Positions 1 to 64,000 of a DNA stretch of 64,000 nucleotides are shown piece after piece; the first letter of the stretch is position 1; each line of letters opens with the position of its first letter. The stretch covers positions 186,001 to 250,000 of the forward strand of contig MKTL01000001.1 in assembly GCA_001897605.1 (NCBI GenBank), read 5' to 3'. The translations under genes and the position numbers were made by a program. Under the pieces are notes generated by a model. The model was not told the DNA's origin. It searched no databases and was given only the letters and a program-made list of their open reading frames with translations. Source of the stretch: Clostridiales bacterium 38-18. GTDB taxonomy: Bacteria > Bacillota > Clostridia > Peptostreptococcales > Acidaminobacteraceae.

Positions 1-1402
1 TGGAACAGATGCTAAGCCAGAATTTAGTAAGTTTTCGTGGTACGCGATGCTCATGTCTGCCGGTATGGGGATTGGACTAATGTTTTGGTCGGTAGGCGAG
101 CCCATCTATCATGTGGCAGTGACACCGATCTTTCAAAGTGACAATGCGATTCAGTCAGCACTAGCGACGACGTTTTTTCATTGGGGCATTCACCCATGGG
201 CGATCTATGGGATCATCTCGTTGGCACTTGCGTATTTTACATTTAATAAGAAATTACCTTTATCTCCGAGATCGTTTTTTTATCCGATTTTTAAAGAGCG
301 CATCTTTGGACTATTAGGTGATGTAATCGATACATTGGCTGTACTGGCTGCTCTTGCAGGCCTTGCCACAAGTCTTGGACTTGGTGTACAGCAGATCAAC
401 AGCGGCCTGTCGCATATCTTTGGTATTCCCACAAGCATCGTCATTCAAGTGGTATTAATTGCAGGTATCACTCTAATTGCAACCGCTTCAGTCGTATCAG
501 GGATCGATAAAGGCGTTAAATTTTTAAGTGAGCTGAATATAAAAGCAGCCTTTATCTTAATGATGATCGTATTGATCGTTGGCCCTACTTTTAAAATTAT
601 CGGTGATATTTTTGGTGCTACAGGACTCTATATAACGGGATTTGTAGACGCATCACTAAATGTGAATCAGTATGATGCAAGCTGGGCACAGGGATGGACG
701 ATCTTCTATTGGGCATGGTGGATATCATGGAGCCCATTTGTTGGGATGTTTATCGCTAAGATATCAAAGGGTAGAACGGTAAGAGAGTTTATCACAGCCG
801 TATTATTTGTACCTACTATTCTATCGATCATATGGTTAGGTATCTTTGGCTCGACTGCATTACATGTGGATGCTGCTACAGCGGGTGCGGTTACTGATGC
901 TGTAAATTCAAATCTTTCTATAGCACTTTTTGAAATGATACAATTAATCAATGCACCATTTTTCTCAGACATCATTAAGTTAATCGTCAATATTCTAGCT
1001 GTATTTTTAGTAGTAACCTTCTTTGTTACTTCAAGTGACTCAGGTTCTTTGGTTGTCGATAGTCTTGCCAGCGGTGGTAAAATCAAATCGCCAGTCGGTC
1101 AACGGATCTTTTGGGCACTCATGGAAGGCTTTATCGCTGCAGTTCTACTGATCATTGGGGGAGAACAAGCGCTTTCTATCCTACAAACAGCCGTTATCAC
1201 AACCGGACTACCGTTTGCAATTATTATTACCATCGTAACTGTGGTTCTATTCTATGAGCTCCTTTTAAAAAAGCAGGTTGATATTAAACCTGAACCCGTT
1301 TTGACCGTAGATAAGCAAGTATCGAATACGATGGATAAAAAGGGTACTGGACATCAAAGTAGGCAATCAAAGGTGGATGATTTCGGTACGGAAACGATTT
1401 AA
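1..1402 (+). CDS. BCCT family betaine/carnitine/choline transporter (5' partial)
   Basis: The reading frame is open from the window edge (frame beginning at base 2), so the N-terminus is missing and about 466 residues are visible. It is a multi-spanning membrane protein. The segment GMGIGLMFWSVGEP and the Trp-rich stretch WAWWISWSPFVGMFIA followed by KGRTVREF are the hallmarks of BCCT transporters, which import quaternary ammonium osmolytes with Na+ or H+, or exchange carnitine-type substrates. The C-terminal 40 residues are hydrophilic and cytoplasmic. A strong hairpin terminator follows. The substrate cannot be decided from the sequence. Confidence 0.92.
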   Translation, partial: GTDAKPEFSKFSWYAMLMSAGMGIGLMFWSVGEPIYHVAVTPIFQSDNAIQSALATTFFHWGIHPWAIYGIISLALAYFTFNKKLPLSPRSFFYPIFKERIFGLLGDVIDTLAVLAALAGLATSLGLGVQQINSGLSHIFGIPTSIVIQVVLIAGITLIATASVVSGIDKGVKFLSELNIKAAFILMMIVLIVGPTFKIIGDIFGATGLYITGFVDASLNVNQYDASWAQGWTIFYWAWWISWSPFVGMFIAKISKGRTVREFITAVLFVPTILSIIWLGIFGSTALHVDAATAGAVTDAVNSNLSIALFEMIQLINAPFFSDIIKLIVNILAVFLVVTFFVTSSDSGSLVVDSLASGGKIKSPVGQRIFWALMEGFIAAVLLIIGGEQALSILQTAVITTGLPFAIIITIVTVVLFYELLLKKQVDIKPEPVLTVDKQVSNTMDKKGTGHQSRQSKVDDFGTETI

Positions 1403-1446
1403 GTAATAACGAAGCTTTATAAATTAAATCAAACAAAAAAGTAGGA

Positions 1447-1479
1447 GAGCCTAGTACGCAGGATGTACTAGGCTCTTTT
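1447..1479 (+). terminator. Rho-independent terminator of the BCCT gene, probably bidirectional
   Basis: GAGCCTAGTAC (1447-1457) pairs perfectly with GTACTAGGCTC (1465-1475), 11 bp with a 7-nt loop, followed by TTTT. An A-rich tract on the other side gives a U-run for the convergent minus-strand PAP2 gene too. Confidence 0.9.
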
Positions 1480-1500
1480 GTTCCAATGATGTTCTTCGCA

Positions 1501-2031
1501 TTAAGGGAACAGAAGGAGTAAGGTTATTGAATGGGAGAGGTATGCAAGCAGCATCCCTATAAGCACATCGGTTGGATAGTGATAGCCTAAAACAATTCTA
1601 GATAAACCAACGAAAAAAGCGATGCACATAAAAATTAGGGTGAGCGAGGGGATGCTGAAAGCATACGACAAAGCTATGGTAAAGGCACACGCAGTATGTC
1701 CTGATGGGAAGGAATACTGGCATGCCGGGGGCTGCGTTACGTTTGAAAAGCTAATGCTTTTATACGGCCGAGGGCGGTTGACGATTCGTTTTATAGACTG
1801 AACAAGTATCTGTGAAATCAGTAGAGCTGATATCGTCAAGAGCCCTATAGGCATATTTAAAATTGGCGTGAGCATCAGCGCGAGTAGTGCGAATAGTATA
1901 GCAGTCACCGTGTCACCCAAATGCGTGATCCATCGCATGATTTTTGCGATAAAGTCGTGTTTTGACCCAGCGTTTAAAAAAAGGTAAATTTGTTTATCTT
2001 GATTGAGGAGAAGGTTTTTGAGAGTAAGCAT
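1501..2031 (-). CDS. PAP2-family membrane phosphatase
   Basis: This 176-aa protein carries the full acid-phosphatase/PAP2 signature: KRIVNRPRP (residues 81-89), PSGH (109-112) and SRIVLGYHYPTD (144-155), with five or six hydrophobic segments around them. Family members dephosphorylate lipid phosphates such as undecaprenyl pyrophosphate or phosphatidic acid on the outer face of the membrane. The start is supported by AAAGGAG upstream of the ATG. It converges on the BCCT gene and stands alone. Undecaprenyl-diphosphatase activity is possible but unproven. Confidence 0.9.
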   Translation of the reverse strand: MLTLKNLLLNQDKQIYLFLNAGSKHDFIAKIMRWITHLGDTVTAILFALLALMLTPILNMPIGLLTISALLISQILVQSIKRIVNRPRPYKSISFSNVTQPPACQYSFPSGHTACAFTIALSYAFSIPSLTLIFMCIAFFVGLSRIVLGYHYPTDVLIGMLLAYLSHSITLLLLFP

Positions 2032-2196
2032 CTGAACTCCTTTTTTTAAAGCGAAGCATCATGCGATTGTTTAGGTTGTTTGTTGGTACGACTTTATACT
2101 AACCTATGAATGTGAAAAACAGATTAGTCGAATGTAAGGTTTAGATTAACTTTATGAAGAAAATGTCATTAAAAAAAGAGTAAAAAAAGCGAAAAG

Positions 2197-2239
2197 TGTG
2201 CGTCCAGTCACATATTTAAAATGGGAAAGACCGTATAAT
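2197..2239 (+). promoter_or_regulatory. pflB promoter with CRP/FNR-type site at -41.5
   Basis: TGTGC-GTCCAG-TCACA (2197-2212) matches the TGTGA-N6-TCACA palindrome of the CRP/FNR family in 9 of 10 positions. A TATAAT box lies at 2234-2239 and there is no good -35 box. With a start at about 2246, the palindrome centre (2204.5) is exactly at -41.5, the class II activator position. This is a prediction from sequence only. Confidence 0.6.
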
Positions 2240-2300
2240 GAACTCAAGAATTAAGTATTATGTATACAAGATAAGAGGTTCGGCAGATACGGAGGTACTC

Positions 2301-4556
2301 ATGAAAAGGGAATTTGTAAAGGGAAACTGGGAAAATTCAATAGATGTAAGAGATTTTATTCAAAAAAATTACACGCCTTATACAGGTGATGATGCTTTCT
2401 TGGTTAAAATGAGTGATAAAACAAGCAAGGTTTGGGCGAAATCAAAAGCTTTAATTGAAGAAGAAATTGAAAAGGGCATCATTGATATTGAAACAAATGT
2501 TTTTTCAGGCATTGATGCATTTAAACCAGGCTACATCGAAAAAGAAAACGAAGTCATTGTGGGTTTTCAAACAGATGCCCCACTTAAAAGAATCATGAAT
2601 CCTTATGGTGGTTTCAGAATGCTAGAAGGCTCGCTTGAAGCATATGGTTACCACATGGACTCAGAGATGGCAGATGACTTTAAAACCTATAGAAAAACAC
2701 ATAACGAAGGTGTATTTGACGCTTATACATCTGATATGAAAGCGGCTAGATCAGTTGGTCTATTAACTGGATTACCAGATGCTTATGGTAGAGGTCGCAT
2801 CATCGGAGATTATAGAAGAATTGCACTTTATGGGACTGACCGATTGATTTCAGAGAAGAAAAAGGACTTAAGAAACTTTGAGAGGGCACCTGCAACTGAA
2901 GTCAATATTAGACATAGAGAAGAAATCTCTATGCAAATCGCTGCTTTAAAAGAAATTACTGCTATGGCAAAAAGCTATGGCGATGATATTACAAAGCCAG
3001 CTGAAACGGCAAGAGAAGCAGTTCAGTTCTTCTACTATGGTTACCTTGCAGCGATTAAAGAAAACAATGGCGCTGCTATGTCTCTCGGTAGAAATACCGC
3101 ATTTTTAGATATCTATATTGAAAGAGAAATCGAAGCTGGCCTACTTACAGAGGTTGAAGCACAAGAGTTGATCGATCAATTGGTCATAAAATTAAGAATG
3201 GTTCGTCATCTTAGAACACCTGACTACAATACCTTGTTTGCAGGAGATCCAACATGGGTGACCGAATCAATTGGCGGTGTAGGTGAAGATGGTAGAACGC
3301 TGGTTACAAAAACAGCCTTCAGATTTTTGCATACACTTACTAACCTTGATCCAGCGCCAGAACCGAACATGACTGTGTTATGGTCAGAGGCGCTTCCTAT
3401 GAACTTCAAGCGTTACTGTGCAAAGATGTCTATCGATACGGGCGCTATTCAATACGAAAACGATGACCTAATGAGACCGATTTATGGTGATGATTATGGT
3501 ATCGCATGCTGTGTTTCACCAATGCGTATCGGTAAAGACATGCAGTTTTTTGGAGCGAGAAGCAATTTAGCTAAAGCGTTACTCTATGCGATTAATGAAG
3601 GCAACGATGAATATAAAAGAGAAAAAGATGGGTCTGTAATTAACGTATTAACAGGTGTACCAAAGTTAGTGGACGCAAATCAATCAAATGAAGTCTTAAT
3701 CTTTGAAGAAGTCATGGTGAATTTTAAAACCGTCATGCAATCACTTGCAGAACTTTATGTAAATACCATGAACACGATCCACTTTATGCACGACAAGTAC
3801 GCATATGAAAAAGGACAGATGGCATTACATGATTCAGATGTCCATCGCTATATGGCGTTTGGAGTAGCAGGTTTATCAATCGTGGCGGATTCACTGAGTG
3901 CGATTAAATATGCGAAAGTATCACCGGTTAGAGACGAAAAGGGCATCGCTATCGATTTTAAAATCGAAGGTGAGTTCCCGATGTTTGGTAATGATGATGA
4001 TCGTGTGGATTTCATAGCAAAAGAGGTACTTGAATTCTTCTCAAGTGAGCTTAAAAAGCATGAAGCCTACAGAGGTGCTGACAAAACCTTATCTGTACTA
4101 ACCATTACTTCTAACGTCGTCTATGGTAAGAAAACAGGCGCAACACCTGATGGTAGAGCAAAGGGCGAAGCATTTGCACCCGGTGCAAATCCAATGCATG
4201 GTCGTGATCAAATGGGCGCACTGGCATCGCTTAACTCAGTTGCAAAGCTTCCTTTTGAAGGCGTTTGCCAGGATGGTATCTCAAATACATTTTCAATTGT
4301 ACCAACAGCGCTTGGACGTTCAGAAGCAGATCGTGAGAACAATTTAGCAGGTCTTTTAGATGGCTACTTTGGAAAAGATGCTTTCCATCTAAATGTCAAT
4401 GTTTTATCGCGTCAATTACTTGTTGATGCAATGGAAAATCCAGCGAAATACCCAACTTTAACGATTAGAGTTTCTGGATATGCGGTTCACTTTAACCGAT
4501 TGACGAGAGAGCAAAAGGAAGAGGTCATCAGAAGAACCTTCCATGAAAGAGTATAG
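2301..4556 (+). CDS. pflB: Formate C-acetyltransferase (pyruvate formate-lyase)
   Basis: The glycyl-radical enzyme converts pyruvate and CoA to acetyl-CoA and formate in anaerobic fermentation. At 751 aa it has normal length. The adjacent catalytic cysteines are visible in GIACCVSP (C403, C404), and the C-terminal radical loop RVSGYAV places the radical glycine at residue 726. The start at 2301 is chosen because GGAGG ends 5 nt before it; the upstream in-frame ATG at 2238 lies inside the predicted -10 box. The activating enzyme follows, then a CRP/FNR-type regulator. Regulation by that regulator through the site at 2197-2212 is an inference. Confidence 0.97.
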
Positions 4557-4702
4557 ATCAAGTCTAATAGCATGAAACTTTTGAGCTTTGGATAGTTTAA
4601 ATTTCGAATAGAATCATGTGCAAATATTAAATAGAGATAATACCGAGAAATCGGAAAAAATGAGGAATGAATCATATAAAAAGAGAAAGGTGTGTGGTCG
4701 TA

Positions 4703-5458
4703 ATGACAGGAAAATTACATTCGATAGAAACGATGGGGCTGGTTGATGGTCCAGGTATAAGAACGGTTTTTTTCTTACAAGGTTGTCCTTTAAGATGTCT
4801 TTACTGCCACAACCCAGATTCTCAGTCTTTCAAGGGAGAGAAAACCATAACAACGGAAGAAGTGGTTGCCCTTGCAAGTCGTTATAAAAGCTATTACAAG
4901 GCGTCAGGCGGTGGTGTTACCTTTTCAGGTGGTGAACCACTTATGCAAGGTGAGTTCGTACTTGAAGCTTTTAAAGCACTTAAAGCAGAAGGCATCACAA
5001 CCTGCGTTGACACTTCTGGTTATGGACAGATGGCTTATTATCAAGCAATCTTTCAAGTAACCGATCACATCTTGCTGGATATCAAACATCCAAGAGAAGA
5101 AATGCATAAAGAAATCACAGGTTTAGATATGAGTGGGATTAGAAATTTTATTCAAGAGGTCAGCAAAGGCTTTGACGGGACTGTTACCATACGTCATGTC
5201 ATGGTGCCGGGCTATTCTGATAGCAGTGAAATCATTGAAGAAATCCTCGATATCATTGAACCCATTCAAAAAAAAGTTGATAAAATTGACATTTTGCCTT
5301 ATCATAAAGCTGGAACTGAAAAATATTCTCAATTAAATATCCCCTATCAGTTAGAAACGGTTCCAGCTATGAATCAAGATCGCGCAGGTATTTTCGAGAA
5401 AGAAATCAATGAAAAGCTGAATGCACGAAAAAAAAAGACGCTATCTAGAATAGCGTAG
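4703..5458 (+). CDS. pflA: Pyruvate formate-lyase activating enzyme (radical SAM)
   Basis: This 251-aa radical SAM enzyme generates the glycyl radical in PflB. The [4Fe-4S] motif CX3CX2C (C28, C32, C35) and the SAM-binding SGGEP are present, and the N-terminal GLVDGPGIR segment is typical of PFL activases. The start is uncertain: ATG 4703 and GTG 4694 are both downstream of AGAAAGG, and 4667 is also in frame but lacks a spaced ribosome site. It lies 146 bp after pflB with no terminator between them. A 7-bp hairpin (5438-5456) overlaps the 3' end just before the ribosome site of the next gene. Confidence 0.95.
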   Translation: MTGKLHSIETMGLVDGPGIRTVFFLQGCPLRCLYCHNPDSQSFKGEKTITTEEVVALASRYKSYYKASGGGVTFSGGEPLMQGEFVLEAFKALKAEGITTCVDTSGYGQMAYYQAIFQVTDHILLDIKHPREEMHKEITGLDMSGIRNFIQEVSKGFDGTVTIRHVMVPGYSDSSEIIEEILDIIEPIQKKVDKIDILPYHKAGTEKYSQLNIPYQLETVPAMNQDRAGIFEKEINEKLNARKKKTLSRIA

Positions 5459-5473
5459 GAAGGTGATCCTATT
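5459..5473 (+). promoter_or_regulatory. Ribosome site that fixes an AUU start codon
   Basis: AGGTGATCC (5461-5469) is a nine-base match to the complement of the 16S rRNA 3' end. The first in-frame codon at normal spacing, 7 nt after AGG, is ATT at 5471. No ATG, GTG or TTG occurs in this frame until 5696, which would remove a third of the regulator. Confidence 0.65.
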
Positions 5474-6193
5474 TTATCAGTTAAATGCAACCATGATCAG
5501 TGTATAAAATGCGGAAAACTATTATGTATTAACAACATCCCCTTACTGTCAGGTCTTGACGATAAAGAAATTGAAAAGATCTCGGAAGGGGTTTCTTCAC
5601 GTGAATATAAAAAGGGTGACATTATTTTCTCGCAAGGAGAAAAAGCCAATAAGCTCTTTATTGTTTGTACGGGAAAAATCAAAATTTTTAAAAACATGAT
5701 GGATGGAAAAGAGCAGATTCTTTACATTTTATCAGAGGGTGATTTTATTGGCGCTTTTAACCTATTAAAGGAAGATGAGTTTGATTTCAGTGCAGTTGCA
5801 CTTGAGAATACGCAAATCAGTACTCTTGAGAAATCATCCTTTGATAAGGTAATGATCAGTAATCCAGAAATCACACTTAAGATATTTGAAAAGGCCTATG
5901 AGCGCATCATTAAAGCTGAGAGTCTTGTTCAGAGACTATCAAGTAGCAACCCCGATGCGAAGGTAATTGGACTTTTAATCGACTTGGCAGCTGATTTTGG
6001 TAAGCCTGACGATGAAGGTGGTGTAATGCTAGAACTCACCATCAATCGCGAGGAGATGGGGAGCTATGCCGGTATCGCAAGGGAAACCATGTCTCGTAAG
6101 CTACAGCTATTTGATGAAATGGGCCTCATAAAGCTACTGGGTGTCAAAAAAATACTGATCTATGATTTAGATAAGCTTAAGGCAATGATATAA
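5471..6193 (+). CDS. CRP/FNR-family transcriptional regulator with N-terminal cysteine cluster
   Basis: From ATT 5471 the protein is 240 aa, the usual family length; from the first ATG (5696) it would be 165 aa and lack the N-terminal half of the cNMP-like beta-barrel. The N-terminus holds four cysteines, C6, C11, C14 and C19, suggestive of an FNR-like Fe-S or redox sensor, though the spacing differs from E. coli FNR. The effector domain reads EKANKLFIVCTGKIKIF, and the C-terminal helix-turn-helix contains RETMSRKL, with the E..SR contact residues of FNR. It lies 12 nt after pflA, so it is probably co-transcribed with pflBA and may control it. The ligand is unknown. Confidence 0.88.
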   Translation: MLSVKCNHDQCIKCGKLLCINNIPLLSGLDDKEIEKISEGVSSREYKKGDIIFSQGEKANKLFIVCTGKIKIFKNMMDGKEQILYILSEGDFIGAFNLLKEDEFDFSAVALENTQISTLEKSSFDKVMISNPEITLKIFEKAYERIIKAESLVQRLSSSNPDAKVIGLLIDLAADFGKPDDEGGVMLELTINREEMGSYAGIARETMSRKLQLFDEMGLIKLLGVKKILIYDLDKLKAMI

Positions 6194-6199
6194 GTAAAC

Positions 6200-6227
6200 C
6201 TCTCAACTAATAAGTTGGGAGTTTTTT
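6200..6227 (+). terminator. Terminator of the pfl operon
   Basis: CTCTCAACT (6200-6208) pairs with AGTTGGGAG (6213-6221), 9 bp with one G-U pair and a 4-nt loop, followed by six T. Confidence 0.85.
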
Positions 6228-6285
6228 ATTAAGCCATAATCTAGCTTGTAGTAAAATCTGAAGGCTTGATGCTTGAAGTTTTATA

Positions 6286-6537
6286 TTACTGCGTAAAAGT
6301 CATTTGACGTACCTCAACCGTTGGTAGTTCTGAAAGCTCAGCTTCCATAAAAGCAATCTCAGAATCAAAGCCCTTAATAAATTCGATTAAGATGAGCCCT
6401 TTTGTAGTTTTAGTTGACGTATTGTCATGTAAGCCAAGGCGGGTTTTTATAATATGTCCGTGCCTCGATAATAACTCCTTTACACGCTTTTCATCCTGTT
6501 CCTGATCGCCTATTTGAATACCCATGATATATCGCAT
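6286..6537 (-). CDS. Small ACT-like protein, TM1266/iron-only hydrogenase regulator-like
   Basis: This 83-aa protein has the short ACT/ferredoxin-like pattern of the small family found near hydrogenase maturation genes: an N-terminal strand RYIMGIQIGD, then LLSRHGHIIKTRLGLHD, then a second strand GLILIEFI and the terminal PTVEVRQMTF. Family proteins are called putative iron-only hydrogenase system regulators, but no biochemical role is firm. AAAGGGG precedes the ATG. It stands alone, convergent with the pfl operon. The assignment rests on overall pattern and length, not on a catalytic motif. Confidence 0.55.
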   Translation of the reverse strand: MRYIMGIQIGDQEQDEKRVKELLSRHGHIIKTRLGLHDNTSTKTTKGLILIEFIKGFDSEIAFMEAELSELPTVEVRQMTFTQ

Positions 6538-6638
6538 ACGACACGCCCCTTTCTAGTATATAGATATCCGAACAAAAGTTTAATAAACACAATTGAGATT
6601 CAATTTCATTAAAAAAAAGTAATTAATTCAATTCATAG

Positions 6639-6667
6639 TTGACAAGTCGGAATTGATTGCGTATACT
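6639..6667 (+). promoter_or_regulatory. Sigma-A promoter of the cysteine transporter leader
   Basis: TTGACA (6639-6644) is separated by exactly 17 bp from TATACT (6662-6667). Transcription would start near 6674, giving a leader of about 340 nt before the first transporter gene. Confidence 0.85.
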
Positions 6668-6700
6668 TCAAACAGAAACTATGAGATTGGGAGTCATTTT

Positions 6701-6787
6701 ATGAATCGTATAGAGTATAAGAGCTTACAATTGAATCCAAGTCGTTTAGCATGCTGTTGCTGTTGTTCTTTCGAAAGAAGTGAATAA
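6701..6787 (+). CDS. 28-aa leader peptide with five consecutive Cys codons
   Basis: This very short ORF encodes MNRIEYKSLQLNPSRLA, then CCCCC, then SFERSE. The Cys codons (TGC TGT TGC TGT TGT) occupy 6752-6766. GGGAG lies 7 nt before the ATG and a strong promoter lies 30-60 bp upstream. It sits in the leader of an amino-acid ABC transporter, upstream of an intrinsic terminator. It has the design of an attenuation leader peptide, so its function would be to stall ribosomes when charged tRNA-Cys is short. No function as a protein is suggested. Confidence 0.82.
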   Translation: MNRIEYKSLQLNPSRLACCCCCSFERSE

Positions 6788-6876
6788 TGGCTAATTTGAG
6801 TGCTAAAAAATAGTTTCCACATCTAGATGAATATTTGTAATCTATGGGAAGGTTTTTAGACCTTCCCATTTTTTTT
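6745..6876 (+). promoter_or_regulatory. Ribosome-mediated transcription attenuator responding to Cys-tRNA
   Basis: Three mutually exclusive pairings are visible. (1) TTTAGCA (6745-6751), directly before the Cys codons, pairs perfectly with TGCTAAA (6801-6807). (2) An antiterminator: CTAAAAA (6803-6809) with TTTTTAG (6853-6859), plus TTCC-A-CAT (6815-6822) with ATGGGAA (6844-6850). (3) The terminator ATGGGAAGGT (6844-6853) with ACCTTCCCAT (6860-6869), followed by eight T. A ribosome stalled at the Cys codons would cover the first segment, free the second and so block the terminator. The pairings are seen; the mechanism is inferred from classical attenuators. Confidence 0.8.
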
Positions 6877-7013
6877 GTTCAAAAGTATACTTGCAGTCAC
6901 AAATGAAATACGTTCGAAAGTATTTCAAAATATTGAAGATTTTCAAAGTTAATTTTGAAAAACAAATAAAACAATAAATTGAATTTATTAGAGAAAAATA
7001 AGGGAGAACAAAA

Positions 7014-7883
7014 ATGAAAAATAAAAGTTTAATAATCATACTCATCATTGCCGTAGTGGGCATAGCTTTATACGCGGGTAGCCAACTACTGTCAGGCAAG
7101 AATACAGAGAATACAGCAGCTAATAGCACTGAGATGACATCAACAGAGATTAATAACACCGAAGGATCAAGTAGTGATACGACTGAATCAACTGCAATAA
7201 AAGTTGGTATGAGTGGTTCTTATAAGCCGTACACCTATTTAGATGAAAGCGGCACATTGACAGGCTTTGATGTAGAGGTTTGGCAAGAAATTGCTAAAAG
7301 AACAGGTAGGGAAGTAGAGTTCGTTACCAGTGATTTTAGCGGTCTTTTTGGGATGTTAGACGTAGGTCAGATCGATACAATTGCCAACCAAATTACCATA
7401 ACTGATGAGCGCTTAGAAAAATACGATTTTTCAGTGCCTTATGTCTACTATGGGGCACAGCTTATGACGAGAGCTGATGATGATTCTGTGTATGACCTTG
7501 AAACCTTAAAAGGTAAGAAAGTTGGCGTTAGCTTAGGCTCAAACTATGAAACGATGGTGAAGGCATTTGATACCGCAAATGAAATCACAGTGGTGACATA
7601 CGACAGTGGTTCAGGCGCATATCAAGATTTGTCACTGGGCAGAATCGACGCTGTATTAAACGACAAATTGGCACTGCTTTCAGTAGTGAACGAGTCAGGT
7701 TTAAACTTAAAGCTTGCAGGTGAGCCGATCGAATCGCTTACAAATGCTTTTCCTTTCGTAAAAAGTGAAGCAAATGGTGCATTTCTAATCGAAGTCAATC
7801 AAGCGATTGAAGCCATGTATGCGGATGGTACGATGAAATCACTTTCACTTAAATATTTCAACGTCGATATAACAGAAAGGTAG
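7014..7883 (+). CDS. Amino-acid ABC transporter substrate-binding protein (cystine/cysteine inferred)
   Basis: This is a family 3 periplasmic-type binding protein of 289 aa. After a hydrophobic N-terminal segment (residues 5-25) and a Ser/Thr/Asn-rich linker, the ligand-binding domain begins near residue 63 (KVGMSGSYKPYTYLDES, then FDVEVWQEIAKRTG). The lipobox position reads LLSGK instead of ending in Cys, so it is probably held by an uncleaved membrane anchor. The protein contains no cysteine at all. It is the first gene after the poly-Cys leader attenuator, which is the basis for the inferred substrate. The permease follows after 4 nt. Confidence 0.9.
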   Translation: MKNKSLIIILIIAVVGIALYAGSQLLSGKNTENTAANSTEMTSTEINNTEGSSSDTTESTAIKVGMSGSYKPYTYLDESGTLTGFDVEVWQEIAKRTGREVEFVTSDFSGLFGMLDVGQIDTIANQITITDERLEKYDFSVPYVYYGAQLMTRADDDSVYDLETLKGKKVGVSLGSNYETMVKAFDTANEITVVTYDSGSGAYQDLSLGRIDAVLNDKLALLSVVNESGLNLKLAGEPIESLTNAFPFVKSEANGAFLIEVNQAIEAMYADGTMKSLSLKYFNVDITER

Positions 7884-7887
7884 ACGC

Positions 7888-8553
7888 ATGAACTTTAAAC
7901 CTGAGGTGCTGGTAAATGCTTTTGTTGAATTGACAAAAGCATTGCCAAGAACTTTACTGATAGCAATCATCGCCATGGCGATAGGACTTATTTTAGGAAC
8001 GATCATCGGCATATTGCGACAAACCAAACTCAATAAAATGCTTGGTGTATGGGTTTCTTTCTTTAGAGGAACCCCACTGATGATTCAGCTGTTTTTATTT
8101 TTCTTCGGATTACCACAGTTGTTTCCCATAATTGGAAAACTTAGCGCTTTTCAATCAGCGGTTTTGGTAATGGGTATTAATGCCAGTGCCTATGTGGCTG
8201 AATCTATCAGAGGTGCTCTTGGAGCCGTGGATTCATTACAAAGTGATGCTGCTTACACGGTTGGTCTAACAAAGCTGCAAACCCTTTGGTACATCGTTTT
8301 GCCACAGGCGATGAAAATCGCTTTACCTTCACTGGGCAACACTTTTATAGGCGTCATCCAAGGGACATCGTTAACCTTTATGCTTGGCATCAGCGATTTA
8401 CTAGGTCTTGCCAAAATGCGTGCCGCTCAAAATTATCGATTCTTCGAGGTTTATCTTGCTGTAGGCATATGGTATTGGTTGATCGTAATGGCAGTTACTT
8501 TCATTAATAAGCAGCTTGAAAATAAGATGGCTGCGGGAAAGGAGAGCATCTAA
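7888..8553 (+). CDS. Amino-acid ABC transporter permease (cystine/cysteine inferred)
   Basis: This 221-aa HisM/GlnP-type inner-membrane permease has an FFRGTPLMIQ segment typical of polar amino-acid permeases and an EAA-type coupling loop, SDAAYTVGLTKLQTLWYIVLP. About five membrane segments are visible. Translation is coupled to the ATPase gene, since the stop and the next start overlap as TAATG. No cysteine is present. The substrate is inferred from the leader peptide alone; the permease family itself does not decide between cystine and other polar amino acids. Confidence 0.92.
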   Translation: MNFKPEVLVNAFVELTKALPRTLLIAIIAMAIGLILGTIIGILRQTKLNKMLGVWVSFFRGTPLMIQLFLFFFGLPQLFPIIGKLSAFQSAVLVMGINASAYVAESIRGALGAVDSLQSDAAYTVGLTKLQTLWYIVLPQAMKIALPSLGNTFIGVIQGTSLTFMLGISDLLGLAKMRAAQNYRFFEVYLAVGIWYWLIVMAVTFINKQLENKMAAGKESI

Positions 8554-9332
8554 TGTTATATGAGTCGAATGACTTAAAGTCAGTGCCAATCCTAAAAGTA
8601 ACTGGATTAACCAAACGTTACGGTCAATTAACGGTGCTGGATCAAGTGGACTTTGAACTGAGCAAAGGGGAAGTCGTCGCTATTATTGGGCCCTCTGGAT
8701 CGGGGAAATCTACTTTAATAAAGTCGCTGAATTTGTTGGTTAAGCCAGATGCCGGTACTTACGAAATAGAGGGTACCAGCTTGACCATTCAGAAAATAAC
8801 TAAAGCCTTTCAAAAATCACTGGTAGAAAAAACGGGAATGGTTTTTCAAAATTTTGGTCTCTTTAGCCATCTTACCGTACTGAAAAATCTGACACTACCA
8901 CTTGTAAAAGCAAAGGGTCTAAGTGAAAAAGAGGCAGATCATAGAGCGAAAAATGTCCTTCAACAGGTTGGACTTGAAGACAAACTAGCGTCCTTCCCAC
9001 ATCAACTGTCTGGTGGACAGCAGCAACGTGTCGGCATCGCCAGAGCACTGGCGCTTGAACCAGAAGTCCTCTTATTAGATGAACCAACTTCTGCACTTGA
9101 TCCTGAGCGTGTGGGTGAAGTTTTAGAGGTGATAAAGGCACTCAGCCGTCAAGGGTTTACCATGGTAGTTGTCACACATGAGATGCAGTTTGCAAAGAAA
9201 GTAGCGGATCGAATCGTATTTATGGACGAAGGAAAAATCATCACACAGGGCGCACCAGAAACGATTTTCTCAAATCATGCACCTGAAAGAGTGAAACAGT
9301 TCTTAAATCGTTTTAACCTTTACACAATCTAA
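8553..9332 (+). CDS. Amino-acid ABC transporter ATP-binding protein (cystine/cysteine inferred)
   Basis: This 259-aa ATPase energises the transporter. Walker [10 protein letters not shown] is at residues 46-54, the signature LSGGQQQR begins at residue 152, Walker [12 protein letters not shown] follows, and the switch histidine is in VTHEM. It is the last gene of the three-gene operon and, like its partners, contains no cysteine; the three proteins together make 769 residues without one. No clear terminator follows, and a TtcA-like gene begins 126 bp later. Confidence 0.94.
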   Translation: MLYESNDLKSVPILKVTGLTKRYGQLTVLDQVDFELSKGEVVAIIGPSGSGKSTLIKSLNLLVKPDAGTYEIEGTSLTIQKITKAFQKSLVEKTGMVFQNFGLFSHLTVLKNLTLPLVKAKGLSEKEADHRAKNVLQQVGLEDKLASFPHQLSGGQQQRVGIARALALEPEVLLLDEPTSALDPERVGEVLEVIKALSRQGFTMVVVTHEMQFAKKVADRIVFMDEGKIITQGAPETIFSNHAPERVKQFLNRFNLYTI

Positions 9333-9458
9333 AGGGTATCGTATAATATCTATCGGACTAAAAAATGTTAATAGGCTTTGAATCTTTACTGGTTTAGATG
9401 ATTGAAAAGTTGAAACGCCTGAAGTCAGATGACTTTTGTCAAATAGAAAGGAAATACC

Positions 9459-10325
9459 ATGAGTGAACAATTGAGGGGAAGTGGCTGTGAGTTAATACTT
9501 GCAACTTCACCACTTAAAAGCGTTGAGGAAATTGAAAGAAGCATTATTAAAAAGTATCGTAAAACCATTTGGACACAGTTTATTAAAGCGGTTAAAGAGT
9601 TCAAGCTCATTGAAGAAGGCGACCGTATCGCTGTCGGTGTCTCAGGTGGTAAGGATAGTTTGATTCTTTGTAAGCTTTTACAAGAGATTCAAAGACACGG
9701 ACAAGTGAAGTTTGAGCTAGAATTTTTAGCGATGAATCCAGGCTATCATCCGGTGAATGAAAAGCTTTTAAAGGAGAACTGTGCACATCTAAATATTCCC
9801 ATCACATATTTCGACTCAGGTATTTTTGAAGTGGTAGATAAAATTTCAAGTGATTATCCCTGCTATATGTGTGCCAAGATGAGAAGAGGCACCTTATATG
9901 CGAAGGCTAAGGAAGTGGGCTGTAACAAGCTTGCGCTTGGTCACCATTTTGATGACGTTATCGAAACTCAGCTCCTCAATATCTTTTATGCAGGAATGAC
10001 AAAAACCATGATGCCTAGACTCAAATCAGATAACTTCGAAGGACTAGAGCTCATCCGTCCGATGTACTATATTAGAGAAGAGGAAATCATCCACTTTACG
10101 AAAAGCTCAGGTCTAGCACCGATGAACTGTGGCTGTATGGTTGCAGCTAAAAAGACATCGAGCAAACGACTGGAAATGAAAGCCCTTATTAAGCAACTTA
10201 AGGCTTCAAATCCTGATGTGGAAAAGAGTATCCTCAAATCCGCTCACAACGTTCAAATGGACTGTGTGGTGGGCTGGCAAAAAAGTGGCAAGATGCATAA
10301 TTTCTTAGACGATTATTTTGATTAA
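9459..10325 (+). CDS. TtcA-like PP-loop tRNA thiolation ATPase
   Basis: This 288-aa member of the adenine-nucleotide alpha hydrolase family has the PP-loop SGGKDS (residues 62-67), a CYMC pair (C135, C138) and a later CGC (C224, C226). These match the TtcA/TtuA group, which adenylates a tRNA base and inserts sulfur with the help of a [4Fe-4S] cluster bound by such cysteines. TtcA makes 2-thiocytidine in tRNA; other members have other targets, so the exact base is uncertain. AAAGGAAATACC precedes the ATG. Its place between the cysteine transporter and cysS fits a sulfur-related role. Confidence 0.8.
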   Translation: MSEQLRGSGCELILATSPLKSVEEIERSIIKKYRKTIWTQFIKAVKEFKLIEEGDRIAVGVSGGKDSLILCKLLQEIQRHGQVKFELEFLAMNPGYHPVNEKLLKENCAHLNIPITYFDSGIFEVVDKISSDYPCYMCAKMRRGTLYAKAKEVGCNKLALGHHFDDVIETQLLNIFYAGMTKTMMPRLKSDNFEGLELIRPMYYIREEEIIHFTKSSGLAPMNCGCMVAAKKTSSKRLEMKALIKQLKASNPDVEKSILKSAHNVQMDCVVGWQKSGKMHNFLDDYFD

Positions 10326-10368
10326 GCAGTCTCTGATTAGAGCAATTTGTCATTTATCGTTCGACACC

Positions 10369-10398
10369 TTGACAAAATTATCCGATTCGTGTTATGAA
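10369..10398 (+). promoter_or_regulatory. Promoter of the cysS T-box leader
   Basis: TTGACA (10369-10374) lies 18 bp upstream of TATGAA (10393-10398). Transcription would begin near 10405, just before stem I of the T-box. Confidence 0.7.
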
Positions 10399-10400
10399 TA

Positions 10401-10607
10401 TAGTAACGCGTTGATCGAGAAAAGTAGTTATAGTGGCGAGTTTAGAGAGCCTTCGGATGGTGCAAGAGGGTCTTAAAGCTATAGTGAATGCCCTCGTGAG
10501 TGCAGCCCGAAAAGAGTAGGCGCTGCCGGCTGACCCCGTTAATCGTCTCAGAGACACAAACAAAGTGGAACCGCGATATCCCTCGCCTTTGTATAGGCGA
10601 GGTTTTT
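10401..10607 (+). promoter_or_regulatory. T-box leader, specifier TGC (Cys), for cysS
   Basis: The conserved T-box core GTGGAACCGCG lies near 10565-10575. In the specifier loop the usual GAA precedes TGC (10489-10491), a Cys codon, followed by CCTCGTGAG. The leader ends in a terminator, CCTCGCCT (10581-10588) with AGGCGAGG (10595-10602) and five T. Uncharged tRNA-Cys is expected to stabilise the antiterminator and allow cysS transcription. The specifier agrees with the gene downstream. Confidence 0.93.
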
Positions 10608-10696
10608 ATATTTTTTGACATAAGAAACATCACCCATGTTGCATTCATAATCAATCAAATAAGTATACTTAATAAATGAATCAGGAGGTCAAAATT

Positions 10697-12157
10697 ATGA
10701 AACTTTATAATTCTATGTCCAAAAGCATTGAGGCTTTTGTGCCGTATCATGAAAATGAGGTCAAGCTTTATACTTGTGGACCGACCGTCTACAATTATGC
10801 CCATATCGGCAATCTCAGAACCTACATCCACGAGGATATCCTTCAAAAATCACTTGAGCTACTCGGCTATGACGTAAAGCGTGTGATGAACATCACAGAT
10901 GTTGGGCACCTTGAATCAGATGCGGACGATGGCGAGGATAAAATGCTAAAGGGCGCTCTAAGGGAAAATAAGACCGTATGGCAAATCGCGCAGTACTATA
11001 CAGATGCATTCTTTAAAGACTGCGAAAAGCTCAATATACAAAAGCCGGACGTCGTTGCGAAAGCCACGGACTACATCGACAAATACATCGACTTTATTAA
11101 AACACTAGAAGATAAAGGGTATACTTACTCAGCAAATGGCAATGTTTACTTTGACATCTCAAAGTTCGACCGCTATACGGCGCTTTCTAAGATGAACCTT
11201 GAAGAGCTGCGTGTCGCACATAGAGACGATGTAGAAGAGGATACCTTTAAAAAGAATCCACAGGATTTTGTGCTTTGGTTTACTAAGTCAAAGTTTGAAA
11301 ACCAAGCGATGAAATGGGATTCGCCATGGGGTGTTGGCTATCCTGGCTGGCACATCGAATGTTCAGTCATCTCTTTGACGAACCTAGGTGAACAGCTGGA
11401 CATACACTGTGGTGGTGTGGATCACATCCCTGTACATCACACAAACGAAATCGCTCAAACAGAGAGTTACACGGGCAAACCTTGGACCAAGTACTGGTGG
11501 CATGCTGAATTCCTAATCGAATCAGAAGGCAAAATGAGCAAATCATCAGGTGAATTTTTAACCGTTTCACTTCTTGAGAAAAAAGGCTACGACCCACTTA
11601 GCTACCGCTATTTTGTACTTGGCTCACATTATAGAAAGCAATTGACTTTCTCTTATGATAGCTTGGACATGGCTCAAAATGCTTACTTTAAGCTGAGAAA
11701 AAGAACCTCAGCTTTAGCGGAAGCAAATGGCTACCAAGCTAAAGGTAAAACTGCTAGAAATTATACAGATATGAGTTCAAAGGTGTTGAGCGGGTTAACC
11801 AGTGAAGCAAAAACATTAGTGGAAAAGTTTAAGGATTGCCTTGCAGATGACTTAAATACAGCAAATGCACTTACAGTTGTATACGATGTATTAAAAGCGG
11901 ACATAAAGGATACTGAAAAGGTAGATTTGTTCGAATATATGGACACGGTGCTGTCATTAAAATTACTTGAGCCAGTAGAGTCATTAAATGCAGAAGTATC
12001 AGATGACGAAGTACAGTGGATTGAAGCGCAGCTTGTAAAACGCGCTGAAGCTAAAAAGAACAAAGACTGGGCGACAGCAGATGCTATAAGAGATGCTTTT
12101 AAAGAAAAAGGCATTACAATTATAGACACACCTGAAGGTGCTAAGTGGCAGAAATAG
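10697..12157 (+). CDS. cysS: Cysteinyl-tRNA synthetase
   Basis: This 486-aa class I aminoacyl-tRNA synthetase charges tRNA-Cys. The HIGH motif appears as HIGN (residues 36-39), preceded by the zinc ligand in CGPT (C27), and KMSKS is at 279-283. ECSVIS and HCGGVDHIPVHHTNE supply further zinc and active-site residues. The start at 10697 is chosen for AGGAGG eight nt upstream; an in-frame ATG at 10676 precedes that ribosome site. It is controlled by the T-box leader at 10401-10607. Confidence 0.97.
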   Translation: MKLYNSMSKSIEAFVPYHENEVKLYTCGPTVYNYAHIGNLRTYIHEDILQKSLELLGYDVKRVMNITDVGHLESDADDGEDKMLKGALRENKTVWQIAQYYTDAFFKDCEKLNIQKPDVVAKATDYIDKYIDFIKTLEDKGYTYSANGNVYFDISKFDRYTALSKMNLEELRVAHRDDVEEDTFKKNPQDFVLWFTKSKFENQAMKWDSPWGVGYPGWHIECSVISLTNLGEQLDIHCGGVDHIPVHHTNEIAQTESYTGKPWTKYWWHAEFLIESEGKMSKSSGEFLTVSLLEKKGYDPLSYRYFVLGSHYRKQLTFSYDSLDMAQNAYFKLRKRTSALAEANGYQAKGKTARNYTDMSSKVLSGLTSEAKTLVEKFKDCLADDLNTANALTVVYDVLKADIKDTEKVDLFEYMDTVLSLKLLEPVESLNAEVSDDEVQWIEAQLVKRAEAKKNKDWATADAIRDAFKEKGITIIDTPEGAKWQK

Positions 12158-12203
12158 ATTTATAAAACAATATTAAAAATATTTAAAGTAATAATTAGTA
12201 TGC

Positions 12204-12242
12204 AAAAAGCTAGTCTTCCACTATGGGATGACTAGCTTTTTT
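12204..12242 (+). terminator. Terminator of cysS
   Basis: AAAAAGCTAGTC (12204-12215) pairs with GACTAGCTTTTT (12230-12241), and an inner TCC/GGA extends the stem. It ends in a T-run. Confidence 0.9.
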
Positions 12243-12283
12243 AAGCCTAAAAAGGCAATTGGTCAAACGCTTTTGCTTGGACT

Positions 12284-12700
12284 TTAGTTTTTGTTATCGG
12301 TTGCATTAATATGTTTTGCTACCTCTACATCCATTTTTTGAATGTGATTCATAAACCAACCTGAAATCAATCGATTTAGCTCGATGACGTTTACGGTCGA
12401 GGTTGGATCCATTTTAATCTTGTCAGATAGCTTGTCGAGTTCACTAATAAAATAAGTATGATTTTTTTTGTGAGTATCAAAGTCCTTAAAATTTGATTTT
12501 TGCTGCATTACTTCTTCCTCTGCGAAATGCGTTTTCACATATTTTTGTAGGAAAGTCAAGGTTTCCACAATTTGTTGCTTACCTTTGCCCTGTTGCATGG
12601 CTTCTGTAAGCTCTTGCGCTTTATTGATGATCAATTTATGGTCATTATCGATTTTGTCGATGTTGGTTCTAAGCGCTTCAGTCCACTTATAAATTTGCAT
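12284..12700 (-). CDS. Bacteriohemerythrin
   Basis: This is a 138-aa single-domain hemerythrin, a di-iron O2-binding protein used by anaerobes for oxygen sensing or scavenging. The iron ligands are all visible: H in KIDNDH, HFAEE (HxxxE), HKKNH (HxxxH) and HIQKMD (HxxxxD). The start at 12700 (MQIYKWTE) is preceded by AAGGAGGTGACTTA; a longer frame to 12787 has no ribosome site. A second hemerythrin, frameshifted, is at 26691-27094. Confidence 0.92.
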   Translation of the reverse strand: MQIYKWTEALRTNIDKIDNDHKLIINKAQELTEAMQQGKGKQQIVETLTFLQKYVKTHFAEEEVMQQKSNFKDFDTHKKNHTYFISELDKLSDKIKMDPTSTVNVIELNRLISGWFMNHIQKMDVEVAKHINATDNKN

Positions 12701-12841
12701 TAAGTCACCTCCTTGATGTGAAAATACCCCTTTTAAGTTGTTAAAAACATGATTAACTCGTAAATAGAAAAAAAATACAACCGCCATTATAGGAGTGATT
12801 TTATTTAAAAATAAACCAACTAGTAGCTAAAAGCATTCAGA

Positions 12842-13114
12842 CTAGTTTAGAGTGTAGCCGTATGGAGACGTTTGGCTTTGAATGAGTGTATCTAAAATGC
12901 TACAAAATGTGTTTTGTTCATGATTTAGAACACGATGTGTAGCTAAATGGATACGCATCGTGATTCTAGCATCATTTGATTTTTCCATGTGAAGCAATGG
13001 GGATAAGGTGCCTGAGTTAAAGTCTGTTAAAATTTCAACGTTTTTCAACCGAAAAGCATTTTGATTTTTAAAGTTGGCATGAGAATTGCTTATATAATAG
13101 GCAGGGATTTTCAT
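12842..13114 (-). CDS. Hypothetical 90-aa protein overlapping a sigma-54 promoter
   Basis: The ORF begins MKIPAYYISNSHANF and ends SPYGYTLN. I recognise no domain. Composition and codon choice look like a real soluble protein, and GGTGAT lies 7 nt before the ATG. The first 25 codons, however, cover the strong -24/-12 promoter of the divergent CoA-transferase genes, so either the gene and promoter share DNA or the ORF is not expressed. Its 3' part would also hold any enhancer sites for that promoter. Confidence 0.4.
   Translation of the reverse strand: MKIPAYYISNSHANFKNQNAFRLKNVEILTDFNSGTLSPLLHMEKSNDARITMRIHLATHRVLNHEQNTFCSILDTLIQSQTSPYGYTLN
13074..13090 (+). promoter_or_regulatory. Sigma-54 (-24/-12) promoter of the CoA-transferase operon
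   Basis: TTGGCATG-AGAA-TTGCT follows the TTGGCACG-N4-TTGCW consensus with a single change, and the GG and GC elements are correctly spaced. Transcription would start near 13101, about 46 nt before the first gene. Possible enhancer palindromes upstream are CACGATG/CATCGTG (12931-12962) and ACAAAA/TTTTGT (12902-12917). Confidence 0.75.
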
Positions 13115-13146
13115 TTTATAAATCACCATTTCTCGGAGGGCGATAA

Positions 13147-13794
13147 ATGAAAAAATTAGTATCAATAGAAGAGGCCATCTCAAAAATTGAAGATGGTATG
13201 ACAATTATGATTGGCGGCTTTTTAGCATGTGGCAGCCCAAACAAAATGATTGATGCACTGTTACAAAAAGGCGTGAAGGATTTGACGATAATTGGCAATG
13301 ACACCGGGTTTATCGATAGAGGGATTGGTAAGCTTGTGGTTAGCGGTCAAGCAAAGAAAGTCATCGTTTCACATATTGGCACAAATAAGGAAACTGGCAG
13401 GTTAATGAATGAAGGCAAGCTTGAGGTGGTTTTAGTTCCTCAAGGTACTCTCGCAGAGCAAGTTCGTGCAGGAGGGGCAGGACTTGGTGGCGTTCTAACT
13501 CCGATAGGCGTTGGCACTCCAATTGCAGAGGGTAAAGATCACTTAATTATCGACGGTAAAACATTCTTACTAGAAAAAGCGCTTAGAGCAGATGTGGCTT
13601 TAATCTTCGGCTCTAAAGTAGACGAAAAAGGGAATGTTTACTACCATGAGTCAACTCGTAACTTTAACCCACTGATGGCAACTGCAGCTGATTTTGTTAT
13701 CGTTGAGGCAGAAGAAGTTGTTAAGGTAGGCGAACTAGACCCACATTTAATTATGACTCCGGGTTTATTCGTTAAACAAATTGTTAAGGCTTAG
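13147..13794 (+). CDS. CoA-transferase subunit A (acetoacetate/butyrate type)
   Basis: This 215-aa alpha subunit of a heterodimeric 3-oxoacid or acetate/acetoacetate CoA-transferase (AtoD/CtfA family) shows GGFLACGSPNKMIDAL near the N-terminus and AGLGGVLTPIGVGT in the middle. It moves CoA between short-chain acyl groups during fermentation of butyrate-type or amino-acid-derived acids. GGAGGGCGATAA precedes the ATG, and subunit B follows after 12 nt. A sigma-54 promoter lies upstream, suggesting control by the PAS activator at 16930-18342. The exact acid pair cannot be read from the sequence. Confidence 0.9.
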   Translation: MKKLVSIEEAISKIEDGMTIMIGGFLACGSPNKMIDALLQKGVKDLTIIGNDTGFIDRGIGKLVVSGQAKKVIVSHIGTNKETGRLMNEGKLEVVLVPQGTLAEQVRAGGAGLGGVLTPIGVGTPIAEGKDHLIIDGKTFLLEKALRADVALIFGSKVDEKGNVYYHESTRNFNPLMATAADFVIVEAEEVVKVGELDPHLIMTPGLFVKQIVKA

Positions 13795-13806
13795 GAGGGA
13801 TTACAC

Positions 13807-14454
13807 ATGGATGCAAAAGAAATCATCGCAAGACGTGTTGCGAAAGAGTTCAAAGACGGTGATGTCGTCAATCTAGGAATAGGTCTCCCAACTTTAGTTC
13901 CTAATTATATAGACGAAGACGTAGAAATTATCCTACATTCAGAGAATGGATTTACAGGAATTGGCCCTGCGCCAGAGGCGGATCAAATCGATCCAAATTT
14001 GGTTAATGCCGGCGGGATGCCAGTGACGATAATTCCGGGTGGGGTTTTCTTTGATAGTGCGATGTCGTTTACGATTATTCGAGGCGGACATTTGGATGCC
14101 ACCGTTTTAGGGGCGTTACAGGTCGACGAAGAAGGAAACCTTGCTAACTGGATGATTCCAGGAAAGCTTGTACCAGGTATGGGCGGTGCGATGGATCTGG
14201 TTGGCGGTGCTAAAAAAGTAATCGTTGCCATGACACACACTGCAAAAGGCGATCTAAAGATATTAAAGAAATGTACATTGCCATTAACTGGGGCGAAGAA
14301 AGTGAGCAAGATTATTACAGAGATGGGTGTTATGGAAGTGACGCCAGAGGGTCTTGTGTTAACAGAGTACAATCCTGAATATACTTTAGAGCAAATTAAA
14401 GAAGCGACTGAAGCGGATTTAATTATTCCAGAAAATATCAGAGAGATGTGTTAA
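13807..14454 (+). CDS. CoA-transferase subunit B (acetoacetate/butyrate type)
   Basis: This 215-aa beta subunit (AtoA/CtfB family) contains SENGFTGIGPAP near residue 46, which supplies the catalytic glutamate that forms the glutamyl-CoA intermediate. GGMPVTIIPGG and MGGAMDLVGGAKKVIV are further family segments. AGGAGGG in the short spacer supports the ATG at 13807. It forms one enzyme with the preceding gene and ends the operon, with a terminator about 90 nt downstream. Confidence 0.92.
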   Translation: MDAKEIIARRVAKEFKDGDVVNLGIGLPTLVPNYIDEDVEIILHSENGFTGIGPAPEADQIDPNLVNAGGMPVTIIPGGVFFDSAMSFTIIRGGHLDATVLGALQVDEEGNLANWMIPGKLVPGMGGAMDLVGGAKKVIVAMTHTAKGDLKILKKCTLPLTGAKKVSKIITEMGVMEVTPEGLVLTEYNPEYTLEQIKEATEADLIIPENIREMC

Positions 14455-14540
14455 TATTAATTGCTAACATGAGTAGGGATTAGCCGATGGGCTCTCATGA
14501 TTTGTAGATTAGAAGGCTTGAACATCTTATAAGTTTAAAT

Positions 14541-14586
14541 AAGCAGTTACCTGAAAGACATTTGTGAATCAGGGGCTGCTTTTTTT
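14541..14586 (+). terminator. Terminator of the CoA-transferase operon
   Basis: AGCAG and CCTGA (14542-14554) pair with TCAGG and CTGCT (14569-14580) across a small internal loop, followed by a T-run. Confidence 0.75.
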
Positions 14587-14741
14587 ACTACTTATGAAGC
14601 ATAAATGGATTATCTTAACACTTTTGATCAGTCAACCCGACACTGATTAATGAAACTTTAAGACTTTTCTAATGATAATAAATTAACATGTCTGCTATGA
14701 TAAGGACAGAAAATTTAGTCAAAATGAAAGGGAGACAAATT

Positions 14742-16103
14742 ATGAAGGTAACTAAAAAAGTATTGAGTGTCGTATTGATGCTCGCGATATTGCTAACAGC
14801 AGTGTCACCAGCTTGGGCAGATGAGGCTGCTTATAGTTCATGGGCGATTCAAGTCCTCAATGAGGGCGAAAAATATGGTATCTATCCACTGGAGTGGTAC
14901 ACTGAAGGTTTTTTAAGTACCATTGATGCAGCACATCTATCAACACTATTAGATAAAGTAGATCAAAAGCTGGCTGTGATTGCAGATAAAGCTGAGTTTA
15001 CTGGTCGCATTGCAACAAATGGGACGACAAGAGGTGCTGTACTTGCGAATTACTATAATCTTCTTGGTGAATACGGTCTAGTTAGTAAAGGCGAATGGAC
15101 CACTTTTTTACATGAGAATGGGATTGTTAATGGAACCGGTAGCGGTTTAAATCTCGATGCAGAATGTACGCTAGAGCAAGCGGTAATTTTTGGCATTAAC
15201 ACGATTGGCTACGCTTATGAAAAGCTTGAGCAAGGTGGCAAAGGCGTTTTTTGGAGGGTTGAAAATGGCGATACTACGGTATACTTATTAGGCTCTATTC
15301 ACGTAGGCAGCTCAGATCAATATCCATTAAATACAGAAGTGAAATCGGCATTTGATACAGCAGATGCGCTTTTAGTAGAAGCGGACTTGTTAAATCCATA
15401 TGGCGGCTTAGATTATTTCAGAAGCAAAGCCTTTTATACAGATGGTACGACTTTAAAAGATCACATAGATGCAGCGCTCTATTCAGAAGTAGAGAAGGTA
15501 TTTGAGCAATATGGATTAGACGTATCGATCTATGGCACCTTAAAGCCTTGGGCACTTGCTAATGAACTTAATGTATTAGCAATGACACAAACAGCTTCAT
15601 CAGAGGAAGGTGCGACAGAAAGCGCTGGTGGCGCGAACTATGGTATCGATTTGTACTTTACTATCAATGCTTATTTGACTGGAAAACCAGTGGTAGAGCT
15701 TGAAGGCGTTGCTTATCAAACGGATTTGTTTGATGGCTTATCTGAAGAATTCCAATCTAGCTATCTAGGTGCTATCGTGGACGGTATCCTCAACCCAGCT
15801 GAAGCGGGTGAGACAGATAGTAGCGATCTTTTACAAGAATGGTTAACACTTTGGATTGACGGCGATATCGACGGTTTCACAGAGAGCTTTAATCAAGCGA
15901 CAACTGGTGAGTCAAATGAACTGAATGATATGTTATTTGGTAAAAGAGATCAAGATATGGCAGCTAAGGTTATGGAGATCTTAAACTCAAATGAAAAAGC
16001 GACTTATTTTGTCGTTGTTGGCGCAGGTCACTTTATCAATCCAGAAAACATGATAAAAGTACTTGAGAGCAATGGCTTTACTGTAGAAAGAGTATTTGAA
16101 TAG
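14742..16103 (+). CDS. Secreted TraB/GumN (Tiki superfamily) protein with SLH-like N-terminal region
   Basis: The protein has 453 aa with a clear signal peptide ending PAWADE. Residues 25-165 contain two weak SLH-like segments, the second around FLHENGIVNGTGSGLN, possibly for wall attachment. The rest is a TraB/GumN domain, starting VYLLGSIHVGS and ending VVVGAGHFI; this superfamily includes the Tiki metalloproteases, and the N-terminal GxxH and C-terminal GxxH pairs are visible. The start follows AAAGGGAG with 7-nt spacing; the longer frame to 14688 has none. The function in bacteria is unknown. Confidence 0.85.
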   Translation: MKVTKKVLSVVLMLAILLTAVSPAWADEAAYSSWAIQVLNEGEKYGIYPLEWYTEGFLSTIDAAHLSTLLDKVDQKLAVIADKAEFTGRIATNGTTRGAVLANYYNLLGEYGLVSKGEWTTFLHENGIVNGTGSGLNLDAECTLEQAVIFGINTIGYAYEKLEQGGKGVFWRVENGDTTVYLLGSIHVGSSDQYPLNTEVKSAFDTADALLVEADLLNPYGGLDYFRSKAFYTDGTTLKDHIDAALYSEVEKVFEQYGLDVSIYGTLKPWALANELNVLAMTQTASSEEGATESAGGANYGIDLYFTINAYLTGKPVVELEGVAYQTDLFDGLSEEFQSSYLGAIVDGILNPAEAGETDSSDLLQEWLTLWIDGDIDGFTESFNQATTGESNELNDMLFGKRDQDMAAKVMEILNSNEKATYFVVVGAGHFINPENMIKVLESNGFTVERVFE

Positions 16104-16131
16104 TTTAATAAAGCTAGAGAGTTGAAATAAT

Positions 16132-16171
16132 AGCGATTTATTAGGGAAACAACCTATTAAATCGCTCTTTT
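16132..16171 (+). terminator. Terminator after the TraB-like gene
   Basis: AGCGATTTA-T-TAGG (16132-16145) pairs with CCTA-T-TAAATCGCT (16153-16166) with one T-T mismatch, then CTTTT. Confidence 0.75.
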
Positions 16172-16219
16172 GATATAACCTGTGATATTATATAATGAAA
16201 TAAGTAAAGGTAGGTTATT

Positions 16220-16906
16220 TTGATAAAGGAAAAACTAAGATATCAATATATATTATTTGACTTTGATGGGACCATCGTTAATTCTAATAAAGCGGTAATT
16301 TATGCACTTGATCAGGCAGCTATATCGCATCGCGGTACGCCATTTAAGCCAGAGGAGCTTGAATCGGTTTTAGGAAAAACGCTTGAAGAACAGATGCGCT
16401 TTATTAGTTTGGATCAGTTTCAAGAGTTGATGCCCATCTATCGAGAGTCATACAAAAATGTTAGAGATGCTTACACGACGCTATTTGATGGCTGTAAGGA
16501 GATGTTAGCCCAATTAAAGCAACTGGGATGTCAAATCGGCGTGGTTTCCAATAAGGGCAGCAATGGTATAAGGCATGGACTTGAACTCTTTGGCTTAATA
16601 GAACTAGTGGATGTCAGTATTTCTTTCAATGACGTCGTTCAGGCAAAGCCACATCAAGAAGGCGTTTTCAAAGCGCTGCAAATAATGGGCGTATTAGATA
16701 GTGAAAGAGAGCTGACGATGCGAAAGGTGCTATTCGTTGGCGATAGTGGGCACGATCTTGAGACCGCTCAAAATGCTGGCTGTGACTCAGTTTTGGTGGC
16801 ATGGACACTGCTTGATAAGGAAAGGCTGATGCTTAAAAATCCAACCTATGTTATCGATGCACCAATGGACCTCATCGATATTGTAATAGAAAGTGAGATC
16901 AAATAA
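16220..16906 (+). CDS. HAD-superfamily phosphatase, phosphoglycolate phosphatase-like
   Basis: This 228-aa HAD hydrolase shows motif I as FDFDGTIVNS, motif II in VVSNKG, the motif III lysine in KPHQEG and motif IV as VGDSGHDLETAQNAG. The cap size suits the Gph/PpaX group, which hydrolyses phosphoglycolate or pyrophosphate, but the substrate is not fixed by sequence. It starts at TTG 16220, five nt after AGGTAGG. The sigma-54 activator gene follows after 23 nt and may be co-transcribed. Confidence 0.88.
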   Translation: MIKEKLRYQYILFDFDGTIVNSNKAVIYALDQAAISHRGTPFKPEELESVLGKTLEEQMRFISLDQFQELMPIYRESYKNVRDAYTTLFDGCKEMLAQLKQLGCQIGVVSNKGSNGIRHGLELFGLIELVDVSISFNDVVQAKPHQEGVFKALQIMGVLDSERELTMRKVLFVGDSGHDLETAQNAGCDSVLVAWTLLDKERLMLKNPTYVIDAPMDLIDIVIESEIK

Positions 16907-16929
16907 ATATTCAAAAATGAGGTGAAGCT

Positions 16930-18342
16930 GTGGAAAAATCCTATGAACAATTAAAATGGGAAATGGAAATTATCGATGAGTTTATTGAAAAAGCATACGA
17001 GGGTCTCATCATCATCGATAAAAATGGCCTCATCATTAAATTTAAATACGAAAAATTTCTAGATGTTAAAGAAGAAGAGGTTATCGGGAAGCATGTAACT
17101 GAAGTAATCGAAAATACACGTCTTCATATCGTTTTGAAAACGGGTATGCCAGAAATTGGAGATCTACAGGTTATAAAAGGGCATAACTGCGTCACTTCGC
17201 GGATCCCAATTATCAGAAATGGTGAAGCTGTGGGTGCTGTAGGTACGATTATGTTCAAGGACATCCTAGAAGTAAAACACTTATCCGATCATCTTGAACA
17301 GATGAAGCAACACGTAAAAAAATACAAACAAGAGATCAAACGTCTTAATTTGGCAAAGTATTCTTTTGAGCAAATTTTGACGGCTGATCCACATATGCTG
17401 TCTTTGATCGATTCAGCAAAAATGGCTGCTGAAGGAAATGCAAGTGTCTATATCGAGGGGGAAAGTGGTACGGGCAAGGAGTATTTTGCACATGCCATCC
17501 ATGAGGCCAGCTTAAGACGTTATGGACCTTTTGTACGCATTAACTGTGCGGGAATACCTAGAGATTTATTTGAATCAGAGCTGTTCGGCTATGAACCCGG
17601 TGCGTTTACAGGTGCATCGACTCATGGTCGAATCGGAAAGTTTGAGCTTGCCAATGGCGGGACGATTTTCTTAGATGAGCTGAGCGCCATGCCCTTTGAA
17701 ATGCAAGCGAAGCTACTGAGAGTAATTGAAGAGCGTGAGATGGAGCGCGTGGGTGGTAATCAAAGAATTAATATAGATGTGCGGTTTATTTCTGCAAGTA
17801 ATGAAGACCTTCATGAACTCGTCACACAGGGTAAATTTAGAAGTGATCTATACTATCGACTTAAAGTTGTTCATCTTAAGTTGCCGCCACTGATAGAGCG
17901 CAAACGCGATATTATGCTTTTAGCCAATCATTACTTACAGCTTTTTGCAAAGGAACGCAATATCACTCTTGACGGTTTTTCCAAAGAAGCAAAACACTGT
18001 CTCGAGCACTATAAATGGCCGGGGAATGTTAGAGAGCTTAGAAACGTCGTGGAAAGTGCGGTCAGCTTATCGAAAATGAATCAAATTATCGTAAGTGATT
18101 TACCGGACTATATTGCACACGAGAAGGGTGAAGCAATTGATGCCACAGGTTTAAACCTCGACGCCTTAGCTTCAGATCAATTTGTAGATCTTTATACACT
18201 GATGGATCGATTTGAAAGAGAAGTGATCACCAAAGCACTTGTAGCAGCCGGTGGCAATCGTACCAAAGCCGCGCATAGCTTGGGGATACACCGAACGGCA
18301 CTTTATAAAAAAATGAGTAAACTTGGAATGGAAGCCGAATAG
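16930..18342 (+). CDS. PAS-domain sigma-54-dependent transcriptional activator
   Basis: This 470-aa regulator has an N-terminal PAS domain (about 15-115), a short coiled linker, an AAA+ domain and a C-terminal Fis-type helix-turn-helix (ALVAAGGNRTKAAHSLG). Walker A is GESGTGKE (177-184) and the sigma-54 contact loop is GAFTGA (224-229). There is no receiver domain, so it responds to a small molecule or redox cue rather than a kinase. GTG start after GAGGTGA. The nearest sigma-54 promoter with no other obvious activator is that of the CoA-transferase genes 4 kb upstream, a plausible but unproven target. Confidence 0.93.
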   Translation: MEKSYEQLKWEMEIIDEFIEKAYEGLIIIDKNGLIIKFKYEKFLDVKEEEVIGKHVTEVIENTRLHIVLKTGMPEIGDLQVIKGHNCVTSRIPIIRNGEAVGAVGTIMFKDILEVKHLSDHLEQMKQHVKKYKQEIKRLNLAKYSFEQILTADPHMLSLIDSAKMAAEGNASVYIEGESGTGKEYFAHAIHEASLRRYGPFVRINCAGIPRDLFESELFGYEPGAFTGASTHGRIGKFELANGGTIFLDELSAMPFEMQAKLLRVIEEREMERVGGNQRINIDVRFISASNEDLHELVTQGKFRSDLYYRLKVVHLKLPPLIERKRDIMLLANHYLQLFAKERNITLDGFSKEAKHCLEHYKWPGNVRELRNVVESAVSLSKMNQIIVSDLPDYIAHEKGEAIDATGLNLDALASDQFVDLYTLMDRFEREVITKALVAAGGNRTKAAHSLGIHRTALYKKMSKLGMEAE

Positions 18343-18394
18343 CGAATACAGAATACAAGATATAGGATATAAGAGGATGAATGTAGGGGGCATT

Positions 18395-19450
18395 ATGATA
18401 AATTTAGCGCAATTAAAAATACCGAATACCTTAAAAGCGGGCGATAAGATTGCAGCAGTTAGTTTGTCATGGGGTGGCGCTGGTGACGAAGGGATTTATT
18501 TGAGATATTTGCTAGCAAGGGAAAGATTGAAGTCGGAATTTGGACTTGAGCTGATTGAAATGCCGAACACACTTAAAGGTACTGAGTATGTCTATGCGCA
18601 TCCTGAAAAGCGTGCTGAGGATTTTATGCAGGCATTTCTGGACCCTGAGATAAAGGGCATATTTAGCTGTATTGGTGGCGATGAGAGTATCAGAATGCTG
18701 CCTTATATTGATTTTGCTGTCATCGAGCAGCATCCGAAGGTTTTTATTGGCTATTCAGATACCACCGTAGCGCATTTTATGTGCTTAAAAGCTGGTCTTA
18801 GAAGCTACTATGGCCCTGCACTTCTCAGTGAGTTTGCTGAAAATGTGGCTTTGCATGATTATACGATAGATTCATTTCAAAGCGTTGTGATGCGTTCAGA
18901 AGTGATCGGCAAGATCGGTCATAGCAATCAATGGACCTCTGAGCGTCTTGAATGGCATGTGCCTGAAAATTTAACCATAAAGCGTAGGATGATGCCTGAA
19001 GCACATGGCGTCGAATGTCTTCAAGGGAATGGAAGTGTGCAAGGCAGGCTAATAGGAGGCTGTATAGAAGTCATCGATGGACTAAGAGGAACCGACATTT
19101 GGCCAAATGCCAGTCATTTCGAAGGGGCACTGCTCTTCCTAGAAACCAGTGAAGAAACGGTAGAGCCCATTGCGTTAGAAAGAATGCTTAGAGCATTAGG
19201 CGCAATGTCTGTGTTTTCAAAGGTATCAGGCATCCTATTTGGAAAGCCTTATGATGAGACACATTATGAAGCTTATAAAGGCGTCATAATGAAAGTGATC
19301 TCAGAAGAGCTTAAGCTGACGGAATTACCTATTTTATATAATCTGAATTTTGGTCATACAGCCCCAATGTTGACGCTGCCAATAGGGGCATTGGCTGAAC
19401 TCTCCTGTGAGGAGCGAAGCTTTTCGATCTTGGAGTCGGGAACCAAATGA
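18395..19450 (+). CDS. S66-family LD-carboxypeptidase (MccF-like)
   Basis: The 351-aa protein has the Ser-Glu-His triad context of the S66 family: GYSDTT (nucleophile Ser), FLETSEE (Glu) and NFGHTAPMLTLPIG (His). Family members trim the D-amino acid from murein tetrapeptides (LdcA) or cleave microcin C-type nucleotide peptides (MccF); the N-terminal KAGDKIAAVSLSWG and length resemble the MccF side, which can give self-immunity. The start at 18395 follows TAGGGGG; two longer in-frame starts lack spaced ribosome sites. It lies 52 bp after the sigma-54 activator. Confidence 0.88.
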   Translation: MINLAQLKIPNTLKAGDKIAAVSLSWGGAGDEGIYLRYLLARERLKSEFGLELIEMPNTLKGTEYVYAHPEKRAEDFMQAFLDPEIKGIFSCIGGDESIRMLPYIDFAVIEQHPKVFIGYSDTTVAHFMCLKAGLRSYYGPALLSEFAENVALHDYTIDSFQSVVMRSEVIGKIGHSNQWTSERLEWHVPENLTIKRRMMPEAHGVECLQGNGSVQGRLIGGCIEVIDGLRGTDIWPNASHFEGALLFLETSEETVEPIALERMLRALGAMSVFSKVSGILFGKPYDETHYEAYKGVIMKVISEELKLTELPILYNLNFGHTAPMLTLPIGALAELSCEERSFSILESGTK

Positions 19451-19621
19451 AGTAATTAAATCAATTTTTAATTAAAATTAACATAAGCGATTATAAGCAT
19501 AAATGCTGATAAGATTAAATGTTGATAAATTCAAATGTTGAAATAATTAAATGATAATGAGATTAACCAATACTAAGTTTAAATGATTATAAAGTTTAAG
19601 ATAAATCCTTAGGAGGTTTAA

Positions 19622-20026
19622 ATGAAAAAGTTACTAATAGGGCTCCATTTCCTCGTTGGCTTTGGCGCCATAGCTGGTGGATTAGGCGCTGTAATGAATC
19701 CAACCATGCCGATGGGGATGTCGACAGATGCATTAAAACTCGGCCCCTTCGACTCATTTCTAGTCCCAGGGCTGTTTTTAATGCTTATTATAGGTGTAGG
19801 CAATGTAATCTCTGGTATAATTCTATTTAAAAAACATCCAATATGGGTTTATTTTAGTGGTTTTGAAGCAGTTGCACTGGTACTTTGGATTGTGATACAG
19901 TGCATTATATTACAGTCCATTGTTGCCCTACATGTCATCTTTTTTACTTTTGGAACGATACAGGGGCTAATAGCGCTATATTATTTTACAAGGGACACGT
20001 TGAAATTAAGTGTATTGAATCGTTAA
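19622..20026 (+). CDS. Small four-helix membrane protein, unknown
   Basis: This 134-aa protein is almost entirely hydrophobic with four predicted membrane helices and a Met/Pro-rich loop (NPTMPMGMSTD) between the first two. I do not recognise the family. AGGAGG precedes the ATG with good spacing. It is the first of a tight run of genes (19622-25209), with thpR starting 10 nt after its stop. The 170 bp before it is very AT-rich with degenerate short repeats and no clear promoter. Confidence 0.75.
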   Translation: MKKLLIGLHFLVGFGAIAGGLGAVMNPTMPMGMSTDALKLGPFDSFLVPGLFLMLIIGVGNVISGIILFKKHPIWVYFSGFEAVALVLWIVIQCIILQSIVALHVIFFTFGTIQGLIALYYFTRDTLKLSVLNR

Positions 20027-20036
20027 CGGAGGATTT

Positions 20037-20594
20037 ATGCGAATTTTTATCGGTGTTGATTTACCTGAATCTTTAAAATCAGACATTTTTCAGCTTGAGC
20101 AAAAAATACAAGAACAGTCAAATAAGGGGAACTGGAAGCCTGCGGATTCATTTCATATAACGCTAAGATTTCTTGGCGAGATTGAGGAAACTGAGGTTAA
20201 GAGCATTGCAGAAGGACTCAGAAGCGAAATAAAGGGTTTCAAACCATTTTCGTTGAACTTAAAAGGTGGCGGTACCTTTGATGCAAAGGGTGAAGAGCAG
20301 AGTAATATTCGCGTTCTTTGGTTAGGTGTAGATGGTGATCTTAAAGCGTTAAATCGACTTTATTTTCAAACGGAATGTGTACTTGATGCGCTTTGTTATC
20401 CGCGCGATCATCGAGAATACACGCCACATATAACGCTAGGGCAAAGCATTAAATTAAAAGGTGGTTTAAATACATTAGCACCTTATTTTAAGACCTTAAA
20501 CAGTTCTTTTGAGGTAACGGCAGTCACGATATTTATTTCAGAAGTGGTATCGGGTAAGCGCAGCTACCGACCAATAGAACGAATTGAATTCTAA
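20037..20594 (+). CDS. thpR: RNA 2',3'-cyclic phosphodiesterase
   Basis: This 185-aa member of the 2H phosphoesterase family has both HxTx motifs, HITLRFLGE and HITLGQS, plus the N-terminal MRIFIGVDLP. It opens 2',3'-cyclic phosphates on RNA ends and was first named for 2'-5' RNA ligase activity. ACGGAGG precedes the ATG. It is part of a run of closely spaced housekeeping genes. Confidence 0.93.
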   Translation: MRIFIGVDLPESLKSDIFQLEQKIQEQSNKGNWKPADSFHITLRFLGEIEETEVKSIAEGLRSEIKGFKPFSLNLKGGGTFDAKGEEQSNIRVLWLGVDGDLKALNRLYFQTECVLDALCYPRDHREYTPHITLGQSIKLKGGLNTLAPYFKTLNSSFEVTAVTIFISEVVSGKRSYRPIERIEF

Positions 20595-20611
20595 CGGATT
20601 TGGAGGCTATT

Positions 20612-21331
20612 ATGACACAAACTTATGACTTGGATATTAGATTTACAAACAATGGAATGGTGATGCACATCCATCCTGTACTCATAAAAAGTGGTAAAGA
20701 GCTTATACTTGTAGATTGTGGCAATCCTGGTGTTGCACCGCTAATAAAGGAGGCAATCAGCAAGCTGGGCTACAATCCTACGGACCTTACAAAAATTGTA
20801 ATCACACATCATGATCACGATCATTTCGGTTCGTTGGCTGAACTCAAAAGAGAGTTTTCTAATTTGGTGGTGATTAGCTCAGAGATTGAAAAAGCTTATA
20901 TTGAGGGACAGTTAAAATCACTTCGTTTGGTACAAGCTGAATCCATCTATGACACTTTACCAGAAGAACGAAAGGAATGGGCGAGGAGCTTTCATAAATA
21001 TTTAAGTGAGATAGAGCCCGTAACGGTAGATCGAACTGTAAAAGAGGGTGAAGCGATTGATCAATTGGGTGAAGTGGTGGCAATATTAACACCTGGACAC
21101 ATGCCTGGTCATATGTCGGTTTACTTACCAACAGAGAAGCGGTTGATTTCTGGTGATGCACTCGTCTCAGAAGAAGGTGTTCTTTTTATGGCAAATCCAC
21201 AATATTCACTGGATTTAGAAGAAGCGGGACGCTCGGCGTTAAAGCTAAGCAAGCTCGAAATTTCCGAAGTGATCTGTTATCATGGCGGTAGCGTTAAAGG
21301 TGATGTTTCAGCACTATTAAAAAATTTATAA
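20612..21331 (+). CDS. MBL-fold metallo-hydrolase
   Basis: This 239-aa metallo-beta-lactamase-fold hydrolase has the metal-binding motif THHDHDHFGS, an aspartate in SGDALV and further histidines in TPGHMPGHMS and CYHGG. These bind two metal ions. Substrates vary widely in this family, from thioesters to lactones, and cannot be told here. The ATG at 20612 follows GGAGG by 5 nt; the longer frame uses a TTG inside that ribosome site. The next gene begins 10 nt downstream. Confidence 0.88.
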   Translation: MTQTYDLDIRFTNNGMVMHIHPVLIKSGKELILVDCGNPGVAPLIKEAISKLGYNPTDLTKIVITHHDHDHFGSLAELKREFSNLVVISSEIEKAYIEGQLKSLRLVQAESIYDTLPEERKEWARSFHKYLSEIEPVTVDRTVKEGEAIDQLGEVVAILTPGHMPGHMSVYLPTEKRLISGDALVSEEGVLFMANPQYSLDLEEAGRSALKLSKLEISEVICYHGGSVKGDVSALLKNL

Positions 21332-21341
21332 GGGGGATTAT

Positions 21342-21806
21342 ATGGCAATAGAAGCAGTAAGAAAGCACTTATCGGCATTTAATAAGGCATCTGACATTAT
21401 GGAGTTCGAAACGTCTAGCGCAACCGTTGAGCTAGCGGCTTTAGCAGTAGGTGTTGAACCTGCGAGGATTGCCAAAACCTTATCGTTTCGAAATGAAGAT
21501 AGCGGCATGCTCGTCGTCGTTGCGGGCGATGCTAAGATTGATAATGCAAAATTTAAAAATCAGTTTGGCTTTAAAGCGAGAATGTTGACGCCAGATGAAG
21601 TCTTACATTACACCGGTCATGCGGTGGGTGGTGTATGTCCTTTTGGACTTAAGGAAGAAATTCCCGTTTTTTTAGATGCTTCACTTAAACGATTTGAAAC
21701 CGTCTATCCAGCATGTGGTAGCAGTAATTCTGCAATAAGAGTAGATTTAGAGGAGCTTGCAACCTACTCTGGAACGGATCAATGGGTGGATGTCTGCAAA
21801 TGGTAA
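21342..21806 (+). CDS. YbaK/ProX-type aminoacyl-tRNA deacylase
   Basis: This 154-aa trans-editing protein belongs to the YbaK/ProX family, which hydrolyses mischarged tRNAs such as Cys- or Ala-tRNA-Pro. The conserved Lys in VEPARIAKTLSF and the C-terminal GGVCPFG and YPACGSSNSAIRVD segments match the family. It overlaps the sensor-kinase gene by 7 nt, so the two are translated together although no functional link is obvious. Confidence 0.88.
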   Translation: MAIEAVRKHLSAFNKASDIMEFETSSATVELAALAVGVEPARIAKTLSFRNEDSGMLVVVAGDAKIDNAKFKNQFGFKARMLTPDEVLHYTGHAVGGVCPFGLKEEIPVFLDASLKRFETVYPACGSSNSAIRVDLEELATYSGTDQWVDVCKW

Positions 21807-23887
21807 AATTTATAGCCAAGTATAAAAATGCATCGCTTCAGGTTAAAGTCATGGTCATATTCTTCATATCAAGCTTGCTATTGACATTGACCTTAGGGAG
21901 TGTGTTTTATAATCAAATTACTGAGACGGTGACTCAAAACAAAGAAAGAGAGTTAACGACGCTTGCAAAAGAAACCGCCAATAAAATTGAGCGGTTTTTG
22001 TTTGAAAGGGAAGCTGACATACAGGTTATCTCACAATCGAAAATTTTAGTTTTAGATCAAGTCGCTGCAGAGGATAAGCAAGCCTATCTACAGTATGTGG
22101 TTGACTATTATCAAACCTATGATGAAATCGTCGTCTTCAGTCCAGATGGTGAGACGTTATATTCTGCTTTTTCTGAAACAGATGATACAATAGAGAACAT
22201 TTTGAATTCAAACAAAGCGGTTAAACACGCTGTTTTTTCGCAAAAACCCTATGTATCAGATATAGATGATGACAATTATATACTTTTTGCTAGACCGCTA
22301 TATGATGGAAATCAACAATATGTAGGGGTGGTAGTCGAGAAGATGAACTTTAAGGCAATCGATGAAATTCTAAGAAATGTTAATCTAGGTAGCCTTGGTA
22401 AAGCGCGTTTAATCAGTAAATCGAGCCTACCTACTTTATCGATTCCAAATGGCGTTCATTATGAAACCTCAGGTCAAATTAGCTATATTGTTTGTTACGT
22501 GCCAATTATCAAGTATGAGACGCAAAGCACCGAGTGGTACCTCTCTATCAGTGAGCCAGAGGAAGAAGCGTTGGCAATCGTTGGCAGTATAAGATATTAC
22601 TTTGCATTGGTGTTAATCGTTACGGTTGCGCTACTGCTCTTATTTTCTTATGGTTTATCTAAGCGTATTACGCAACCGATCAGGCTGTTAAAGCAAAGGA
22701 CAACTCAGCTGCTTGCTTCTCATAAGCTTGAAGCCTCACCAGCTGTCTATGGCGTAACCGATGAGGTTAAAGCGCTGACGCATACCTTTGACTTTTTACT
22801 TGAAGAGCTGGTATTCATGCTTCAAAAAACACTTGAGAAGACGGGAGAGATTGAGTCTGTAAAAAGGGTAAAGGATTCCATTGATGCGATGATCGATCAT
22901 ACTAGTACCGGGATACTTACCATCGATGGACATGGTAAGGTGACCTCCATTAACCTAAGGGGCTTGGAGTTGCTTGGGATTGATGATGAAGCGAATGTGA
23001 TTAATAAATCGCTGGCGCTGTCCAATTATAAAGAGGTAACCGAAGCAATCTATCAAAGCCTGTTGCAGGGTGTGCCTATAGAGGACCTAAAATGTGAAGA
23101 GAGATGGCTCAGTACCTTGGTTCAAAGGGATATCTATCAAAACGTCGTAGGGATGACCGTGCTTATCCAAAGTATCGAGGCGAGAGAACGGTTTGAGCAT
23201 AGTGTTATCAGAGCAAAGAAGCTGTCTGAGCTGGGTGAGCTAAGTGCAGGTGTGGCACATGAGATTCGAAATCCACTGGCTTCAGTGAGAGGCTATACAC
23301 AAATGGCAATTCGTGAGCTCCCAGTTGATTCAGTAGTGGTGTCCGATCTGAGGATTGTGCTCAATGAGGTAGATCGCCTTGACCGATTAATTGAGCGATT
23401 TATGAGCTTTGCAAGTCCTAACACACCAATCTATAAAAATCAAGATATGAACAAGGTGCTTGAAGAGGTGATTTATCTGCTTGATCAAAGAGTTGCTGAA
23501 GCAGGGGTCGCTTTAAATGTCAGCATTGGTGAGGATGCTAGCTTTAGCTTTGATAGTGATCAGATAAAGCAGGTTTTGTATAATTTGATTTTAAATGCAG
23601 TTCAAGCATCTAACCGAGGTCAAAGGGTCACGATTGTGTCTGAAATTAGTCGAGAGCAAAATGTTTTTAGGCTATTGGTTAAAGATGAGGGTGACGGTAT
23701 CCCAGCAGAAATTCAGGAGCGAATTTTTTCCCCGTTTTTTACAACGCGACCTAAGGGGACTGGACTTGGTTTATCTATATGTGCTAGGATTGTAGAGAAT
23801 CATCACGGTAATCTCGAGCTAACGTCCTCAAGTGACGCTGGAACGGTATTTACAGTAGAATTACCACTTGAAGGCGGTGTTTTATGA
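21800..23887 (+). CDS. Sensor histidine kinase with Cache, HAMP and PAS domains (NtrB/AtoS-like)
   Basis: This membrane kinase of 695 aa has TM1 near residues 12-32, an extracytoplasmic Cache-type sensor of about 230 residues, TM2 near 265-285, HAMP, a PAS domain, HisKA with the phospho-acceptor H487 in GVAHEIRNPLAS, and an HATPase domain (NLILNAVQAS, DEGDGIP, GTGLGLS). It phosphorylates the sigma-54 response regulator whose gene overlaps it by 4 nt. The extracellular Cache domain suggests a small external ligand, perhaps an amino or carboxylic acid. The ATG at 21800 is preferred; 21782 also fits the frame. Confidence 0.92.
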   Translation: MVKFIAKYKNASLQVKVMVIFFISSLLLTLTLGSVFYNQITETVTQNKERELTTLAKETANKIERFLFEREADIQVISQSKILVLDQVAAEDKQAYLQYVVDYYQTYDEIVVFSPDGETLYSAFSETDDTIENILNSNKAVKHAVFSQKPYVSDIDDDNYILFARPLYDGNQQYVGVVVEKMNFKAIDEILRNVNLGSLGKARLISKSSLPTLSIPNGVHYETSGQISYIVCYVPIIKYETQSTEWYLSISEPEEEALAIVGSIRYYFALVLIVTVALLLLFSYGLSKRITQPIRLLKQRTTQLLASHKLEASPAVYGVTDEVKALTHTFDFLLEELVFMLQKTLEKTGEIESVKRVKDSIDAMIDHTSTGILTIDGHGKVTSINLRGLELLGIDDEANVINKSLALSNYKEVTEAIYQSLLQGVPIEDLKCEERWLSTLVQRDIYQNVVGMTVLIQSIEARERFEHSVIRAKKLSELGELSAGVAHEIRNPLASVRGYTQMAIRELPVDSVVVSDLRIVLNEVDRLDRLIERFMSFASPNTPIYKNQDMNKVLEEVIYLLDQRVAEAGVALNVSIGEDASFSFDSDQIKQVLYNLILNAVQASNRGQRVTIVSEISREQNVFRLLVKDEGDGIPAEIQERIFSPFFTTRPKGTGLGLSICARIVENHHGNLELTSSSDAGTVFTVELPLEGGVL

Positions 23888-25209
23888 AACCAAAATTAAA
23901 TCGTGTTTTCAATATCATCATAGTTGAAGATGAGGTAAACCTCGCGAATTTACTTTTAAGGGTATTAAAGAGTGAGGGCTATGAGGTGATGGCTGTTGGC
24001 AGTATCTCTGAAGCATGGCAGCTGCTAAAAAAGCAGCATTTTGATATGCTAATTACAGACATTAAACTCCCTGACGGCGATGGTATTTCATTTTTGGAGA
24101 GGATTAAGGCGCAGGGTGTAGAGATAGAAGTGATTGTTATGACGGCGTTCGCTACGGTTGAAACGGCTATTAGTGCCCTCAAAATAGGTGCGCGAGATTA
24201 TATCCGGAAGCCCTTTGATCTGGAGGAAGTCATTTCGGCAGTGAAAAAAGTTGTGCTGCAAATGGAAGCTGAGCTACCCGTTAGCTACAGCGAAAATCAT
24301 CTTTTGGTAACGAACAGCGAAAAAATGAAGGGTCTACTTAAGCTCCTGCATAAGGTGGCGCAAAGTAATGCCAATATTTATATTCATGGTGAAACAGGTG
24401 CAGGTAAAGAGCTAGTTGCACACGCCATTCACGAACTCAGTGATCGACATGAAAAGCCCTTTATAAAGGTAAACTGTTCGGCTCTACCAGAAACCTTGCT
24501 AGAAAGTGAGCTTTTTGGCTATGAGAAAGGTGCTTTTACAGGTGCTTTTAATAGAAAGCTCGGTCGATTTGAGCTCGCAAATGGTGGAACGATATTTTTA
24601 GATGAAATTGGAGATATTTCACCTTTAATCCAGCTAAAATTATTGAGAATAATACAGCAAAAGGAGCTGGAGCGATTGGGAGGAACTCAGACAATCTCTT
24701 TAGATGTCAGAATTATATCTGCAACAAACAAAAGCCTAGAGCAGCTGGTAAGAGAGGGGAGCTTTAGTGAGGACCTATACTATCGATTAAATGTCATTCC
24801 ACTCGATGTACCACCGCTAAGAGAACGTCGCGAGGACATGAAGGATTTAATTGAAAGTTTTATTGAGCATTCTTCTAACACCTATCAGACGAAGCGCAAG
24901 GCAATCTCAGAGGAGGCGTTTATGGCGATGCTTGCTTATGATTGGCCAGGGAACGTGCGTGAGCTAGAAAATATAGTTGAAAGACTCCTTTTGATGAGTG
25001 AAGGCGCTCAGATAGAGCTGGAAGATCTTCCAGAGCACATTTTATCTAAGGAACCGTTTTTTTATGAGGAAAAAATCGACGCGGCTGAAGTTAATGTTAT
25101 AAAAAATGCTTTGATTGGGTCTGAGGGCAATGTCACAAAAGCGGCAGAGCAATTGGGCATTAGCAGAAGATCACTTCATAGAAAGATCAATAAATATCAT
25201 TTGAAATAG
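23884..25209 (+). CDS. Sigma-54-dependent response regulator (NtrC/AtoC-like)
   Basis: The 441-aa protein has a receiver domain with phospho-acceptor D59, an AAA+ domain with GETGAGKE (169-176) and the sigma-54 loop GAFTGA (216-221), and a C-terminal Fis helix-turn-helix (EGNVTKAAEQLGISRRSL). Its gene overlaps the kinase by ATGA. The next gene, amt, is preceded by a consensus -24/-12 promoter only 118 bp away, so amt is the most likely direct target. Confidence 0.95.
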   Translation: MKPKLNRVFNIIIVEDEVNLANLLLRVLKSEGYEVMAVGSISEAWQLLKKQHFDMLITDIKLPDGDGISFLERIKAQGVEIEVIVMTAFATVETAISALKIGARDYIRKPFDLEEVISAVKKVVLQMEAELPVSYSENHLLVTNSEKMKGLLKLLHKVAQSNANIYIHGETGAGKELVAHAIHELSDRHEKPFIKVNCSALPETLLESELFGYEKGAFTGAFNRKLGRFELANGGTIFLDEIGDISPLIQLKLLRIIQQKELERLGGTQTISLDVRIISATNKSLEQLVREGSFSEDLYYRLNVIPLDVPPLRERREDMKDLIESFIEHSSNTYQTKRKAISEEAFMAMLAYDWPGNVRELENIVERLLLMSEGAQIELEDLPEHILSKEPFFYEEKIDAAEVNVIKNALIGSEGNVTKAAEQLGISRRSLHRKINKYHLK

Positions 25210-25224
25210 GTGTGGTTGTATAAA

Positions 25225-25277
25225 ATAGTGTGCCAATGTTGTCGCAGTGTGACAACATTGGCACACTATATTTTTTT
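25225..25277 (+). terminator. 19-bp inverted repeat: terminator, possibly also an enhancer site
   Basis: Bases 25225-25243 and 25251-25269 are perfect inverted repeats of 19 nt with a 7-nt loop, followed by ATTTTTTT. This ends the two-component operon. Its centre is 107 bp upstream of the predicted amt start, where an NtrC-type enhancer would be expected, so a double role is possible. Confidence 0.85.
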
Positions 25278-25326
25278 ATAGCTTCAACAAATCGTTGAAA
25301 ACACTATGTTTGCATTTTGAAACATT

Positions 25327-25343
25327 TTGGCATGAGTCTTGCT
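25327..25343 (+). promoter_or_regulatory. Sigma-54 (-24/-12) promoter of amt
   Basis: TTGGCATG-AGTC-TTGCT matches the -24/-12 consensus with one change. It is nearly the same as the promoter at 13074. Transcription would start near 25354. A hairpin TTCCGAG-TTTT-CTCGGAA (25364-25381) lies in the short leader. Confidence 0.82.
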
Positions 25344-25397
25344 GTTAAATAAGTGTCAGATATTTCCGAGTTTTCTCGGAACAAATAGGAGGGAATC

Positions 25398-26612
25398 ATG
25401 AGCTTTGACACAGGTAATACGGGATTTATGTTATTGGCAACAAGCTTAGTTATGCTAATGACACCAGGACTTGCATTCTTTTATGGTGGTTTGGTGAGTA
25501 AAAAGGGCGTTTTAACAATTATGATGCAGAGCTTTGTTTCGTTGGGGATTACGACAGTGCTTTGGTTCACGGTTGGTTACTCGCTATGCTTCAGTGGAGA
25601 TGTCTTTGGGATTATTGGCAATTTAGATATGGCGTTTTTAAGTGGCGTATCTATGATGGATGTACTATCTCCAAACAATAATATTCCACTTATCGTTTTT
25701 ATTTCTTATCAGATGATGTTTGCAGTTATCACACCAGCACTTATAACGGGTGCTTTTGCAGAGCGTGTACGCTTTAAAGCCTATGTTTTATTCCAAATTT
25801 TATGGCTATTATTAGTATACTTCCCATTTACACATATGGTCTGGGGCGGAGGCTTATTGGCAAGCTGGGGTGTTCTTGATTTTGCTGGTGGTATCGTGGT
25901 TCATGCAACTGCAGGTATGGCAGCGCTTGCTTCAGTATTTTTTGTAGGTAAACGCGTGGAGCGAGTAACGGAGCCACACAGTATACCGCTAATTGCACTT
26001 GGCACGGCTCTTTTATGGTTTGGTTGGTATGGGTTCAATGCAGGAAGTGAGCTTAGAGTAGACGGTGTTACAGCACTTGCTTTCCTCAACACAGACGTTG
26101 CTGCGTCCTTTGCAGCAGTGGTATGGTTGGCAATCGACTGGAAAAAGATGGGTAAACCAAAATTTGTTGGTATGCTAACCGGTGCAGTTGCTGGTCTTGC
26201 AACTATCACGCCTGCAGCTGGCTATGTTAGCACTTCTACAGCTGCACTAATCGGCTGTATTGCATCTGTGGTATGCTATCTTGCAATCGGTTTAAAAAAC
26301 AGATTTGGCTGGGATGACGCTTTGGACGTTTGGGGCGTTCATGGTATGGGTGGTATAACTGGCGTAATCCTACTTGGCATTTTTGCAAGCACTAAGGTTA
26401 ATCCTGCAGGTGCTGATGGTCTTTTACAAGGTAATGTACACTTTTTCTTAATCGAAACTGCTGCGGTTGTTATTGCTGCTGCATATGCATTTGTTATTTC
26501 ATATGGCATGCTGACATTGATCGATAAGATCACACCTGTAAGAGTGGATGCAAGCGAACAGTTAACTGGAATTGATGCTGCACTACACGGTGAAACGGCT
26601 TATTTGATGTAA
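25398..26612 (+). CDS. amt: Ammonium transporter
   Basis: This 404-aa Amt/MEP/Rh-family channel has about 11 membrane helices. PGLAFFYGGLVSKKG near the N-terminus, FTHMVWGGGLLASWG in the middle and VWGVHGMGGITG near the C-terminus are family signatures; the last two supply the twin pore histidines. No PII (glnK) gene accompanies it, which is unusual because the two normally pair. GGAGGG precedes the ATG. A sigma-54 promoter and the NtrBC-like pair immediately upstream indicate nitrogen or amino-acid control. Confidence 0.96.
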   Translation: MSFDTGNTGFMLLATSLVMLMTPGLAFFYGGLVSKKGVLTIMMQSFVSLGITTVLWFTVGYSLCFSGDVFGIIGNLDMAFLSGVSMMDVLSPNNNIPLIVFISYQMMFAVITPALITGAFAERVRFKAYVLFQILWLLLVYFPFTHMVWGGGLLASWGVLDFAGGIVVHATAGMAALASVFFVGKRVERVTEPHSIPLIALGTALLWFGWYGFNAGSELRVDGVTALAFLNTDVAASFAAVVWLAIDWKKMGKPKFVGMLTGAVAGLATITPAAGYVSTSTAALIGCIASVVCYLAIGLKNRFGWDDALDVWGVHGMGGITGVILLGIFASTKVNPAGADGLLQGNVHFFLIETAAVVIAAAYAFVISYGMLTLIDKITPVRVDASEQLTGIDAALHGETAYLM

Positions 26613-26640
26613 TCGAATTGCGTTTAATTTTAAATGAATA

Positions 26641-26677
26641 AAAGTTACTCATCGGTATAAGGTGAGTAACTTTTTTT
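26641..26677 (+). terminator. Terminator of amt
   Basis: AAAGTTACTCA (26641-26651) pairs with TGAGTAACTTT (26663-26673), followed by a T-run. Confidence 0.9.
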
Positions 26678-26690
26678 ATAGGGTAATGTT

Positions 26691-27094
26691 TTATTTATTA
26701 TTTTGTATGATGTATGTAGCCAGCTTTTTATCTTCTACACCTATATGTTTGAGCAACCAATCAACGGTCATTTGACTGATTTGAATTTTTTTGAGGTGGT
26801 CAGTAAGTTCTTATTGATATCATCGATCAGATGTGTAACCGTATCTTTGAACTCAGCGTGTACCATCTTATGAGCAGCCATATCTGGATAGCCAACTCGC
26901 ATTTGAAGCTTCTCTTCAGAGTTAAAATGCTTGATGACATATTCTGCAAGAAATTTCAAATGCCGTACAACTTCATCGGTGCTGTTACCACTCTTTAAGG
27001 CCAATAGCATATCATTTGATTTCTCAACCAACTCTTTGTGTTCTTTATCCATTTCAGGAACGCCAAGAATTAATTTTTGTTCCCAGCTAATCAT
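26691..27094 (-). pseudogene. Bacteriohemerythrin disrupted by a frameshift
   Basis: The intact frame (start 27094, after AAAGGAGG) gives 108 aa ending KKFKSVK at 26768, with HFNSEE and HKMVH iron ligands but no final HxxxxD. One base added near 26806-26812 restores a normal ending, LTDHLKKIQISQ then MTVDWLLKHIGVEDKKL, running to a stop at 26691-26693 and supplying H and D ligands. Full length would be about 134 aa. So the gene is a recent single-base frameshift or a sequencing error; as it stands the di-iron site is incomplete. Confidence 0.75.
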
Positions 27095-27178
27095 AATAGC
27101 CTCCTTTCTCTATAGGTACGTAGTTTACACCGGAGAATTGAAGTTATTCATGATTATTATTGACGAATAAGGTTAGAC

Positions 27179-28117
27179 TTAACTGTTCCTTGCATATCGA
27201 TGTAATACATGTTCGTATTGTTCTGCCAATTGAAATTTTTCTTGAATCTTTAATAGTTCAATACCTTGAAAAAAATACCTTTCATAATTTTCTAAATGTA
27301 AATGATACATGGCAATTCCTTTACGACAGAGTAATAACGCTAATTCTGCCATGATTGAGTTTTCTATACAAAATTTGATACCTAACTCTGCATATTTTAA
27401 TGCGAGATTATGCTGATCAAGTCTGTGTGAGTTGTATGAAAGAATTGAGTACGTTTTGATAATTAGTAATTTTTCTAAATGTTTTGCATATTTACTTGTA
27501 TCTAAATAATCTAGTATCATCAACATAATTTTATTACTATTTTCACAGTCTCTTAAAATACCAAGTAATGAAGCAATTGAAAATAAAATTCTAAGCTCAA
27601 GAGAATTGTATTTGCAGGTGCGCCAATTTTTAAGTGAAAAATGAGGAATGCTAATTTTTAAAGCTTCAATTTGTTTATCCAAAGATAAATTATAAGCATC
27701 GTCGTTATCTTGATAGCTTATTTCAATACCTTCAAAAAATGTCATAAGCTGTTTTATTTCTCTCGAATCAATGAGCTGAGGATTAGCTCGAGATAAATAC
27801 TTCTCACAAGAGATTATGGTTTCCGTTATAGAGTCTGCATCTGCGTTTGTTATATGATAATCAATCATATCGTAAAAATAGGAGAGCTCATTTGAGGTTT
27901 TATAGGAATCTAGAATAAGTATAAGGTTCTCTTTATAAAAACTCGAAAGGACTTCTAATGTCTCAAATCTAGGTATAGACATGCCATTTTCAAGTCTTCT
28001 AAGGGTATCGCTATTCACTCCGGTTTTTTCTGACACCTCATTTTGAGAATACCCCAACGATTTTCGGATCGTTCTAATTCGCTCTGCAAATGCTTTCAAA
28101 TCATAACTGCTTAACAT
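27179..28117 (-). CDS. XRE-type regulator with C-terminal TPR-like region (RRNPP/Rgg-like)
   Basis: This 312-aa protein has an N-terminal helix-turn-helix (about residues 9-55, GYSQNEVSEKTGVNSDTLRR) followed by roughly 245 residues of helical repeats resembling the TPR domain of RRNPP peptide receptors such as PlcR, PrgX and Rgg. These bind imported or re-internalised oligopeptides. The start at 28117 follows GAGG by 6 nt; 15 extra in-frame codons upstream would cover a palindrome. It diverges from a 44-aa secreted peptide gene, the usual arrangement for a receptor and its pheromone. The peptide link is inferred. Confidence 0.8.
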   Translation of the reverse strand: MLSSYDLKAFAERIRTIRKSLGYSQNEVSEKTGVNSDTLRRLENGMSIPRFETLEVLSSFYKENLILILDSYKTSNELSYFYDMIDYHITNADADSITETIISCEKYLSRANPQLIDSREIKQLMTFFEGIEISYQDNDDAYNLSLDKQIEALKISIPHFSLKNWRTCKYNSLELRILFSIASLLGILRDCENSNKIMLMILDYLDTSKYAKHLEKLLIIKTYSILSYNSHRLDQHNLALKYAELGIKFCIENSIMAELALLLCRKGIAMYHLHLENYERYFFQGIELLKIQEKFQLAEQYEHVLHRYARNS

Positions 28118-28133
28118 CGTCAACCTCAAAAAT

Positions 28134-28149
28134 CCCGTATTCATACGGG
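28134..28149. promoter_or_regulatory. Palindrome, candidate operator between regulator and peptide genes
   Basis: CCCGTAT-TC-ATACGGG is a perfect 7-bp inverted repeat placed 17 bp before the regulator start codon, in the 94-bp divergent region. It is a natural candidate binding site for the XRE regulator. Confidence 0.5.
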
Positions 28150-28211
28150 TATTATTTTTCACGATTTAATTATATCATTGAATTAGAAAAAAGGAAAAGA
28201 CGAGGTTGGAT

Positions 28212-28346
28212 ATGAAAAAGTTTAAATTAGGTTTGGTGGTTGCTTTAACTTTAATAACGATGACTATAGGATTTGACTTAACTTTTGCTGCAGATGATGA
28301 TTTGCCAGTACCTAGAATCATAATTATGTCACTCTTAGAAGAATAA
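28212..28346 (+). CDS. 44-aa secreted pro-peptide, candidate signalling peptide
   Basis: MKKFKLGLV begins a classical signal peptide with a hydrophobic core to about residue 25; cleavage is likely after LTFA, leaving ADDDLPVPRIIIMSLLEE, an 18-residue acidic-hydrophobic tail. GAGGTTGGAT precedes the ATG, a ribosome site nearly the same as that of the divergent regulator. The size, export signal and position beside an RRNPP-like receptor match pheromone precursors (Phr, PapR, Shp types). The active form would probably be a C-terminal fragment. Function is inferred from context. Confidence 0.7.
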   Translation: MKKFKLGLVVALTLITMTIGFDLTFAADDDLPVPRIIIMSLLEE

Positions 28347-28405
28347 TAATTTAATAAGTTCGGGAGACCGATACCTAAGACATTCCATAAATTTAATTAT
28401 TATTC
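28341..28405 (+). repeat. AU-rich 15-bp inverted repeat with internal GNRA hairpin
   Basis: GAATAATAATTTAAT (28341-28355), starting at the peptide stop codon, pairs with ATTTAATTATTATTC (28391-28405) with one mismatch. Between them TCGG-GAGA-CCGA (28360-28371) makes a GNRA-loop hairpin. It precedes the terminator and would form a structured 3' untranslated region. Confidence 0.6.
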
Positions 28406-28419
28406 TCAAGATAAAACAT

Positions 28420-28452
28420 AATCCACCTCTGGGTGGATTTTGTCTTTTTATT
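28420..28452 (+). terminator. Terminator of the peptide gene
   Basis: AATCCACC (28420-28427) pairs with GGTGGATT (28432-28439), followed by TTGTCTTTTT. Confidence 0.88.
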
Positions 28453-28517
28453 AGTGTTTAGTTTTCAGTGGCAGATCTCAGTTATGGATTTTGATGCATT
28501 ACGAGGTGAAATACAAT

Positions 28518-29624
28518 ATGATGGATTACAGAGAACAGCAAGAACTTTTCGAGCTAAAAACCTTGGACAAAAGAGCCAAAAAATCGATGTTATCCTTAAG
28601 GACACACGAGGAAGAAAAGGATACCTTTAGAACCGAATATCAAAGAGATATCGATCGAATTCTGTATTCAGAAGCACTTAGGAGACTTAGACTTAAAACG
28701 CAAACCTTTATTTCAAAATCAGGTGATTCCCTGAATCGTACGCGGTTATCGCATACATTAGAGGTCAATCAAATTGCAAAAACCATCGCAAAGCCCAATT
28801 ATCTTAACTGTGATTTAATCGAAGCGATTGCCTTTGGTCACGACTTAGGTCAAACGCCCTTTGGACATGCTGGTGGAAGAGCCTTACATAAGCTCTTGCA
28901 GGAAAGTGGAAAGAGCTTTCATCACAACGCTCAATCGGTATGGCTAGTTGAGCAGTTAAATTTAGATCGATGCGATATAGAGGGCGAAGCCTATTGTGGT
29001 ATGAATCTGACGCACGATACCTTAGAGGGCATTTGGAAGCACACCGTTTTTCAGCCGATAGATAATTTTGGTGTTGAAATACTGGATAAGCTAAGTCCAC
29101 ATAGCCCAGGGAGTCTAGAGGCACAGGTCGTTCAAATTGCAGATAAGTTTTCTTATGCACTGCATGATCTATACGACGCAGATCAAAATGGGATTGCGCG
29201 TTATGAGGAATTTGAAGAGACGGTATGGCATCAGTTTTTTGATAAGCCTTTTGATAAAAACAGATGGCACTATGCATTTATCAATGATTTGATTGAACAA
29301 TTTGGAAAAAGCACGCATATCTCATTTAGTGATCATTTTAACAATGCCTATATTGAGGTTCAAAACTATATAGAAAAACGTATATTAAAATCTCGACAAT
29401 TACTCGAATATGATGAAATGACCTATGAACTTATCAGCACACTATATCATTATTATCATAAGCATCCAGAGCAGCTGATGAAACGTGCCCAAATAACAAC
29501 CAAGACCATGGACCGATTGGGAATTGAGCGTGTGCTAACAGACTACATTCAGTGGTTTGGCGATGTAGAGGCGATTGTTGAGTATGAAAAAATTAAGAAT
29601 TTGAAATCTTTGAAAGCGGTGTAA
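28518..29624 (+). CDS. HD-domain deoxynucleoside triphosphate triphosphohydrolase (dGTPase family)
   Basis: This 368-aa HD phosphohydrolase removes triphosphate from dNTPs. The N-terminal segment YSEALRRLRLKTQTF, the metal-binding RLSHTLEV and FGHDLGQTPFGHAG are diagnostic of the dGTPase family (the H...HD...D ligands). The start at 28518 is preceded by GAGGTGA with 8-nt spacing; the longer frame begins before the ribosome site. It stands alone after the peptide-gene terminator. Whether it prefers dGTP or other dNTPs is not clear. Confidence 0.92.
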   Translation: MMDYREQQELFELKTLDKRAKKSMLSLRTHEEEKDTFRTEYQRDIDRILYSEALRRLRLKTQTFISKSGDSLNRTRLSHTLEVNQIAKTIAKPNYLNCDLIEAIAFGHDLGQTPFGHAGGRALHKLLQESGKSFHHNAQSVWLVEQLNLDRCDIEGEAYCGMNLTHDTLEGIWKHTVFQPIDNFGVEILDKLSPHSPGSLEAQVVQIADKFSYALHDLYDADQNGIARYEEFEETVWHQFFDKPFDKNRWHYAFINDLIEQFGKSTHISFSDHFNNAYIEVQNYIEKRILKSRQLLEYDEMTYELISTLYHYYHKHPEQLMKRAQITTKTMDRLGIERVLTDYIQWFGDVEAIVEYEKIKNLKSLKAV

Positions 29625-29691
29625 AATACCTCTTGTAAGACGCTTGAGAACATGATAAATTCAGAGTTGAATAAAGCGTCCGAGGGGAAAT

Positions 29692-30504
29692 ATGGTTAAG
29701 ACAATTAAACGCGATAAGGATTCCAAGGTGACAGTAACATTAGCGTATCTATTTATGATACTTATCAATATACTGGCAAACACATTACCATTGAATGGGG
29801 TTACAACAGGACAAATTTCGATTCGCTACGACAACCTGTTTGTTCCAGCTTCATATACCTTTATTATATGGAGTGTAATCTATTTAGGTTTAGGTGGATT
29901 TGTTATTTTTCAGTGGAGAGATGCATTTTTCTCCCCGGAAACCAATCGAATGATGTTGAAGCTTAGAAGATTGTTCTCTTATTCTTGCTTGGCAAATGCA
30001 TTATGGATTGTACTCTGGCATTATGATTTGATCCTTTTATCCTTGTTTGCAATGCTAGGTCTAAGAGTAGCTTTGCAAAAATCTATGAAGCAGGTTCATT
30101 CGGCAAAGCTTACCTCACAGGAAAGAATTTGGGTACACAAGCCGTTTAGCATCTACTATAGTTGGATTAACGTGGCATTAATCGCAAATGTGGCTGCATT
30201 TTTAGTGAAGCACAGAATAGATTTTGGAAGCTTATCTGACGAGGTTATGACGGTCTTAGCTTTACTGATTGGTTTTTTCATCATTGTGACCATCACCTCA
30301 AGATACAAGGATATTACATTTGGCATCGTAGCTATTTGGTCTTTTTCAGGCATATTGGTTAGACATATTGATTCGGGACAATTAGCGGGAAGTTATCCGT
30401 TCATCATCTGTATTTTAGCCATAATTTTGATAGCACTGTCAGGCTTGATCGGATTTTTAAGCTATATGAGATTTAAACGTATGCGAATTAAATACAGCGC
30501 TTAA
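29692..30504 (+). CDS. TspO/MBR-related tryptophan-rich membrane protein
   Basis: This 270-aa protein has about seven membrane helices. Early segments LANTLPLNGVTTGQIS and LFVPASYTFIIWSVIYLGLG closely follow the pattern of TspO-related proteins (NxLPLNG, FTPAGYxFxIWxxIY). Its substrate is unknown; TspO proteins bind porphyrins and lipids. It is longer than TspO itself (about 160 aa) and matches the extended bacterial group. CGAGGGG precedes the ATG. It is monocistronic, with a terminator following. Confidence 0.7.
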   Translation: MVKTIKRDKDSKVTVTLAYLFMILINILANTLPLNGVTTGQISIRYDNLFVPASYTFIIWSVIYLGLGGFVIFQWRDAFFSPETNRMMLKLRRLFSYSCLANALWIVLWHYDLILLSLFAMLGLRVALQKSMKQVHSAKLTSQERIWVHKPFSIYYSWINVALIANVAAFLVKHRIDFGSLSDEVMTVLALLIGFFIIVTITSRYKDITFGIVAIWSFSGILVRHIDSGQLAGSYPFIICILAIILIALSGLIGFLSYMRFKRMRIKYSA

Positions 30505-30507
30505 AGT

Positions 30508-30545
30508 AAAGGCAATTATTCTTTATTGAGTAATTGTCTTTTTTC
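30508..30545 (+). terminator. Terminator after the TspO-related gene
   Basis: AAAGGCAATTA (30508-30518) pairs with TAATTGTCTTT (30531-30541) with one G-U pair, ending in a T-run. Confidence 0.8.
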
Positions 30546-30628
30546 TTTTTGTAAAGAGGTGCACTTAAAAAAGGGTTTTTTATCTCTTTGTTGAATATAG
30601 CTAATGGGTTAACCATTAGGAGGAGAAG

Positions 30629-31198
30629 ATGCTCGACAGACTGAATCATAGAGGTACGTTGACAATAGAAACGGAACGACTAATTCTTAGGCGGTATAAG
30701 TCAGACGACGCTTTTGATATGTTCCATAATTGGGCTAGTGATTCGGAAGTAACGCGATTCCTCTCATGGGCGCCACACGATCATATTGAAATTACAAAAG
30801 AAATCATTGAAATTTGGATGAATCAATATCAATATGATCATGTATACAATTGGGGAATTCAGCTAAAGCATGAGGGTACGTTAATTGGCGGGATTTCCGT
30901 TGTCGCTTTGAACGAAACACATTTTTCTTGTGAAATTGGATATTGTATTGGGAAAGAGTATTGGGGAAATGGCATTACAACTGAAGCCTTTTCAGCCATT
31001 ATCCCTTTTTTATTTGACAAAGTTGGAATGAATCGTATCAGTGCCAATCATGACACTCAAAATATAGCATCCGGTAGAGTGATGCAAAAGACCGGATTGC
31101 AATATGAAGGAACTGCAAGACAAGCTAGAAAAAGAGGCAGTCAGTTTTATGATATAGCCATATATGCGATTACGAAGGATCAGAGGAGAAACAGATGA
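30629..31198 (+). CDS. GNAT acetyltransferase, RimJ/RimL type
   Basis: This 189-aa member of the GNAT family begins with the typical ETERLILRRYKSDDAFDMF and carries the acetyl-CoA region IGKEYWGNGITTEAFSAI and MQKTGLQYEGTARQA. RimJ/L-type enzymes acetylate protein N-termini or small molecules; the acceptor here is unknown. AGGAGGAGAAG precedes the ATG. The next GNAT gene overlaps it by 4 nt (ATGA). Confidence 0.9.
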   Translation: MLDRLNHRGTLTIETERLILRRYKSDDAFDMFHNWASDSEVTRFLSWAPHDHIEITKEIIEIWMNQYQYDHVYNWGIQLKHEGTLIGGISVVALNETHFSCEIGYCIGKEYWGNGITTEAFSAIIPFLFDKVGMNRISANHDTQNIASGRVMQKTGLQYEGTARQARKRGSQFYDIAIYAITKDQRRNR

Positions 31199-31725
31199 GC
31201 TATCAGATTGTAAGACCGCAAAGAGATGATCAAGAGGCTATGAATGATCTGATTATAAGGGTTTTAAAGGACAATTGGACAAGAAATCAGTTAGATGATT
31301 TAGAAGATGATTTAAAAGATGAAATAAAAACAAAATTGAGATTTGTCAGTGAGGATTTGCTCGGAATTCTTGGCGCTAGATATTTTATTGTTGCCAAAGA
31401 GGGTGACAAGATTGTAGGGATAGCGGAGCATGGACCTGCGAACGATACGATCAGATCCTGCAACTCAGAGGAATTGAACGCTTTACAAGAGGTAGGAACG
31501 GTTTTTGTACTTCCTGAATACCAAGGGAAAGGCGTGGGTAAAGCACTTATGTCAGCGATGCAAAATAGACTAAGTAATATTGGTGAATCTTTTTTTTGTA
31601 TCGATAGCGGCTATAAAACTGCTCAGGGGGTATGGATTCACTTGTATGGAGAACCGACATTTTTGTTAAGGGACTACTGGGGCCAAGGCATTGATCATAT
31701 GGTTTGGATGGTAAAACTAAAGTAA
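31195..31725 (+). CDS. GNAT-family acetyltransferase
   Basis: This 176-aa GNAT protein has the acetyl-CoA loop in VFVLPEYQGKGVGKALMSAMQNRL, and the C-terminal strand region is DHMVWMVKLK. The N-terminal 60 residues (RPQRDDQEAMNDLIIRVLKD) suit the general GNAT fold. The acceptor is unknown. It is translationally coupled to the preceding GNAT gene, so both may act in one resistance or modification function. Confidence 0.88.
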   Translation: MSYQIVRPQRDDQEAMNDLIIRVLKDNWTRNQLDDLEDDLKDEIKTKLRFVSEDLLGILGARYFIVAKEGDKIVGIAEHGPANDTIRSCNSEELNALQEVGTVFVLPEYQGKGVGKALMSAMQNRLSNIGESFFCIDSGYKTAQGVWIHLYGEPTFLLRDYWGQGIDHMVWMVKLK

Positions 31726-31808
31726 TGAGATAGACCATAAAGATGCAATATAAATCATAATTCTGACATAATTTAGTGTTAGTCTACTATCAAAGGAAGG
31801 TGAACACT

Positions 31809-32054
31809 ATGATGTTTGGAAGAGGATTTTACGGAGTCGGCAATTGCCTTGGGTTTAGTAGATTTGGTTTTTATGGTATGGTACCAATGATGATTTTATT
31901 TGTTGTTGTAGTCACTTTGGGTATAATAGTACTTATAAAGGTGACTAAGCGAGGTAATAACCAATCTTCGGCGTTATCGATTCTTCAAGATCGATTTGCG
32001 AAGGGTGAAATTTCAGAAGAAGAGTATCTTGCTAAAAAATCATTGCTGAAATAG
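31809..32054 (+). CDS. Small SHOCT-domain membrane protein
   Basis: This 81-aa protein has one membrane helix (about residues 25-47) after a Gly/Phe-rich N-terminus, and a C-terminal SHOCT motif, LQDRFAKGEISEEEYLAKKSLL. SHOCT domains are short oligomerisation modules often found beside two-component systems. AAGGAAGGTGA precedes the ATG. A weak hairpin terminator separates it from the response regulator 46 nt downstream, so the regulator may be expressed partly by read-through. Confidence 0.85.
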   Translation: MMFGRGFYGVGNCLGFSRFGFYGMVPMMILFVVVVTLGIIVLIKVTKRGNNQSSALSILQDRFAKGEISEEEYLAKKSLLK

Positions 32055-32056
32055 CC

Positions 32057-32079
32057 AACCGCCCCTGTGGCGGTTTTTT
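32057..32079 (+). terminator. Short terminator or attenuator between SHOCT gene and response regulator
   Basis: ACCGCC (32058-32063) pairs with GGCGGT (32069-32074), followed by TTTTT. It lies 20 nt before the regulator gene. Confidence 0.75.
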
Positions 32080-32099
32080 CATAGTTGAGGTGGTTGTAT

Positions 32100-32780
32100 A
32101 TGAGCAATCGTATTTTAATTGTTGAGGATCAAAGTGAAATTAGCGATATTGTTTCAAGATATCTTGAACGTGAGGGCTATCAATGCCTCATTTGTGACAG
32201 TGGTTTGAAGGCGCTTGAAATAATCACAAAAGAAGCCTTTCAATTGCTAATTTTAGATGTTATGCTGCCTGGGATTAATGGCTTTGAAATACTTAAAACT
32301 TTAAGACAATCCTCCAACGTTCCTGTGATTCTACTCACGGCCAAAATTGGTGAAAGTGACAGGATTCAAGGCTTCGACTATGGTGCTGACGACTATGTGA
32401 CAAAGCCATTCAGCCCTAAGGAGCTGGTTAGGAGAGTAAGTGCGATATTGAGAAGAACCAGACATGAGCATTCGACGGACTGCATAATTTTAGGTGCTTT
32501 TAAGCTGTGTCAGGAATCCATGAAGCTTTACAAGGACGATGTATTAATTGACATTACAACAGCTGAATATCAAATGATGCGTGTCTTTATGCTAAATGCC
32601 GGTAATGTACTAACAAGAGATCAGCTGATCGCTTCTGCATTTGGATATGACTATGAAGGCTTTGATCGCAATATTGACAGCTACGTGAAGCGACTGAGAC
32701 AAAAAATAGAATCGGATCCTAAGAACCCTGTTTATTTGAAGACGAAATATGGAATGGGTTATGTATTTGGAGGTAGCTGA
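32100..32780 (+). CDS. OmpR-family response regulator
   Basis: This 226-aa protein has a receiver domain (ED at residues 9-10, phospho-acceptor D53, conserved TKPF) and a C-terminal winged helix (DSYVKRLRQKIESD, then YGMGYVF). The ATG at 32100 follows GAGGTGG. It overlaps the kinase gene by 1 nt and forms a two-component system with it. The upstream SHOCT membrane protein is a likely accessory or target. The stimulus is unknown; cell-envelope stress is common for such arrangements. Confidence 0.95.
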   Translation: MSNRILIVEDQSEISDIVSRYLEREGYQCLICDSGLKALEIITKEAFQLLILDVMLPGINGFEILKTLRQSSNVPVILLTAKIGESDRIQGFDYGADDYVTKPFSPKELVRRVSAILRRTRHEHSTDCIILGAFKLCQESMKLYKDDVLIDITTAEYQMMRVFMLNAGNVLTRDQLIASAFGYDYEGFDRNIDSYVKRLRQKIESDPKNPVYLKTKYGMGYVFGGS

Positions 32781-34129
32781 TGTCAATAAAGCGAATATGG
32801 ATTGGAATCGTTGTTGGCATCGCCTTATTATCGGTGCTTATTAACACATCTGTACTGAATGTACTAATAGATCGATACTTTAAAAGCTATTTAACTGAAA
32901 ACTATGAAACGCATGTGGCACAGGTTTCTTCATACACATCAAATGTTTTGACCTCTGACGAGGTTTCCTACAATCAAATGGCAATGGAGCTGGAAACACA
33001 TCTAGTAGATCCAATTGTTAAAATACGCGTCTTCAATGCAGATGGTGTTGAACTCGTTACAGTAGATAATTCTACAGCTTGGGAAAATGGCAGACAAATG
33101 GGGCATATGATGGGTATGAACCGACCAACTGAAGAATACGTCACCCAATATACGTTAACAAAGGGCAATCAGACCATAGGCTATTTGCATATTACGACTA
33201 CAGGTACAGTAGAGTCCTCGTTAATAGCGACGCGGTTTAAAAAATCATTATGGATGAATGCTGTTTTTTCAATCATTCTAGCACTATCTATTTCTCTTAT
33301 TATAGGAATCGTCGCAAATCGAAGGGTGACCAAGGCACTTAGTGAAACTGCAAAATACGCATCTAATTTACAGCAGGGGATAGAAAAGCCGTTAAAAACC
33401 ACTCACATCAAGGAAGTAGATGTCATTAATGACAGCTTGAGAAATTTGAATCAACGGTTGATGCAAAAGCGTGTTGGCAGAAAGGCTCTAATCGATCAGA
33501 TGATGCATCAATCTAGAACGCCATTAACAATTGTTAAAACGCATTTAGAGGGGCTTCAGGATGGCGTTATTGAGCCTACAACGGATGAGTTTGAAAACCT
33601 AACGCTTCAAATAGATAACCTAACAGAGGTCATAACCAATATAGCAGGATTAATTGAAACAGAACAATCACCTGAGATGAATCGTATGGAAACTGTAGAA
33701 GTTGTAAAATTGCTATATCAGGTATCTAGTGGATTTTTACCAGCAGTTAAGCAGAAAAATGGCGATATCAAACAGACTGGGATCAATAAACTAAACGTCG
33801 AAACAGATCGCTTTAAGCTAACGCAAATTTTTTATAATTTAATAGCAAATGCCTATCAGTATTCTGATGCACCATGCCTAATAGAAATAAAGGTCGCTAA
33901 AGAATTAAACTGTTGTAGGATAACAATTTCGGATTGTGGTCACGGCATTGCAAAAGCACATTTAGAGCATATCTTTGACGCCTATTATAGAGGTGATGAA
34001 AAAGCAAGCAATGGAGAAGGACTTGGTCTCTATATTGTAAAACAGCTCCTTACTGAAATAGGTGGCACAATTGAAGTCATTTCTACCCTAGGAGAAGGCA
34101 CCAGCTTTATTATTGAATTGCCAGTTTAA
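32780..34129 (+). CDS. Sensor histidine kinase
   Basis: This 449-aa kinase has TM1 (about 8-28), an extracytoplasmic domain of about 130 residues, TM2 (about 155-178), HAMP, a HisKA domain with H243 in MMHQSRTPLT, and an HATPase domain (NLIANAYQYS, DCGHGI, GEGLGLYI). It phosphorylates the OmpR-type regulator encoded just upstream. A Met/Gly-rich stretch in the sensor part (GRQMGHMMGMNRP) is unusual and could bind copper or another soft metal; this is only a suggestion. Confidence 0.94.
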   Translation: MSIKRIWIGIVVGIALLSVLINTSVLNVLIDRYFKSYLTENYETHVAQVSSYTSNVLTSDEVSYNQMAMELETHLVDPIVKIRVFNADGVELVTVDNSTAWENGRQMGHMMGMNRPTEEYVTQYTLTKGNQTIGYLHITTTGTVESSLIATRFKKSLWMNAVFSIILALSISLIIGIVANRRVTKALSETAKYASNLQQGIEKPLKTTHIKEVDVINDSLRNLNQRLMQKRVGRKALIDQMMHQSRTPLTIVKTHLEGLQDGVIEPTTDEFENLTLQIDNLTEVITNIAGLIETEQSPEMNRMETVEVVKLLYQVSSGFLPAVKQKNGDIKQTGINKLNVETDRFKLTQIFYNLIANAYQYSDAPCLIEIKVAKELNCCRITISDCGHGIAKAHLEHIFDAYYRGDEKASNGEGLGLYIVKQLLTEIGGTIEVISTLGEGTSFIIELPV

Positions 34130-34222
34130 CTTATTTGCAACTCGCTCTTTTATTTGACCTCAAAAAAGTCTATAATGCTAAGATAAATAATACTAATATA
34201 ATTAATGATATGTGAGGTAAAT

Positions 34223-35116
34223 ATGACAGCTTATATGGGAGAGCTTGCTGCACTAGCGATGGCATTATGTTGGGCAATTACTGCGACAGCATTTGAAGAC
34301 ACTGGGAAGAAAATTGGTTCTATGAACCTCAACCTACTAAGGCTACTTATTGGGATGGTTTTTCTTTCAGCATTTACTTTGATAACAAGGGGGGTTTTAT
34401 TTCCAACGGATGCAAGTGCATCCGAATGGGGATGGCTACTCCTTTCAGGATTTGTTGGAATTGTTGTTGGTGACCTTTTATTGTTTGAGGCATTTGTACA
34501 AATCGGCTCTCGGATTTCTATGCTGATATACGCGAGTGTGCCGCCACTAAGTGGTATTTTAGCCTTTATATTTCTTGGAGAATCCATGCATTTTATGCAG
34601 ATTGTCGGCATGCTTGTAACCTTGTCTGGAATTGCAATGGTAATTTTGGTAGGTGAAGCGGATAGTAAAAAGGTAAAGCTATCACACCCACTCAAAGGCA
34701 TACTTTTAGCATTTGGTGGCGCATTTGGACAAGCAGCTGGATATATCATAGGTAAATTTGGTATGGCAAATTATGACCCATTTGCGTCGACACAAATTAG
34801 ACTAATTGCTGGAATGATAGGATTTATGGTACTGTTTACAATTAGAAACAATTGGAGTAGCTTTTTTAAATCACTTAAGCGTACTGATGCACTTGCATCT
34901 GTCACATTGGGATCTTTCTTTGGACCATTTTTGGGTATTTCTCTTTCACTTTACGCAGTTCAAAGGATTAATCCTGGCGTAGCTTCAACTCTAACCTCGA
35001 TAACCCCGATTCTTTTAATTCCTTACGCGATGTTCTTCAAAAAGGAAAAAGTGACTTCGAAGGAAGTTATCGGTACGGTATTGGCACTTTGTGGTGTAGG
35101 GATCATGTTTATTTAA
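34223..35116 (+). CDS. EamA/DMT-superfamily transporter
   Basis: This 297-aa protein has ten predicted membrane helices arranged as two EamA repeats, each ending with a pattern such as GIAMVILVGE or GVGIMFI. DMT transporters export or import metabolites including amino acids; no substrate can be assigned. The ATG at 34223 follows GAGGTAAAT; an in-frame ATG at 34205 lies ahead of this site. A bidirectional terminator separates it from the convergent MBL gene. Confidence 0.88.
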   Translation: MTAYMGELAALAMALCWAITATAFEDTGKKIGSMNLNLLRLLIGMVFLSAFTLITRGVLFPTDASASEWGWLLLSGFVGIVVGDLLLFEAFVQIGSRISMLIYASVPPLSGILAFIFLGESMHFMQIVGMLVTLSGIAMVILVGEADSKKVKLSHPLKGILLAFGGAFGQAAGYIIGKFGMANYDPFASTQIRLIAGMIGFMVLFTIRNNWSSFFKSLKRTDALASVTLGSFFGPFLGISLSLYAVQRINPGVASTLTSITPILLIPYAMFFKKEKVTSKEVIGTVLALCGVGIMFI

Positions 35117-35123
35117 GAAAATT

Positions 35124-35172
35124 AAAGGTTCTGCTGCTTATCATGATCGATAAGTGACAGAACCTTTATTTA
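35124..35172. terminator. Bidirectional terminator between EamA and MBL genes
   Basis: AAAGGTTCTG (35124-35133) pairs with CAGAACCTTT (35158-35167) around an inner TTATC/GATAA stem. T-rich tails occur on both strands. Confidence 0.85.
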
Positions 35173-36060
35173 TTGCTGAGTTATATTTAAGAAGCCGTGA
35201 GCTACAGAAAAATTCAACTTGCCTTTGCTAACAAGATGAGTTAAATGCGCCTTAATAACAGAACGGTTGAGAAGATGTTGACCTAAATTTTCAGTTAAGT
35301 GATAGTAGCTAGAAAGAGAACGATGAATCTCATCTATTGTACTGGCACCTGATTCTATGGCCTTTAGGATCAAGACCTGCGTAAGCTCTAAGGCATCAAT
35401 GTTCTTTTGAATGGTCAGTGCTTTGTCCTCAACAATACCACCATGTGCAATCACAAATGTATCTGCCTCTAAATCAAATAGCTTATGAAGTGATTCAAGG
35501 TGGGATGTGACATCAAAAGTGAAAATCAGTGGGTGCTTGTCAATCATGGCGGTTGAAATAAGCGCATCACCTAAAAATGCGACGCTGTCCTCTGTTATAT
35601 AACCCATTTGATTAGGTGAATGCCCCTTTAATAAAATCGGTTGAATAACCACAGGAGTACCTGATAGCTGGAGAATAACGGGTGTTTCATCTATAAGCTT
35701 TTTATGCACACACGAAGGCTTTGCCATTAAAAATTTGTTCTGTAGCTCAGCAACGGGACTCGCGCCATAAAGATAAGTCGGTTCGAGTATGGGATTCTCG
35801 ATAAAAGCGGATTCAAGCTCAGGCGCATATGTAATCGCTGAATGCTGTTTCTGTATAAAAGCATTGCCGCCACAATGGTCTGCGTGAGAATGGGTGTTAA
35901 ATATAGCGTGTACTGAAACCTCTCCTAGCTCTCTGATTGCTTTTCTTACACTTGAGTCATCATTCCCTGTGTCAAATAAAATTAAATTTTGATCAAAAAG
36001 ATAGCCACCTATGGCGGCTGGAGAGTTAAAATAATAACTGTTACCGCGAATTTGCTGCAT
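35170..36060 (-). CDS. MBL-fold metallo-hydrolase with C-terminal winged-helix-like extension
   Basis: This 296-aa protein has the metal motif THSHADHCGG, the later KGHSPNQMGY and the GDA aspartate (FLGDALIS). The last 80 residues (IDALELTQVLILKAIESGAST onward) look like a helical DNA-binding-like domain with no metal ligands, as in some MBL proteins. The substrate is unknown. It lies 6 nt downstream of the diguanylate cyclase gene in the same operon. AAGGAGG precedes the ATG. Confidence 0.87.
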   Translation of the reverse strand: MQQIRGNSYYFNSPAAIGGYLFDQNLILFDTGNDDSSVRKAIRELGEVSVHAIFNTHSHADHCGGNAFIQKQHSAITYAPELESAFIENPILEPTYLYGASPVAELQNKFLMAKPSCVHKKLIDETPVILQLSGTPVVIQPILLKGHSPNQMGYITEDSVAFLGDALISTAMIDKHPLIFTFDVTSHLESLHKLFDLEADTFVIAHGGIVEDKALTIQKNIDALELTQVLILKAIESGASTIDEIHRSLSSYYHLTENLGQHLLNRSVIKAHLTHLVSKGKLNFSVAHGFLNITQQ

Positions 36061-36066
36061 TTGATA

Positions 36067-37446
36067 CTACCTCCTTTTATCCTTGTAAAGCCTTGCATCG
36101 GCTAAATGGAAAAGTTTCATTTTGTCTGTGGTGTCATTTGGAAAGGTTGCGAGTCCAAAACTAAAACTACCATAGAACATAGAAGCATTTGTTTCTATTA
36201 TAATGGATTCGAACGATTTTCGGAATGCAATAATTCGCGTCATGATTTCTGAATTAGTCTCAAATGGAAATAGACATGCAAATTCATCGCCACCTAATCT
36301 AGCAAAATACATGCCGTCAATGCCAGATTGTTTGATCCAATTTGAGAAGGCGATTAAATAGGCATCGCCAGCTTGGTGTCCATACTGGTCGTTGATGTGC
36401 TTAAGCCCGTCTAAATCAAAGAGAGCTAACGTATAACCGTTATTAGCATCATTAGAAAATTGCTGATGCTTTTCGTCAAAGTACCTTCTATTGATTAATC
36501 CAGTCAGCGCATCATATTGACTCAATTGGAGGGTTTGCATATAAAGCTCGTAGATTCTATAAAAGAGTGGAAGCTGCTCTCTAATATAATCGGCCACCTT
36601 TCGATCTGTTTCTGTATAAACATGATTGTAAGAGCTGTCAATTGCAAAGATCCATTTTAATTTATCATTAATCCAAATGGGAACGACTAGGGTTGACTGA
36701 ACCGTCTTTTTAGAGGCAGGAAGTGCAACGGGTTGATGCCCATTTAAGGTGAAATTATCTATATCATTAACGATGTGTGCTTGATGAAATTTTCCACGTA
36801 AATCAGAAAGAATAAAGCTTTCAGCAAGAGGTATACTGAAATCAAACATATCGCTAGTTTCATATCCAGTAAATGCAACGACCTTTAAGGTTTCGTGTTC
36901 ATCAAGCTCAAGCACGGTTGATTGCTGACTTTGGCTGAAAATGCTCTGTACCTCTTTTAGGAGGTCATTTAAGAATTCAGTTTCATCCTGATAGGAGATG
37001 ATTTTTTGACTCAAATGTAGAAACGCATCCTTCAATGAATAAAGCATTTCAATTTCTTTTTCTGCTGCTTTTTTGGAGGTAATATCTTGTATTAAGCCGA
37101 TTAATCCAATGGGCTCACCATAGCTATCGTAATGAAGTGCTTTACTGAATATAACATTGTGAACGGTACCGTCAGAGTGCATGGTTTGAGCCTCGTAAAT
37201 TTGAAGCTGTCGATTTTCAAAAATCTTCTGATCATGCTCATCATAAACCTTTGCAAGCTCATAAGGCGATATATCGTAAACGGTTTTGTCTATGATCTCT
37301 TTAATCTCTAAACCTAAAAAGTTAGCGAAGGCACTATTACAAAAACGATAGTAGCCAGCGCGATCTTTATAAAACACGGGATGAGGTAGTGTTTCAAGAA
37401 GTACCTTGAAGAAATCAAAATTTGAAGTGCTATTATTGAATTGCAT
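36067..37446 (-). CDS. Diguanylate cyclase with PAS and GAF-like domains
   Basis: This 459-aa cytoplasmic protein has a PAS domain (about 12-130, HPVFYKDRAGYYRFCNSAF), a GAF-like region (about 135-290) and a C-terminal GGDEF domain with an intact ARLGGDEFACLF active site. It should make cyclic di-GMP. No RxxD inhibitory site is seen before GGDEF. There is no membrane segment, so it senses an internal cue. GGAGGTGGTGTC precedes the ATG. It heads an operon with the MBL hydrolase. Confidence 0.93.
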   Translation of the reverse strand: MQFNNSTSNFDFFKVLLETLPHPVFYKDRAGYYRFCNSAFANFLGLEIKEIIDKTVYDISPYELAKVYDEHDQKIFENRQLQIYEAQTMHSDGTVHNVIFSKALHYDSYGEPIGLIGLIQDITSKKAAEKEIEMLYSLKDAFLHLSQKIISYQDETEFLNDLLKEVQSIFSQSQQSTVLELDEHETLKVVAFTGYETSDMFDFSIPLAESFILSDLRGKFHQAHIVNDIDNFTLNGHQPVALPASKKTVQSTLVVPIWINDKLKWIFAIDSSYNHVYTETDRKVADYIREQLPLFYRIYELYMQTLQLSQYDALTGLINRRYFDEKHQQFSNDANNGYTLALFDLDGLKHINDQYGHQAGDAYLIAFSNWIKQSGIDGMYFARLGGDEFACLFPFETNSEIMTRIIAFRKSFESIIIETNASMFYGSFSFGLATFPNDTTDKMKLFHLADARLYKDKRR

Positions 37447-37517
37447 GACACCACCTCCTTATGTATTGATTATACCCATGTATAGACATATTAATAAATT
37501 TAACACAATGGCTTTAT

Positions 37518-37543
37518 AAAAAAAAAGACCATTTACGGTCTTT
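37518..37543 (-). terminator. Terminator of the gene at 37552
   Basis: On the minus strand AAAGACC pairs with GGTCTTT (37543-37524) and is followed by a nine-base T-run. Confidence 0.88.
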
Positions 37544-37551
37544 AATGTTGA

Positions 37552-38046
37552 TCATAGGCTAATTGCTTTTCTAGTAATTGATTTGCGGATACCTAGAATC
37601 TCATATTCAAGTCTTAGATAATAGTCATGGGGCACTTTATTTTTAATTTTAGGAGTGACATGCAATATTAATGCGAATGCTCGATTGAGCATGGGATGAT
37701 TTTGAATGGTTTTCCTGTGTAGCTCAATAAGTTCATTTTTAGTGACATGTAAAAACCCATACGTACTTTTTTCAGCGACCCAAATATCATATTCAAACGG
37801 AAGACGATCATCAATAATTTTATTGCCTAGTTTATCGACGAAGTAGGCTGATTTTAAAACACCGGGAATGGCACCTTCGCGAATATAATTTTGTCCAACC
37901 AAGTAGTCCTCGTTAATGTCAAAAAAGTACTTTTGTGTGTGAAATGCTGGCCCCTCAGTCTGAAGCTTTGGCTGGAAAAATAAAGCATATGAAATTGCAG
38001 TGAAAATAACAGCGACCAATCCAAGTCGATAGATAAATTTGTTCAT
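37552..38046 (-). CDS. Membrane-anchored hypothetical protein
   Basis: The 164-aa protein has one N-terminal membrane helix (about residues 6-24) and an extracytoplasmic remainder rich in charged and aromatic residues. I do not recognise a domain. The start is uncertain: ATG 38046 or GTG 38052, both with only a weak GGTG upstream. It is a single gene, divergent from the YdcF-family gene, with its own terminator. Confidence 0.75.
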   Translation of the reverse strand: MNKFIYRLGLVAVIFTAISYALFFQPKLQTEGPAFHTQKYFFDINEDYLVGQNYIREGAIPGVLKSAYFVDKLGNKIIDDRLPFEYDIWVAEKSTYGFLHVTKNELIELHRKTIQNHPMLNRAFALILHVTPKIKNKVPHDYYLRLEYEILGIRKSITRKAISL

Positions 38047-38187
38047 GCGCACACCATTCGATAAATATTTAACAACAAAGGCTTCATATAGCTATTATAA
38101 CTTATAAATCTGAAAAATATATAAACAGTTCTAAAAAAGTGATTTTTTTAATAGAGTTTGATATACTTTAATCAAGAATAGGAGGTG

Positions 38188-38940
38188 TTGATTACGAAAA
38201 AGAAAGTGATGATTGTAATGACCCTCCTACTGATTATTTGGGCATTTTATAGCTTTTATCAGCCTTTAATTCGAATTGCATTTATTATGTTCGGAATAGC
38301 GGTAATCACTTACTTGATGACACCAGGTGCTTCAAGGGAATCAATTAAAAGACTCAATCTATTATCTAAGAGTGTTATTGTTATTTACGTAAGTGTTGCA
38401 CTATTTTGTACCGCTTTAATCTTCTCCTATCAGGAAAGACACATAGAATCGCCAGATTACATCATAATACTTGGCGATTGGATAAATGGAGAACAGCCTG
38501 GAGATAGATTGTCATTAAGACTCGAGGCTGGCATCAATCAGTACAATCAATACAAATCAAATTCAGAGCTTAAAATAATTGTGACAGGTGGAATGGGTAA
38601 GGGAGAGCAAATTCCAGAAGCGGTTGCTATGCAAAGGTATCTTGTATCAAAAGGAATTTCGGCTAGTTCTATTTTAGTGGAGAAGAATGCAACCTCAACG
38701 AGAGAGAATTTAGCTTTAAGTAAAAGCCTTATTGAGCGCGAGTGGCAGCAGTCAGAAGCGCCAAGGGTTTTAATCGTTTCCAGCTGGTTTCACCTATTTA
38801 GAACGCATCTGTTAGCGGAGTATTATCACTATGACTATGGTACAGTGTCAGCTAAAACCCCTAAGGCTAATGGGGTTCAGCCCATAGTGAGAGAATGGTT
38901 TGCAATAATTAATGATCTTATATTTACCTGGATGAAATGA
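38188..38940 (+). CDS. YdcF/ElyC (DUF218) family membrane protein
   Basis: The protein has about 250 aa with three N-terminal membrane helices followed by a DUF218 domain (DYIIILGDWINGEQPGDRL, then ATSTRENLALS and WFHLFRTHLLAEYY). Related proteins SanA and ElyC act in envelope integrity and possibly undecaprenyl-phosphate metabolism. The start is unclear: GGAGG occupies 38181-38185, so GTG 38185 is inside it, TTG 38188 is only 2 nt away, ATT 38191 has ideal spacing, and the first ATG is 38209. TTG is used here as a compromise. It heads a run of five closely spaced genes. Confidence 0.85.
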   Translation: MITKKKVMIVMTLLLIIWAFYSFYQPLIRIAFIMFGIAVITYLMTPGASRESIKRLNLLSKSVIVIYVSVALFCTALIFSYQERHIESPDYIIILGDWINGEQPGDRLSLRLEAGINQYNQYKSNSELKIIVTGGMGKGEQIPEAVAMQRYLVSKGISASSILVEKNATSTRENLALSKSLIEREWQQSEAPRVLIVSSWFHLFRTHLLAEYYHYDYGTVSAKTPKANGVQPIVREWFAIINDLIFTWMK

Positions 38941-38947
38941 GGTGTCT

Positions 38948-39604
38948 ATGAAAATTAAGCAGTTGAGTGAAAGGAACTACATTTTTACTTTTTTTGATTC
39001 TCCTGATTGGAACTTAAATTTACATGTAATCATTGGGGCACATCGGAATTATATTGTGGATTCAGGTATGGGATCACATATGTTAAATCCAATGATTAAT
39101 TTTATTAGGCTGAGAAATCAAAAAGATATCTTTATTATCAACACCCACTTTCATTGGGATCATATTTGGGCTAATTCTTTAAGGGAAGTCAAGGAAATAG
39201 TCGCACATCAAACCTGTGGCGCGCTAATACAAGCCAATTGGGATAAGGATTTGACCTTAAATCAAGCCTATATTAGGACACCGATAAACATGCAGCTGCC
39301 AACCTTAACCTTTACAGATGAAATCGATTTTCCAGATGATCATATAAAGCTGTTATTTACACCAGGTCATACAAGCGATTCAATCTGTGTTAACGATTAT
39401 TTAGAAGGTGTGCTCAATGTTGGCGATAATATTGGCGATACCCTCGATCAATTGGTTCCTGATTTGGATTGCTCAGTAGAGGTATATAAGCAGTCTTTGC
39501 TTAAATTAAAAAATCTCAATGCTTCTACCATCGTATCAGGACACAATGTGGTTATGCAGCCTGAGGTTTTTGATAAAATACAGATACTTTTGGAGGCGCA
39601 TTAA
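38948..39604 (+). CDS. MBL-fold metallo-hydrolase
   Basis: This 218-aa metallo-beta-lactamase-fold protein has the ligands NTHFHWDHIWAN, TPGHTSDSICV and a histidine in SGHNVV, with the bridging aspartate in NVGDNIGD. It resembles small stand-alone MBL hydrolases of unknown substrate. The ATG at 38948 follows GAGGTG; 38942 (GTG) is inside that site. It overlaps the DUF523 gene by 1 nt. Confidence 0.87.
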   Translation: MKIKQLSERNYIFTFFDSPDWNLNLHVIIGAHRNYIVDSGMGSHMLNPMINFIRLRNQKDIFIINTHFHWDHIWANSLREVKEIVAHQTCGALIQANWDKDLTLNQAYIRTPINMQLPTLTFTDEIDFPDDHIKLLFTPGHTSDSICVNDYLEGVLNVGDNIGDTLDQLVPDLDCSVEVYKQSLLKLKNLNASTIVSGHNVVMQPEVFDKIQILLEAH

Positions 39605-40053
39605 TGATCCTTTTAAGTGCTTGCTTGATTGGCCAAGGATGTCGATATGATGGAAAATCAAAGGTAGTCGATTGGGTATTAGAATTGTCTAATACAGGTC
39701 AGACGATAGCCGTCTGTCCTGAGGTTTTAGGAGGGCTGACAATTCCTAGATTGCCCTGTGAAATAAATGGAGATCGCATTTACAATCAAAGTGGTGCCGA
39801 TATGACCTCTGCGTTTGTTATTGGTGCAGAGAAAACCAAAGAGATCGCTCAAATCGTTGGTGCCAGAGTAGCAATATTTAAAGCAAATAGTCCGTCCTGT
39901 GGCAATTGCAAAGTATACAATGGTAACTTTGAAGGTGTTTTAGTGGATGGAAAAGGATTAGCGGTAAAAGCTTTGGAGGAAATTGGAATTGTTGTGTTCA
40001 ATGAAAATGAAGCGTTAGAATTTAAACAGTCATCTCTAAATCATAAATCATAG
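39604..40053 (+). CDS. DUF523 family protein
   Basis: This 149-aa protein matches the DUF523 pattern: LLSACLIGQGCRYDGKSK at the N-terminus, then CPEVLGGLTIPR and KANSPSCG. Conserved cysteines (about C7, C13, C39 and the pair in SCGNC) suggest metal or Fe-S binding. The function is unknown. It is translationally coupled to the MBL gene upstream by a TAATG junction. Confidence 0.9.
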   Translation: MILLSACLIGQGCRYDGKSKVVDWVLELSNTGQTIAVCPEVLGGLTIPRLPCEINGDRIYNQSGADMTSAFVIGAEKTKEIAQIVGARVAIFKANSPSCGNCKVYNGNFEGVLVDGKGLAVKALEEIGIVVFNENEALEFKQSSLNHKS

Positions 40054-40065
40054 AAGGAGCAAGTC

Positions 40066-40431
40066 ATGGAAAAAATATGCAAAGAAATTGATGATTACAT
40101 GAATGTCTTTTCAGAAGAATTACAAGTAAAAATGAAGTTGATTCGGGAATGGGTACATGAAATTGTACCTGAAGTTAGTGAAAAAATAAGTTATCAGATG
40201 CCGACCTTCTACTACAAAGAAAATCTCGTTCACTTTGCTGCCTACCCAAAGCATTTAGGATTTTATCCGACACCAAGTGCAATTTCTGCCTTTGAAGCTG
40301 AAATAAAAGCAAGAAAATTCAAGTATGCTAAAGGCTCTGTACAATTCCCGAATGGTGAATCACTACCCGAAGATTTAATTAAGGATATGATTAGATATCG
40401 AAAGATAGAAGTAGAACAGAAAGTGAAGTGA
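40066..40431 (+). CDS. DUF1801 / YdhG-like small protein
   Basis: This 121-aa protein resembles the DUF1801 family (YdhG, YdeI-like iron chaperone homologues): VPEVSEKISYQMPTFYY, FAAYPKHLGFYPTPSAI and GSVQFPNGESLPEDLI are conserved segments. The role is unclear. GAAGGAGCAAG precedes the ATG. It is the fourth gene of the run that starts at 38188. Confidence 0.87.
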   Translation: MEKICKEIDDYMNVFSEELQVKMKLIREWVHEIVPEVSEKISYQMPTFYYKENLVHFAAYPKHLGFYPTPSAISAFEAEIKARKFKYAKGSVQFPNGESLPEDLIKDMIRYRKIEVEQKVK

Positions 40432-40499
40432 TCCTTTTTTAATCAAGGGTTGTCTTTAAATATCGAAAAATACTAGACAGAGTATAGAAGGAGCAACAC

Positions 40500-40736
40500 G
40501 TGTATAATAGAGAAGAAAAAAATAGAATGATTGGTCTGATACAAAGCTATGCAGAAGATTTAGGTGTTGAGGAAATGGGTTCAATTGTTACCGAGCAGGT
40601 GATGGACTATATCGTTGAATTGATTAAACCACATATATATAATGATGCGCTATTTGATGTGAATAAAGTGCTTAAGGCGTATCAAAATCAACTTGAGGAT
40701 GCACTTTATGTGTTGGAAAAGTCGACTGGAAGATAG
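40500..40736 (+). CDS. DUF2164-like small protein
   Basis: The 78-aa protein starts with GTG after AGAAGGAGC. The pattern EEKNRMIGLIQSYAEDLG and, near the C-terminus, HIYNDALFDVNKVLKAYQNQLEDALYVLE (shortened here to its type) fits the DUF2164 family of small proteins of unknown role. Its last 31 bp overlap the end of the convergent HD-domain gene. Confidence 0.7.
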   Translation: MYNREEKNRMIGLIQSYAEDLGVEEMGSIVTEQVMDYIVELIKPHIYNDALFDVNKVLKAYQNQLEDALYVLEKSTGR

Positions 40737-41248
40737 ATAAATGAATTAATTTGGTTGATGATATAGGCATAGGCGATCGACTCCCTAATTCGAAGGGTTT
40801 CTTTCAATGAAATCCATTTATCTACGAAAATCACCACTAAAGCCTCTCTTTTCCTTGGTAGACTAGGATTGAGTGGCCACATGTGCTTCAGGATAATCTC
40901 GCGTTCGGTGTTGGAAAGTGTAAAATATTTTTCTGCATTTTCAAGTGCTTTACGTGCGTGTGTAAAACCGTGAAGACCCTCTGACGCTCTTGGGTGATGC
41001 CAATCATATAAGAAAAAATCATGTAACAAGGCTCCTCGAGCGACACTTTGATAATCAAGGCGCAATTTTTTAGCGATTATATAGCTGTGGAAAGCAACGC
41101 TTATAGAGTGGTCGAGGCAATCTATAGTACCATGCTGAATAAATTGACGCATTTCTTTAAATTTTGGATGAACTAAAATAAGCGCAGTAAGGGCAATAAA
41201 CTGTTCTATTTCACTGTCCAATTGAATTTGTTTTTCGACAGATAACAT
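40706..41248 (-). CDS. HD-domain phosphohydrolase-like protein
   Basis: This 180-aa protein has HD-family features: CLDHSISVAFHSY, GALLHDFFLYDWHH and later LKHMWPLNP. The HD ligands H...HD...D suggest a phosphohydrolase, and related proteins are annotated as HD-domain proteins of unknown substrate. The ATG at 41248 follows AAGGTGG; three codons upstream there is another in-frame ATG. Its 3' end overlaps the convergent DUF2164-like gene by 31 bp. Confidence 0.85.
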   Translation of the reverse strand: MLSVEKQIQLDSEIEQFIALTALILVHPKFKEMRQFIQHGTIDCLDHSISVAFHSYIIAKKLRLDYQSVARGALLHDFFLYDWHHPRASEGLHGFTHARKALENAEKYFTLSNTEREIILKHMWPLNPSLPRKREALVVIFVDKWISLKETLRIRESIAYAYIINQINSFIYLPVDFSNT

Positions 41249-41387
41249 ATTAACCACCTTGATTATTAGAATTTGATTAAATCATCAAGAGATACAATTT
41301 CACAAAAAAATTCATGCTATAATGAGAGCATCAATTATAAAACCATTATAACAAATTGAAAAAAAATGTGATACAGATGGAGATAAA

Positions 41388-42125
41388 ATGGAGCGTTTTG
41401 CTATAATTTCTGACATACATGGGAATTTAACTGCTTTAAATGCAGTGTTAAAGGATATTGAAGAAAAGCATATTTCTAAAATAATCTGCTTGGGAGATAT
41501 TGCCGGAAAAGGGCCAAGGTCAGCTGAAGCAATTGACATCATCAAAGAAAGATGCGCAGTTGTCGTAAAAGGCAATTGGGACTATTTTTTAACACATGTA
41601 ACCGATTCTGAAACCATTTGGTGGCATAGAAGGCAAATTGGTGCTGAACGAGAAGCCTACTTAAAGCAGCTTCCTGAGTATTATGAAATTAGTCTGAGTG
41701 GTTATCTTTTAAGACTTTGCCATGCCTCACCAAATGATATATTTTACAGAGTTCATCTGACAACTTCAAATGAGAAACGGATTAAACTATTTGAAGAAAC
41801 ACCCACTTTACCTTGTCTTTCAGATATTGTAGGGTATGGCGACATTCATGGCGCATATATAGATAATATTGGAGATAAGGTATTATTTAATGTGGGTAGC
41901 GTGGGCAATCCATTAGACTTTAATGTGGCTTCATATGCCATCGTTGAGGGCAATATCGAGGCGGATTGGCTGCCTAATCGTGATAAAAGCGCTTATGGTA
42001 TCACGATCTGTAGGGTACCGTATGACGTGGAGTTAGAAATTAAAATCGCAGAAGAAATGAATATGCCAGAGCTCATAGATTATTCAAATGAGCTAAGAAC
42101 AGCAATATATAGGGGGCGTAAATAA
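41388..42125 (+). CDS. Metallophosphoesterase (YfcE/MJ0936-like)
   Basis: This 245-aa calcineurin-like phosphoesterase has the motifs ISDIHGN, LGDIAGKGP, VKGNWD, and the C-terminal GDIHG and NVGSVGNP. These bind two metals. It probably hydrolyses a phosphodiester or phosphomonoester; substrate unknown. It overlaps the next gene by 1 nt and begins a run of five genes that ends at 43823. Confidence 0.9.
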   Translation: MERFAIISDIHGNLTALNAVLKDIEEKHISKIICLGDIAGKGPRSAEAIDIIKERCAVVVKGNWDYFLTHVTDSETIWWHRRQIGAEREAYLKQLPEYYEISLSGYLLRLCHASPNDIFYRVHLTTSNEKRIKLFEETPTLPCLSDIVGYGDIHGAYIDNIGDKVLFNVGSVGNPLDFNVASYAIVEGNIEADWLPNRDKSAYGITICRVPYDVELEIKIAEEMNMPELIDYSNELRTAIYRGRK

Positions 42126-42643
42126 TGAAATTGAATTATGAAATTAAACTTGAGGATTACATTGCCTTTAATATGAATTTTATAGACACTTCTAAGGCGA
42201 TGAAACGCTCATTATTGGTACAAAGATTTTTATTTCCTTTGATTTTTTTAGTGCTAGCAAAATTTCTTCAGCCAATTTTAGAGATTTCATTAATTCCGCT
42301 TATGATTATAATGAGTGCAATCGTAGTGGTGTGGATGGCTTTCTATGACAAATGGTATCGAAAGAGCATTAAAAGAAAAATTTCAAAGCTAATCGAAAGT
42401 GGTAAGGTACCTGGACTTATTGGAAAACATGAACTTTTAGTAGATGCAACTCAAATTTCAGATAAAACGAAGGAGAGCTTCACCTATTATAATACGGTTG
42501 ATAAGGTCAACGAAACTAAGACGCATGTCTTTGTTTACGTCAGTCAGGTGATGGCATATATTGTACCAAAAACTGCATTTGAAAGTGACTCTGATAAAGA
42601 GAGCTTTATAGAAATGGCAAGTAAATTGAAACCTTTAAAATAG
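42125..42643 (+). CDS. YcxB-like membrane protein
   Basis: This 172-aa protein has a pair of membrane helices (about residues 33-75) and a C-terminal soluble domain with ELLVDATQISDKTKESFTYYN, the pattern of YcxB-like domains of unknown function. It is coupled to the metallophosphoesterase gene by an overlapping stop and start, and the next gene follows after 17 nt. Confidence 0.8.
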   Translation: MKLNYEIKLEDYIAFNMNFIDTSKAMKRSLLVQRFLFPLIFLVLAKFLQPILEISLIPLMIIMSAIVVVWMAFYDKWYRKSIKRKISKLIESGKVPGLIGKHELLVDATQISDKTKESFTYYNTVDKVNETKTHVFVYVSQVMAYIVPKTAFESDSDKESFIEMASKLKPLK

Positions 42644-42660
42644 TATTTACAGGAGGGCGC

Positions 42661-43170
42661 ATGAAACTTGGTTTGTTAATCATTGATCTTCAAAAGGCTT
42701 ATTATAACGGCTTTGCAAAAGAAAGTATGGATCAGGCTTGTGAGTATATCAATGCAGTTTTACCATGGTTTAGAGAAAAACAGCTGCCGATTGCATGGAT
42801 TCAAGATGTATCTGAATACGATGATGTCGTCCCTGGTACAGAAGGCTTTGAATTTATCGACGCACTATCACCAAACTATATTGAAAATGCAAGCTTTGAA
42901 AGAAATTTCCACAAGTTTTATGGCAATAGCTTTAATAAAACAGAATTGGATTCATTTTTTAAAGAGCATGGGATTGACACCTTAATTGTGACTGGATATC
43001 GCGCTGAATTTTGTGTTTTATCAACTTACCGAGGTGCTCAGGATCTCGACTATACGCCTCTTTTATTAAGGGGTGCAATTGCAGGTGGCGATCAAGAAAG
43101 AATCAACTTTGTTATGGATATCAATGAAGGGTTGACTTTTTCTGCTTTAAATAAAATGCTGAGAGGATAA
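42661..43170 (+). CDS. Isochorismatase-like cysteine hydrolase
   Basis: This 169-aa cysteine hydrolase has the catalytic Asp in LLIIDLQKAYY, a lysine around residue 83 and the nucleophile in GYRAEFCVLSTYRGA. The fold is shared by isochorismatases, nicotinamidases and carbamoylases, so the substrate is open. AGGAGGG precedes the ATG. The following acetyltransferase starts 4 nt after its stop. Confidence 0.9.
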   Translation: MKLGLLIIDLQKAYYNGFAKESMDQACEYINAVLPWFREKQLPIAWIQDVSEYDDVVPGTEGFEFIDALSPNYIENASFERNFHKFYGNSFNKTELDSFFKEHGIDTLIVTGYRAEFCVLSTYRGAQDLDYTPLLLRGAIAGGDQERINFVMDINEGLTFSALNKMLRG

Positions 43171-43174
43171 GCTT

Positions 43175-43630
43175 ATGAAAATCATCTATGAAACGATCCC
43201 TTGCACCGAAGCCTATTTAGATGACTTAACCAGCATGGCAATTGATCTTTGGCCCGAAAATGAATTTGATGAACTTAAAGCTTCGTTTGAAAAGCTTATA
43301 ACCTCAAAGAAGGACCGTGTATTTATTGCCATTCTCGAGGATTTACCAATCGGATTCGTTCATGTTTCAGTGCGATCGGATTATGTTGAAGGGAGCTCAT
43401 CGACGCCAGTCGGATACATTGAAGGTGTTTATGTTTGTCCGGAGTTTAGAAAAAAACGCGTTTCCAAGGCGTTGATAGAAAAAGCAGAATACTGGGCAAA
43501 AGGAATGGGCTGCACCGAGCTTGCGTCGGATGTGATACAGGATAACGAATCTAGCATACTATTTCACAAATCAATTGGCTTCAGAGAGGTTAACAGAATT
43601 GTTTGTTTTATAAAAGACATAGAGGTGTAA
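43175..43630 (+). CDS. GNAT acetyltransferase, aminoglycoside 6'-N-acetyltransferase-like
   Basis: The 151-aa protein strongly resembles AAC(6')-I-type enzymes: LAIDLWPEN-like N-terminus, YVEGSSSTPVGYIEGVYV, the acetyl-CoA loop PEFRKKRVSKALIEKAEYWA, ASDVIQDNESS and the closing GFREVNRIVCFIK. Such enzymes acetylate the 6'-amino group of aminoglycosides, but many chromosomal relatives have other substrates. It lies in an ordinary gene run with no mobile element nearby, so it looks like a resident gene. Confidence 0.78.
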   Translation: MKIIYETIPCTEAYLDDLTSMAIDLWPENEFDELKASFEKLITSKKDRVFIAILEDLPIGFVHVSVRSDYVEGSSSTPVGYIEGVYVCPEFRKKRVSKALIEKAEYWAKGMGCTELASDVIQDNESSILFHKSIGFREVNRIVCFIKDIEV

Positions 43631-43631
43631 A

Positions 43632-43823
43632 ATGGAAACATCAAAAAAGAATGTGAAGAAGGTAAAAAATGTATTTCAAAGTATTTTTACTTTTTTTGCA
43701 TTGATATCGTTCATATTTGTTGGCATATTCACAGGACTTAGTTTACTTTCAAACCTTGCATATAGACGATATTTAAAAGGAAATACTGTAAAAATCAAAG
43801 AAAAAATTCAAAAAAAATTGTAA
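43632..43823 (+). CDS. Single-span hypothetical small protein
   Basis: This 63-aa protein has a basic N-terminus, one or two membrane segments (about residues 14-42), and a basic C-terminus. GAGGTGTAAA precedes the ATG, and it follows the acetyltransferase gene directly. I do not recognise it. Confidence 0.6.
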   Translation: METSKKNVKKVKNVFQSIFTFFALISFIFVGIFTGLSLLSNLAYRRYLKGNTVKIKEKIQKKL

Positions 43824-43858
43824 GACAAAAAATGTTGTCGGAATTTTCTAAAAACTCA

Positions 43859-43887
43859 TTGACAGATAATTAGGACACTGTTAAAAT
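43859..43887 (+). promoter_or_regulatory. Promoter of the Ile-type T-box leader
   Basis: TTGACA (43859-43864) lies exactly 17 bp upstream of TAAAAT (43882-43887). Transcription would start near 43894. Confidence 0.82.
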
Positions 43888-43893
43888 CGTATT

Positions 43894-44149
43894 CAATATA
43901 ACATATACAGTGTTGAAAGAGAGCGGTGTTAATCAGGTTTCTATAGAGAGTCGGTGGTTGGTGTAAATCGATGAAAACTATTAATACAAATCACTCCGGA
44001 GCTTTCATCTCGAAACTTAGTAAAGGTGAACGGGACGTCCCGTTATAGACGAAGGATTTGTTAGAATCCGTTTGAGTGGCCAAAGGCAATTAGGGTGGTA
44101 ACGCGAGCGAACCTCGTCCCTACAGTTTCTGTAGTGACGAGGTTTTTTT
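43894..44149 (+). promoter_or_regulatory. T-box leader, specifier ATC (Ile)
   Basis: The core AGGGTGGTAACGCG (44092-44105) is a clear T-box. In the specifier loop, ATC (43990-43992) lies before A-CTCCGGAG, aligned with the TGC of the Cys T-box and the AGA of the Arg T-box in this window, so the sensed tRNA is inferred to be tRNA-Ile. A palindromic AACGGGACGTCCCGTT (near 44029-44044) forms an internal hairpin. A strong terminator, CCTCGTC with GACGAGG and an inner CTACAG/CTGTAG, ends the leader at 44149. Confidence 0.88.
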
Positions 44150-44244
44150 ATATCTTCCATGGTGCTTATGACTAAACACTGTAGGTTTTAAGCAAACTAT
44201 GGCATCTGAAGGACGTCTCGTCCGTATTTGAAAGTGAGGTTTTT

Positions 44245-44409
44245 ATGAAAATGGAAATGCAATCAAAACAAATGGAATCAAGCAATGCAATGCCAAAGGG
44301 CTCTGAGCATGTGAAAGGGAACATCGCTAAAACTGATTATCAAAAGAATCAGACGGTAGCACCATTCCAGGGCTACAATTTCTTCGGGACTAAATCCAAA
44401 TGGGATTAG
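44245..44409 (+). CDS. 54-aa Met-rich small protein under an Ile T-box
   Basis: The ORF starts MKMEMQSKQMESSNAM, with five Met in 16 residues, and ends GYNFFGTKSKWD. GTGAGGTTTTT precedes the ATG. It is hydrophilic, with no signal or membrane segment, and has only one Ile. It lies between the T-box terminator and its own terminator (44429-44461), so it is the only apparent target of the T-box. I do not recognise it; it could be a new small protein or a remnant of a lost gene. Confidence 0.6.
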   Translation: MKMEMQSKQMESSNAMPKGSEHVKGNIAKTDYQKNQTVAPFQGYNFFGTKSKWD

Positions 44410-44428
44410 CCATACCTACCTACCTTGG

Positions 44429-44461
44429 GGAAAATTCTAAGTGAATTTTCCTTCTTTTTTT
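44429..44461 (+). terminator. Terminator of the 54-aa ORF
   Basis: GGAAAATTC (44429-44437) pairs with GAATTTTCC (44443-44451) around a 5-nt loop, followed by TTCTTTTTTT. Confidence 0.88.
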
Positions 44462-44546
44462 GCAATTGAATATGAGATTCAGGTTTCTACATAACCTATT
44501 TTAGTGTATGATGTGTAAAAGACTAATCTATTTGAGGGAGACACTC

Positions 44547-45773
44547 ATGGCGCAGATACCCGTTCAAGCTAATATAGCGATTAACAATTTCGAAGCTTTA
44601 AAATGTGTTTATAAGTCATTGTCTTCAAACGAGCTTAGAGAACGCGTTAACGTGCTAATCGATCAGTTTGGTTTTAAGGCCGATAATGATGCCGTGCTTA
44701 ATGAAAGTAAATCGTTACAAGAGGCTTATGATTATCATTTATACCTAATTCAACTGAACAATGCGATCATTGAAGGTAAATCGAGTTCGAGTAATAAGCG
44801 ATTATTAAATGAGCATTGTAATACTGAGCTGATATTAAAGACAGCCATACATGGCGATTGTACAGATAAAATCGTAACCCTAAATGGTTCTAGTCAGTAT
44901 TTTATTATTGGGGATATTCACTCGGATATTGAGTCATTAATCAACATACTTGAAACCACACACTTCTATGACAACTGCTTCGAGCACCACTGGATCTTCA
45001 TGGGTGATTATGTGGATAGAGGAACAGCACATCTGAAAACCACAGAGCTTTTATTGGTAATTGCCAATCTATTTAGTGATCATGTGACCCTGCTAAGAGG
45101 TAACCATGACGGTGGTAAATTGGATCATGAGGGGCAATTAAAGCTACCGTATCGAATCCCTGATCAAGATAATCCATTGGATTATTTCCCACCTTATCTG
45201 CTTGAACTTGAAAAAAAGATGCTTCAAAGCGAACCCAAATTACTCTGCAGCTATCTGGATTGGTTTGATAAACTCCCATACTTAGGGCTCATTAAAACCA
45301 ATATAGGTAATTTCCTATGTGTTCATGGCGGGCTTCCGAAACCCTATTTTGGACAGATCGATGTCGTTGAATTCCTCGAAAAAATAAATGTAGGGGATGC
45401 TTATGACTATCTACATTCTTTTAGTGATCTGACCCAATATAAGACACTTGATAATGGCGGTGCCGCTATTGTAGAACAACTCATATGGAGTGATCCGCAA
45501 AGAGGAGATGAAGAAATTAAATTTCTTAACAAACGCTTCAAATTTAGAGCGTCATCAACCGACGCATTTCTAAGAAAGTTTAAATTAAAGGGTATTTTTA
45601 GAGGACATGAGGTCTTTAATAAAGGCGTAGAAAAATTCCATGAAGATCAGGTCGTTTCAGTTTTTTCAAGTGGCAGTACAGAAACAACTGCATACGGACA
45701 GGTGCAGCCTGCATTGATTCGCCTTGCTACGACTGGTGAAATTGAAACCATTAAGATAAAAATGTATAAATAA
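44547..45773 (+). CDS. PPP-family metallophosphatase (serine/threonine phosphatase-like)
   Basis: This 408-aa protein has the PPP phosphatase motifs GDIHSDIE, GDYVDRGTA, LLRGNHDGG, and later VHGGLPKPY and FRGHEVFNKG, which bind two metals. An N-terminal helical stretch of about 115 residues precedes the catalytic part. It may remove phosphate from proteins or from a diadenosine-type substrate. The ATG at 44547 follows GAGGGAGACACTC; 13 extra codons are possible upstream. It is monocistronic. Confidence 0.88.
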   Translation: MAQIPVQANIAINNFEALKCVYKSLSSNELRERVNVLIDQFGFKADNDAVLNESKSLQEAYDYHLYLIQLNNAIIEGKSSSSNKRLLNEHCNTELILKTAIHGDCTDKIVTLNGSSQYFIIGDIHSDIESLINILETTHFYDNCFEHHWIFMGDYVDRGTAHLKTTELLLVIANLFSDHVTLLRGNHDGGKLDHEGQLKLPYRIPDQDNPLDYFPPYLLELEKKMLQSEPKLLCSYLDWFDKLPYLGLIKTNIGNFLCVHGGLPKPYFGQIDVVEFLEKINVGDAYDYLHSFSDLTQYKTLDNGGAAIVEQLIWSDPQRGDEEIKFLNKRFKFRASSTDAFLRKFKLKGIFRGHEVFNKGVEKFHEDQVVSVFSSGSTETTAYGQVQPALIRLATTGEIETIKIKMYK

Positions 45774-45812
45774 ATTAATATGGTTGTTTAAAAAAAAATA
45801 TTAAAAAGAGTG

Positions 45813-45841
45813 TTGACAGGTCCATACCACCTATGTATAAT
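45813..45841 (+). promoter_or_regulatory. Promoter of the Arg T-box leader
   Basis: TTGACA (45813-45818) and TATAAT (45836-45841) are both perfect and separated by 17 bp. Transcription would start near 45848. Confidence 0.9.
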
Positions 45842-45847
45842 TAACCA

Positions 45848-46177
45848 CAAGTTCATATAAAAATGCGTTCGAAAAAAAGAAAATATAACCGAGCTGGTTC
45901 AGCGATATGGGGATGGTGTGAGCCCATACAAAAGCGAAGTTATTGAGAACTTTTTTAAGCAACTTGCAAGAAAAGGGTTAAAAGTAAGGCAAGTCGGAAG
46001 TCCACCGTTAAAGGGAATAAGTATCGGCAAGTGTTGCCCGTACTGAATCAGAGAGAGCTTAAGCTAATTTGGGTGGCACCGCGGAGTAATTCGTCCCAAG
46101 AAAACGATGGATATTTCAGGTGTGACATATAAACGCTGACTAAGCACATTTAATAATCCTCTGAGGGTTATTTTTTT
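45848..46177 (+). promoter_or_regulatory. T-box leader, specifier AGA (Arg), for the argGH-transporter operon
   Basis: The core TTGGGTGGCACCGCGG (46069-46084) and CGTCCCAA make the antiterminator. In the specifier loop AGA (45946-45948), an Arg codon, comes before A-CTTTTTTAAG, in the same register as the other two T-boxes. Stem I contains GGTGTGAGCC. A terminator AATAATCCT with AGGGTTATT (46152-46172) and a T-run end the leader. Uncharged tRNA-Arg should switch on argG and the genes behind it. Confidence 0.85.
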
Positions 46178-46229
46178 ATGCTCATAATGTATAAATATCC
46201 AAATAAATGTATATATATTGGAGGTAGGT

Positions 46230-47528
46230 ATGAAAAAGAAAGTGGTTTTGGCCTATTCAGGCGGACTGGATACATCGGTTATTTTGAAATGGCTTCAAAT
46301 GGAACACGATTTTGACGTTATCGCTGCTTGTATAGATGTTGGTCAAAAGGATGATTTTGAAGCAGTTGCAAAGAAAGCACTTCAAACAGGTGCATCAAAG
46401 GTTTATATTGCAGATGTTAAAGAGGCTTTTGTTAAAGAGTTCTTATTTGAGGGTTTAATGGCGGGTGCCGTATATGAGGAAGATTATTTACTAGGTACTG
46501 CATTTGCTCGACCATTGATTGCAAAAGCACTTGTGGAAATAGCACTTAAAGAGGACGCAGTCGCTATCGCACATGGTGCAACTGGTAAAGGCAATGATCA
46601 AGTTCGATTTGAAGCTGGTATTAAAGGGTTAGCACCTCATCTGGATATTATCGCACCATGGCGTACCTGGTCACTCAAATCGCGTGAGGATTGTATCGAT
46701 TACGCAGCCAAGTATCATATTCCTCTTAGTGTTACTAAAAAAGACATTTACTCAAGAGATGAGAATTTATGGCATATCAGTCATGAGGGCGGAGAATTAG
46801 AAAGCCCTTGGAATGAGCATACAAAAGCCATTTACAAATGGTGTACCTCACCAGATGAAGCACCAGATCAATCTGAAACGATTACGATTGGATTTAATCA
46901 AGGTGTTCCTTACAGCATTAATGGAGAAGCTTACGATCCCGTTTCCTTGATCGAAACATTAAATCAGATGGCTGGTAAACACGGTGTTGGCATTATCGAT
47001 ATCGTTGAAAATCGATTGGTTGGAATGAAGTCGAGAGGTGTCTATGAGACACCAGCGGGTACTGTGCTTTATGAAGCGCATAAAGCACTTGAAAAATTAG
47101 TATTAGATCGACAAACGATGTCTTTTAAAAAGCAAATTGCTTTGAAATATAGCGAACTCACCTACGACGGACAATGGTTCACACCATTGATGGATGCACT
47201 CCAAGCATTTGTTGCAACGACGCAGAAAAACGTCACTGGAAATGTAAAGCTAAAGCTTTTCAAAGGCAGCTGTCAAGCAGTTGCATCAGAGTCGCCTTAT
47301 TCACTTTATCGTGAAGACTACGTGACATTTTCAGAAGATGAGGTTTATAACCAGTACGATGCACACGGCTTTATCAACCTATTTACACTTCCGATTAAGC
47401 TGAAGGCATTGATGGAAGAAGATTTGGCTAGTAAGAATCAAAGCGAAATCGGTAATAAAAAAGATAAAGAATTATCCGTTTCTACACTTAACCTTCAAGT
47501 ATATGGTGGGGAGGAGATCGCAGTATGA
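46230..47528 (+). CDS. argG: Argininosuccinate synthase
   Basis: This 432-aa enzyme joins citrulline and aspartate with ATP in arginine synthesis. The PP-loop-type signature [10 protein letters not shown] is at residues 8-17, and [14 protein letters not shown] and [10 protein letters not shown] are further family segments. The family end (PIKLKALM) is followed by a hydrophilic tail of about 35 residues not usual in ArgG. GGAGGTAGGT sets the ATG at 46230; a longer frame starts with TTG inside the ribosome site. It overlaps argH by 4 nt. Confidence 0.96.
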
Positions 47529-48919
47529 AGGCATGGTCAGGACGATTTAGTGAAGATACAGATGAACTGATGGTTCAATTCAATGCTTCGCTACCATTTG
47601 ACTACCAGCTTTTGAAAGAAGATATAACCGGATCAAAGGGACATGCAAAGATGCTTGAGAAAATTGGCATTCTATCGTCTGAGGAGCTTACTCTAATTGA
47701 AAAGGGTTTAGAAGAGGTTGAAAAAGATTTGATCGAAGAGATGAAGGTAAGCTCAGATTGGTGTGACCTTGAGAAAGAAGACATTCACATGTTAGTTGAA
47801 TCGAGGTTGACATCACTTATCGGAGATGTTGGTAAAAAGCTCCATACTGCTAGAAGTCGAAATGATCAAGTCGCGGTAGATTTAAAGCTATATTTGATCG
47901 ATGCCTCACATGAAGTCATTGACCTGTTAGTCGCTTTAAATGCACTTTTGATTGAGCTTTCTGAAATGCATAAAGACGTAATTTTACCCGGCTATACGCA
48001 TCTTCAAAGGGCGCAGCCAATTCGTTTAAGCTTCTATCTTATGGCTTACTTTCAAATGTTTAAAAGAGACATCGAGCGACTAGAGGATGGACTTAAAAGA
48101 ATTAAGATTTCACCACTGGGCTCAGGTGCACTCGCAGGTGTTAGCTATGAAAGTGATCGTTTTTTCACAGCAAAGCTACTTGGTTTTGATGAAGTGAGTG
48201 ATAACGCGCTTGATGCGGTATCGGATCGCGATCACGTAATTGAATTTAATGCTACATCGGCGATCCTCATGATGCATTTAAGTCGAATGGCAGAGGAAAT
48301 GATTATTTGGAGCACCAGTGAATTTGGGTTCATAAAAATCAGCGATAAATTTACAACGGGCAGTAGTATTATGCCACAGAAGAAAAATCCAGATGCAGCT
48401 GAGCTAATCAGAGGTAAAACAGGTCGTGTATATGGTAATCTCGTGTCAATATTAACCGTCATGAAAGCACTTCCATTAGCCTACAACAAGGATATGCAAG
48501 AAGATAAGGAAGGTTTGTTTGATACCGTTACGACATTAAAGATGTGTTTGAACGTCATGACAAAAATGTGGCTTGAGACCACATTTGACAAAGACAGGAT
48601 GCTCTTAGCAGTAAAAAAGGGGTTTTTAAATGCAACGGACCTAGCGGATTATTTGACTAAAAAGGGAATTCCCTTTAGAGAAAGCCATCACATCACTGGT
48701 CAAATCGTTGGCATATGTGAAAAAATGGGGGCATCAATAGAGGACTTGAGCTTGTCGCAGCTAAAAGCGCTTTGCCCACAGATAGAATCTGATATTTATG
48801 AAAAAATTAAACCGATTGAGGTTGTTGAAGCAAAGGTTTCTTATGGTTCTACGGCTATGAAGGCCATCGAACAGAGTATTGAAAATGGCAAAGCCATACT
48901 AAATAAATATAAAAAATAA
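47525..48919 (+). CDS. argH: Argininosuccinate lyase
   Basis: This 464-aa enzyme splits argininosuccinate into arginine and fumarate. The fumarase/aspartase superfamily signature [12 protein letters not shown] is present with [12 protein letters not shown] and [11 protein letters not shown]. It begins with ATGA overlapping the argG stop, so the two are coupled. An ABC transporter binding protein follows after 18 nt, in the same operon under the Arg T-box. Confidence 0.97.
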
Positions 48920-48937
48920 CTTGTGGAGGAAATAAAA

Positions 48938-49831
48938 ATGAAGAAATTGGGAATGAAAAAAATGTTGAAGTCGATTATGGCACTATCACTTATGCTAGTG
49001 ATGATACTTTCAGTAGCGGGTTGCGCTAGCACTGATGCAACGAAAGCTACAGATACAACTGCTGCTGAAACAACAGCAGCTGCAGCTTCTGAAACAACTG
49101 CTGCGGTAGCAAAAACAAAATTAGATGAAATTAAAGAAAAAGGCGTTTTAGTACTTGGTACATCAGCAGATTACCCACCTTTTGAGTTTCACTTAGAGGT
49201 AGATGGAAAAGATACAATTGTTGGATTTGATATCGACATCGCTAAGAAAATCGCGTCTGACATTGGTGTAGAACTTGAAATTATCGATATGAAATTTGAT
49301 GGTCTTCTACCAGCTCTTACAGCAGGTAAAATTGACTTAATCATCGCAGGTATGACGCCAACAGATGAAAGAAAGCAATCTGTAGACTTCTCAATCGTAT
49401 ATTATGATTCTCGCCAAACGATGCTCGTTAAAACAGATAATGTGAATACTTTAAACACAGTTGAAGCATTTGCGGGTAAAACATTAGGCGTACAAAAAGC
49501 AACCATCCAAGAAGAATTAGCAAAAACAATCTTTACTTCATCAGAAGCAAAATCAATCGATAAGATTCCAAACTTAATTATGGAACTAAAAACAGACAAA
49601 GTGGATGGTTTAATCTTAGCAGAACCAGTTGCAAAGCAATACGCAGCAGCAAATCCAGATCTATCCGTTAATGGCGTGGATTTAGGAAGTGAAGGCGGTT
49701 CGGCCATTGCTATCGAAAAAGGCTCACAAGATTACCTAGATGCAATCAACGCAAGCATTCAAGGTTTACTCGACTCAGGTGAAATGGACAAAATTATCTC
49801 GGATGCAATGTTATTAAGTGAAGGTGAATAA
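48938..49831 (+). CDS. Amino-acid ABC transporter binding lipoprotein (arginine inferred)
   Basis: This 297-aa family 3 binding protein is a lipoprotein with lipobox LSVAGC, followed by a Thr/Ala-rich linker and the binding domain (LVLGTSADYPPFEFH, then FDIDIAKKIASDIG, and later IIAGMTPTDERK). GGAGG sets the ATG at 48938. It is 18 nt after argH and therefore within the Arg T-box operon, which is the main reason to infer arginine as its ligand. The binding motif alone would only say polar amino acid. Confidence 0.9.
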   Translation: MKKLGMKKMLKSIMALSLMLVMILSVAGCASTDATKATDTTAAETTAAAASETTAAVAKTKLDEIKEKGVLVLGTSADYPPFEFHLEVDGKDTIVGFDIDIAKKIASDIGVELEIIDMKFDGLLPALTAGKIDLIIAGMTPTDERKQSVDFSIVYYDSRQTMLVKTDNVNTLNTVEAFAGKTLGVQKATIQEELAKTIFTSSEAKSIDKIPNLIMELKTDKVDGLILAEPVAKQYAAANPDLSVNGVDLGSEGGSAIAIEKGSQDYLDAINASIQGLLDSGEMDKIISDAMLLSEGE

Positions 49832-50469
49832 TGAATTTTAGCTTTTTACCGAAATATTATAAATTCTTTCTTTCGGGAACTGGCTACACTTTATTACTAT
49901 CAGCGCTAACCGTCGTATTTGGTCTCTTCGGCGGCTTAGCGCTTGCTTTGATGAAGACGTCAAAGAATAAAGTGCTCAAGTCAATTGCCGTAAGTTATAT
50001 TGAATTTATTAGAGGGACCCCTCTACTGATCCAACTGTATATCGTCTACTATGGTATATCCGATCTTCCCATGCTCACAGCTGGTGTCATTGCGATGAGT
50101 ATCAACAGTGCAGCTTATATCGCAGAAATTATAAGAGCGGGAATTGGCGCAGTAGACAAAGGGCAAATGGAAGCGGCAAGATCGCTAGGACTTCCAGTTT
50201 TTTTAACCTATAAAGAGATTATTATACCGCAAGCGATGAAGAATATTTTACCAGCCCTTGGCAATGAATTTATCGTCCTTATAAAAGAATCCGCTATCGT
50301 TTCAGTAATCGGAATTCACGATTTAATGTACAATACAGATACGGTTCGAGGCAACACCTTTATAGCGTTTGAACCCCTTGTAGTGGCTGCATTTATCTAT
50401 TTTGTTTTAACTTTCGGCCTTTCGAAGTTTATGCAAAAATTTGAAAGGAGGATGAGTGTCGGTGATTGA
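49831..50469 (+). CDS. Amino-acid ABC transporter permease (arginine inferred)
   Basis: This 212-aa permease has five membrane helices and the family segments [18 protein letters not shown] and the EAA loop [19 protein letters not shown]. It is coupled to the binding-protein gene by an overlapping stop and start, and its end overlaps the ATPase gene. It is one of the polar amino-acid type (HisM/GlnP). The substrate is inferred from the operon. Confidence 0.93.
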
Positions 50470-51184
50470 GATTAAAAACTTACACAAATCATTTGGAGAT
50501 TTAGAAGTATTAAAGAACATCAATCAGACCATTGTTCAAGGTGAAGTTGTCGTAATTATTGGTCCTAGTGGGTCAGGGAAGAGTACACTTTTAAGATGCT
50601 TAAATTTATTGGAACACCCAACCTCGGGAGATGTGATCTTTGAGGGATATCCACTAACAGATCCTAAAATAAACATCGATTTGCATCGAAGAAGAATCGG
50701 AATGGTGTTTCAACAATTTAACCTATTTCCTCATAAATCCGTTTTAGAGAACATCACCCTCGGCCCAATTAAGTTGTTGGGATTAGATAAAGCAAAAGCG
50801 ATAGAGGAAGCAGAAGCTTTATTAATCAGTGTTGGCTTACTCGACAAGCGAGATGCTTACCCAAATCAATTATCTGGTGGACAAAAGCAAAGAATTGCTA
50901 TTGCAAGAGCGCTTGCGATGAAGCCAGACGTTATGTTATTTGATGAGCCAACGTCAGCGCTTGATCCTGAGATGGTTGGCGAAGTGCTTGAGATTATGAA
51001 AAAGCTTGCAAAAAATGGCATGACCATGGTGATCGTAACCCATGAGATGGGGTTCGCAAAAGAAGTTGCCGATCGTGTGATTTTTATGGATGAGGGACAG
51101 ATTGTAGAAATCAATTCGCCCAACCGTTTGTTTAACGAACCAGCTGAAGATCGTACAAAATCATTTTTATCTAAAGTTTTATAA
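50456..51184 (+). CDS. Amino-acid ABC transporter ATP-binding protein (arginine inferred)
   Basis: The 242-aa ATPase has [29 protein letters not shown] and the switch histidine VTHEM. The start is GTG 50456, 4 nt after AGGAGG, or GTG 50462, 10 nt after it; both overlap the permease end. It completes the transporter of the Arg T-box operon. No clear terminator follows within 80 bp. Confidence 0.94.
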
Positions 51185-51269
51185 GGACTTTGCCTCATAA
51201 TTGCCACTAAATTTCGTTGATTTTATGGGTATTTAATGACGAAAGATATCTCAGAGAAAGGAGGCAATT

Positions 51270-51992
51270 ATGAGAATAGACTCAACTTATACCAGTGGAT
51301 ATTCAAGCTTATACAATATCCTAAACAAAACACAGAATGTATCAACCAGTGACTCAGGGACTACAACCATTAACTATTCAGCTGTAGGTGCACTTTCCAA
51401 TGAATCCGTAGGTTCAATCAGCAGCAGCATGAACAGTGAAGCAATGGCGATGAGAATGAAGCTAAGAACAAGCTCTGAGGATGAAACGAGCAAAGCAAAC
51501 CATGAGCAAATGAAAGCGCTATTGGATCAACTTGCTGAAACTGATTTGGAAAGCTTAGATGAAACCGACAAAAGAGCACTACTTGACGAGCTTGACTCAG
51601 CTTTTGCTGCAGTTACAGGTCAAACGAGTACCGTTGACAACTCATCCTTAACCTTAGAGGAGGTCGATCAAAAGCTTTCTGATATTCAAGCTAAAGCGAT
51701 TGAGGGACCTAAACGCCCAGGCGGACCTGGCGGTCCTGGTGGTCCAGGCGGCCCGGGAGGTCCAGGTGGCCCGGGAGGTCCAAACGGAGCTTCGTCAACT
51801 GAAGAGGATGATGAGGTTAGTAGCTTAGAGGCGATGCTAGAGGCACTTTATGGATCTGAAGAGGATGAAGACTCAAATACTTCTGAGACAGATGCAGTAA
51901 CTGAAGCAACACGTTTTAAAGCCGCTATAGAGCAGTACATGAAAACTCAAAACTGGACCGAGGATGATTTAAAATCAATTCTTGAGATTTAA
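51270..51992 (+). CDS. Hydrophilic protein with collagen-like GGP repeats, unknown function
   Basis: This 240-aa protein has a Ser/Thr-rich N-terminus, an acidic helical part (about 55-145, HEQMKALLDQLAETDLESLDE), seven perfect GGP triplets (residues 151-171), then an acidic stretch and a C-terminal helix ending WTEDDLKSILEI. There is no signal peptide or membrane helix. I do not recognise the family. AAAGGAGG precedes the ATG. The operon above ends 85 bp before; a strong terminator follows. Confidence 0.8.
   Translation: MRIDSTYTSGYSSLYNILNKTQNVSTSDSGTTTINYSAVGALSNESVGSISSSMNSEAMAMRMKLRTSSEDETSKANHEQMKALLDQLAETDLESLDETDKRALLDELDSAFAAVTGQTSTVDNSSLTLEEVDQKLSDIQAKAIEGPKRPGGPGGPGGPGGPGGPGGPGGPNGASSTEEDDEVSSLEAMLEALYGSEEDEDSNTSETDAVTEATRFKAAIEQYMKTQNWTEDDLKSILEI
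51720..51782 (+). repeat. Seven GGP codon triplets
   Basis: Seven in-frame 9-bp units encode Gly-Gly-Pro. The codons vary (GGC, GGT, GGA; CCT, CCA, CCG), so the repeat is kept at the protein level and is not a recent DNA slippage product. Confidence 0.85.
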
Positions 51993-52024
51993 CCCCCAAA
52001 AAAAGAATCCTTAAACTGTTTTAG

Positions 52025-52057
52025 TACCGTTAATCGAACGCGATTAACGGTATTTTT
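52025..52057 (+). terminator. Terminator of the GGP-repeat gene
   Basis: TACCGTTAATC (52025-52035) pairs perfectly with GATTAACGGTA (52042-52052), 11 bp with a 6-nt loop, followed by five T. Confidence 0.93.
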
Positions 52058-52061
52058 CAAT

Positions 52062-52101
52062 GCCAAAAAATAAAAAAAAAGCATGTCTACGACACATGCT
52101 T
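52062..52101 (-). terminator. Terminator of the winged-helix gene
   Basis: On the minus strand AAGCATGT and ACATGCTT (52101-52079) form an 8-bp stem, followed by a long T-run. Confidence 0.88.
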
Positions 52102-52136
52102 ACTAAGAGGGGGGATTTTGAAAAAGGATGTTTGCT

Positions 52137-52472
52137 TTATCGTATAATAAAGCCATAGCCTCGAATGGTTTCGATGCTAATATTGACTTTATGATCACGT
52201 AATTTTTTGCGGAGTCTTTTCACCGTATCATCAGTTGCTCGCGTTTCAATTGGACAAGGTAATTGCCAAATTACTTTTAATAGTTCATCGCGACTGACTG
52301 CCATGTTTCTTCTTGCCATTAGATAGGCAAGTGTTTTATATTCAAGTCGTGTTAATCTGATATTTTTGCCATTCACTTCTGCGCACTGTGCAGCCGTATT
52401 GATATACATTTCATATTTTCGATCGTTTTTCAAGGTACTCATTGGACGATGTTCATAAATTTCTTGTTTCAT
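52137..52472 (-). CDS. Stand-alone OmpR-type winged-helix DNA-binding protein
   Basis: This 111-aa protein consists only of a transcriptional regulatory C-terminal (winged-helix) domain: KNIRLTRLEYKTLAYLMAR, SRDELLKVIW, DDTVKRLRKKL and the closing IRGYGFII. No receiver domain exists. The ATG at 52472 follows GAGGTGTTAAGT. It diverges from the MFS transporter gene 153 bp away, which it may control. A short divergent region could hold the operator. Confidence 0.85.
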   Translation of the reverse strand: MKQEIYEHRPMSTLKNDRKYEMYINTAAQCAEVNGKNIRLTRLEYKTLAYLMARRNMAVSRDELLKVIWQLPCPIETRATDDTVKRLRKKLRDHKVNISIETIRGYGFIIR

Positions 52473-52625
52473 ACTTAACACCTCATATCGTATAAAATCT
52501 TATCTTAGGCAAAGTATATCATCGTAACCTTAAATGAAACTTAATTTTGACTAGCAAAAGAGAGAGAATAGGCGTACAATTATATAGTGTACCGAAATAA
52601 TTAGCATTTTTAGAGGAAGGACAAC

Positions 52626-53822
52626 ATGGAACGTTGGAAAATCAATCTTTACATCCTTTGGATTTCACAAGTCATCTCATTGACTAGCTTTGGATTTGGA
52701 CTCCCTTTTATACCGTTCTTTATTCAAGAACTAGGTGTTACCGATCCAGATCAGCTTAATCTATTTACCGGAATCCTTAGTGCCGCACCAGCGATTACAA
52801 TGGCAGTTATGTCTCCAATTTGGGGGATTTTATCAGATCGATTTGGTCAAAAAATGATGATACAAAGAGCCATGTTTGCGGCTGTTTTTATTATTGGATT
52901 AATGGGACTGTCGACAAACGTATGGCATCTTGTTATCTTAAGATTTATGCAAGGCTTGTTTACAGGAACGATTACTGCATCTTCTGCTTTTGTTGCAGTC
53001 AATACTCCCAATGATAGACTTTCTTATGCTTTAGGATTTTTATCTTCATCAACCTTTGTAGGCTATTCACTTGGACCACTATTTGGTGGGCTCGTGGCAG
53101 AACATTTTGGATATAGAGTTAGCTTTTTTGTTGGAAGTGTGTTGATGCTCATTGGATTTATGGTCGTAACCATATTCTTAAAAGGTGAGAAGAAAGTTGA
53201 ATCTAGGAAAACCTCAGTAATTCAAGGTTCTTCAAAATATAAAGAGTTATTTGCTGTAGGAATTTTGATGTTGCTTTTAATGATATTTTTCCAACGTGTT
53301 ATTAGAACCTTGTTTTCGCCATTCTTACCTCTTTATATACAGGAGCTATTAAACACCAGTCAAGGTGCTGCCTCGTTAACAGGAACCTTAAATGGGGTTA
53401 TCGGTGCGGTAACAGCAGTATCCGCAATCGCTATTAGTAAGCTCAGTGAAAAATACAATAAAATATGGATGATTAGATCGTTATTGATCATTGCTTTCTT
53501 CGATGTACTGATTTTGAATTTTTCAAAAGGTATGTGGCCGTTTATGATTTTATATACGCTATTGTTTTTTATAGTTGGTGGTATAGAACCATTATTAACC
53601 TCACAAACTGCTGAAATGACGAGTCCAGACAAAAGAGGCACACTATTCGGTATTCAGGGCTTGGTTGGCTCTATAGGTTGGATGGTCTCACCAGCTGTGG
53701 GCACTTATTTTTCTATACAATTTGGTATCAAATCCATCTTTTGGATTCTACTTTTGTTTATTGGACTAAACACGGTAACCTCTTTTGTTGTAAAAAATTA
53801 TGAAAATAGGAAAGAGATATAA
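52626..53822 (+). CDS. MFS transporter, probable multidrug exporter
   Basis: This 398-aa protein has 12 predicted helices. The loop 2-3 motif GILSDRFGQKMMIQR and the helix-5 region SLGPLFGGLVAEHFGYR (motif C-like) are typical of the drug:H+ antiporter DHA1 group. Substrates are not known. AGAGGAAGGACA precedes the ATG. It diverges from the orphan winged-helix regulator, a common pattern for regulated exporters. Confidence 0.9.
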   Translation: MERWKINLYILWISQVISLTSFGFGLPFIPFFIQELGVTDPDQLNLFTGILSAAPAITMAVMSPIWGILSDRFGQKMMIQRAMFAAVFIIGLMGLSTNVWHLVILRFMQGLFTGTITASSAFVAVNTPNDRLSYALGFLSSSTFVGYSLGPLFGGLVAEHFGYRVSFFVGSVLMLIGFMVVTIFLKGEKKVESRKTSVIQGSSKYKELFAVGILMLLLMIFFQRVIRTLFSPFLPLYIQELLNTSQGAASLTGTLNGVIGAVTAVSAIAISKLSEKYNKIWMIRSLLIIAFFDVLILNFSKGMWPFMILYTLLFFIVGGIEPLLTSQTAEMTSPDKRGTLFGIQGLVGSIGWMVSPAVGTYFSIQFGIKSIFWILLLFIGLNTVTSFVVKNYENRKEI

Positions 53823-53826
53823 AGAG

Positions 53827-54414
53827 ATGATTAGATATGAAAATGGTGATAGTGATGCTTTGAAGCACATATACGATTTGTATTGTGACGCATTTCCTGA
53901 GAAAGAAAGAAAATCGATGGATCATTTAGTAGGGTTGATGCGCAATGGGTGTTACAGACTGGTTCTAATGTATGATTCAACTGAGAATGTGGTTGAACTT
54001 AATGAAGTGGTTGGATTTGCGCTTTTATATGTTTCCAATGAAAAGCATTTTAGTTGGCTAGATTATATAGTAATTGATCCTATGAAACAAAGTAATGGAT
54101 ATGGCTCTAAGCTATTGATCTATTTAAAGGAGACCTTTGGCATTTTGTTATTCGAGGTTGAAGTTCCTGATGGTATAGATTTCAATAGAGAGCGACGCAT
54201 CCAATACTATGAAAAGTTAAATGCAGTACGGTTAAACTGGGATTATTATTTACCGACGCCTGAGGGTGGCCTAAAGATGTATTTATATGCTTTAGCTGAG
54301 GTGCAAACTTACCATGAAGAAGTGATTCGTATGTTTATGAATGAGGCATTGCGCTACATTCATTCAGATATAGTGAATTTGGATGAAATCCTTAACCGAT
54401 CTATACCTTTTTGA
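53827..54414 (+). CDS. GNAT-family acetyltransferase
   Basis: This 195-aa protein has GNAT features: a central FALLYVSNEKHFSWLDYIVIDP strand pair and the acetyl-CoA loop QSNGYGSKLLIYLKETFG. The acceptor is unknown. The frame is open from 53800 (overlapping the MFS gene), but no ribosome site is seen there; ATG 53827, just after the MFS stop, is preferred. It is probably transcribed with the exporter. Confidence 0.82.
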   Translation: MIRYENGDSDALKHIYDLYCDAFPEKERKSMDHLVGLMRNGCYRLVLMYDSTENVVELNEVVGFALLYVSNEKHFSWLDYIVIDPMKQSNGYGSKLLIYLKETFGILLFEVEVPDGIDFNRERRIQYYEKLNAVRLNWDYYLPTPEGGLKMYLYALAEVQTYHEEVIRMFMNEALRYIHSDIVNLDEILNRSIPF

Positions 54415-54421
54415 ATATTGT

Positions 54422-54457
54422 AAAAAAAAGAACTTCAATTCAATGAAGTTCTTTTTT
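54422..54457. terminator. Bidirectional terminator
   Basis: GAACTTCA (54430-54437) pairs with TGAAGTTC (54444-54451), flanked by an A-run and a T-run, serving the acetyltransferase gene and the convergent DUF4870 gene. Confidence 0.9.
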
Positions 54458-54478
54458 AAAAGTTAGGGGAAGCTATGG

Positions 54479-54778
54479 CTATTTTAACAAGCGATATTTT
54501 CCAATAATAGGGAGTTCCTTTGATTCGCCATTTAAAGCATTTATAATGCCCATAATTGCAAGAACCAAAACAAGTAAACCACCAATTGGCGAAATAATAA
54601 ACCAGCCGATAAAAGGTATAATTGCACCTAAAACACTGACTGCAATCCCAAGCAACAATAAGTTCAAGCCTTGATTTGCATGAAATTTACCAAATTCAGA
54701 ATCCTTATCGACAATTAATGGAATGAAGAATAAAATATAAGCAAGTGCAGCATAGATGTTTGTGTTTTTATTTTCCAT
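54479..54778 (-). CDS. DUF4870-like small membrane protein
   Basis: This 99-aa protein has three membrane segments and the pattern ALAYILFFIPLIVDKDSEFGKFHANQGLNLLL, cited here as its parts AYILFFIP, FHANQGLNLLL and GIINALNG, as seen in DUF4870-type and YtxG-like small proteins. The function is unknown. GGAGGTTCTT sets the ATG at 54778. Confidence 0.8.
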   Translation of the reverse strand: MENKNTNIYAALAYILFFIPLIVDKDSEFGKFHANQGLNLLLLGIAVSVLGAIIPFIGWFIISPIGGLLVLVLAIMGIINALNGESKELPIIGKYRLLK

Positions 54779-54946
54779 AAGAACCTCCATAAGTTGCAAA
54801 TTTACTACATATATACCAAATTTAAAGGAATTATAACGACAATATGTCAATTATTTGAGCGTATTATGACAAAATTAGTGATTACAGTAAATATTACGAT
54901 AGCATAATCGAATTTTACGAGATAATACAAAAGCAGGAGTAATCAA

Positions 54947-55639
54947 ATGAATAAAAAAATACTTAAAATTGCAATACCCTATACAATTCCTGTGCTACTT
55001 GGTTACCTATCGGTTGGGATTGCATATGGATTATTAGTTGTAAAATCGGGGCTTTCGATTTGGGTTGGTTTGGGAATGAGTGTATTTCTCTATGCTGGTG
55101 CAATGCAGTTTGTTGCAATTTCTATCCTAACGGGACCTATTTCACTTGTCCAGGTTGCTGCGATGACGCTATTTGTCAACATTAGACATTTGTTTTATGG
55201 ACTTTCATTTATAGAGTTGTTTAAAGCCTTTGGCTGGCGAAAACAGTATTTAATATTTGGCATGACTGATGAAACCTATTCTCTATTATGTGGAATCGCT
55301 GAAAAAGAAAATATTGAAACTGAAAGGCTTTTTTTTACAATAGCTGCGCTCAATCAATTTTATTGGATTACTGGCTCCTTACTTGGCGCTTTGGTTGGTA
55401 ACTTGATTACCTTTGATACGACAGGCATTGATTTTGCTATGACCGCTCTATTTGTCGTCATATTTGTGGAACAGTGGTTAAGTGCAAAGTCACATTTACC
55501 CGCTTTAATTGGTGTTGCCTCGGCACTGGTCGCACTTAAATGGTTTGGGCCATCTCAAATGGTACTTCCCGCAATGATTTTTATGCTGGTAGTGCTGCTG
55601 AGTGCAAAAAAGAAAATCAATGTTGGGGGTGATGTATGA
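54947..55639 (+). CDS. azlC: AzlC-family branched-chain amino-acid exporter, large subunit
   Basis: This 230-aa membrane protein has the AzlC features IPYTIPVLLGYLSVGIAYG, FLYAGAMQFVA and NIRHLFYGLS. With AzlD it forms a two-component exporter for branched-chain amino acids and their analogues. GCAGGAG precedes the ATG. It overlaps azlD by 4 nt. No T-box or leader is seen upstream. Confidence 0.93.
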   Translation: MNKKILKIAIPYTIPVLLGYLSVGIAYGLLVVKSGLSIWVGLGMSVFLYAGAMQFVAISILTGPISLVQVAAMTLFVNIRHLFYGLSFIELFKAFGWRKQYLIFGMTDETYSLLCGIAEKENIETERLFFTIAALNQFYWITGSLLGALVGNLITFDTTGIDFAMTALFVVIFVEQWLSAKSHLPALIGVASALVALKWFGPSQMVLPAMIFMLVVLLSAKKKINVGGDV

Positions 55640-55941
55640 TTTGGGCGGCTATAATCGTAATGTCTTTAGTGACGTATCTCACTCGACTTGGGCCTTTTAT
55701 ATTGTTTGGAAAGGGAAGAGCAACTCCGAATTGGGTCATCTATATTGGTAAAGTACTGCCACCAGCTGTTATGGGAATGCTAATTGTATATAGTGTCAAA
55801 CATGTTCACATTAGCATAGTCGGCGAATTCCTTCCCGTCTTGTTTGGAATTGGTGTCACAGTGGTGCTACACCTTTGGAAAAGAAACAACCTAATTAGTA
55901 TCATCGGTGGTACATTAGTTTATATGCTGCTTATAAGATAA
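55636..55941 (+). CDS. azlD: AzlD-family branched-chain amino-acid exporter, small subunit
   Basis: This 101-aa protein has four membrane helices and the family start MSLVTYLTRLGPFI, with LPPAVMGMLIVYSVK in the middle. It works with AzlC. The start ATGA overlaps the azlC stop, giving translational coupling. A long-stem terminator follows at once. Confidence 0.92.
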   Translation: MIWAAIIVMSLVTYLTRLGPFILFGKGRATPNWVIYIGKVLPPAVMGMLIVYSVKHVHISIVGEFLPVLFGIGVTVVLHLWKRNNLISIIGGTLVYMLLIR

Positions 55942-55995
55942 AAGCGTATGTCGGTCTATTTGGGATTTGATAGACTGACATACGCTTTCACTTTT
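55941..55995. terminator. Terminator of azlCD, probably also used by the hydrogenase operon
   Basis: AAAGCGTATGTC-G-GTCTA (55941-55958) pairs with TAGAC-T-GACATACGCTTT (55971-55988), an 18-bp stem with a G-U pair. The minus strand also gives TTTTATCTT after it. Two further hairpins, GTGTGTATA/TATACACAC (55996-56019) and ATCCTA/TAGGAT (56021-56038), stand between it and the hydrogenase stop codon. Confidence 0.8.
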
Positions 55996-56046
55996 GTGTG
56001 TATATGGGGGTATACACACTATCCTACGGGCATAGGATGATTATTT

Positions 56047-57474
56047 TTATATGAAAGAGATGCTTGCAGTGTCAAATACTCTTAAAGCGTCCTTAGGCGT
56101 CGCTTCTAGAGCGGATTTTGCATAATCTTCTAGTGCTTTGATATCCTTTGGACCGTGGTGCATCGTAGCGGGGCCTTTAATACAGCCACCCTTACATGCC
56201 ATACCTTCGATGAAATCTACATTTGACTTATTAAATTTAAGGAGTGTAAGTGCTTTTGAACAGGCTTCAATGCCATCACAGCTCTCAAGCTTGAGATCTA
56301 CCACACCTTGATTCTCAAGATAGTGGTTAACAGATGAAGAGACGCCGCCAGTTGATGCGAACTTTCTTCCAAAATAGGAAGCATTATCGAGGGGTTGCGG
56401 GGTTAAGGCGTTTAAATCGATGGACTTAGCATCAATCATGGCGGCTAGTTCTTCAAATGTTAGTACGTAGTCGGTGTCCTTGACTCTCATTTTTTCGAGT
56501 TTTTTACCGATACAAGGTCCAATAAATACAACTTTAGCGCTTGGATCAATGGATTTGATTAAACGTGCAGTTGCTGTCATTGGAGATACAGTATGTGAAA
56601 TGTTGTCGATTAGCTCTGGGAACTTTTTATGAACGAATTCAACAAAGCTAGGACAACAGGAGCTGGTTAAAGTCTTATTATTATATTTGAACTGAACAAG
56701 CTCTTCAGCTTCATGCTGCGTGATTAGATCGGCACCTAAGGCAACCTCAATCACATCTCTAAAGCCCATTAGCTTTAGTCCTGTAATGACATTGCCAAGA
56801 GGGACGTAATTAAACTGTGCTGAGAATGCAGGCGCAAGCATTGCGTAAACGGCTTGATTTGGTGTCCGAATCATATTGATGACTTCTACAATTTCTGATT
56901 TTTCCTGAATTGCTCCAAATGGACAATTGTAGACACATGCGCCACAGGAGATGCATTCATCATAGCTGATGACGGCTTTTTTTCTATGATCTATTGTAAT
57001 TGCATTTGTAGGACAGTCTCGACGACAGGGTCTCATTACATCTGCTATTGCATTATAAGGACAGCTTTCCTTACATTTACCACATTCAATGCATTTCTGT
57101 TGATCAATAACGGCTTTACCCTTGCAGATGCTGATGGCATCAACTGGGCATGCGTTCTCACAGCGATGTGCCAAACATCCTCTACAGGCTTCAGTAACCA
57201 CATAGCGATCTACTGGACATTTATCACATGCAGAGTCCAATACCTCTACAATTCCGTTTTTTTCTGGATCACCACCCAAAACCATTTTTATACGATCGGT
57301 GGTAATCGCTCTTTCATGAAAGATACAACATCTGTATTTTTCATCTGGACCAGGGTTTACGGTTATTGGAATCTGATCAAGGTTTTCTTCAAGTGTGCCA
57401 ATAAATGCGTGCTTTGCTACTTCTGTTAAAAGTTCGTGTTTTATCAATTGAACTTGGTTTTCAAACTTTCTCAT
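56047..57474 (-). CDS. [FeFe] hydrogenase catalytic-type protein (HydA/HsfB-like, group B-like)
   Basis: This 475-aa protein has an N-terminal helical part, then several [4Fe-4S] motifs (CRGCLAHRCENACP, CIECGKCKESCP, CISCGACVYNCP) and an H-cluster domain with all three signatures: TSSCCPSF, GPCIGKK and GMACKGGCIKGP. It is the last gene of an operon with a PAS-type hydrogenase and a SpoIIE phosphatase, the arrangement known for sensory [FeFe] hydrogenases. It could produce H2 or act as part of an H2 or redox sensing unit. AGAAGGTGAGTTT precedes the ATG. Confidence 0.9.
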   Translation of the reverse strand: MRKFENQVQLIKHELLTEVAKHAFIGTLEENLDQIPITVNPGPDEKYRCCIFHERAITTDRIKMVLGGDPEKNGIVEVLDSACDKCPVDRYVVTEACRGCLAHRCENACPVDAISICKGKAVIDQQKCIECGKCKESCPYNAIADVMRPCRRDCPTNAITIDHRKKAVISYDECISCGACVYNCPFGAIQEKSEIVEVINMIRTPNQAVYAMLAPAFSAQFNYVPLGNVITGLKLMGFRDVIEVALGADLITQHEAEELVQFKYNNKTLTSSCCPSFVEFVHKKFPELIDNISHTVSPMTATARLIKSIDPSAKVVFIGPCIGKKLEKMRVKDTDYVLTFEELAAMIDAKSIDLNALTPQPLDNASYFGRKFASTGGVSSSVNHYLENQGVVDLKLESCDGIEACSKALTLLKFNKSNVDFIEGMACKGGCIKGPATMHHGPKDIKALEDYAKSALEATPKDALRVFDTASISFI

Positions 57475-57497
57475 AAACTCACCTTCTGATAGGCCGA

Positions 57498-58664
57498 TTA
57501 ATCGGTATAAAATATATGAACAAATTTCCCCATTTTTTTAAGTTCTTTTTCTATCTCTCTTATTATATTGATTTTAATACTCAAATCCCTTGGAAAATCG
57601 GGATTTTGATGTGCTGGATTGATAGCTCTTCCCACCCAAAAGTGCACATGCGTGCTATCTTCGATAAGCAGTTTCAGCAACCTTGAAACACCGTCTTTCT
57701 TGTGAAAAACAGGCTCGTCACAGCAGTTGTTTATGCTAATCAGCTTGTTGAGTGTCATTTTGAGAGTAAGTACACCCTCTGTCACAAGATCGATTCCCTT
57801 TATATGTGCCGTAGGTGGGACAAATGGATCGATGTATTCTATTTCAGTCTCGATTTCTCTTCCAAGCTCACGAGCAATTATATTTGCGGCTGTACCACCG
57901 CAGACAACCTTTGCGCCTGATTGATGCATGAAATTTCTAACCGTGATTGAATCCTTTTCCTTTAAATCTGGTGGACCGGTTAAAATTTGCGTAATTTGAG
58001 GGTCACGAACTCTTAATGTGACCACAGTAGCATCGTCTCCTGGTTTACCATCGTAAAGCTTATTACAGGTTTCGAGAAGACGTCGCGTTAATTTGTCCGC
58101 TGAAGCAATCTCTTGCTCAGCAATAAAATCACCGACATGCTGCCATTCCCAACCATGATTTAGCATCACACCCACACCTGCGTGAATCACGCCGTCTGAG
58201 CAAAGTGTAATCGTATCACCGAGCTCTAATTTGAACTCAGTTATCCAAACCTTTTTGTCAAACGAAGTTAATTGGGTTTTAGGTACATTGAGTAAATTGC
58301 CACGTCTTACGATAAAAGCAGGAGGATTATCGTATTCTATGATTCTTAGATTTAATTCGTCATCGATATCTAAAATAGAAAAGGTGGAGTAGCCAATTTT
58401 TCTAACTTGACAAATAGGTAGGGTATTTGTGATCGTATCAATGGTTTCTTTTAAATCTGCACCTTGCTCAAGCATGGTAATCATCATTTTGCTGGTTAAG
58501 GTGGCAAGGATATTGGCTTTTACACCACTGCCTAGTCCATCCGCTAGGGCGACTATGGTTCTTTTATTTCCTTTTATAATTTCTACCTTATCGCCACAGA
58601 GCTCTTCGCCATATTTATTAAGCGAATGTGTCGATAAATCAATATAATGTGGTACTTTATCCAA
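57498..58664 (-). CDS. SpoIIE/PP2C-family protein phosphatase with C-terminal extension
   Basis: The 388-aa protein has a SpoIIE-like PP2C domain (about 1-240): VALADGLGSGVKA supplies the metal-binding aspartate and LCSDGVIHAG and PGDDATVV are further motifs. A C-terminal extension of about 145 residues (KVVCGGTAANIIAREL and further) is not a known enzyme domain but appears with hydrogenase-linked phosphatases. TTG 58664 is the best start, 8 nt after GGAGG; GTG 58673 is also in frame. It probably passes a signal from the sensory hydrogenase by dephosphorylating a partner. Confidence 0.88.
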   Translation of the reverse strand: MDKVPHYIDLSTHSLNKYGEELCGDKVEIIKGNKRTIVALADGLGSGVKANILATLTSKMMITMLEQGADLKETIDTITNTLPICQVRKIGYSTFSILDIDDELNLRIIEYDNPPAFIVRRGNLLNVPKTQLTSFDKKVWITEFKLELGDTITLCSDGVIHAGVGVMLNHGWEWQHVGDFIAEQEIASADKLTRRLLETCNKLYDGKPGDDATVVTLRVRDPQITQILTGPPDLKEKDSITVRNFMHQSGAKVVCGGTAANIIARELGREIETEIEYIDPFVPPTAHIKGIDLVTEGVLTLKMTLNKLISINNCCDEPVFHKKDGVSRLLKLLIEDSTHVHFWVGRAINPAHQNPDFPRDLSIKINIIREIEKELKKMGKFVHIFYTD

Positions 58665-58665
58665 A

Positions 58666-60378
58666 TCACTCACCTCCGTTGGTGAGGACCAGTTTTTTTA
58701 ATTTATTAAGACCAACCTTAGTTTCCGCAGTCGTTTCGCCTAACAAGCTTGCAATTTCTTGTGCAATGCGCATCTGTTTATCGATAACCTGCTGACAGGT
58801 AATTAAGGTTTCTGATTTCACTCGTTCAAATTCTTCACGGCTGTTTTCATACTCAGTAATATCTGTAAAAATACCTACATAAAATTTACCGTTTTGGATG
58901 TTCACAACATTGGCATAGAAGGTTCTTTCTATGCTTTCCAAATAAATCTTTTTACCGATATGACCATTAATTGCAACCTGAGTCTCTTCGAAGATTGAGT
59001 CTTCAATCAGAGCAGCGATTGGCCAATGCTTTAATTTGATCTTTGAAGCGTTAAGCAGTCGATTAAAAGAGGGGTTGACCTCCTGGATGCGAAATTCACC
59101 ATCTAGGATACAGATTGCATTTGGACTATTATCGAAAATAATGCTTTGCAAGCTCTCGGCTTTTTTTCTGAGACTATCTAAGCACATATTAATATCAGAA
59201 TGTCCTCTTGAAATAGCAATTGCTTTTTCATAGCATGAGCTATAGCCACAAGCGCCACAATTAAGCTGATCTGTTTCACTGTATTTTTCCATTTGAATGA
59301 GGATTTCAGATATTTGATGGTCGTTAATAGGAGGAAATCCAGTATTCTTAGGTATAAAGCTGCGAACCATTTGCTCGTTGGTGACAACCGGTGGGTCGAT
59401 ATGACCTGTTCGTTCTATTTGATTTATGTGAGTGTTCATTAAGCTCATTCTTTTATATAAATTGGGTGCGTCACAGGGCATGTCAGGACCGTTGATACAA
59501 CTGCTAGAGCAGATGTTTAGCTCAGCACAATAACCCTTAATTTCCTTTTTTGAAACCGCCTCCAAAAAACTTTTACAATCTTCAATACCATCGACATGGA
59601 TATACTTGTAATTAGGGTTAATTCTAGTTTCTAAGTCAGTTCGCCATAAACTACCACCTAAAGGATAGGCCCGACCACGTTGAGTAACAGGGGTATCAAA
59701 CTGAGAAGGCTCTAAATGATCAAGAACCAGCTTCTCTACCTCAAGCCATTGTGACAGCTCTTTAAATGTAATAACTGCATCTATGCTACCAAAGATATCT
59801 ACTGCTTCAGCTTTCTTAGCCAAGCAGGGGCCAATAAAGACGACATAGGTGTCTTCACCAAACCTTTTCTTTATGTCAAAGCCATGAGAAATCATTGGAG
59901 AAACTATTGGAATGACAGATTTAATCGCATCTTGATAATAATGTTCAATGAGGTAGTTACTTGAGGGACAACAGCTAGTGATGATATTGTCACTAAAGCC
60001 TGATTCTATATAAGCTTCATAAGCTAGAGATACAATCTCTGCACCTCTTGCAGTTTCTTCTACCTTTAGAAAACCAAGTCGCTTTAGCGCAGTGACCATT
60101 TGACCAGGGTGACTAAGCTTAAACGCGCCAGGAAAAGAAGGCGCAAGTGAAGCAACCACACGCTTACCCTTGTATATTGCAGTCTGCACCGATTTTAAAT
60201 CGAGTTGTATTTTTAAAGCACCTGTTGCACAGTGCATCTGACATTTTCCGCATTTGATACACAGGTCATCTATTATATGGCGACTATGATTGGTAAATGC
60301 TATGGCCTTTGTTGGGCATTCTCTTAAGCATTTAAAACACTCGTCGCATTTTGTGTGATCAAATTCTATGAATTTCAT
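58666..60378 (-). CDS. Sensory [FeFe] hydrogenase with Fe-S and PAS domains (HydS-like, group C)
   Basis: This 570-aa protein has an N-terminal 2x[4Fe-4S] ferredoxin domain (CDECFKCLRECP, CIKCGKCQMHC), an H-cluster domain with TSCCPSS, GPCLAKK and a variant third motif LNICSSSCINGP, then a Fes-type cluster (NCGACGYSSC) and a C-terminal PAS domain ending in a coiled coil. This architecture belongs to putative H2-sensing hydrogenases. It overlaps the thioredoxin-like gene by 4 nt and the phosphatase gene region. It probably senses H2 or redox state and signals through the SpoIIE phosphatase. Confidence 0.92.
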   Translation of the reverse strand: MKFIEFDHTKCDECFKCLRECPTKAIAFTNHSRHIIDDLCIKCGKCQMHCATGALKIQLDLKSVQTAIYKGKRVVASLAPSFPGAFKLSHPGQMVTALKRLGFLKVEETARGAEIVSLAYEAYIESGFSDNIITSCCPSSNYLIEHYYQDAIKSVIPIVSPMISHGFDIKKRFGEDTYVVFIGPCLAKKAEAVDIFGSIDAVITFKELSQWLEVEKLVLDHLEPSQFDTPVTQRGRAYPLGGSLWRTDLETRINPNYKYIHVDGIEDCKSFLEAVSKKEIKGYCAELNICSSSCINGPDMPCDAPNLYKRMSLMNTHINQIERTGHIDPPVVTNEQMVRSFIPKNTGFPPINDHQISEILIQMEKYSETDQLNCGACGYSSCYEKAIAISRGHSDINMCLDSLRKKAESLQSIIFDNSPNAICILDGEFRIQEVNPSFNRLLNASKIKLKHWPIAALIEDSIFEETQVAINGHIGKKIYLESIERTFYANVVNIQNGKFYVGIFTDITEYENSREEFERVKSETLITCQQVIDKQMRIAQEIASLLGETTAETKVGLNKLKKLVLTNGGE

Positions 60379-60620
60379 AATTTAATCCTCGTATGCATCA
60401 TTTTCATAAAGCCTTCAGCAGTTTCAGGTGAAATTGAAAAAACTTCAGAGCCATCAACTTGAACCGATACTGCTTCGGAGCATCGACCTAAACAAAAAGC
60501 TGATTTCAGTTCAATTTCTGATTCTAATTGATTCGTTTCGATGTAGCTTTGACAGTTTTTAATAACGTCATATGATCCTTTTAAATGACATGCACTTCCG
60601 ATACAAATTTTGATTTCCAT
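60375..60620 (-). CDS. NuoE-like thioredoxin-fold [2Fe-2S] protein
   Basis: This 81-aa protein holds four cysteines in the pattern of the 24-kDa NuoE/HydC-type [2Fe-2S] domain: CIGSAC near the N-terminus and FCLGRC further on. It probably transfers electrons to the hydrogenase encoded downstream, with which its gene overlaps by ATGA. GGAGGTGCGT sets the ATG at 60620. It is the first gene of the operon. Confidence 0.9.
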   Translation of the reverse strand: MEIKICIGSACHLKGSYDVIKNCQSYIETNQLESEIELKSAFCLGRCSEAVSVQVDGSEVFSISPETAEGFMKMMHTRIKL

Positions 60621-60636
60621 ACGCACCTCCAAGACA

Positions 60637-60670
60637 TGTTAATAATATCACAAACAACAGAGCCTTTCAA
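60637..60670 (-). promoter_or_regulatory. Promoter of the hydrogenase operon with a CRP/FNR-like site over -10
   Basis: On the minus strand TTGAAA (60670-60665) is 17 bp from TATTAT (60647-60642). TGTGA-TATTAT-TAACA (60652-60637) matches TGTGA-N6-TCACA in 9 of 10 positions, with the -10 hexamer as its spacer, so a protein bound there would block the promoter. Confidence 0.5.
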
Positions 60671-61004
60671 TTGTATACAAGAACTTTTTGTAATATAAAA
60701 ATGTAGTATATACCCCATATATATTACAGAATAGTAACATATATAATGTTTAAGATGAAGTAATATGGTACAAATGGAAAATACAAACATAAACATTACG
60801 TAGATGAAACATATATTAATAAAAAGCAATAATTTCACACAAGGTTCATGTGTAAAGCGTCAAAAGTTACGACACGTTAATAGTTAAAAAAATAACGAAT
60901 GAAATGATTCAAATTCATTTAAGTTGCCACAATCTTTAAGTTTAGTTTAAGGTTCTGACTTTAAAATTACCCTATCAACTCAAATAGAGGTTAGTGGAGG
61001 AAAC
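60671..61004. other. AT-rich divergent intergenic region
   Basis: The 334 bp between the hydrogenase promoter and the chemoreceptor gene hold a TTGTATACAA palindrome (60672-60681), an AT-rich run with TATATA-type repeats, and a weak inverted repeat around TTCACAC (60834-60840) and GTGTAAA. No gene or clear promoter for the chemoreceptor was found by eye. Confidence 0.6.
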
Positions 61005-62870
61005 ATGAAAAAATTAAAAGGGATAGGCATATCTAAAAAAATTGGCACACTTGGACTAATTATGTTCTTGATGATACTCTTTATAGGCTCAACTGCAATA
61101 ATCAAAGTATCTGATATGAACGAATTACTCGTCTCAATTTATAATGAGGATTTGACGCCAATTGTCAGATTAGAATCAGTTAAAAGTGACATTGAGTTTA
61201 TTCGCTCTCGTTCTAATGATTTAATAGATGCTGGTAATGATGATTCGCTTAAGGAGCCAATACAAGCTGAAATTGAAGCAAGAACAGCTTTACTACAAGA
61301 CAATTTGGCATTAGTAAATGGCATTACTGATTATACGGCATTACAGGATGCTGTAAACGTGTTCTTAGAAAACAAAGATTACTTTATCTCAACTAATGGG
61401 GTGGGTACCGTTTCTATGATGGGAATGGGTGCACAAGCTGAAGTAGCAACAGAAGCAACAACAGAAGCTGTTACAGAAGCTGTAACAGAAGCAACAACAG
61501 AAGCTGCAACAGAGGCAGCAACAGAAGCTGTTACAGAAATTACTACTGAAGTCACTACAGAGACGGGTGAACAGGTTGAGGGTATGAATACACAAATGTC
61601 TGAGTATGATGATGCGAGAGAAGCCGTAATAGAAATTTTAGAGAATCATGTCGATCTAATGGTAGAGAATGCTGAAGGTACCTATCAGGTAAGTGAAAAG
61701 AGCTTTACAGGTATTTTGATTTCAACGGGTATCATCGTATTGGTAAGCTTAATTACAATGATTGTGCTGATCCTTCTTATTGGTAGAAGTATTATCAAAC
61801 CGATTGGACTTGTGACTGATAAGCTAAAGGAATTCTCAGAGAATGACGGTGACTTAACTGGAAGACTTGAGGTTTATGGAAAGGATGAAATATCTAAGCT
61901 GTCAGAGACATTTAATAAATTTATAGATAAATTAAACGATATGATTAAAACCTCAAAAGAAATATCTAAGGACTTGGAAGTATCAGGCGGAATGGTTAAA
62001 AACGTTACGGGAAATACGACAGATTCTATTGAAATGCTTTCTAAAACAGTAGTAGACATTGCTGAGTTTAGTATAAATAACGCCAAATCATTGGAACAAA
62101 TTAGTGCGTATATGGAAGAAACTACAAAGTTTTCTGGTGAAACGGCGGAATTCAGTGTAACCGCTGCTGAACAAGGCGTTCAAACGCGAAACATGGCTGA
62201 GACAGGAGCAAAGGATATCAAAGAGGTTGTTAATGCAATGGACGGCATCGCTGAATCCGCAAAGGAAGTTTCTGTATTGGTTCAAGCGCTTGAAACCTCG
62301 TCGAAAGAAATTGGCGATATCATTGGCATGATTTCAAATATTTCTGATCAAACCAATTTGCTTGCTCTCAATGCGTCTATTGAAGCGGCTAGAGCTGGTG
62401 AAGCAGGAAGAGGGTTTAACGTCGTAGCCTCAGAGATCAAAAAACTCGCTGATGAAAGCAAGAACGCTTCAAAGGCTATTGAGGCGCTTGTAGTTGACAA
62501 TCAAAAGAAATCAAGTGGTGTGTTTGTGTCAGTGGAAGGTGTAATGGCAAAAATCACTTCTGGTGAGAGTATTGCAAGACAAGTTGAAACGACGATTCAG
62601 TTAATGATTGATGATATTCGAGATATGGTAGGTAAAATTGAGAAGATTAAGGTTGCAAATGATAGAATTGCTGAAAATACCAGTACCATTGAAGACAGCA
62701 TGATGAAAATTGTTGAATCGTCTAATCAGATTGCATCCGGAACAGAAACCATTAGTGGTAGTATTGAGGAGCAGCTATCTGCAATGATGACACTTGATGA
62801 TGCATCGCTAAAATTAACCCAGTTTGCAAAGGATCTCCACAAAATTATGGGTGGCTTTAAAACCATCTAA
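61005..62870 (+). CDS. Methyl-accepting chemotaxis protein with repeat insert in the sensor domain
   Basis: The 621-aa receptor has TM1 (about 15-34), an extracytoplasmic four-helix-type sensor domain interrupted at 148-187 by ten tetrapeptides of the form xTEx, TM2 (about 243-265), HAMP, and the signalling domain with hairpin [21 protein letters not shown]. The sensor ligand is unknown. GTGGAGG precedes the ATG. It shares an upstream region with the hydrogenase operon. Confidence 0.93.
61446..61565 (+). repeat. Ten 12-bp units encoding xTEx tetrapeptides in the chemoreceptor
   Basis: Units translate as [40 protein letters not shown]. At DNA level the repeat GCAACAGAA/GCTGTTACAGAA is degenerate. 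It lies in the extracytoplasmic part, just before a second sensor helix. Confidence 0.9.
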
Positions 62871-62910
62871 ATGATAAAATAAAGCAAATCGAACGGAAAA
62901 AGAGGCAAAA

Positions 62911-63591
62911 ATGAAACCCTTTATCGCGCTTCAATCATTAATGTACATTTGCTTTTTAATACTAGATCTCACAGGCAAGGCAATCGCAGTCAGTAATCAT
63001 CTTAAACTGGCTACGATTGCTCTTTGTTTTTCCTTTGCAATCGTCCAAATGACGAGGTTGAAACACAAGGTGGCGCTGATTCAGGCTTTGATACTGTTAT
63101 TTACTTTTGTATCTGACTATTTTTTACTTATGACGGATGCATTTTCCATAGGTATAACCACTTTTATAATCGTCCAAATCGGTTACGGCAGTCTACTTAA
63201 ATTAGCGAAGTCTGAAGGAGTGAATTATAAAGCAATTTTCATTGTCACTATTGTACTTATTTTAACTGTCTTTCTAATGGTTACGAATCAAACCGAGGGT
63301 CTATCCCTTTTGTATGCAATTTTGTTTATTCGAAATCTAGCAAGGGCTTATAATTATAAAAACCATGGCGACTACAGCAAATGGTTGTTTATTGGACTTT
63401 CACTCTATGCAGTATGTGATGTCCAAGTAGCTTTGTTTAATTTAGAGAGTATTAAACAACTATTCCCAAGCATATATGTGATAGCTTCTATGGGAATGTG
63501 GGCTTTTTATTTACCAGGACAAGTGATACTAACCCTTTCACCTTGTTTTTATAAAGAAATAAGCCAGCTCGATGTCGATAATCAATTGTAG
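62911..63591 (+). CDS. Seven-helix membrane protein, YhhN/lysoplasmalogenase-like
   Basis: This 226-aa protein has seven or eight membrane helices. FVSDYFLLMTDAF and LYAVCDVQVALFNL resemble the aspartate-bearing segments of the YhhN/TMEM86 family, which includes lysoplasmalogenase, and the closing FYLPGQVILTLS fits the same pattern. The similarity is weak, so function remains open. AAAGAGGC precedes the ATG. It lies 40 bp after the chemoreceptor. Confidence 0.6.
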   Translation: MKPFIALQSLMYICFLILDLTGKAIAVSNHLKLATIALCFSFAIVQMTRLKHKVALIQALILLFTFVSDYFLLMTDAFSIGITTFIIVQIGYGSLLKLAKSEGVNYKAIFIVTIVLILTVFLMVTNQTEGLSLLYAILFIRNLARAYNYKNHGDYSKWLFIGLSLYAVCDVQVALFNLESIKQLFPSIYVIASMGMWAFYLPGQVILTLSPCFYKEISQLDVDNQL

Positions 63592-63695
63592 ATTTAAGTT
63601 ATGCAAATCGTCAAAATTGTGAATGCAGCGTTATCCTTCTAAATGAATAACAGCTCAGAAATAGTAAGAACCATGAATTATATAAAGACTTAATT

Positions 63696-64000
63696 TTAGA
63701 GAAGGTAATTCGCTATGTTGGCGTTTGGATCGATTTTGCCTTCTATCAAGCCTTCACTTGAAGACATAATCACAGTAACGCCTGGACCGTGACCTGACTT
63801 GATGCAGTCTGAGTGAATAATAACGCCAATAGTGGTTGCACCCTTTTTCATTGCGCCAAGGCCATATGAGTTATCGCTGTCTTCAAGAAGCACAATATCG
63901 CCAAATCTTAGCTGATCAATGCCGAGTGCTTTAACCGCTTCTGTATCTGAGGTAAGGATATCATAATCCCCTTTTTGACTGTAAGGTGCCCCAACGCCAG
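63696..64000 (-). CDS. DUF4438-like protein (5' partial)
   Basis: The frame is open to the window edge on the minus strand; the visible 100 C-terminal residues begin GVGAPYSQKGDYDILTSD and contain FGDIVLLEDSDNSYG, IGVIIHSDCIKSGHGPGVTV and end IDPNANIANYLL. This agrees with the DUF4438 family, of unknown function, seen in Thermotoga and clostridia. The N-terminal part lies outside the window. Confidence 0.8.
   Translation of the reverse strand, partial: GVGAPYSQKGDYDILTSDTEAVKALGIDQLRFGDIVLLEDSDNSYGLGAMKKGATTIGVIIHSDCIKSGHGPGVTVIMSSSEGLIEGKIDPNANIANYLL

Follow-up and report, generated by a model that had tools for sequence, protein, structure and literature searches.

Attenuators of the enteric trp and his type consist of regulatory codons, a protector hairpin, an antiterminator and a terminator. 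Leader ORFs with Cys codons have been described in several bacterial lineages. In Rhodobacterales, the uORFC-8-2 motif is located before cysS, and ribosome-mediated attenuation by charged tRNA-Cys has been proposed (PMC8632094). The cys operons of Actinobacteria have poly-Cys leader peptides (PMC1262725), and Cys-responsive attenuation with 'leaderless' ORFs is reported for mycobacteria (title of Canestrari 2020, cited in PMC13236596). In bacilli, His leader peptides precede hisZ and hisS* (PMC2965389), and in clostridia, T-boxes serve Cys genes (PMC2940859).

Here we analyze a poly-Cys leader ORF located upstream of an ABC transporter operon of Clostridiales bacterium 38-18 (contig MKTL01000001.1, positions 186,001 to 250,000; this entire stretch of 64,000 nt is denoted the window; Table 1). 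The initial annotation described the leader as a classical ribosome-mediated attenuator for charged tRNA-Cys. We assign a probability of about 0.72 to the reading that it is a ribosome-mediated transcription attenuator that would read charged tRNA-Cys and control a cystine ABC transporter. Judging from its sequence and conservation, the leader device is real, conserved and, in all likelihood, functional, and the five-Cys uORF very probably is a cysteine gauge that would decide whether the cystine-import operon is on or off.

Layout of the leader and the transporter operon

Table 1. Features of the leader, the transporter operon and its 3' neighborhood, in window coordinates
Feature	Position (strand)	Remarks
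Sigma-70-type promoter TTGACA-17-TATACT	6639..6667 (+)	-35 6639-6644; 17-bp spacer; -10 TATACT 6662-6667; 11/12 consensus matches
Shine-Dalgarno (SD) sequence of the leader ORF, GGGAG	6689..6693 (+)	7 nt 5' of ATG
Leader ORF (uORF) MNRIEYKSLQLNPSRLACCCCCSFERSE	6701..6787 (+)	28 codons; ATG 6701, TAA 6785-6787; poly-Cys uORF at the equivalent place in relatives
Segment 1, UUUAGCA	6745..6751 (+)	pairs with 6801-6807; G002 has UUUCAG:CUGAAA here instead
Five consecutive Cys codons, TGC TGT TGC TGT TGT	6752..6766 (+)	proposed tRNA-Cys sensor
Hairpin with Cys codons in the 5' arm and the uORF stop codon in the 3' arm	6756..6795 (+)	equivalent in 5/5 leaders
Segment 2, UGCUAAA	6801..6807 (+)	in a GUGCU block kept in 4/5 leaders
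Predicted antiterminator, 5' strand	6806..6819 (+)	gain -8.4 kcal/mol
Intrinsic terminator with U-run	6844..6876 (+)	stem-loop 6844-6869, 11 bp, 4-nt loop; seven further T after 6869
Substrate-binding protein (SBP), cystine-transporter type	7014..7883 (+)	best NCBIfam match PRK11260 cystine SBP, E 1.6e-62, below curated cut-off
ABC permease	7888..8553 (+)	best match cystine permease PRK15100, E 1.5e-43, below curated cut-off
ABC ATPase	8553..9332 (+)	best match L-cystine TcyN PRK11264, E 1.6e-83, below curated cut-off
TtcA-like protein	9459-10325	3' of the transporter operon
T-box before cysS	10402..10593 (+)	UGC in the specifier loop; context, outside the device
cysS	10676-12157	3' of the TtcA-like gene

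The SD-led leader ORF with five Cys codons is present as initially annotated, and it is the only SD-led ORF of up to 60 codons with at least three consecutive Cys codons that our detector found on either strand of the whole window. The pattern TGYx5 occurs twice in the 3.4 Mb genome (the second time antisense inside what we read as a binding-protein gene) and the reversed control pattern does not occur at all. The leader folds better than its shuffles (z -3.97; 1 of 200 as good). It does not have the mycobacterial-type trait of a leaderless ORF: the predicted -10 box ends 33 nt 5' of the ATG, with the SD in between. The promoter that had been called consensus stands as a sequence close to the consensus, but promoter-like sites are as frequent in shuffles (3 in 6550-7020 vs 2.9), so that the scan alone proves nothing; by eye, TTGACA also precedes the uORF in all four relatives considered below. 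The terminator said to follow the leader ORF was recovered (one found vs 0.1 in shuffles).

A second mini-ORF, MANLSAKK (6787-6813), has a start codon that overlaps the poly-Cys uORF's stop codon (UAAUG), and it spans segment 2. In G002, one of the relatives, the equivalent start hits a stop after one codon (by eye), and thus the mini-ORF is probably fortuitous.

As had been noted, an ABC transporter is encoded downstream of the leader, with an SBP, a permease and an ATPase whose best matches are of the expected substrate class, cystine. Because all three subunits score below the curated cut-offs, cystine is only the probable substrate of the operon. The nearest solved chain to the SBP is 9d5w_A, an amino-acid binding protein (the ligand is not stated in the match). 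The region 5' of the leader (2238-6193) encodes, in our reading, a pyruvate formate-lyase-like enzyme and its activating enzyme, and a Crp/Fnr-like regulator is encoded at 5696-6193.

The window contains three T-boxes at the gathering score (RF00230), and none was detected at this score in the leader (6639-6876); the interpretation of the leader itself as a T-box was rejected on this ground. In the cysS T-box, UGC follows GAA in what we take to be the specifier loop. Another T-box is located at 43904-44124, and one at 45859-46101 precedes argG-argH-like genes (46218-49831), with a further amino-acid SBP gene at 48923 (the gene names are our own reading). The premise that T-boxes usually do this job in Firmicutes holds inasmuch as Cys T-boxes are known in clostridia (PMC2940859) and cysS has one here, but it does not extend to the more distant transporter homologs that lack the uORF: none of their 16 loci (20 loci scanned) has a T-box at the gathering score.

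The leader and its Cys hairpin in related genomes

Orthologs were searched for in 41 genomes of the family, in 297 of the order, which were sampled from a larger group, and in the GTDB contigs, and the ortholog set comprised the 19 of the 297 order genomes with an SBP match at E < 1e-78. In five of these 19 genomes (the window, G002, G030, G048 and G103), the SBP gene is preceded by an SD-led uORF with three or more Cys codons in a row and by a terminator; the five represent three genera and two families. The search for conserved poly-Cys uORFs upstream of the same transporter, suggested in the initial annotation, thus yielded four other genomes, all with the same layout, namely, SD, uORF with 3 to 5 consecutive Cys codons, terminator and operon (SBP identity 61-74%). 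The uORF sequences are MKRISTNFKLNISVCCCCCPFEFSNE in G002, where the leader is identical to that of L057 ('Bacillota bacterium isolate FUSI1'); MKHSILGNSKISYTCCSCCCVYKT in G030, where it is identical to that of L058 (Acidaminobacter sp. JC074; in the NCBI taxonomy, Acidaminobacter belongs to Clostridia, order Peptostreptococcales); MKAQNLVSQINAFACCCCQEITKKLDNSFLWC in G048; and MKKLNSNPQSFNALCCCSSSVQKLDNSFLWC in G103. In the other 14 orthologs, the roughly 800 nt 5' of the match contained no SD-led uORF in which the detector found even a pair of adjacent Cys codons. The split tracks the SBP identity, which is 61-100% in the five genomes with the leader and at most 57% in the 14 genomes without it. 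The three-gene order is kept and the genes 5' of it differ between genomes, which indicates that the leader travels with the operon rather than with a conserved neighborhood. The first Cys codon is codon 15 in four leaders and codon 18 in the window, and the remainder of the peptide has diverged.

As expected of an attenuator, all five leaders have a long hairpin whose 5' arm contains the regulatory codons. With shuffling restricted to the sequence 3' of the Cys run, the z-score of this hairpin was -5.2 in the window, -5.1 in G002, -5.4 in G048, -3.7 in G103 and -2.9 in G030, with 1, 0, 0, 1 and 8 of 500 shuffles each, respectively, reaching the native hairpin. The tips pair despite their different sequences: UUCUUUC with GAAG(U)GAA in the window, CAUUUGA:UCAAAUG in G002, GUCAAG:CUUGAU in G048 and UCUAGUU:AACUAGA in G103. 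The closing helix is formed by bases starting at most 28 nt 5' of the Cys run (overlapping the run in G030) and the downstream GUGCU-type block. It also differs in sequence, as seen in the helices of the window and G002 (Table 1); the pairing of the segment just before the Cys codons with 6801-6807, as originally drawn, was reproduced. The uORFs of G048 and G103 extend further and end within the GUGCU block, which gives these two leaders a different geometry. By formal counts on MAFFT columns, covariation is weak (both partners changed in three pairs, a result reached by 56 of 500 shuffles) because the MAFFT alignment mis-registers the helices. RNAalifold and pair counts say little for the same reason, the mis-registered hairpins in MAFFT alignments A1-A3, and we relied on per-leader folds.

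Antiterminator folding and the competing readings

In the proposed mechanism, when Cys-tRNA is sufficient, the ribosome would pass the Cys codons and reach the stop codon at 6785; the Cys hairpin would then re-form, or the terminating ribosome would cover the region, and the terminator would fold. When Cys-tRNA is scarce, the ribosome would stall on 6752-6766 and keep the Cys hairpin open, and 6801-6819 would be free to pair with the left arm and loop of the terminator, with read-through into the transporter genes.

The alternative pairing of 6801-6807 with the terminator loop and left arm, as claimed in the initial annotation, is borne out to the extent that CUAAAAA at 6803-6809 and UUUUUAG at 6853-6859 are complementary. 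The antiterminator that is predicted (6806-6811:6852-6857, 6814-6819:6845-6850 and 6824:6844), however, overlaps with the helix 6745-6751:6801-6807 only at 6806-6807. The three pairings, described as exclusive, are only partly so, given that most of the antiterminator stays when this helix forms. Indeed, most antiterminator pairs survive in the ribosome-free fold of the window and G048, and G030 even gains some. In the window, the antiterminator gain was reached by 6 of 300 shuffled spacers (it beats 294 of 300); among the relatives, G103 is marginal (19 of 300), whereas G048 (75), G030 (138) and G002 (150) are ordinary. The Cys hairpin, by comparison, is non-random in all five leaders.

The antiterminator probability was calculated as that of the left arm being held upstream in nascent transcripts that end before the right arm of the terminator. 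In the window, a stall at the Cys codons changes this value little: the probability is 0.91 with the ribosome stalled at the first Cys codon (Cys1), 0.89 with no ribosome and 0.69 with the ribosome at the stop codon. For the Cys1 stall vs the ribosome-free state, the respective values are 0.63 vs 0.62 in G002, 0.82 vs 0.84 in G030, 0.55 vs 0.39 in G048 and 0.62 vs 0.37 in G103 (0.60 vs 0.22 with four right-arm bases out). Once the ribosome is placed on the third Cys codon, both G048 and G103 are back to the no-ribosome value. At the stop codon, the ribosome lowers the probability in the window, but in G048 and G103 the probability goes up (0.52). Accordingly, a mutually exclusive antiterminator freed by the stall shows a clear change only in G103 at Cys1 and a slight one in G048, and equilibrium folding predicts no clear stall-dependent switch in the window. 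Complete transcripts are predicted to fold the terminator in every ribosome state, so any control must be kinetic. Control is kinetic in the known attenuators.

The classical attenuator thus stands with respect to the uORF, the terminator, the matching transporter, the layout shared with four genomes and the Cys hairpin in all five leaders, whereas the exclusive pairings turned out to be weaker than envisaged. The assignment as a Cys-codon ribosome-mediated attenuator is well supported, whereas the exact switch is what we infer; likewise, support is good for the sensing half of the model and only partial for the three-way switch. In the predicted folds, the weak step is how strongly the Cys hairpin and the antiterminator exclude each other.

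This weak step is where the most durable of the alternatives, which we nevertheless consider rather unlikely, comes in: the Cys codons would sense charged tRNA-Cys, but the stalled ribosome would act otherwise than by freeing the antiterminator drawn here, for instance, by preventing a pause or protector hairpin from closing, through RNA polymerase coupling or through Rho or RNase access, with the terminator being a leaky barrier. The Cys hairpin largely does not exclude the antiterminator, the stall changes little in the window, G002 and G030, and the antiterminator is ordinary in three of the five leaders, all of which fits such an action; on the side of transcription attenuation by a freed antiterminator are the intrinsic terminator found between the uORF and the operon in all five leaders, the rarity among shuffled spacers of an antiterminator as strong as that of the window, and the response of G103 to the stall at Cys1.

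Sensing by the nascent poly-Cys peptide of metal, redox or thiol state, rather than of tRNA charging, is improbable. Poly-Cys peptides can bind metals, but only 4 to 14 codons separate the Cys run from the end of the uORF, and at termination the exit tunnel would therefore still hold the run; in addition, no other long stretch is shared by all five peptides, the operon is cystine-like, and Cys runs occur before cysK in another genus of the order as well (see below).

A chance Cys run is ruled out by the rarity of TGYx5, the uORFs of the relatives and the hairpin z-scores, and the same rarity and z-scores, along with the recurrence of the arrangement in four other genomes with diverged sequence, leave next to no room for a chance ORF over an ordinary terminator without regulation, even if the uORF is short and its translation is a prediction.

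Poly-Cys uORFs in wider surveys and comparison with known systems

A covariance model (R1) was run on 393 genomes of the order, with strict filters and eight candidates scored per genome. It matched 14 genomes at E up to 0.05, four of which are the training leaders; among the ten others, at 31-38 bits, the detector found no poly-Cys uORF in nine. The tenth (G188; L173/L244), a weak match, has a different poly-Cys uORF, MCCCCCCYNSKQLNNSIFYGGTLTFSKNGVTL (742-840 of L173), before another cysK-like gene. G030, which was outside the training set, scored 34.9 bits, no higher than chance matches, and is not among the 14. Under these filters, R1 thus detected no further clear homologs of the leader in the 393 genomes. 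Among 293 genomes of the class, TGYx6 runs are present in 70; among the 50 loci examined (30 automatically, 20 fetched), no SD-led poly-Cys uORF was tied to a Cys gene, with L254, L256, L267, L271 and L275 standing as SD-scored candidates.

Six-Cys runs are present in 93 of the 297 genomes of the order, and 70 loci were examined. This survey revealed a second set of SD-led uORFs, in which (F/Y)G(G/E)xS, often with an added S or N, leads into the Cys run, before genes that we read as cysK; the other SD-scored candidates are L127, L128 and L141. The cysK loci with a poly-Cys uORF are L207-L215 (genus g23) as well as L143-L145, L153, L158 and L162. A search with that cysK matched 75 genomes in all. 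Such a uORF, its run comprising three to six Cys codons, is present in each of the 9 matched g23 genomes and in none of the 21 other loci examined. At the g23 cysK leaders, no terminator was detected. Bases just before and within the Cys run (UCUC in 6 of 9) can pair with the cysK SD (GGAG in 7 of 9) and bases 5' of it; compared with 500 upstream shuffles, this pairing is strong in four leaders (reached by 0, 2, 6 and 10 shuffles) and ordinary in five. The predicted accessibility of the cysK SD rises with a ribosome on Cys1 in all nine (the smallest rise being 0.46 to 0.48 and the largest 0.23 to 0.79), but a block placed anywhere tends to free bases elsewhere. The cysK leaders of g23 are likely to be translational attenuators, as suggested by these predicted pairings.

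In L143, L144, L145, L153, L158 and L162, a palindrome, TTTAATTCCTAGTA...CGGAATTAAA or a variant, is located between the promoter and the uORF (by eye). It resembles a CymR-type site, and cysK may be under two layers of control.

We see the odds as evenly divided on a broader reading, in which poly-Cys leader ORFs would serve one order of Clostridia as a gauge of Cys that acts in two ways, through transcription termination before the cystine transporter (the window and its four relatives) and, in nine genomes of another genus, through sequestration of the cysK SD by bases just before and within the Cys codons, beside a Cys T-box at cysS in the genome of the window. The same codon sensor may then act on translation instead, and (F/Y)G(G/E)xS would be kept for the RNA (UCUC against the SD GGAG), not for the peptide.

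In line with the initial annotation, we found no described Cys leader-peptide attenuator in Clostridia in the open-licence literature, which is no proof of absence; the main texts of PMC11109978 and PMC6429828 mention neither cysteine, cystine nor cysK. Cys attenuators as such are known (PMC8632094, PMC1262725).

The clostridial Cys T-boxes resemble the proposed device in reading tRNA-Cys charging and controlling terminators of Cys genes, but their RNA binds the tRNA directly, without a translated ORF (PMC2940859), whereas the window leader has no T-box match. The His leaders of bacilli are likewise leader-peptide attenuators in a place where other Firmicutes carry a T-box, but differ in their His codons, their occurrence in Bacilli and their synthetase-like genes (PMC2965389). 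In Actinobacteria, Cys-codon runs are also found in a short ORF before Cys genes, without a conserved terminator (PMC1262725) and with ORFs denoted 'leaderless'; the leader described here is SD-led and has an intrinsic terminator. In layout, uORFC-8-2 is similar: its uORF starts with AUG and has its tandem Cys codons within the first stem, and an intrinsic terminator follows (PMC8632094). That motif, however, belongs to Alphaproteobacteria, is placed upstream of cysS and has two Cys codons, in contrast to the 3 to 5 consecutive Cys codons found here in Clostridia, where the downstream gene is a probable cystine ABC transporter gene.

The enteric trp and his attenuators have regulatory codons, a protector hairpin and a terminator in common with the window leader, as well as an antiterminator, which is a prediction in the window, but pertain to another amino acid, other genes and another lineage, and in the window, the protector and the antiterminator overlap little. 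The device is classical in kind; in Clostridia, and ahead of a cystine transporter, it is apparently new, and the short list of Cys-codon attenuators would gain both this class and a cystine importer. The setting is an unexpected one, in that T-boxes usually get the credit for tRNA sensing in these bacteria; with both types of sensor about 3.5 kb apart, the locus lends itself to testing the division of labor between two different tRNA-Cys sensors.
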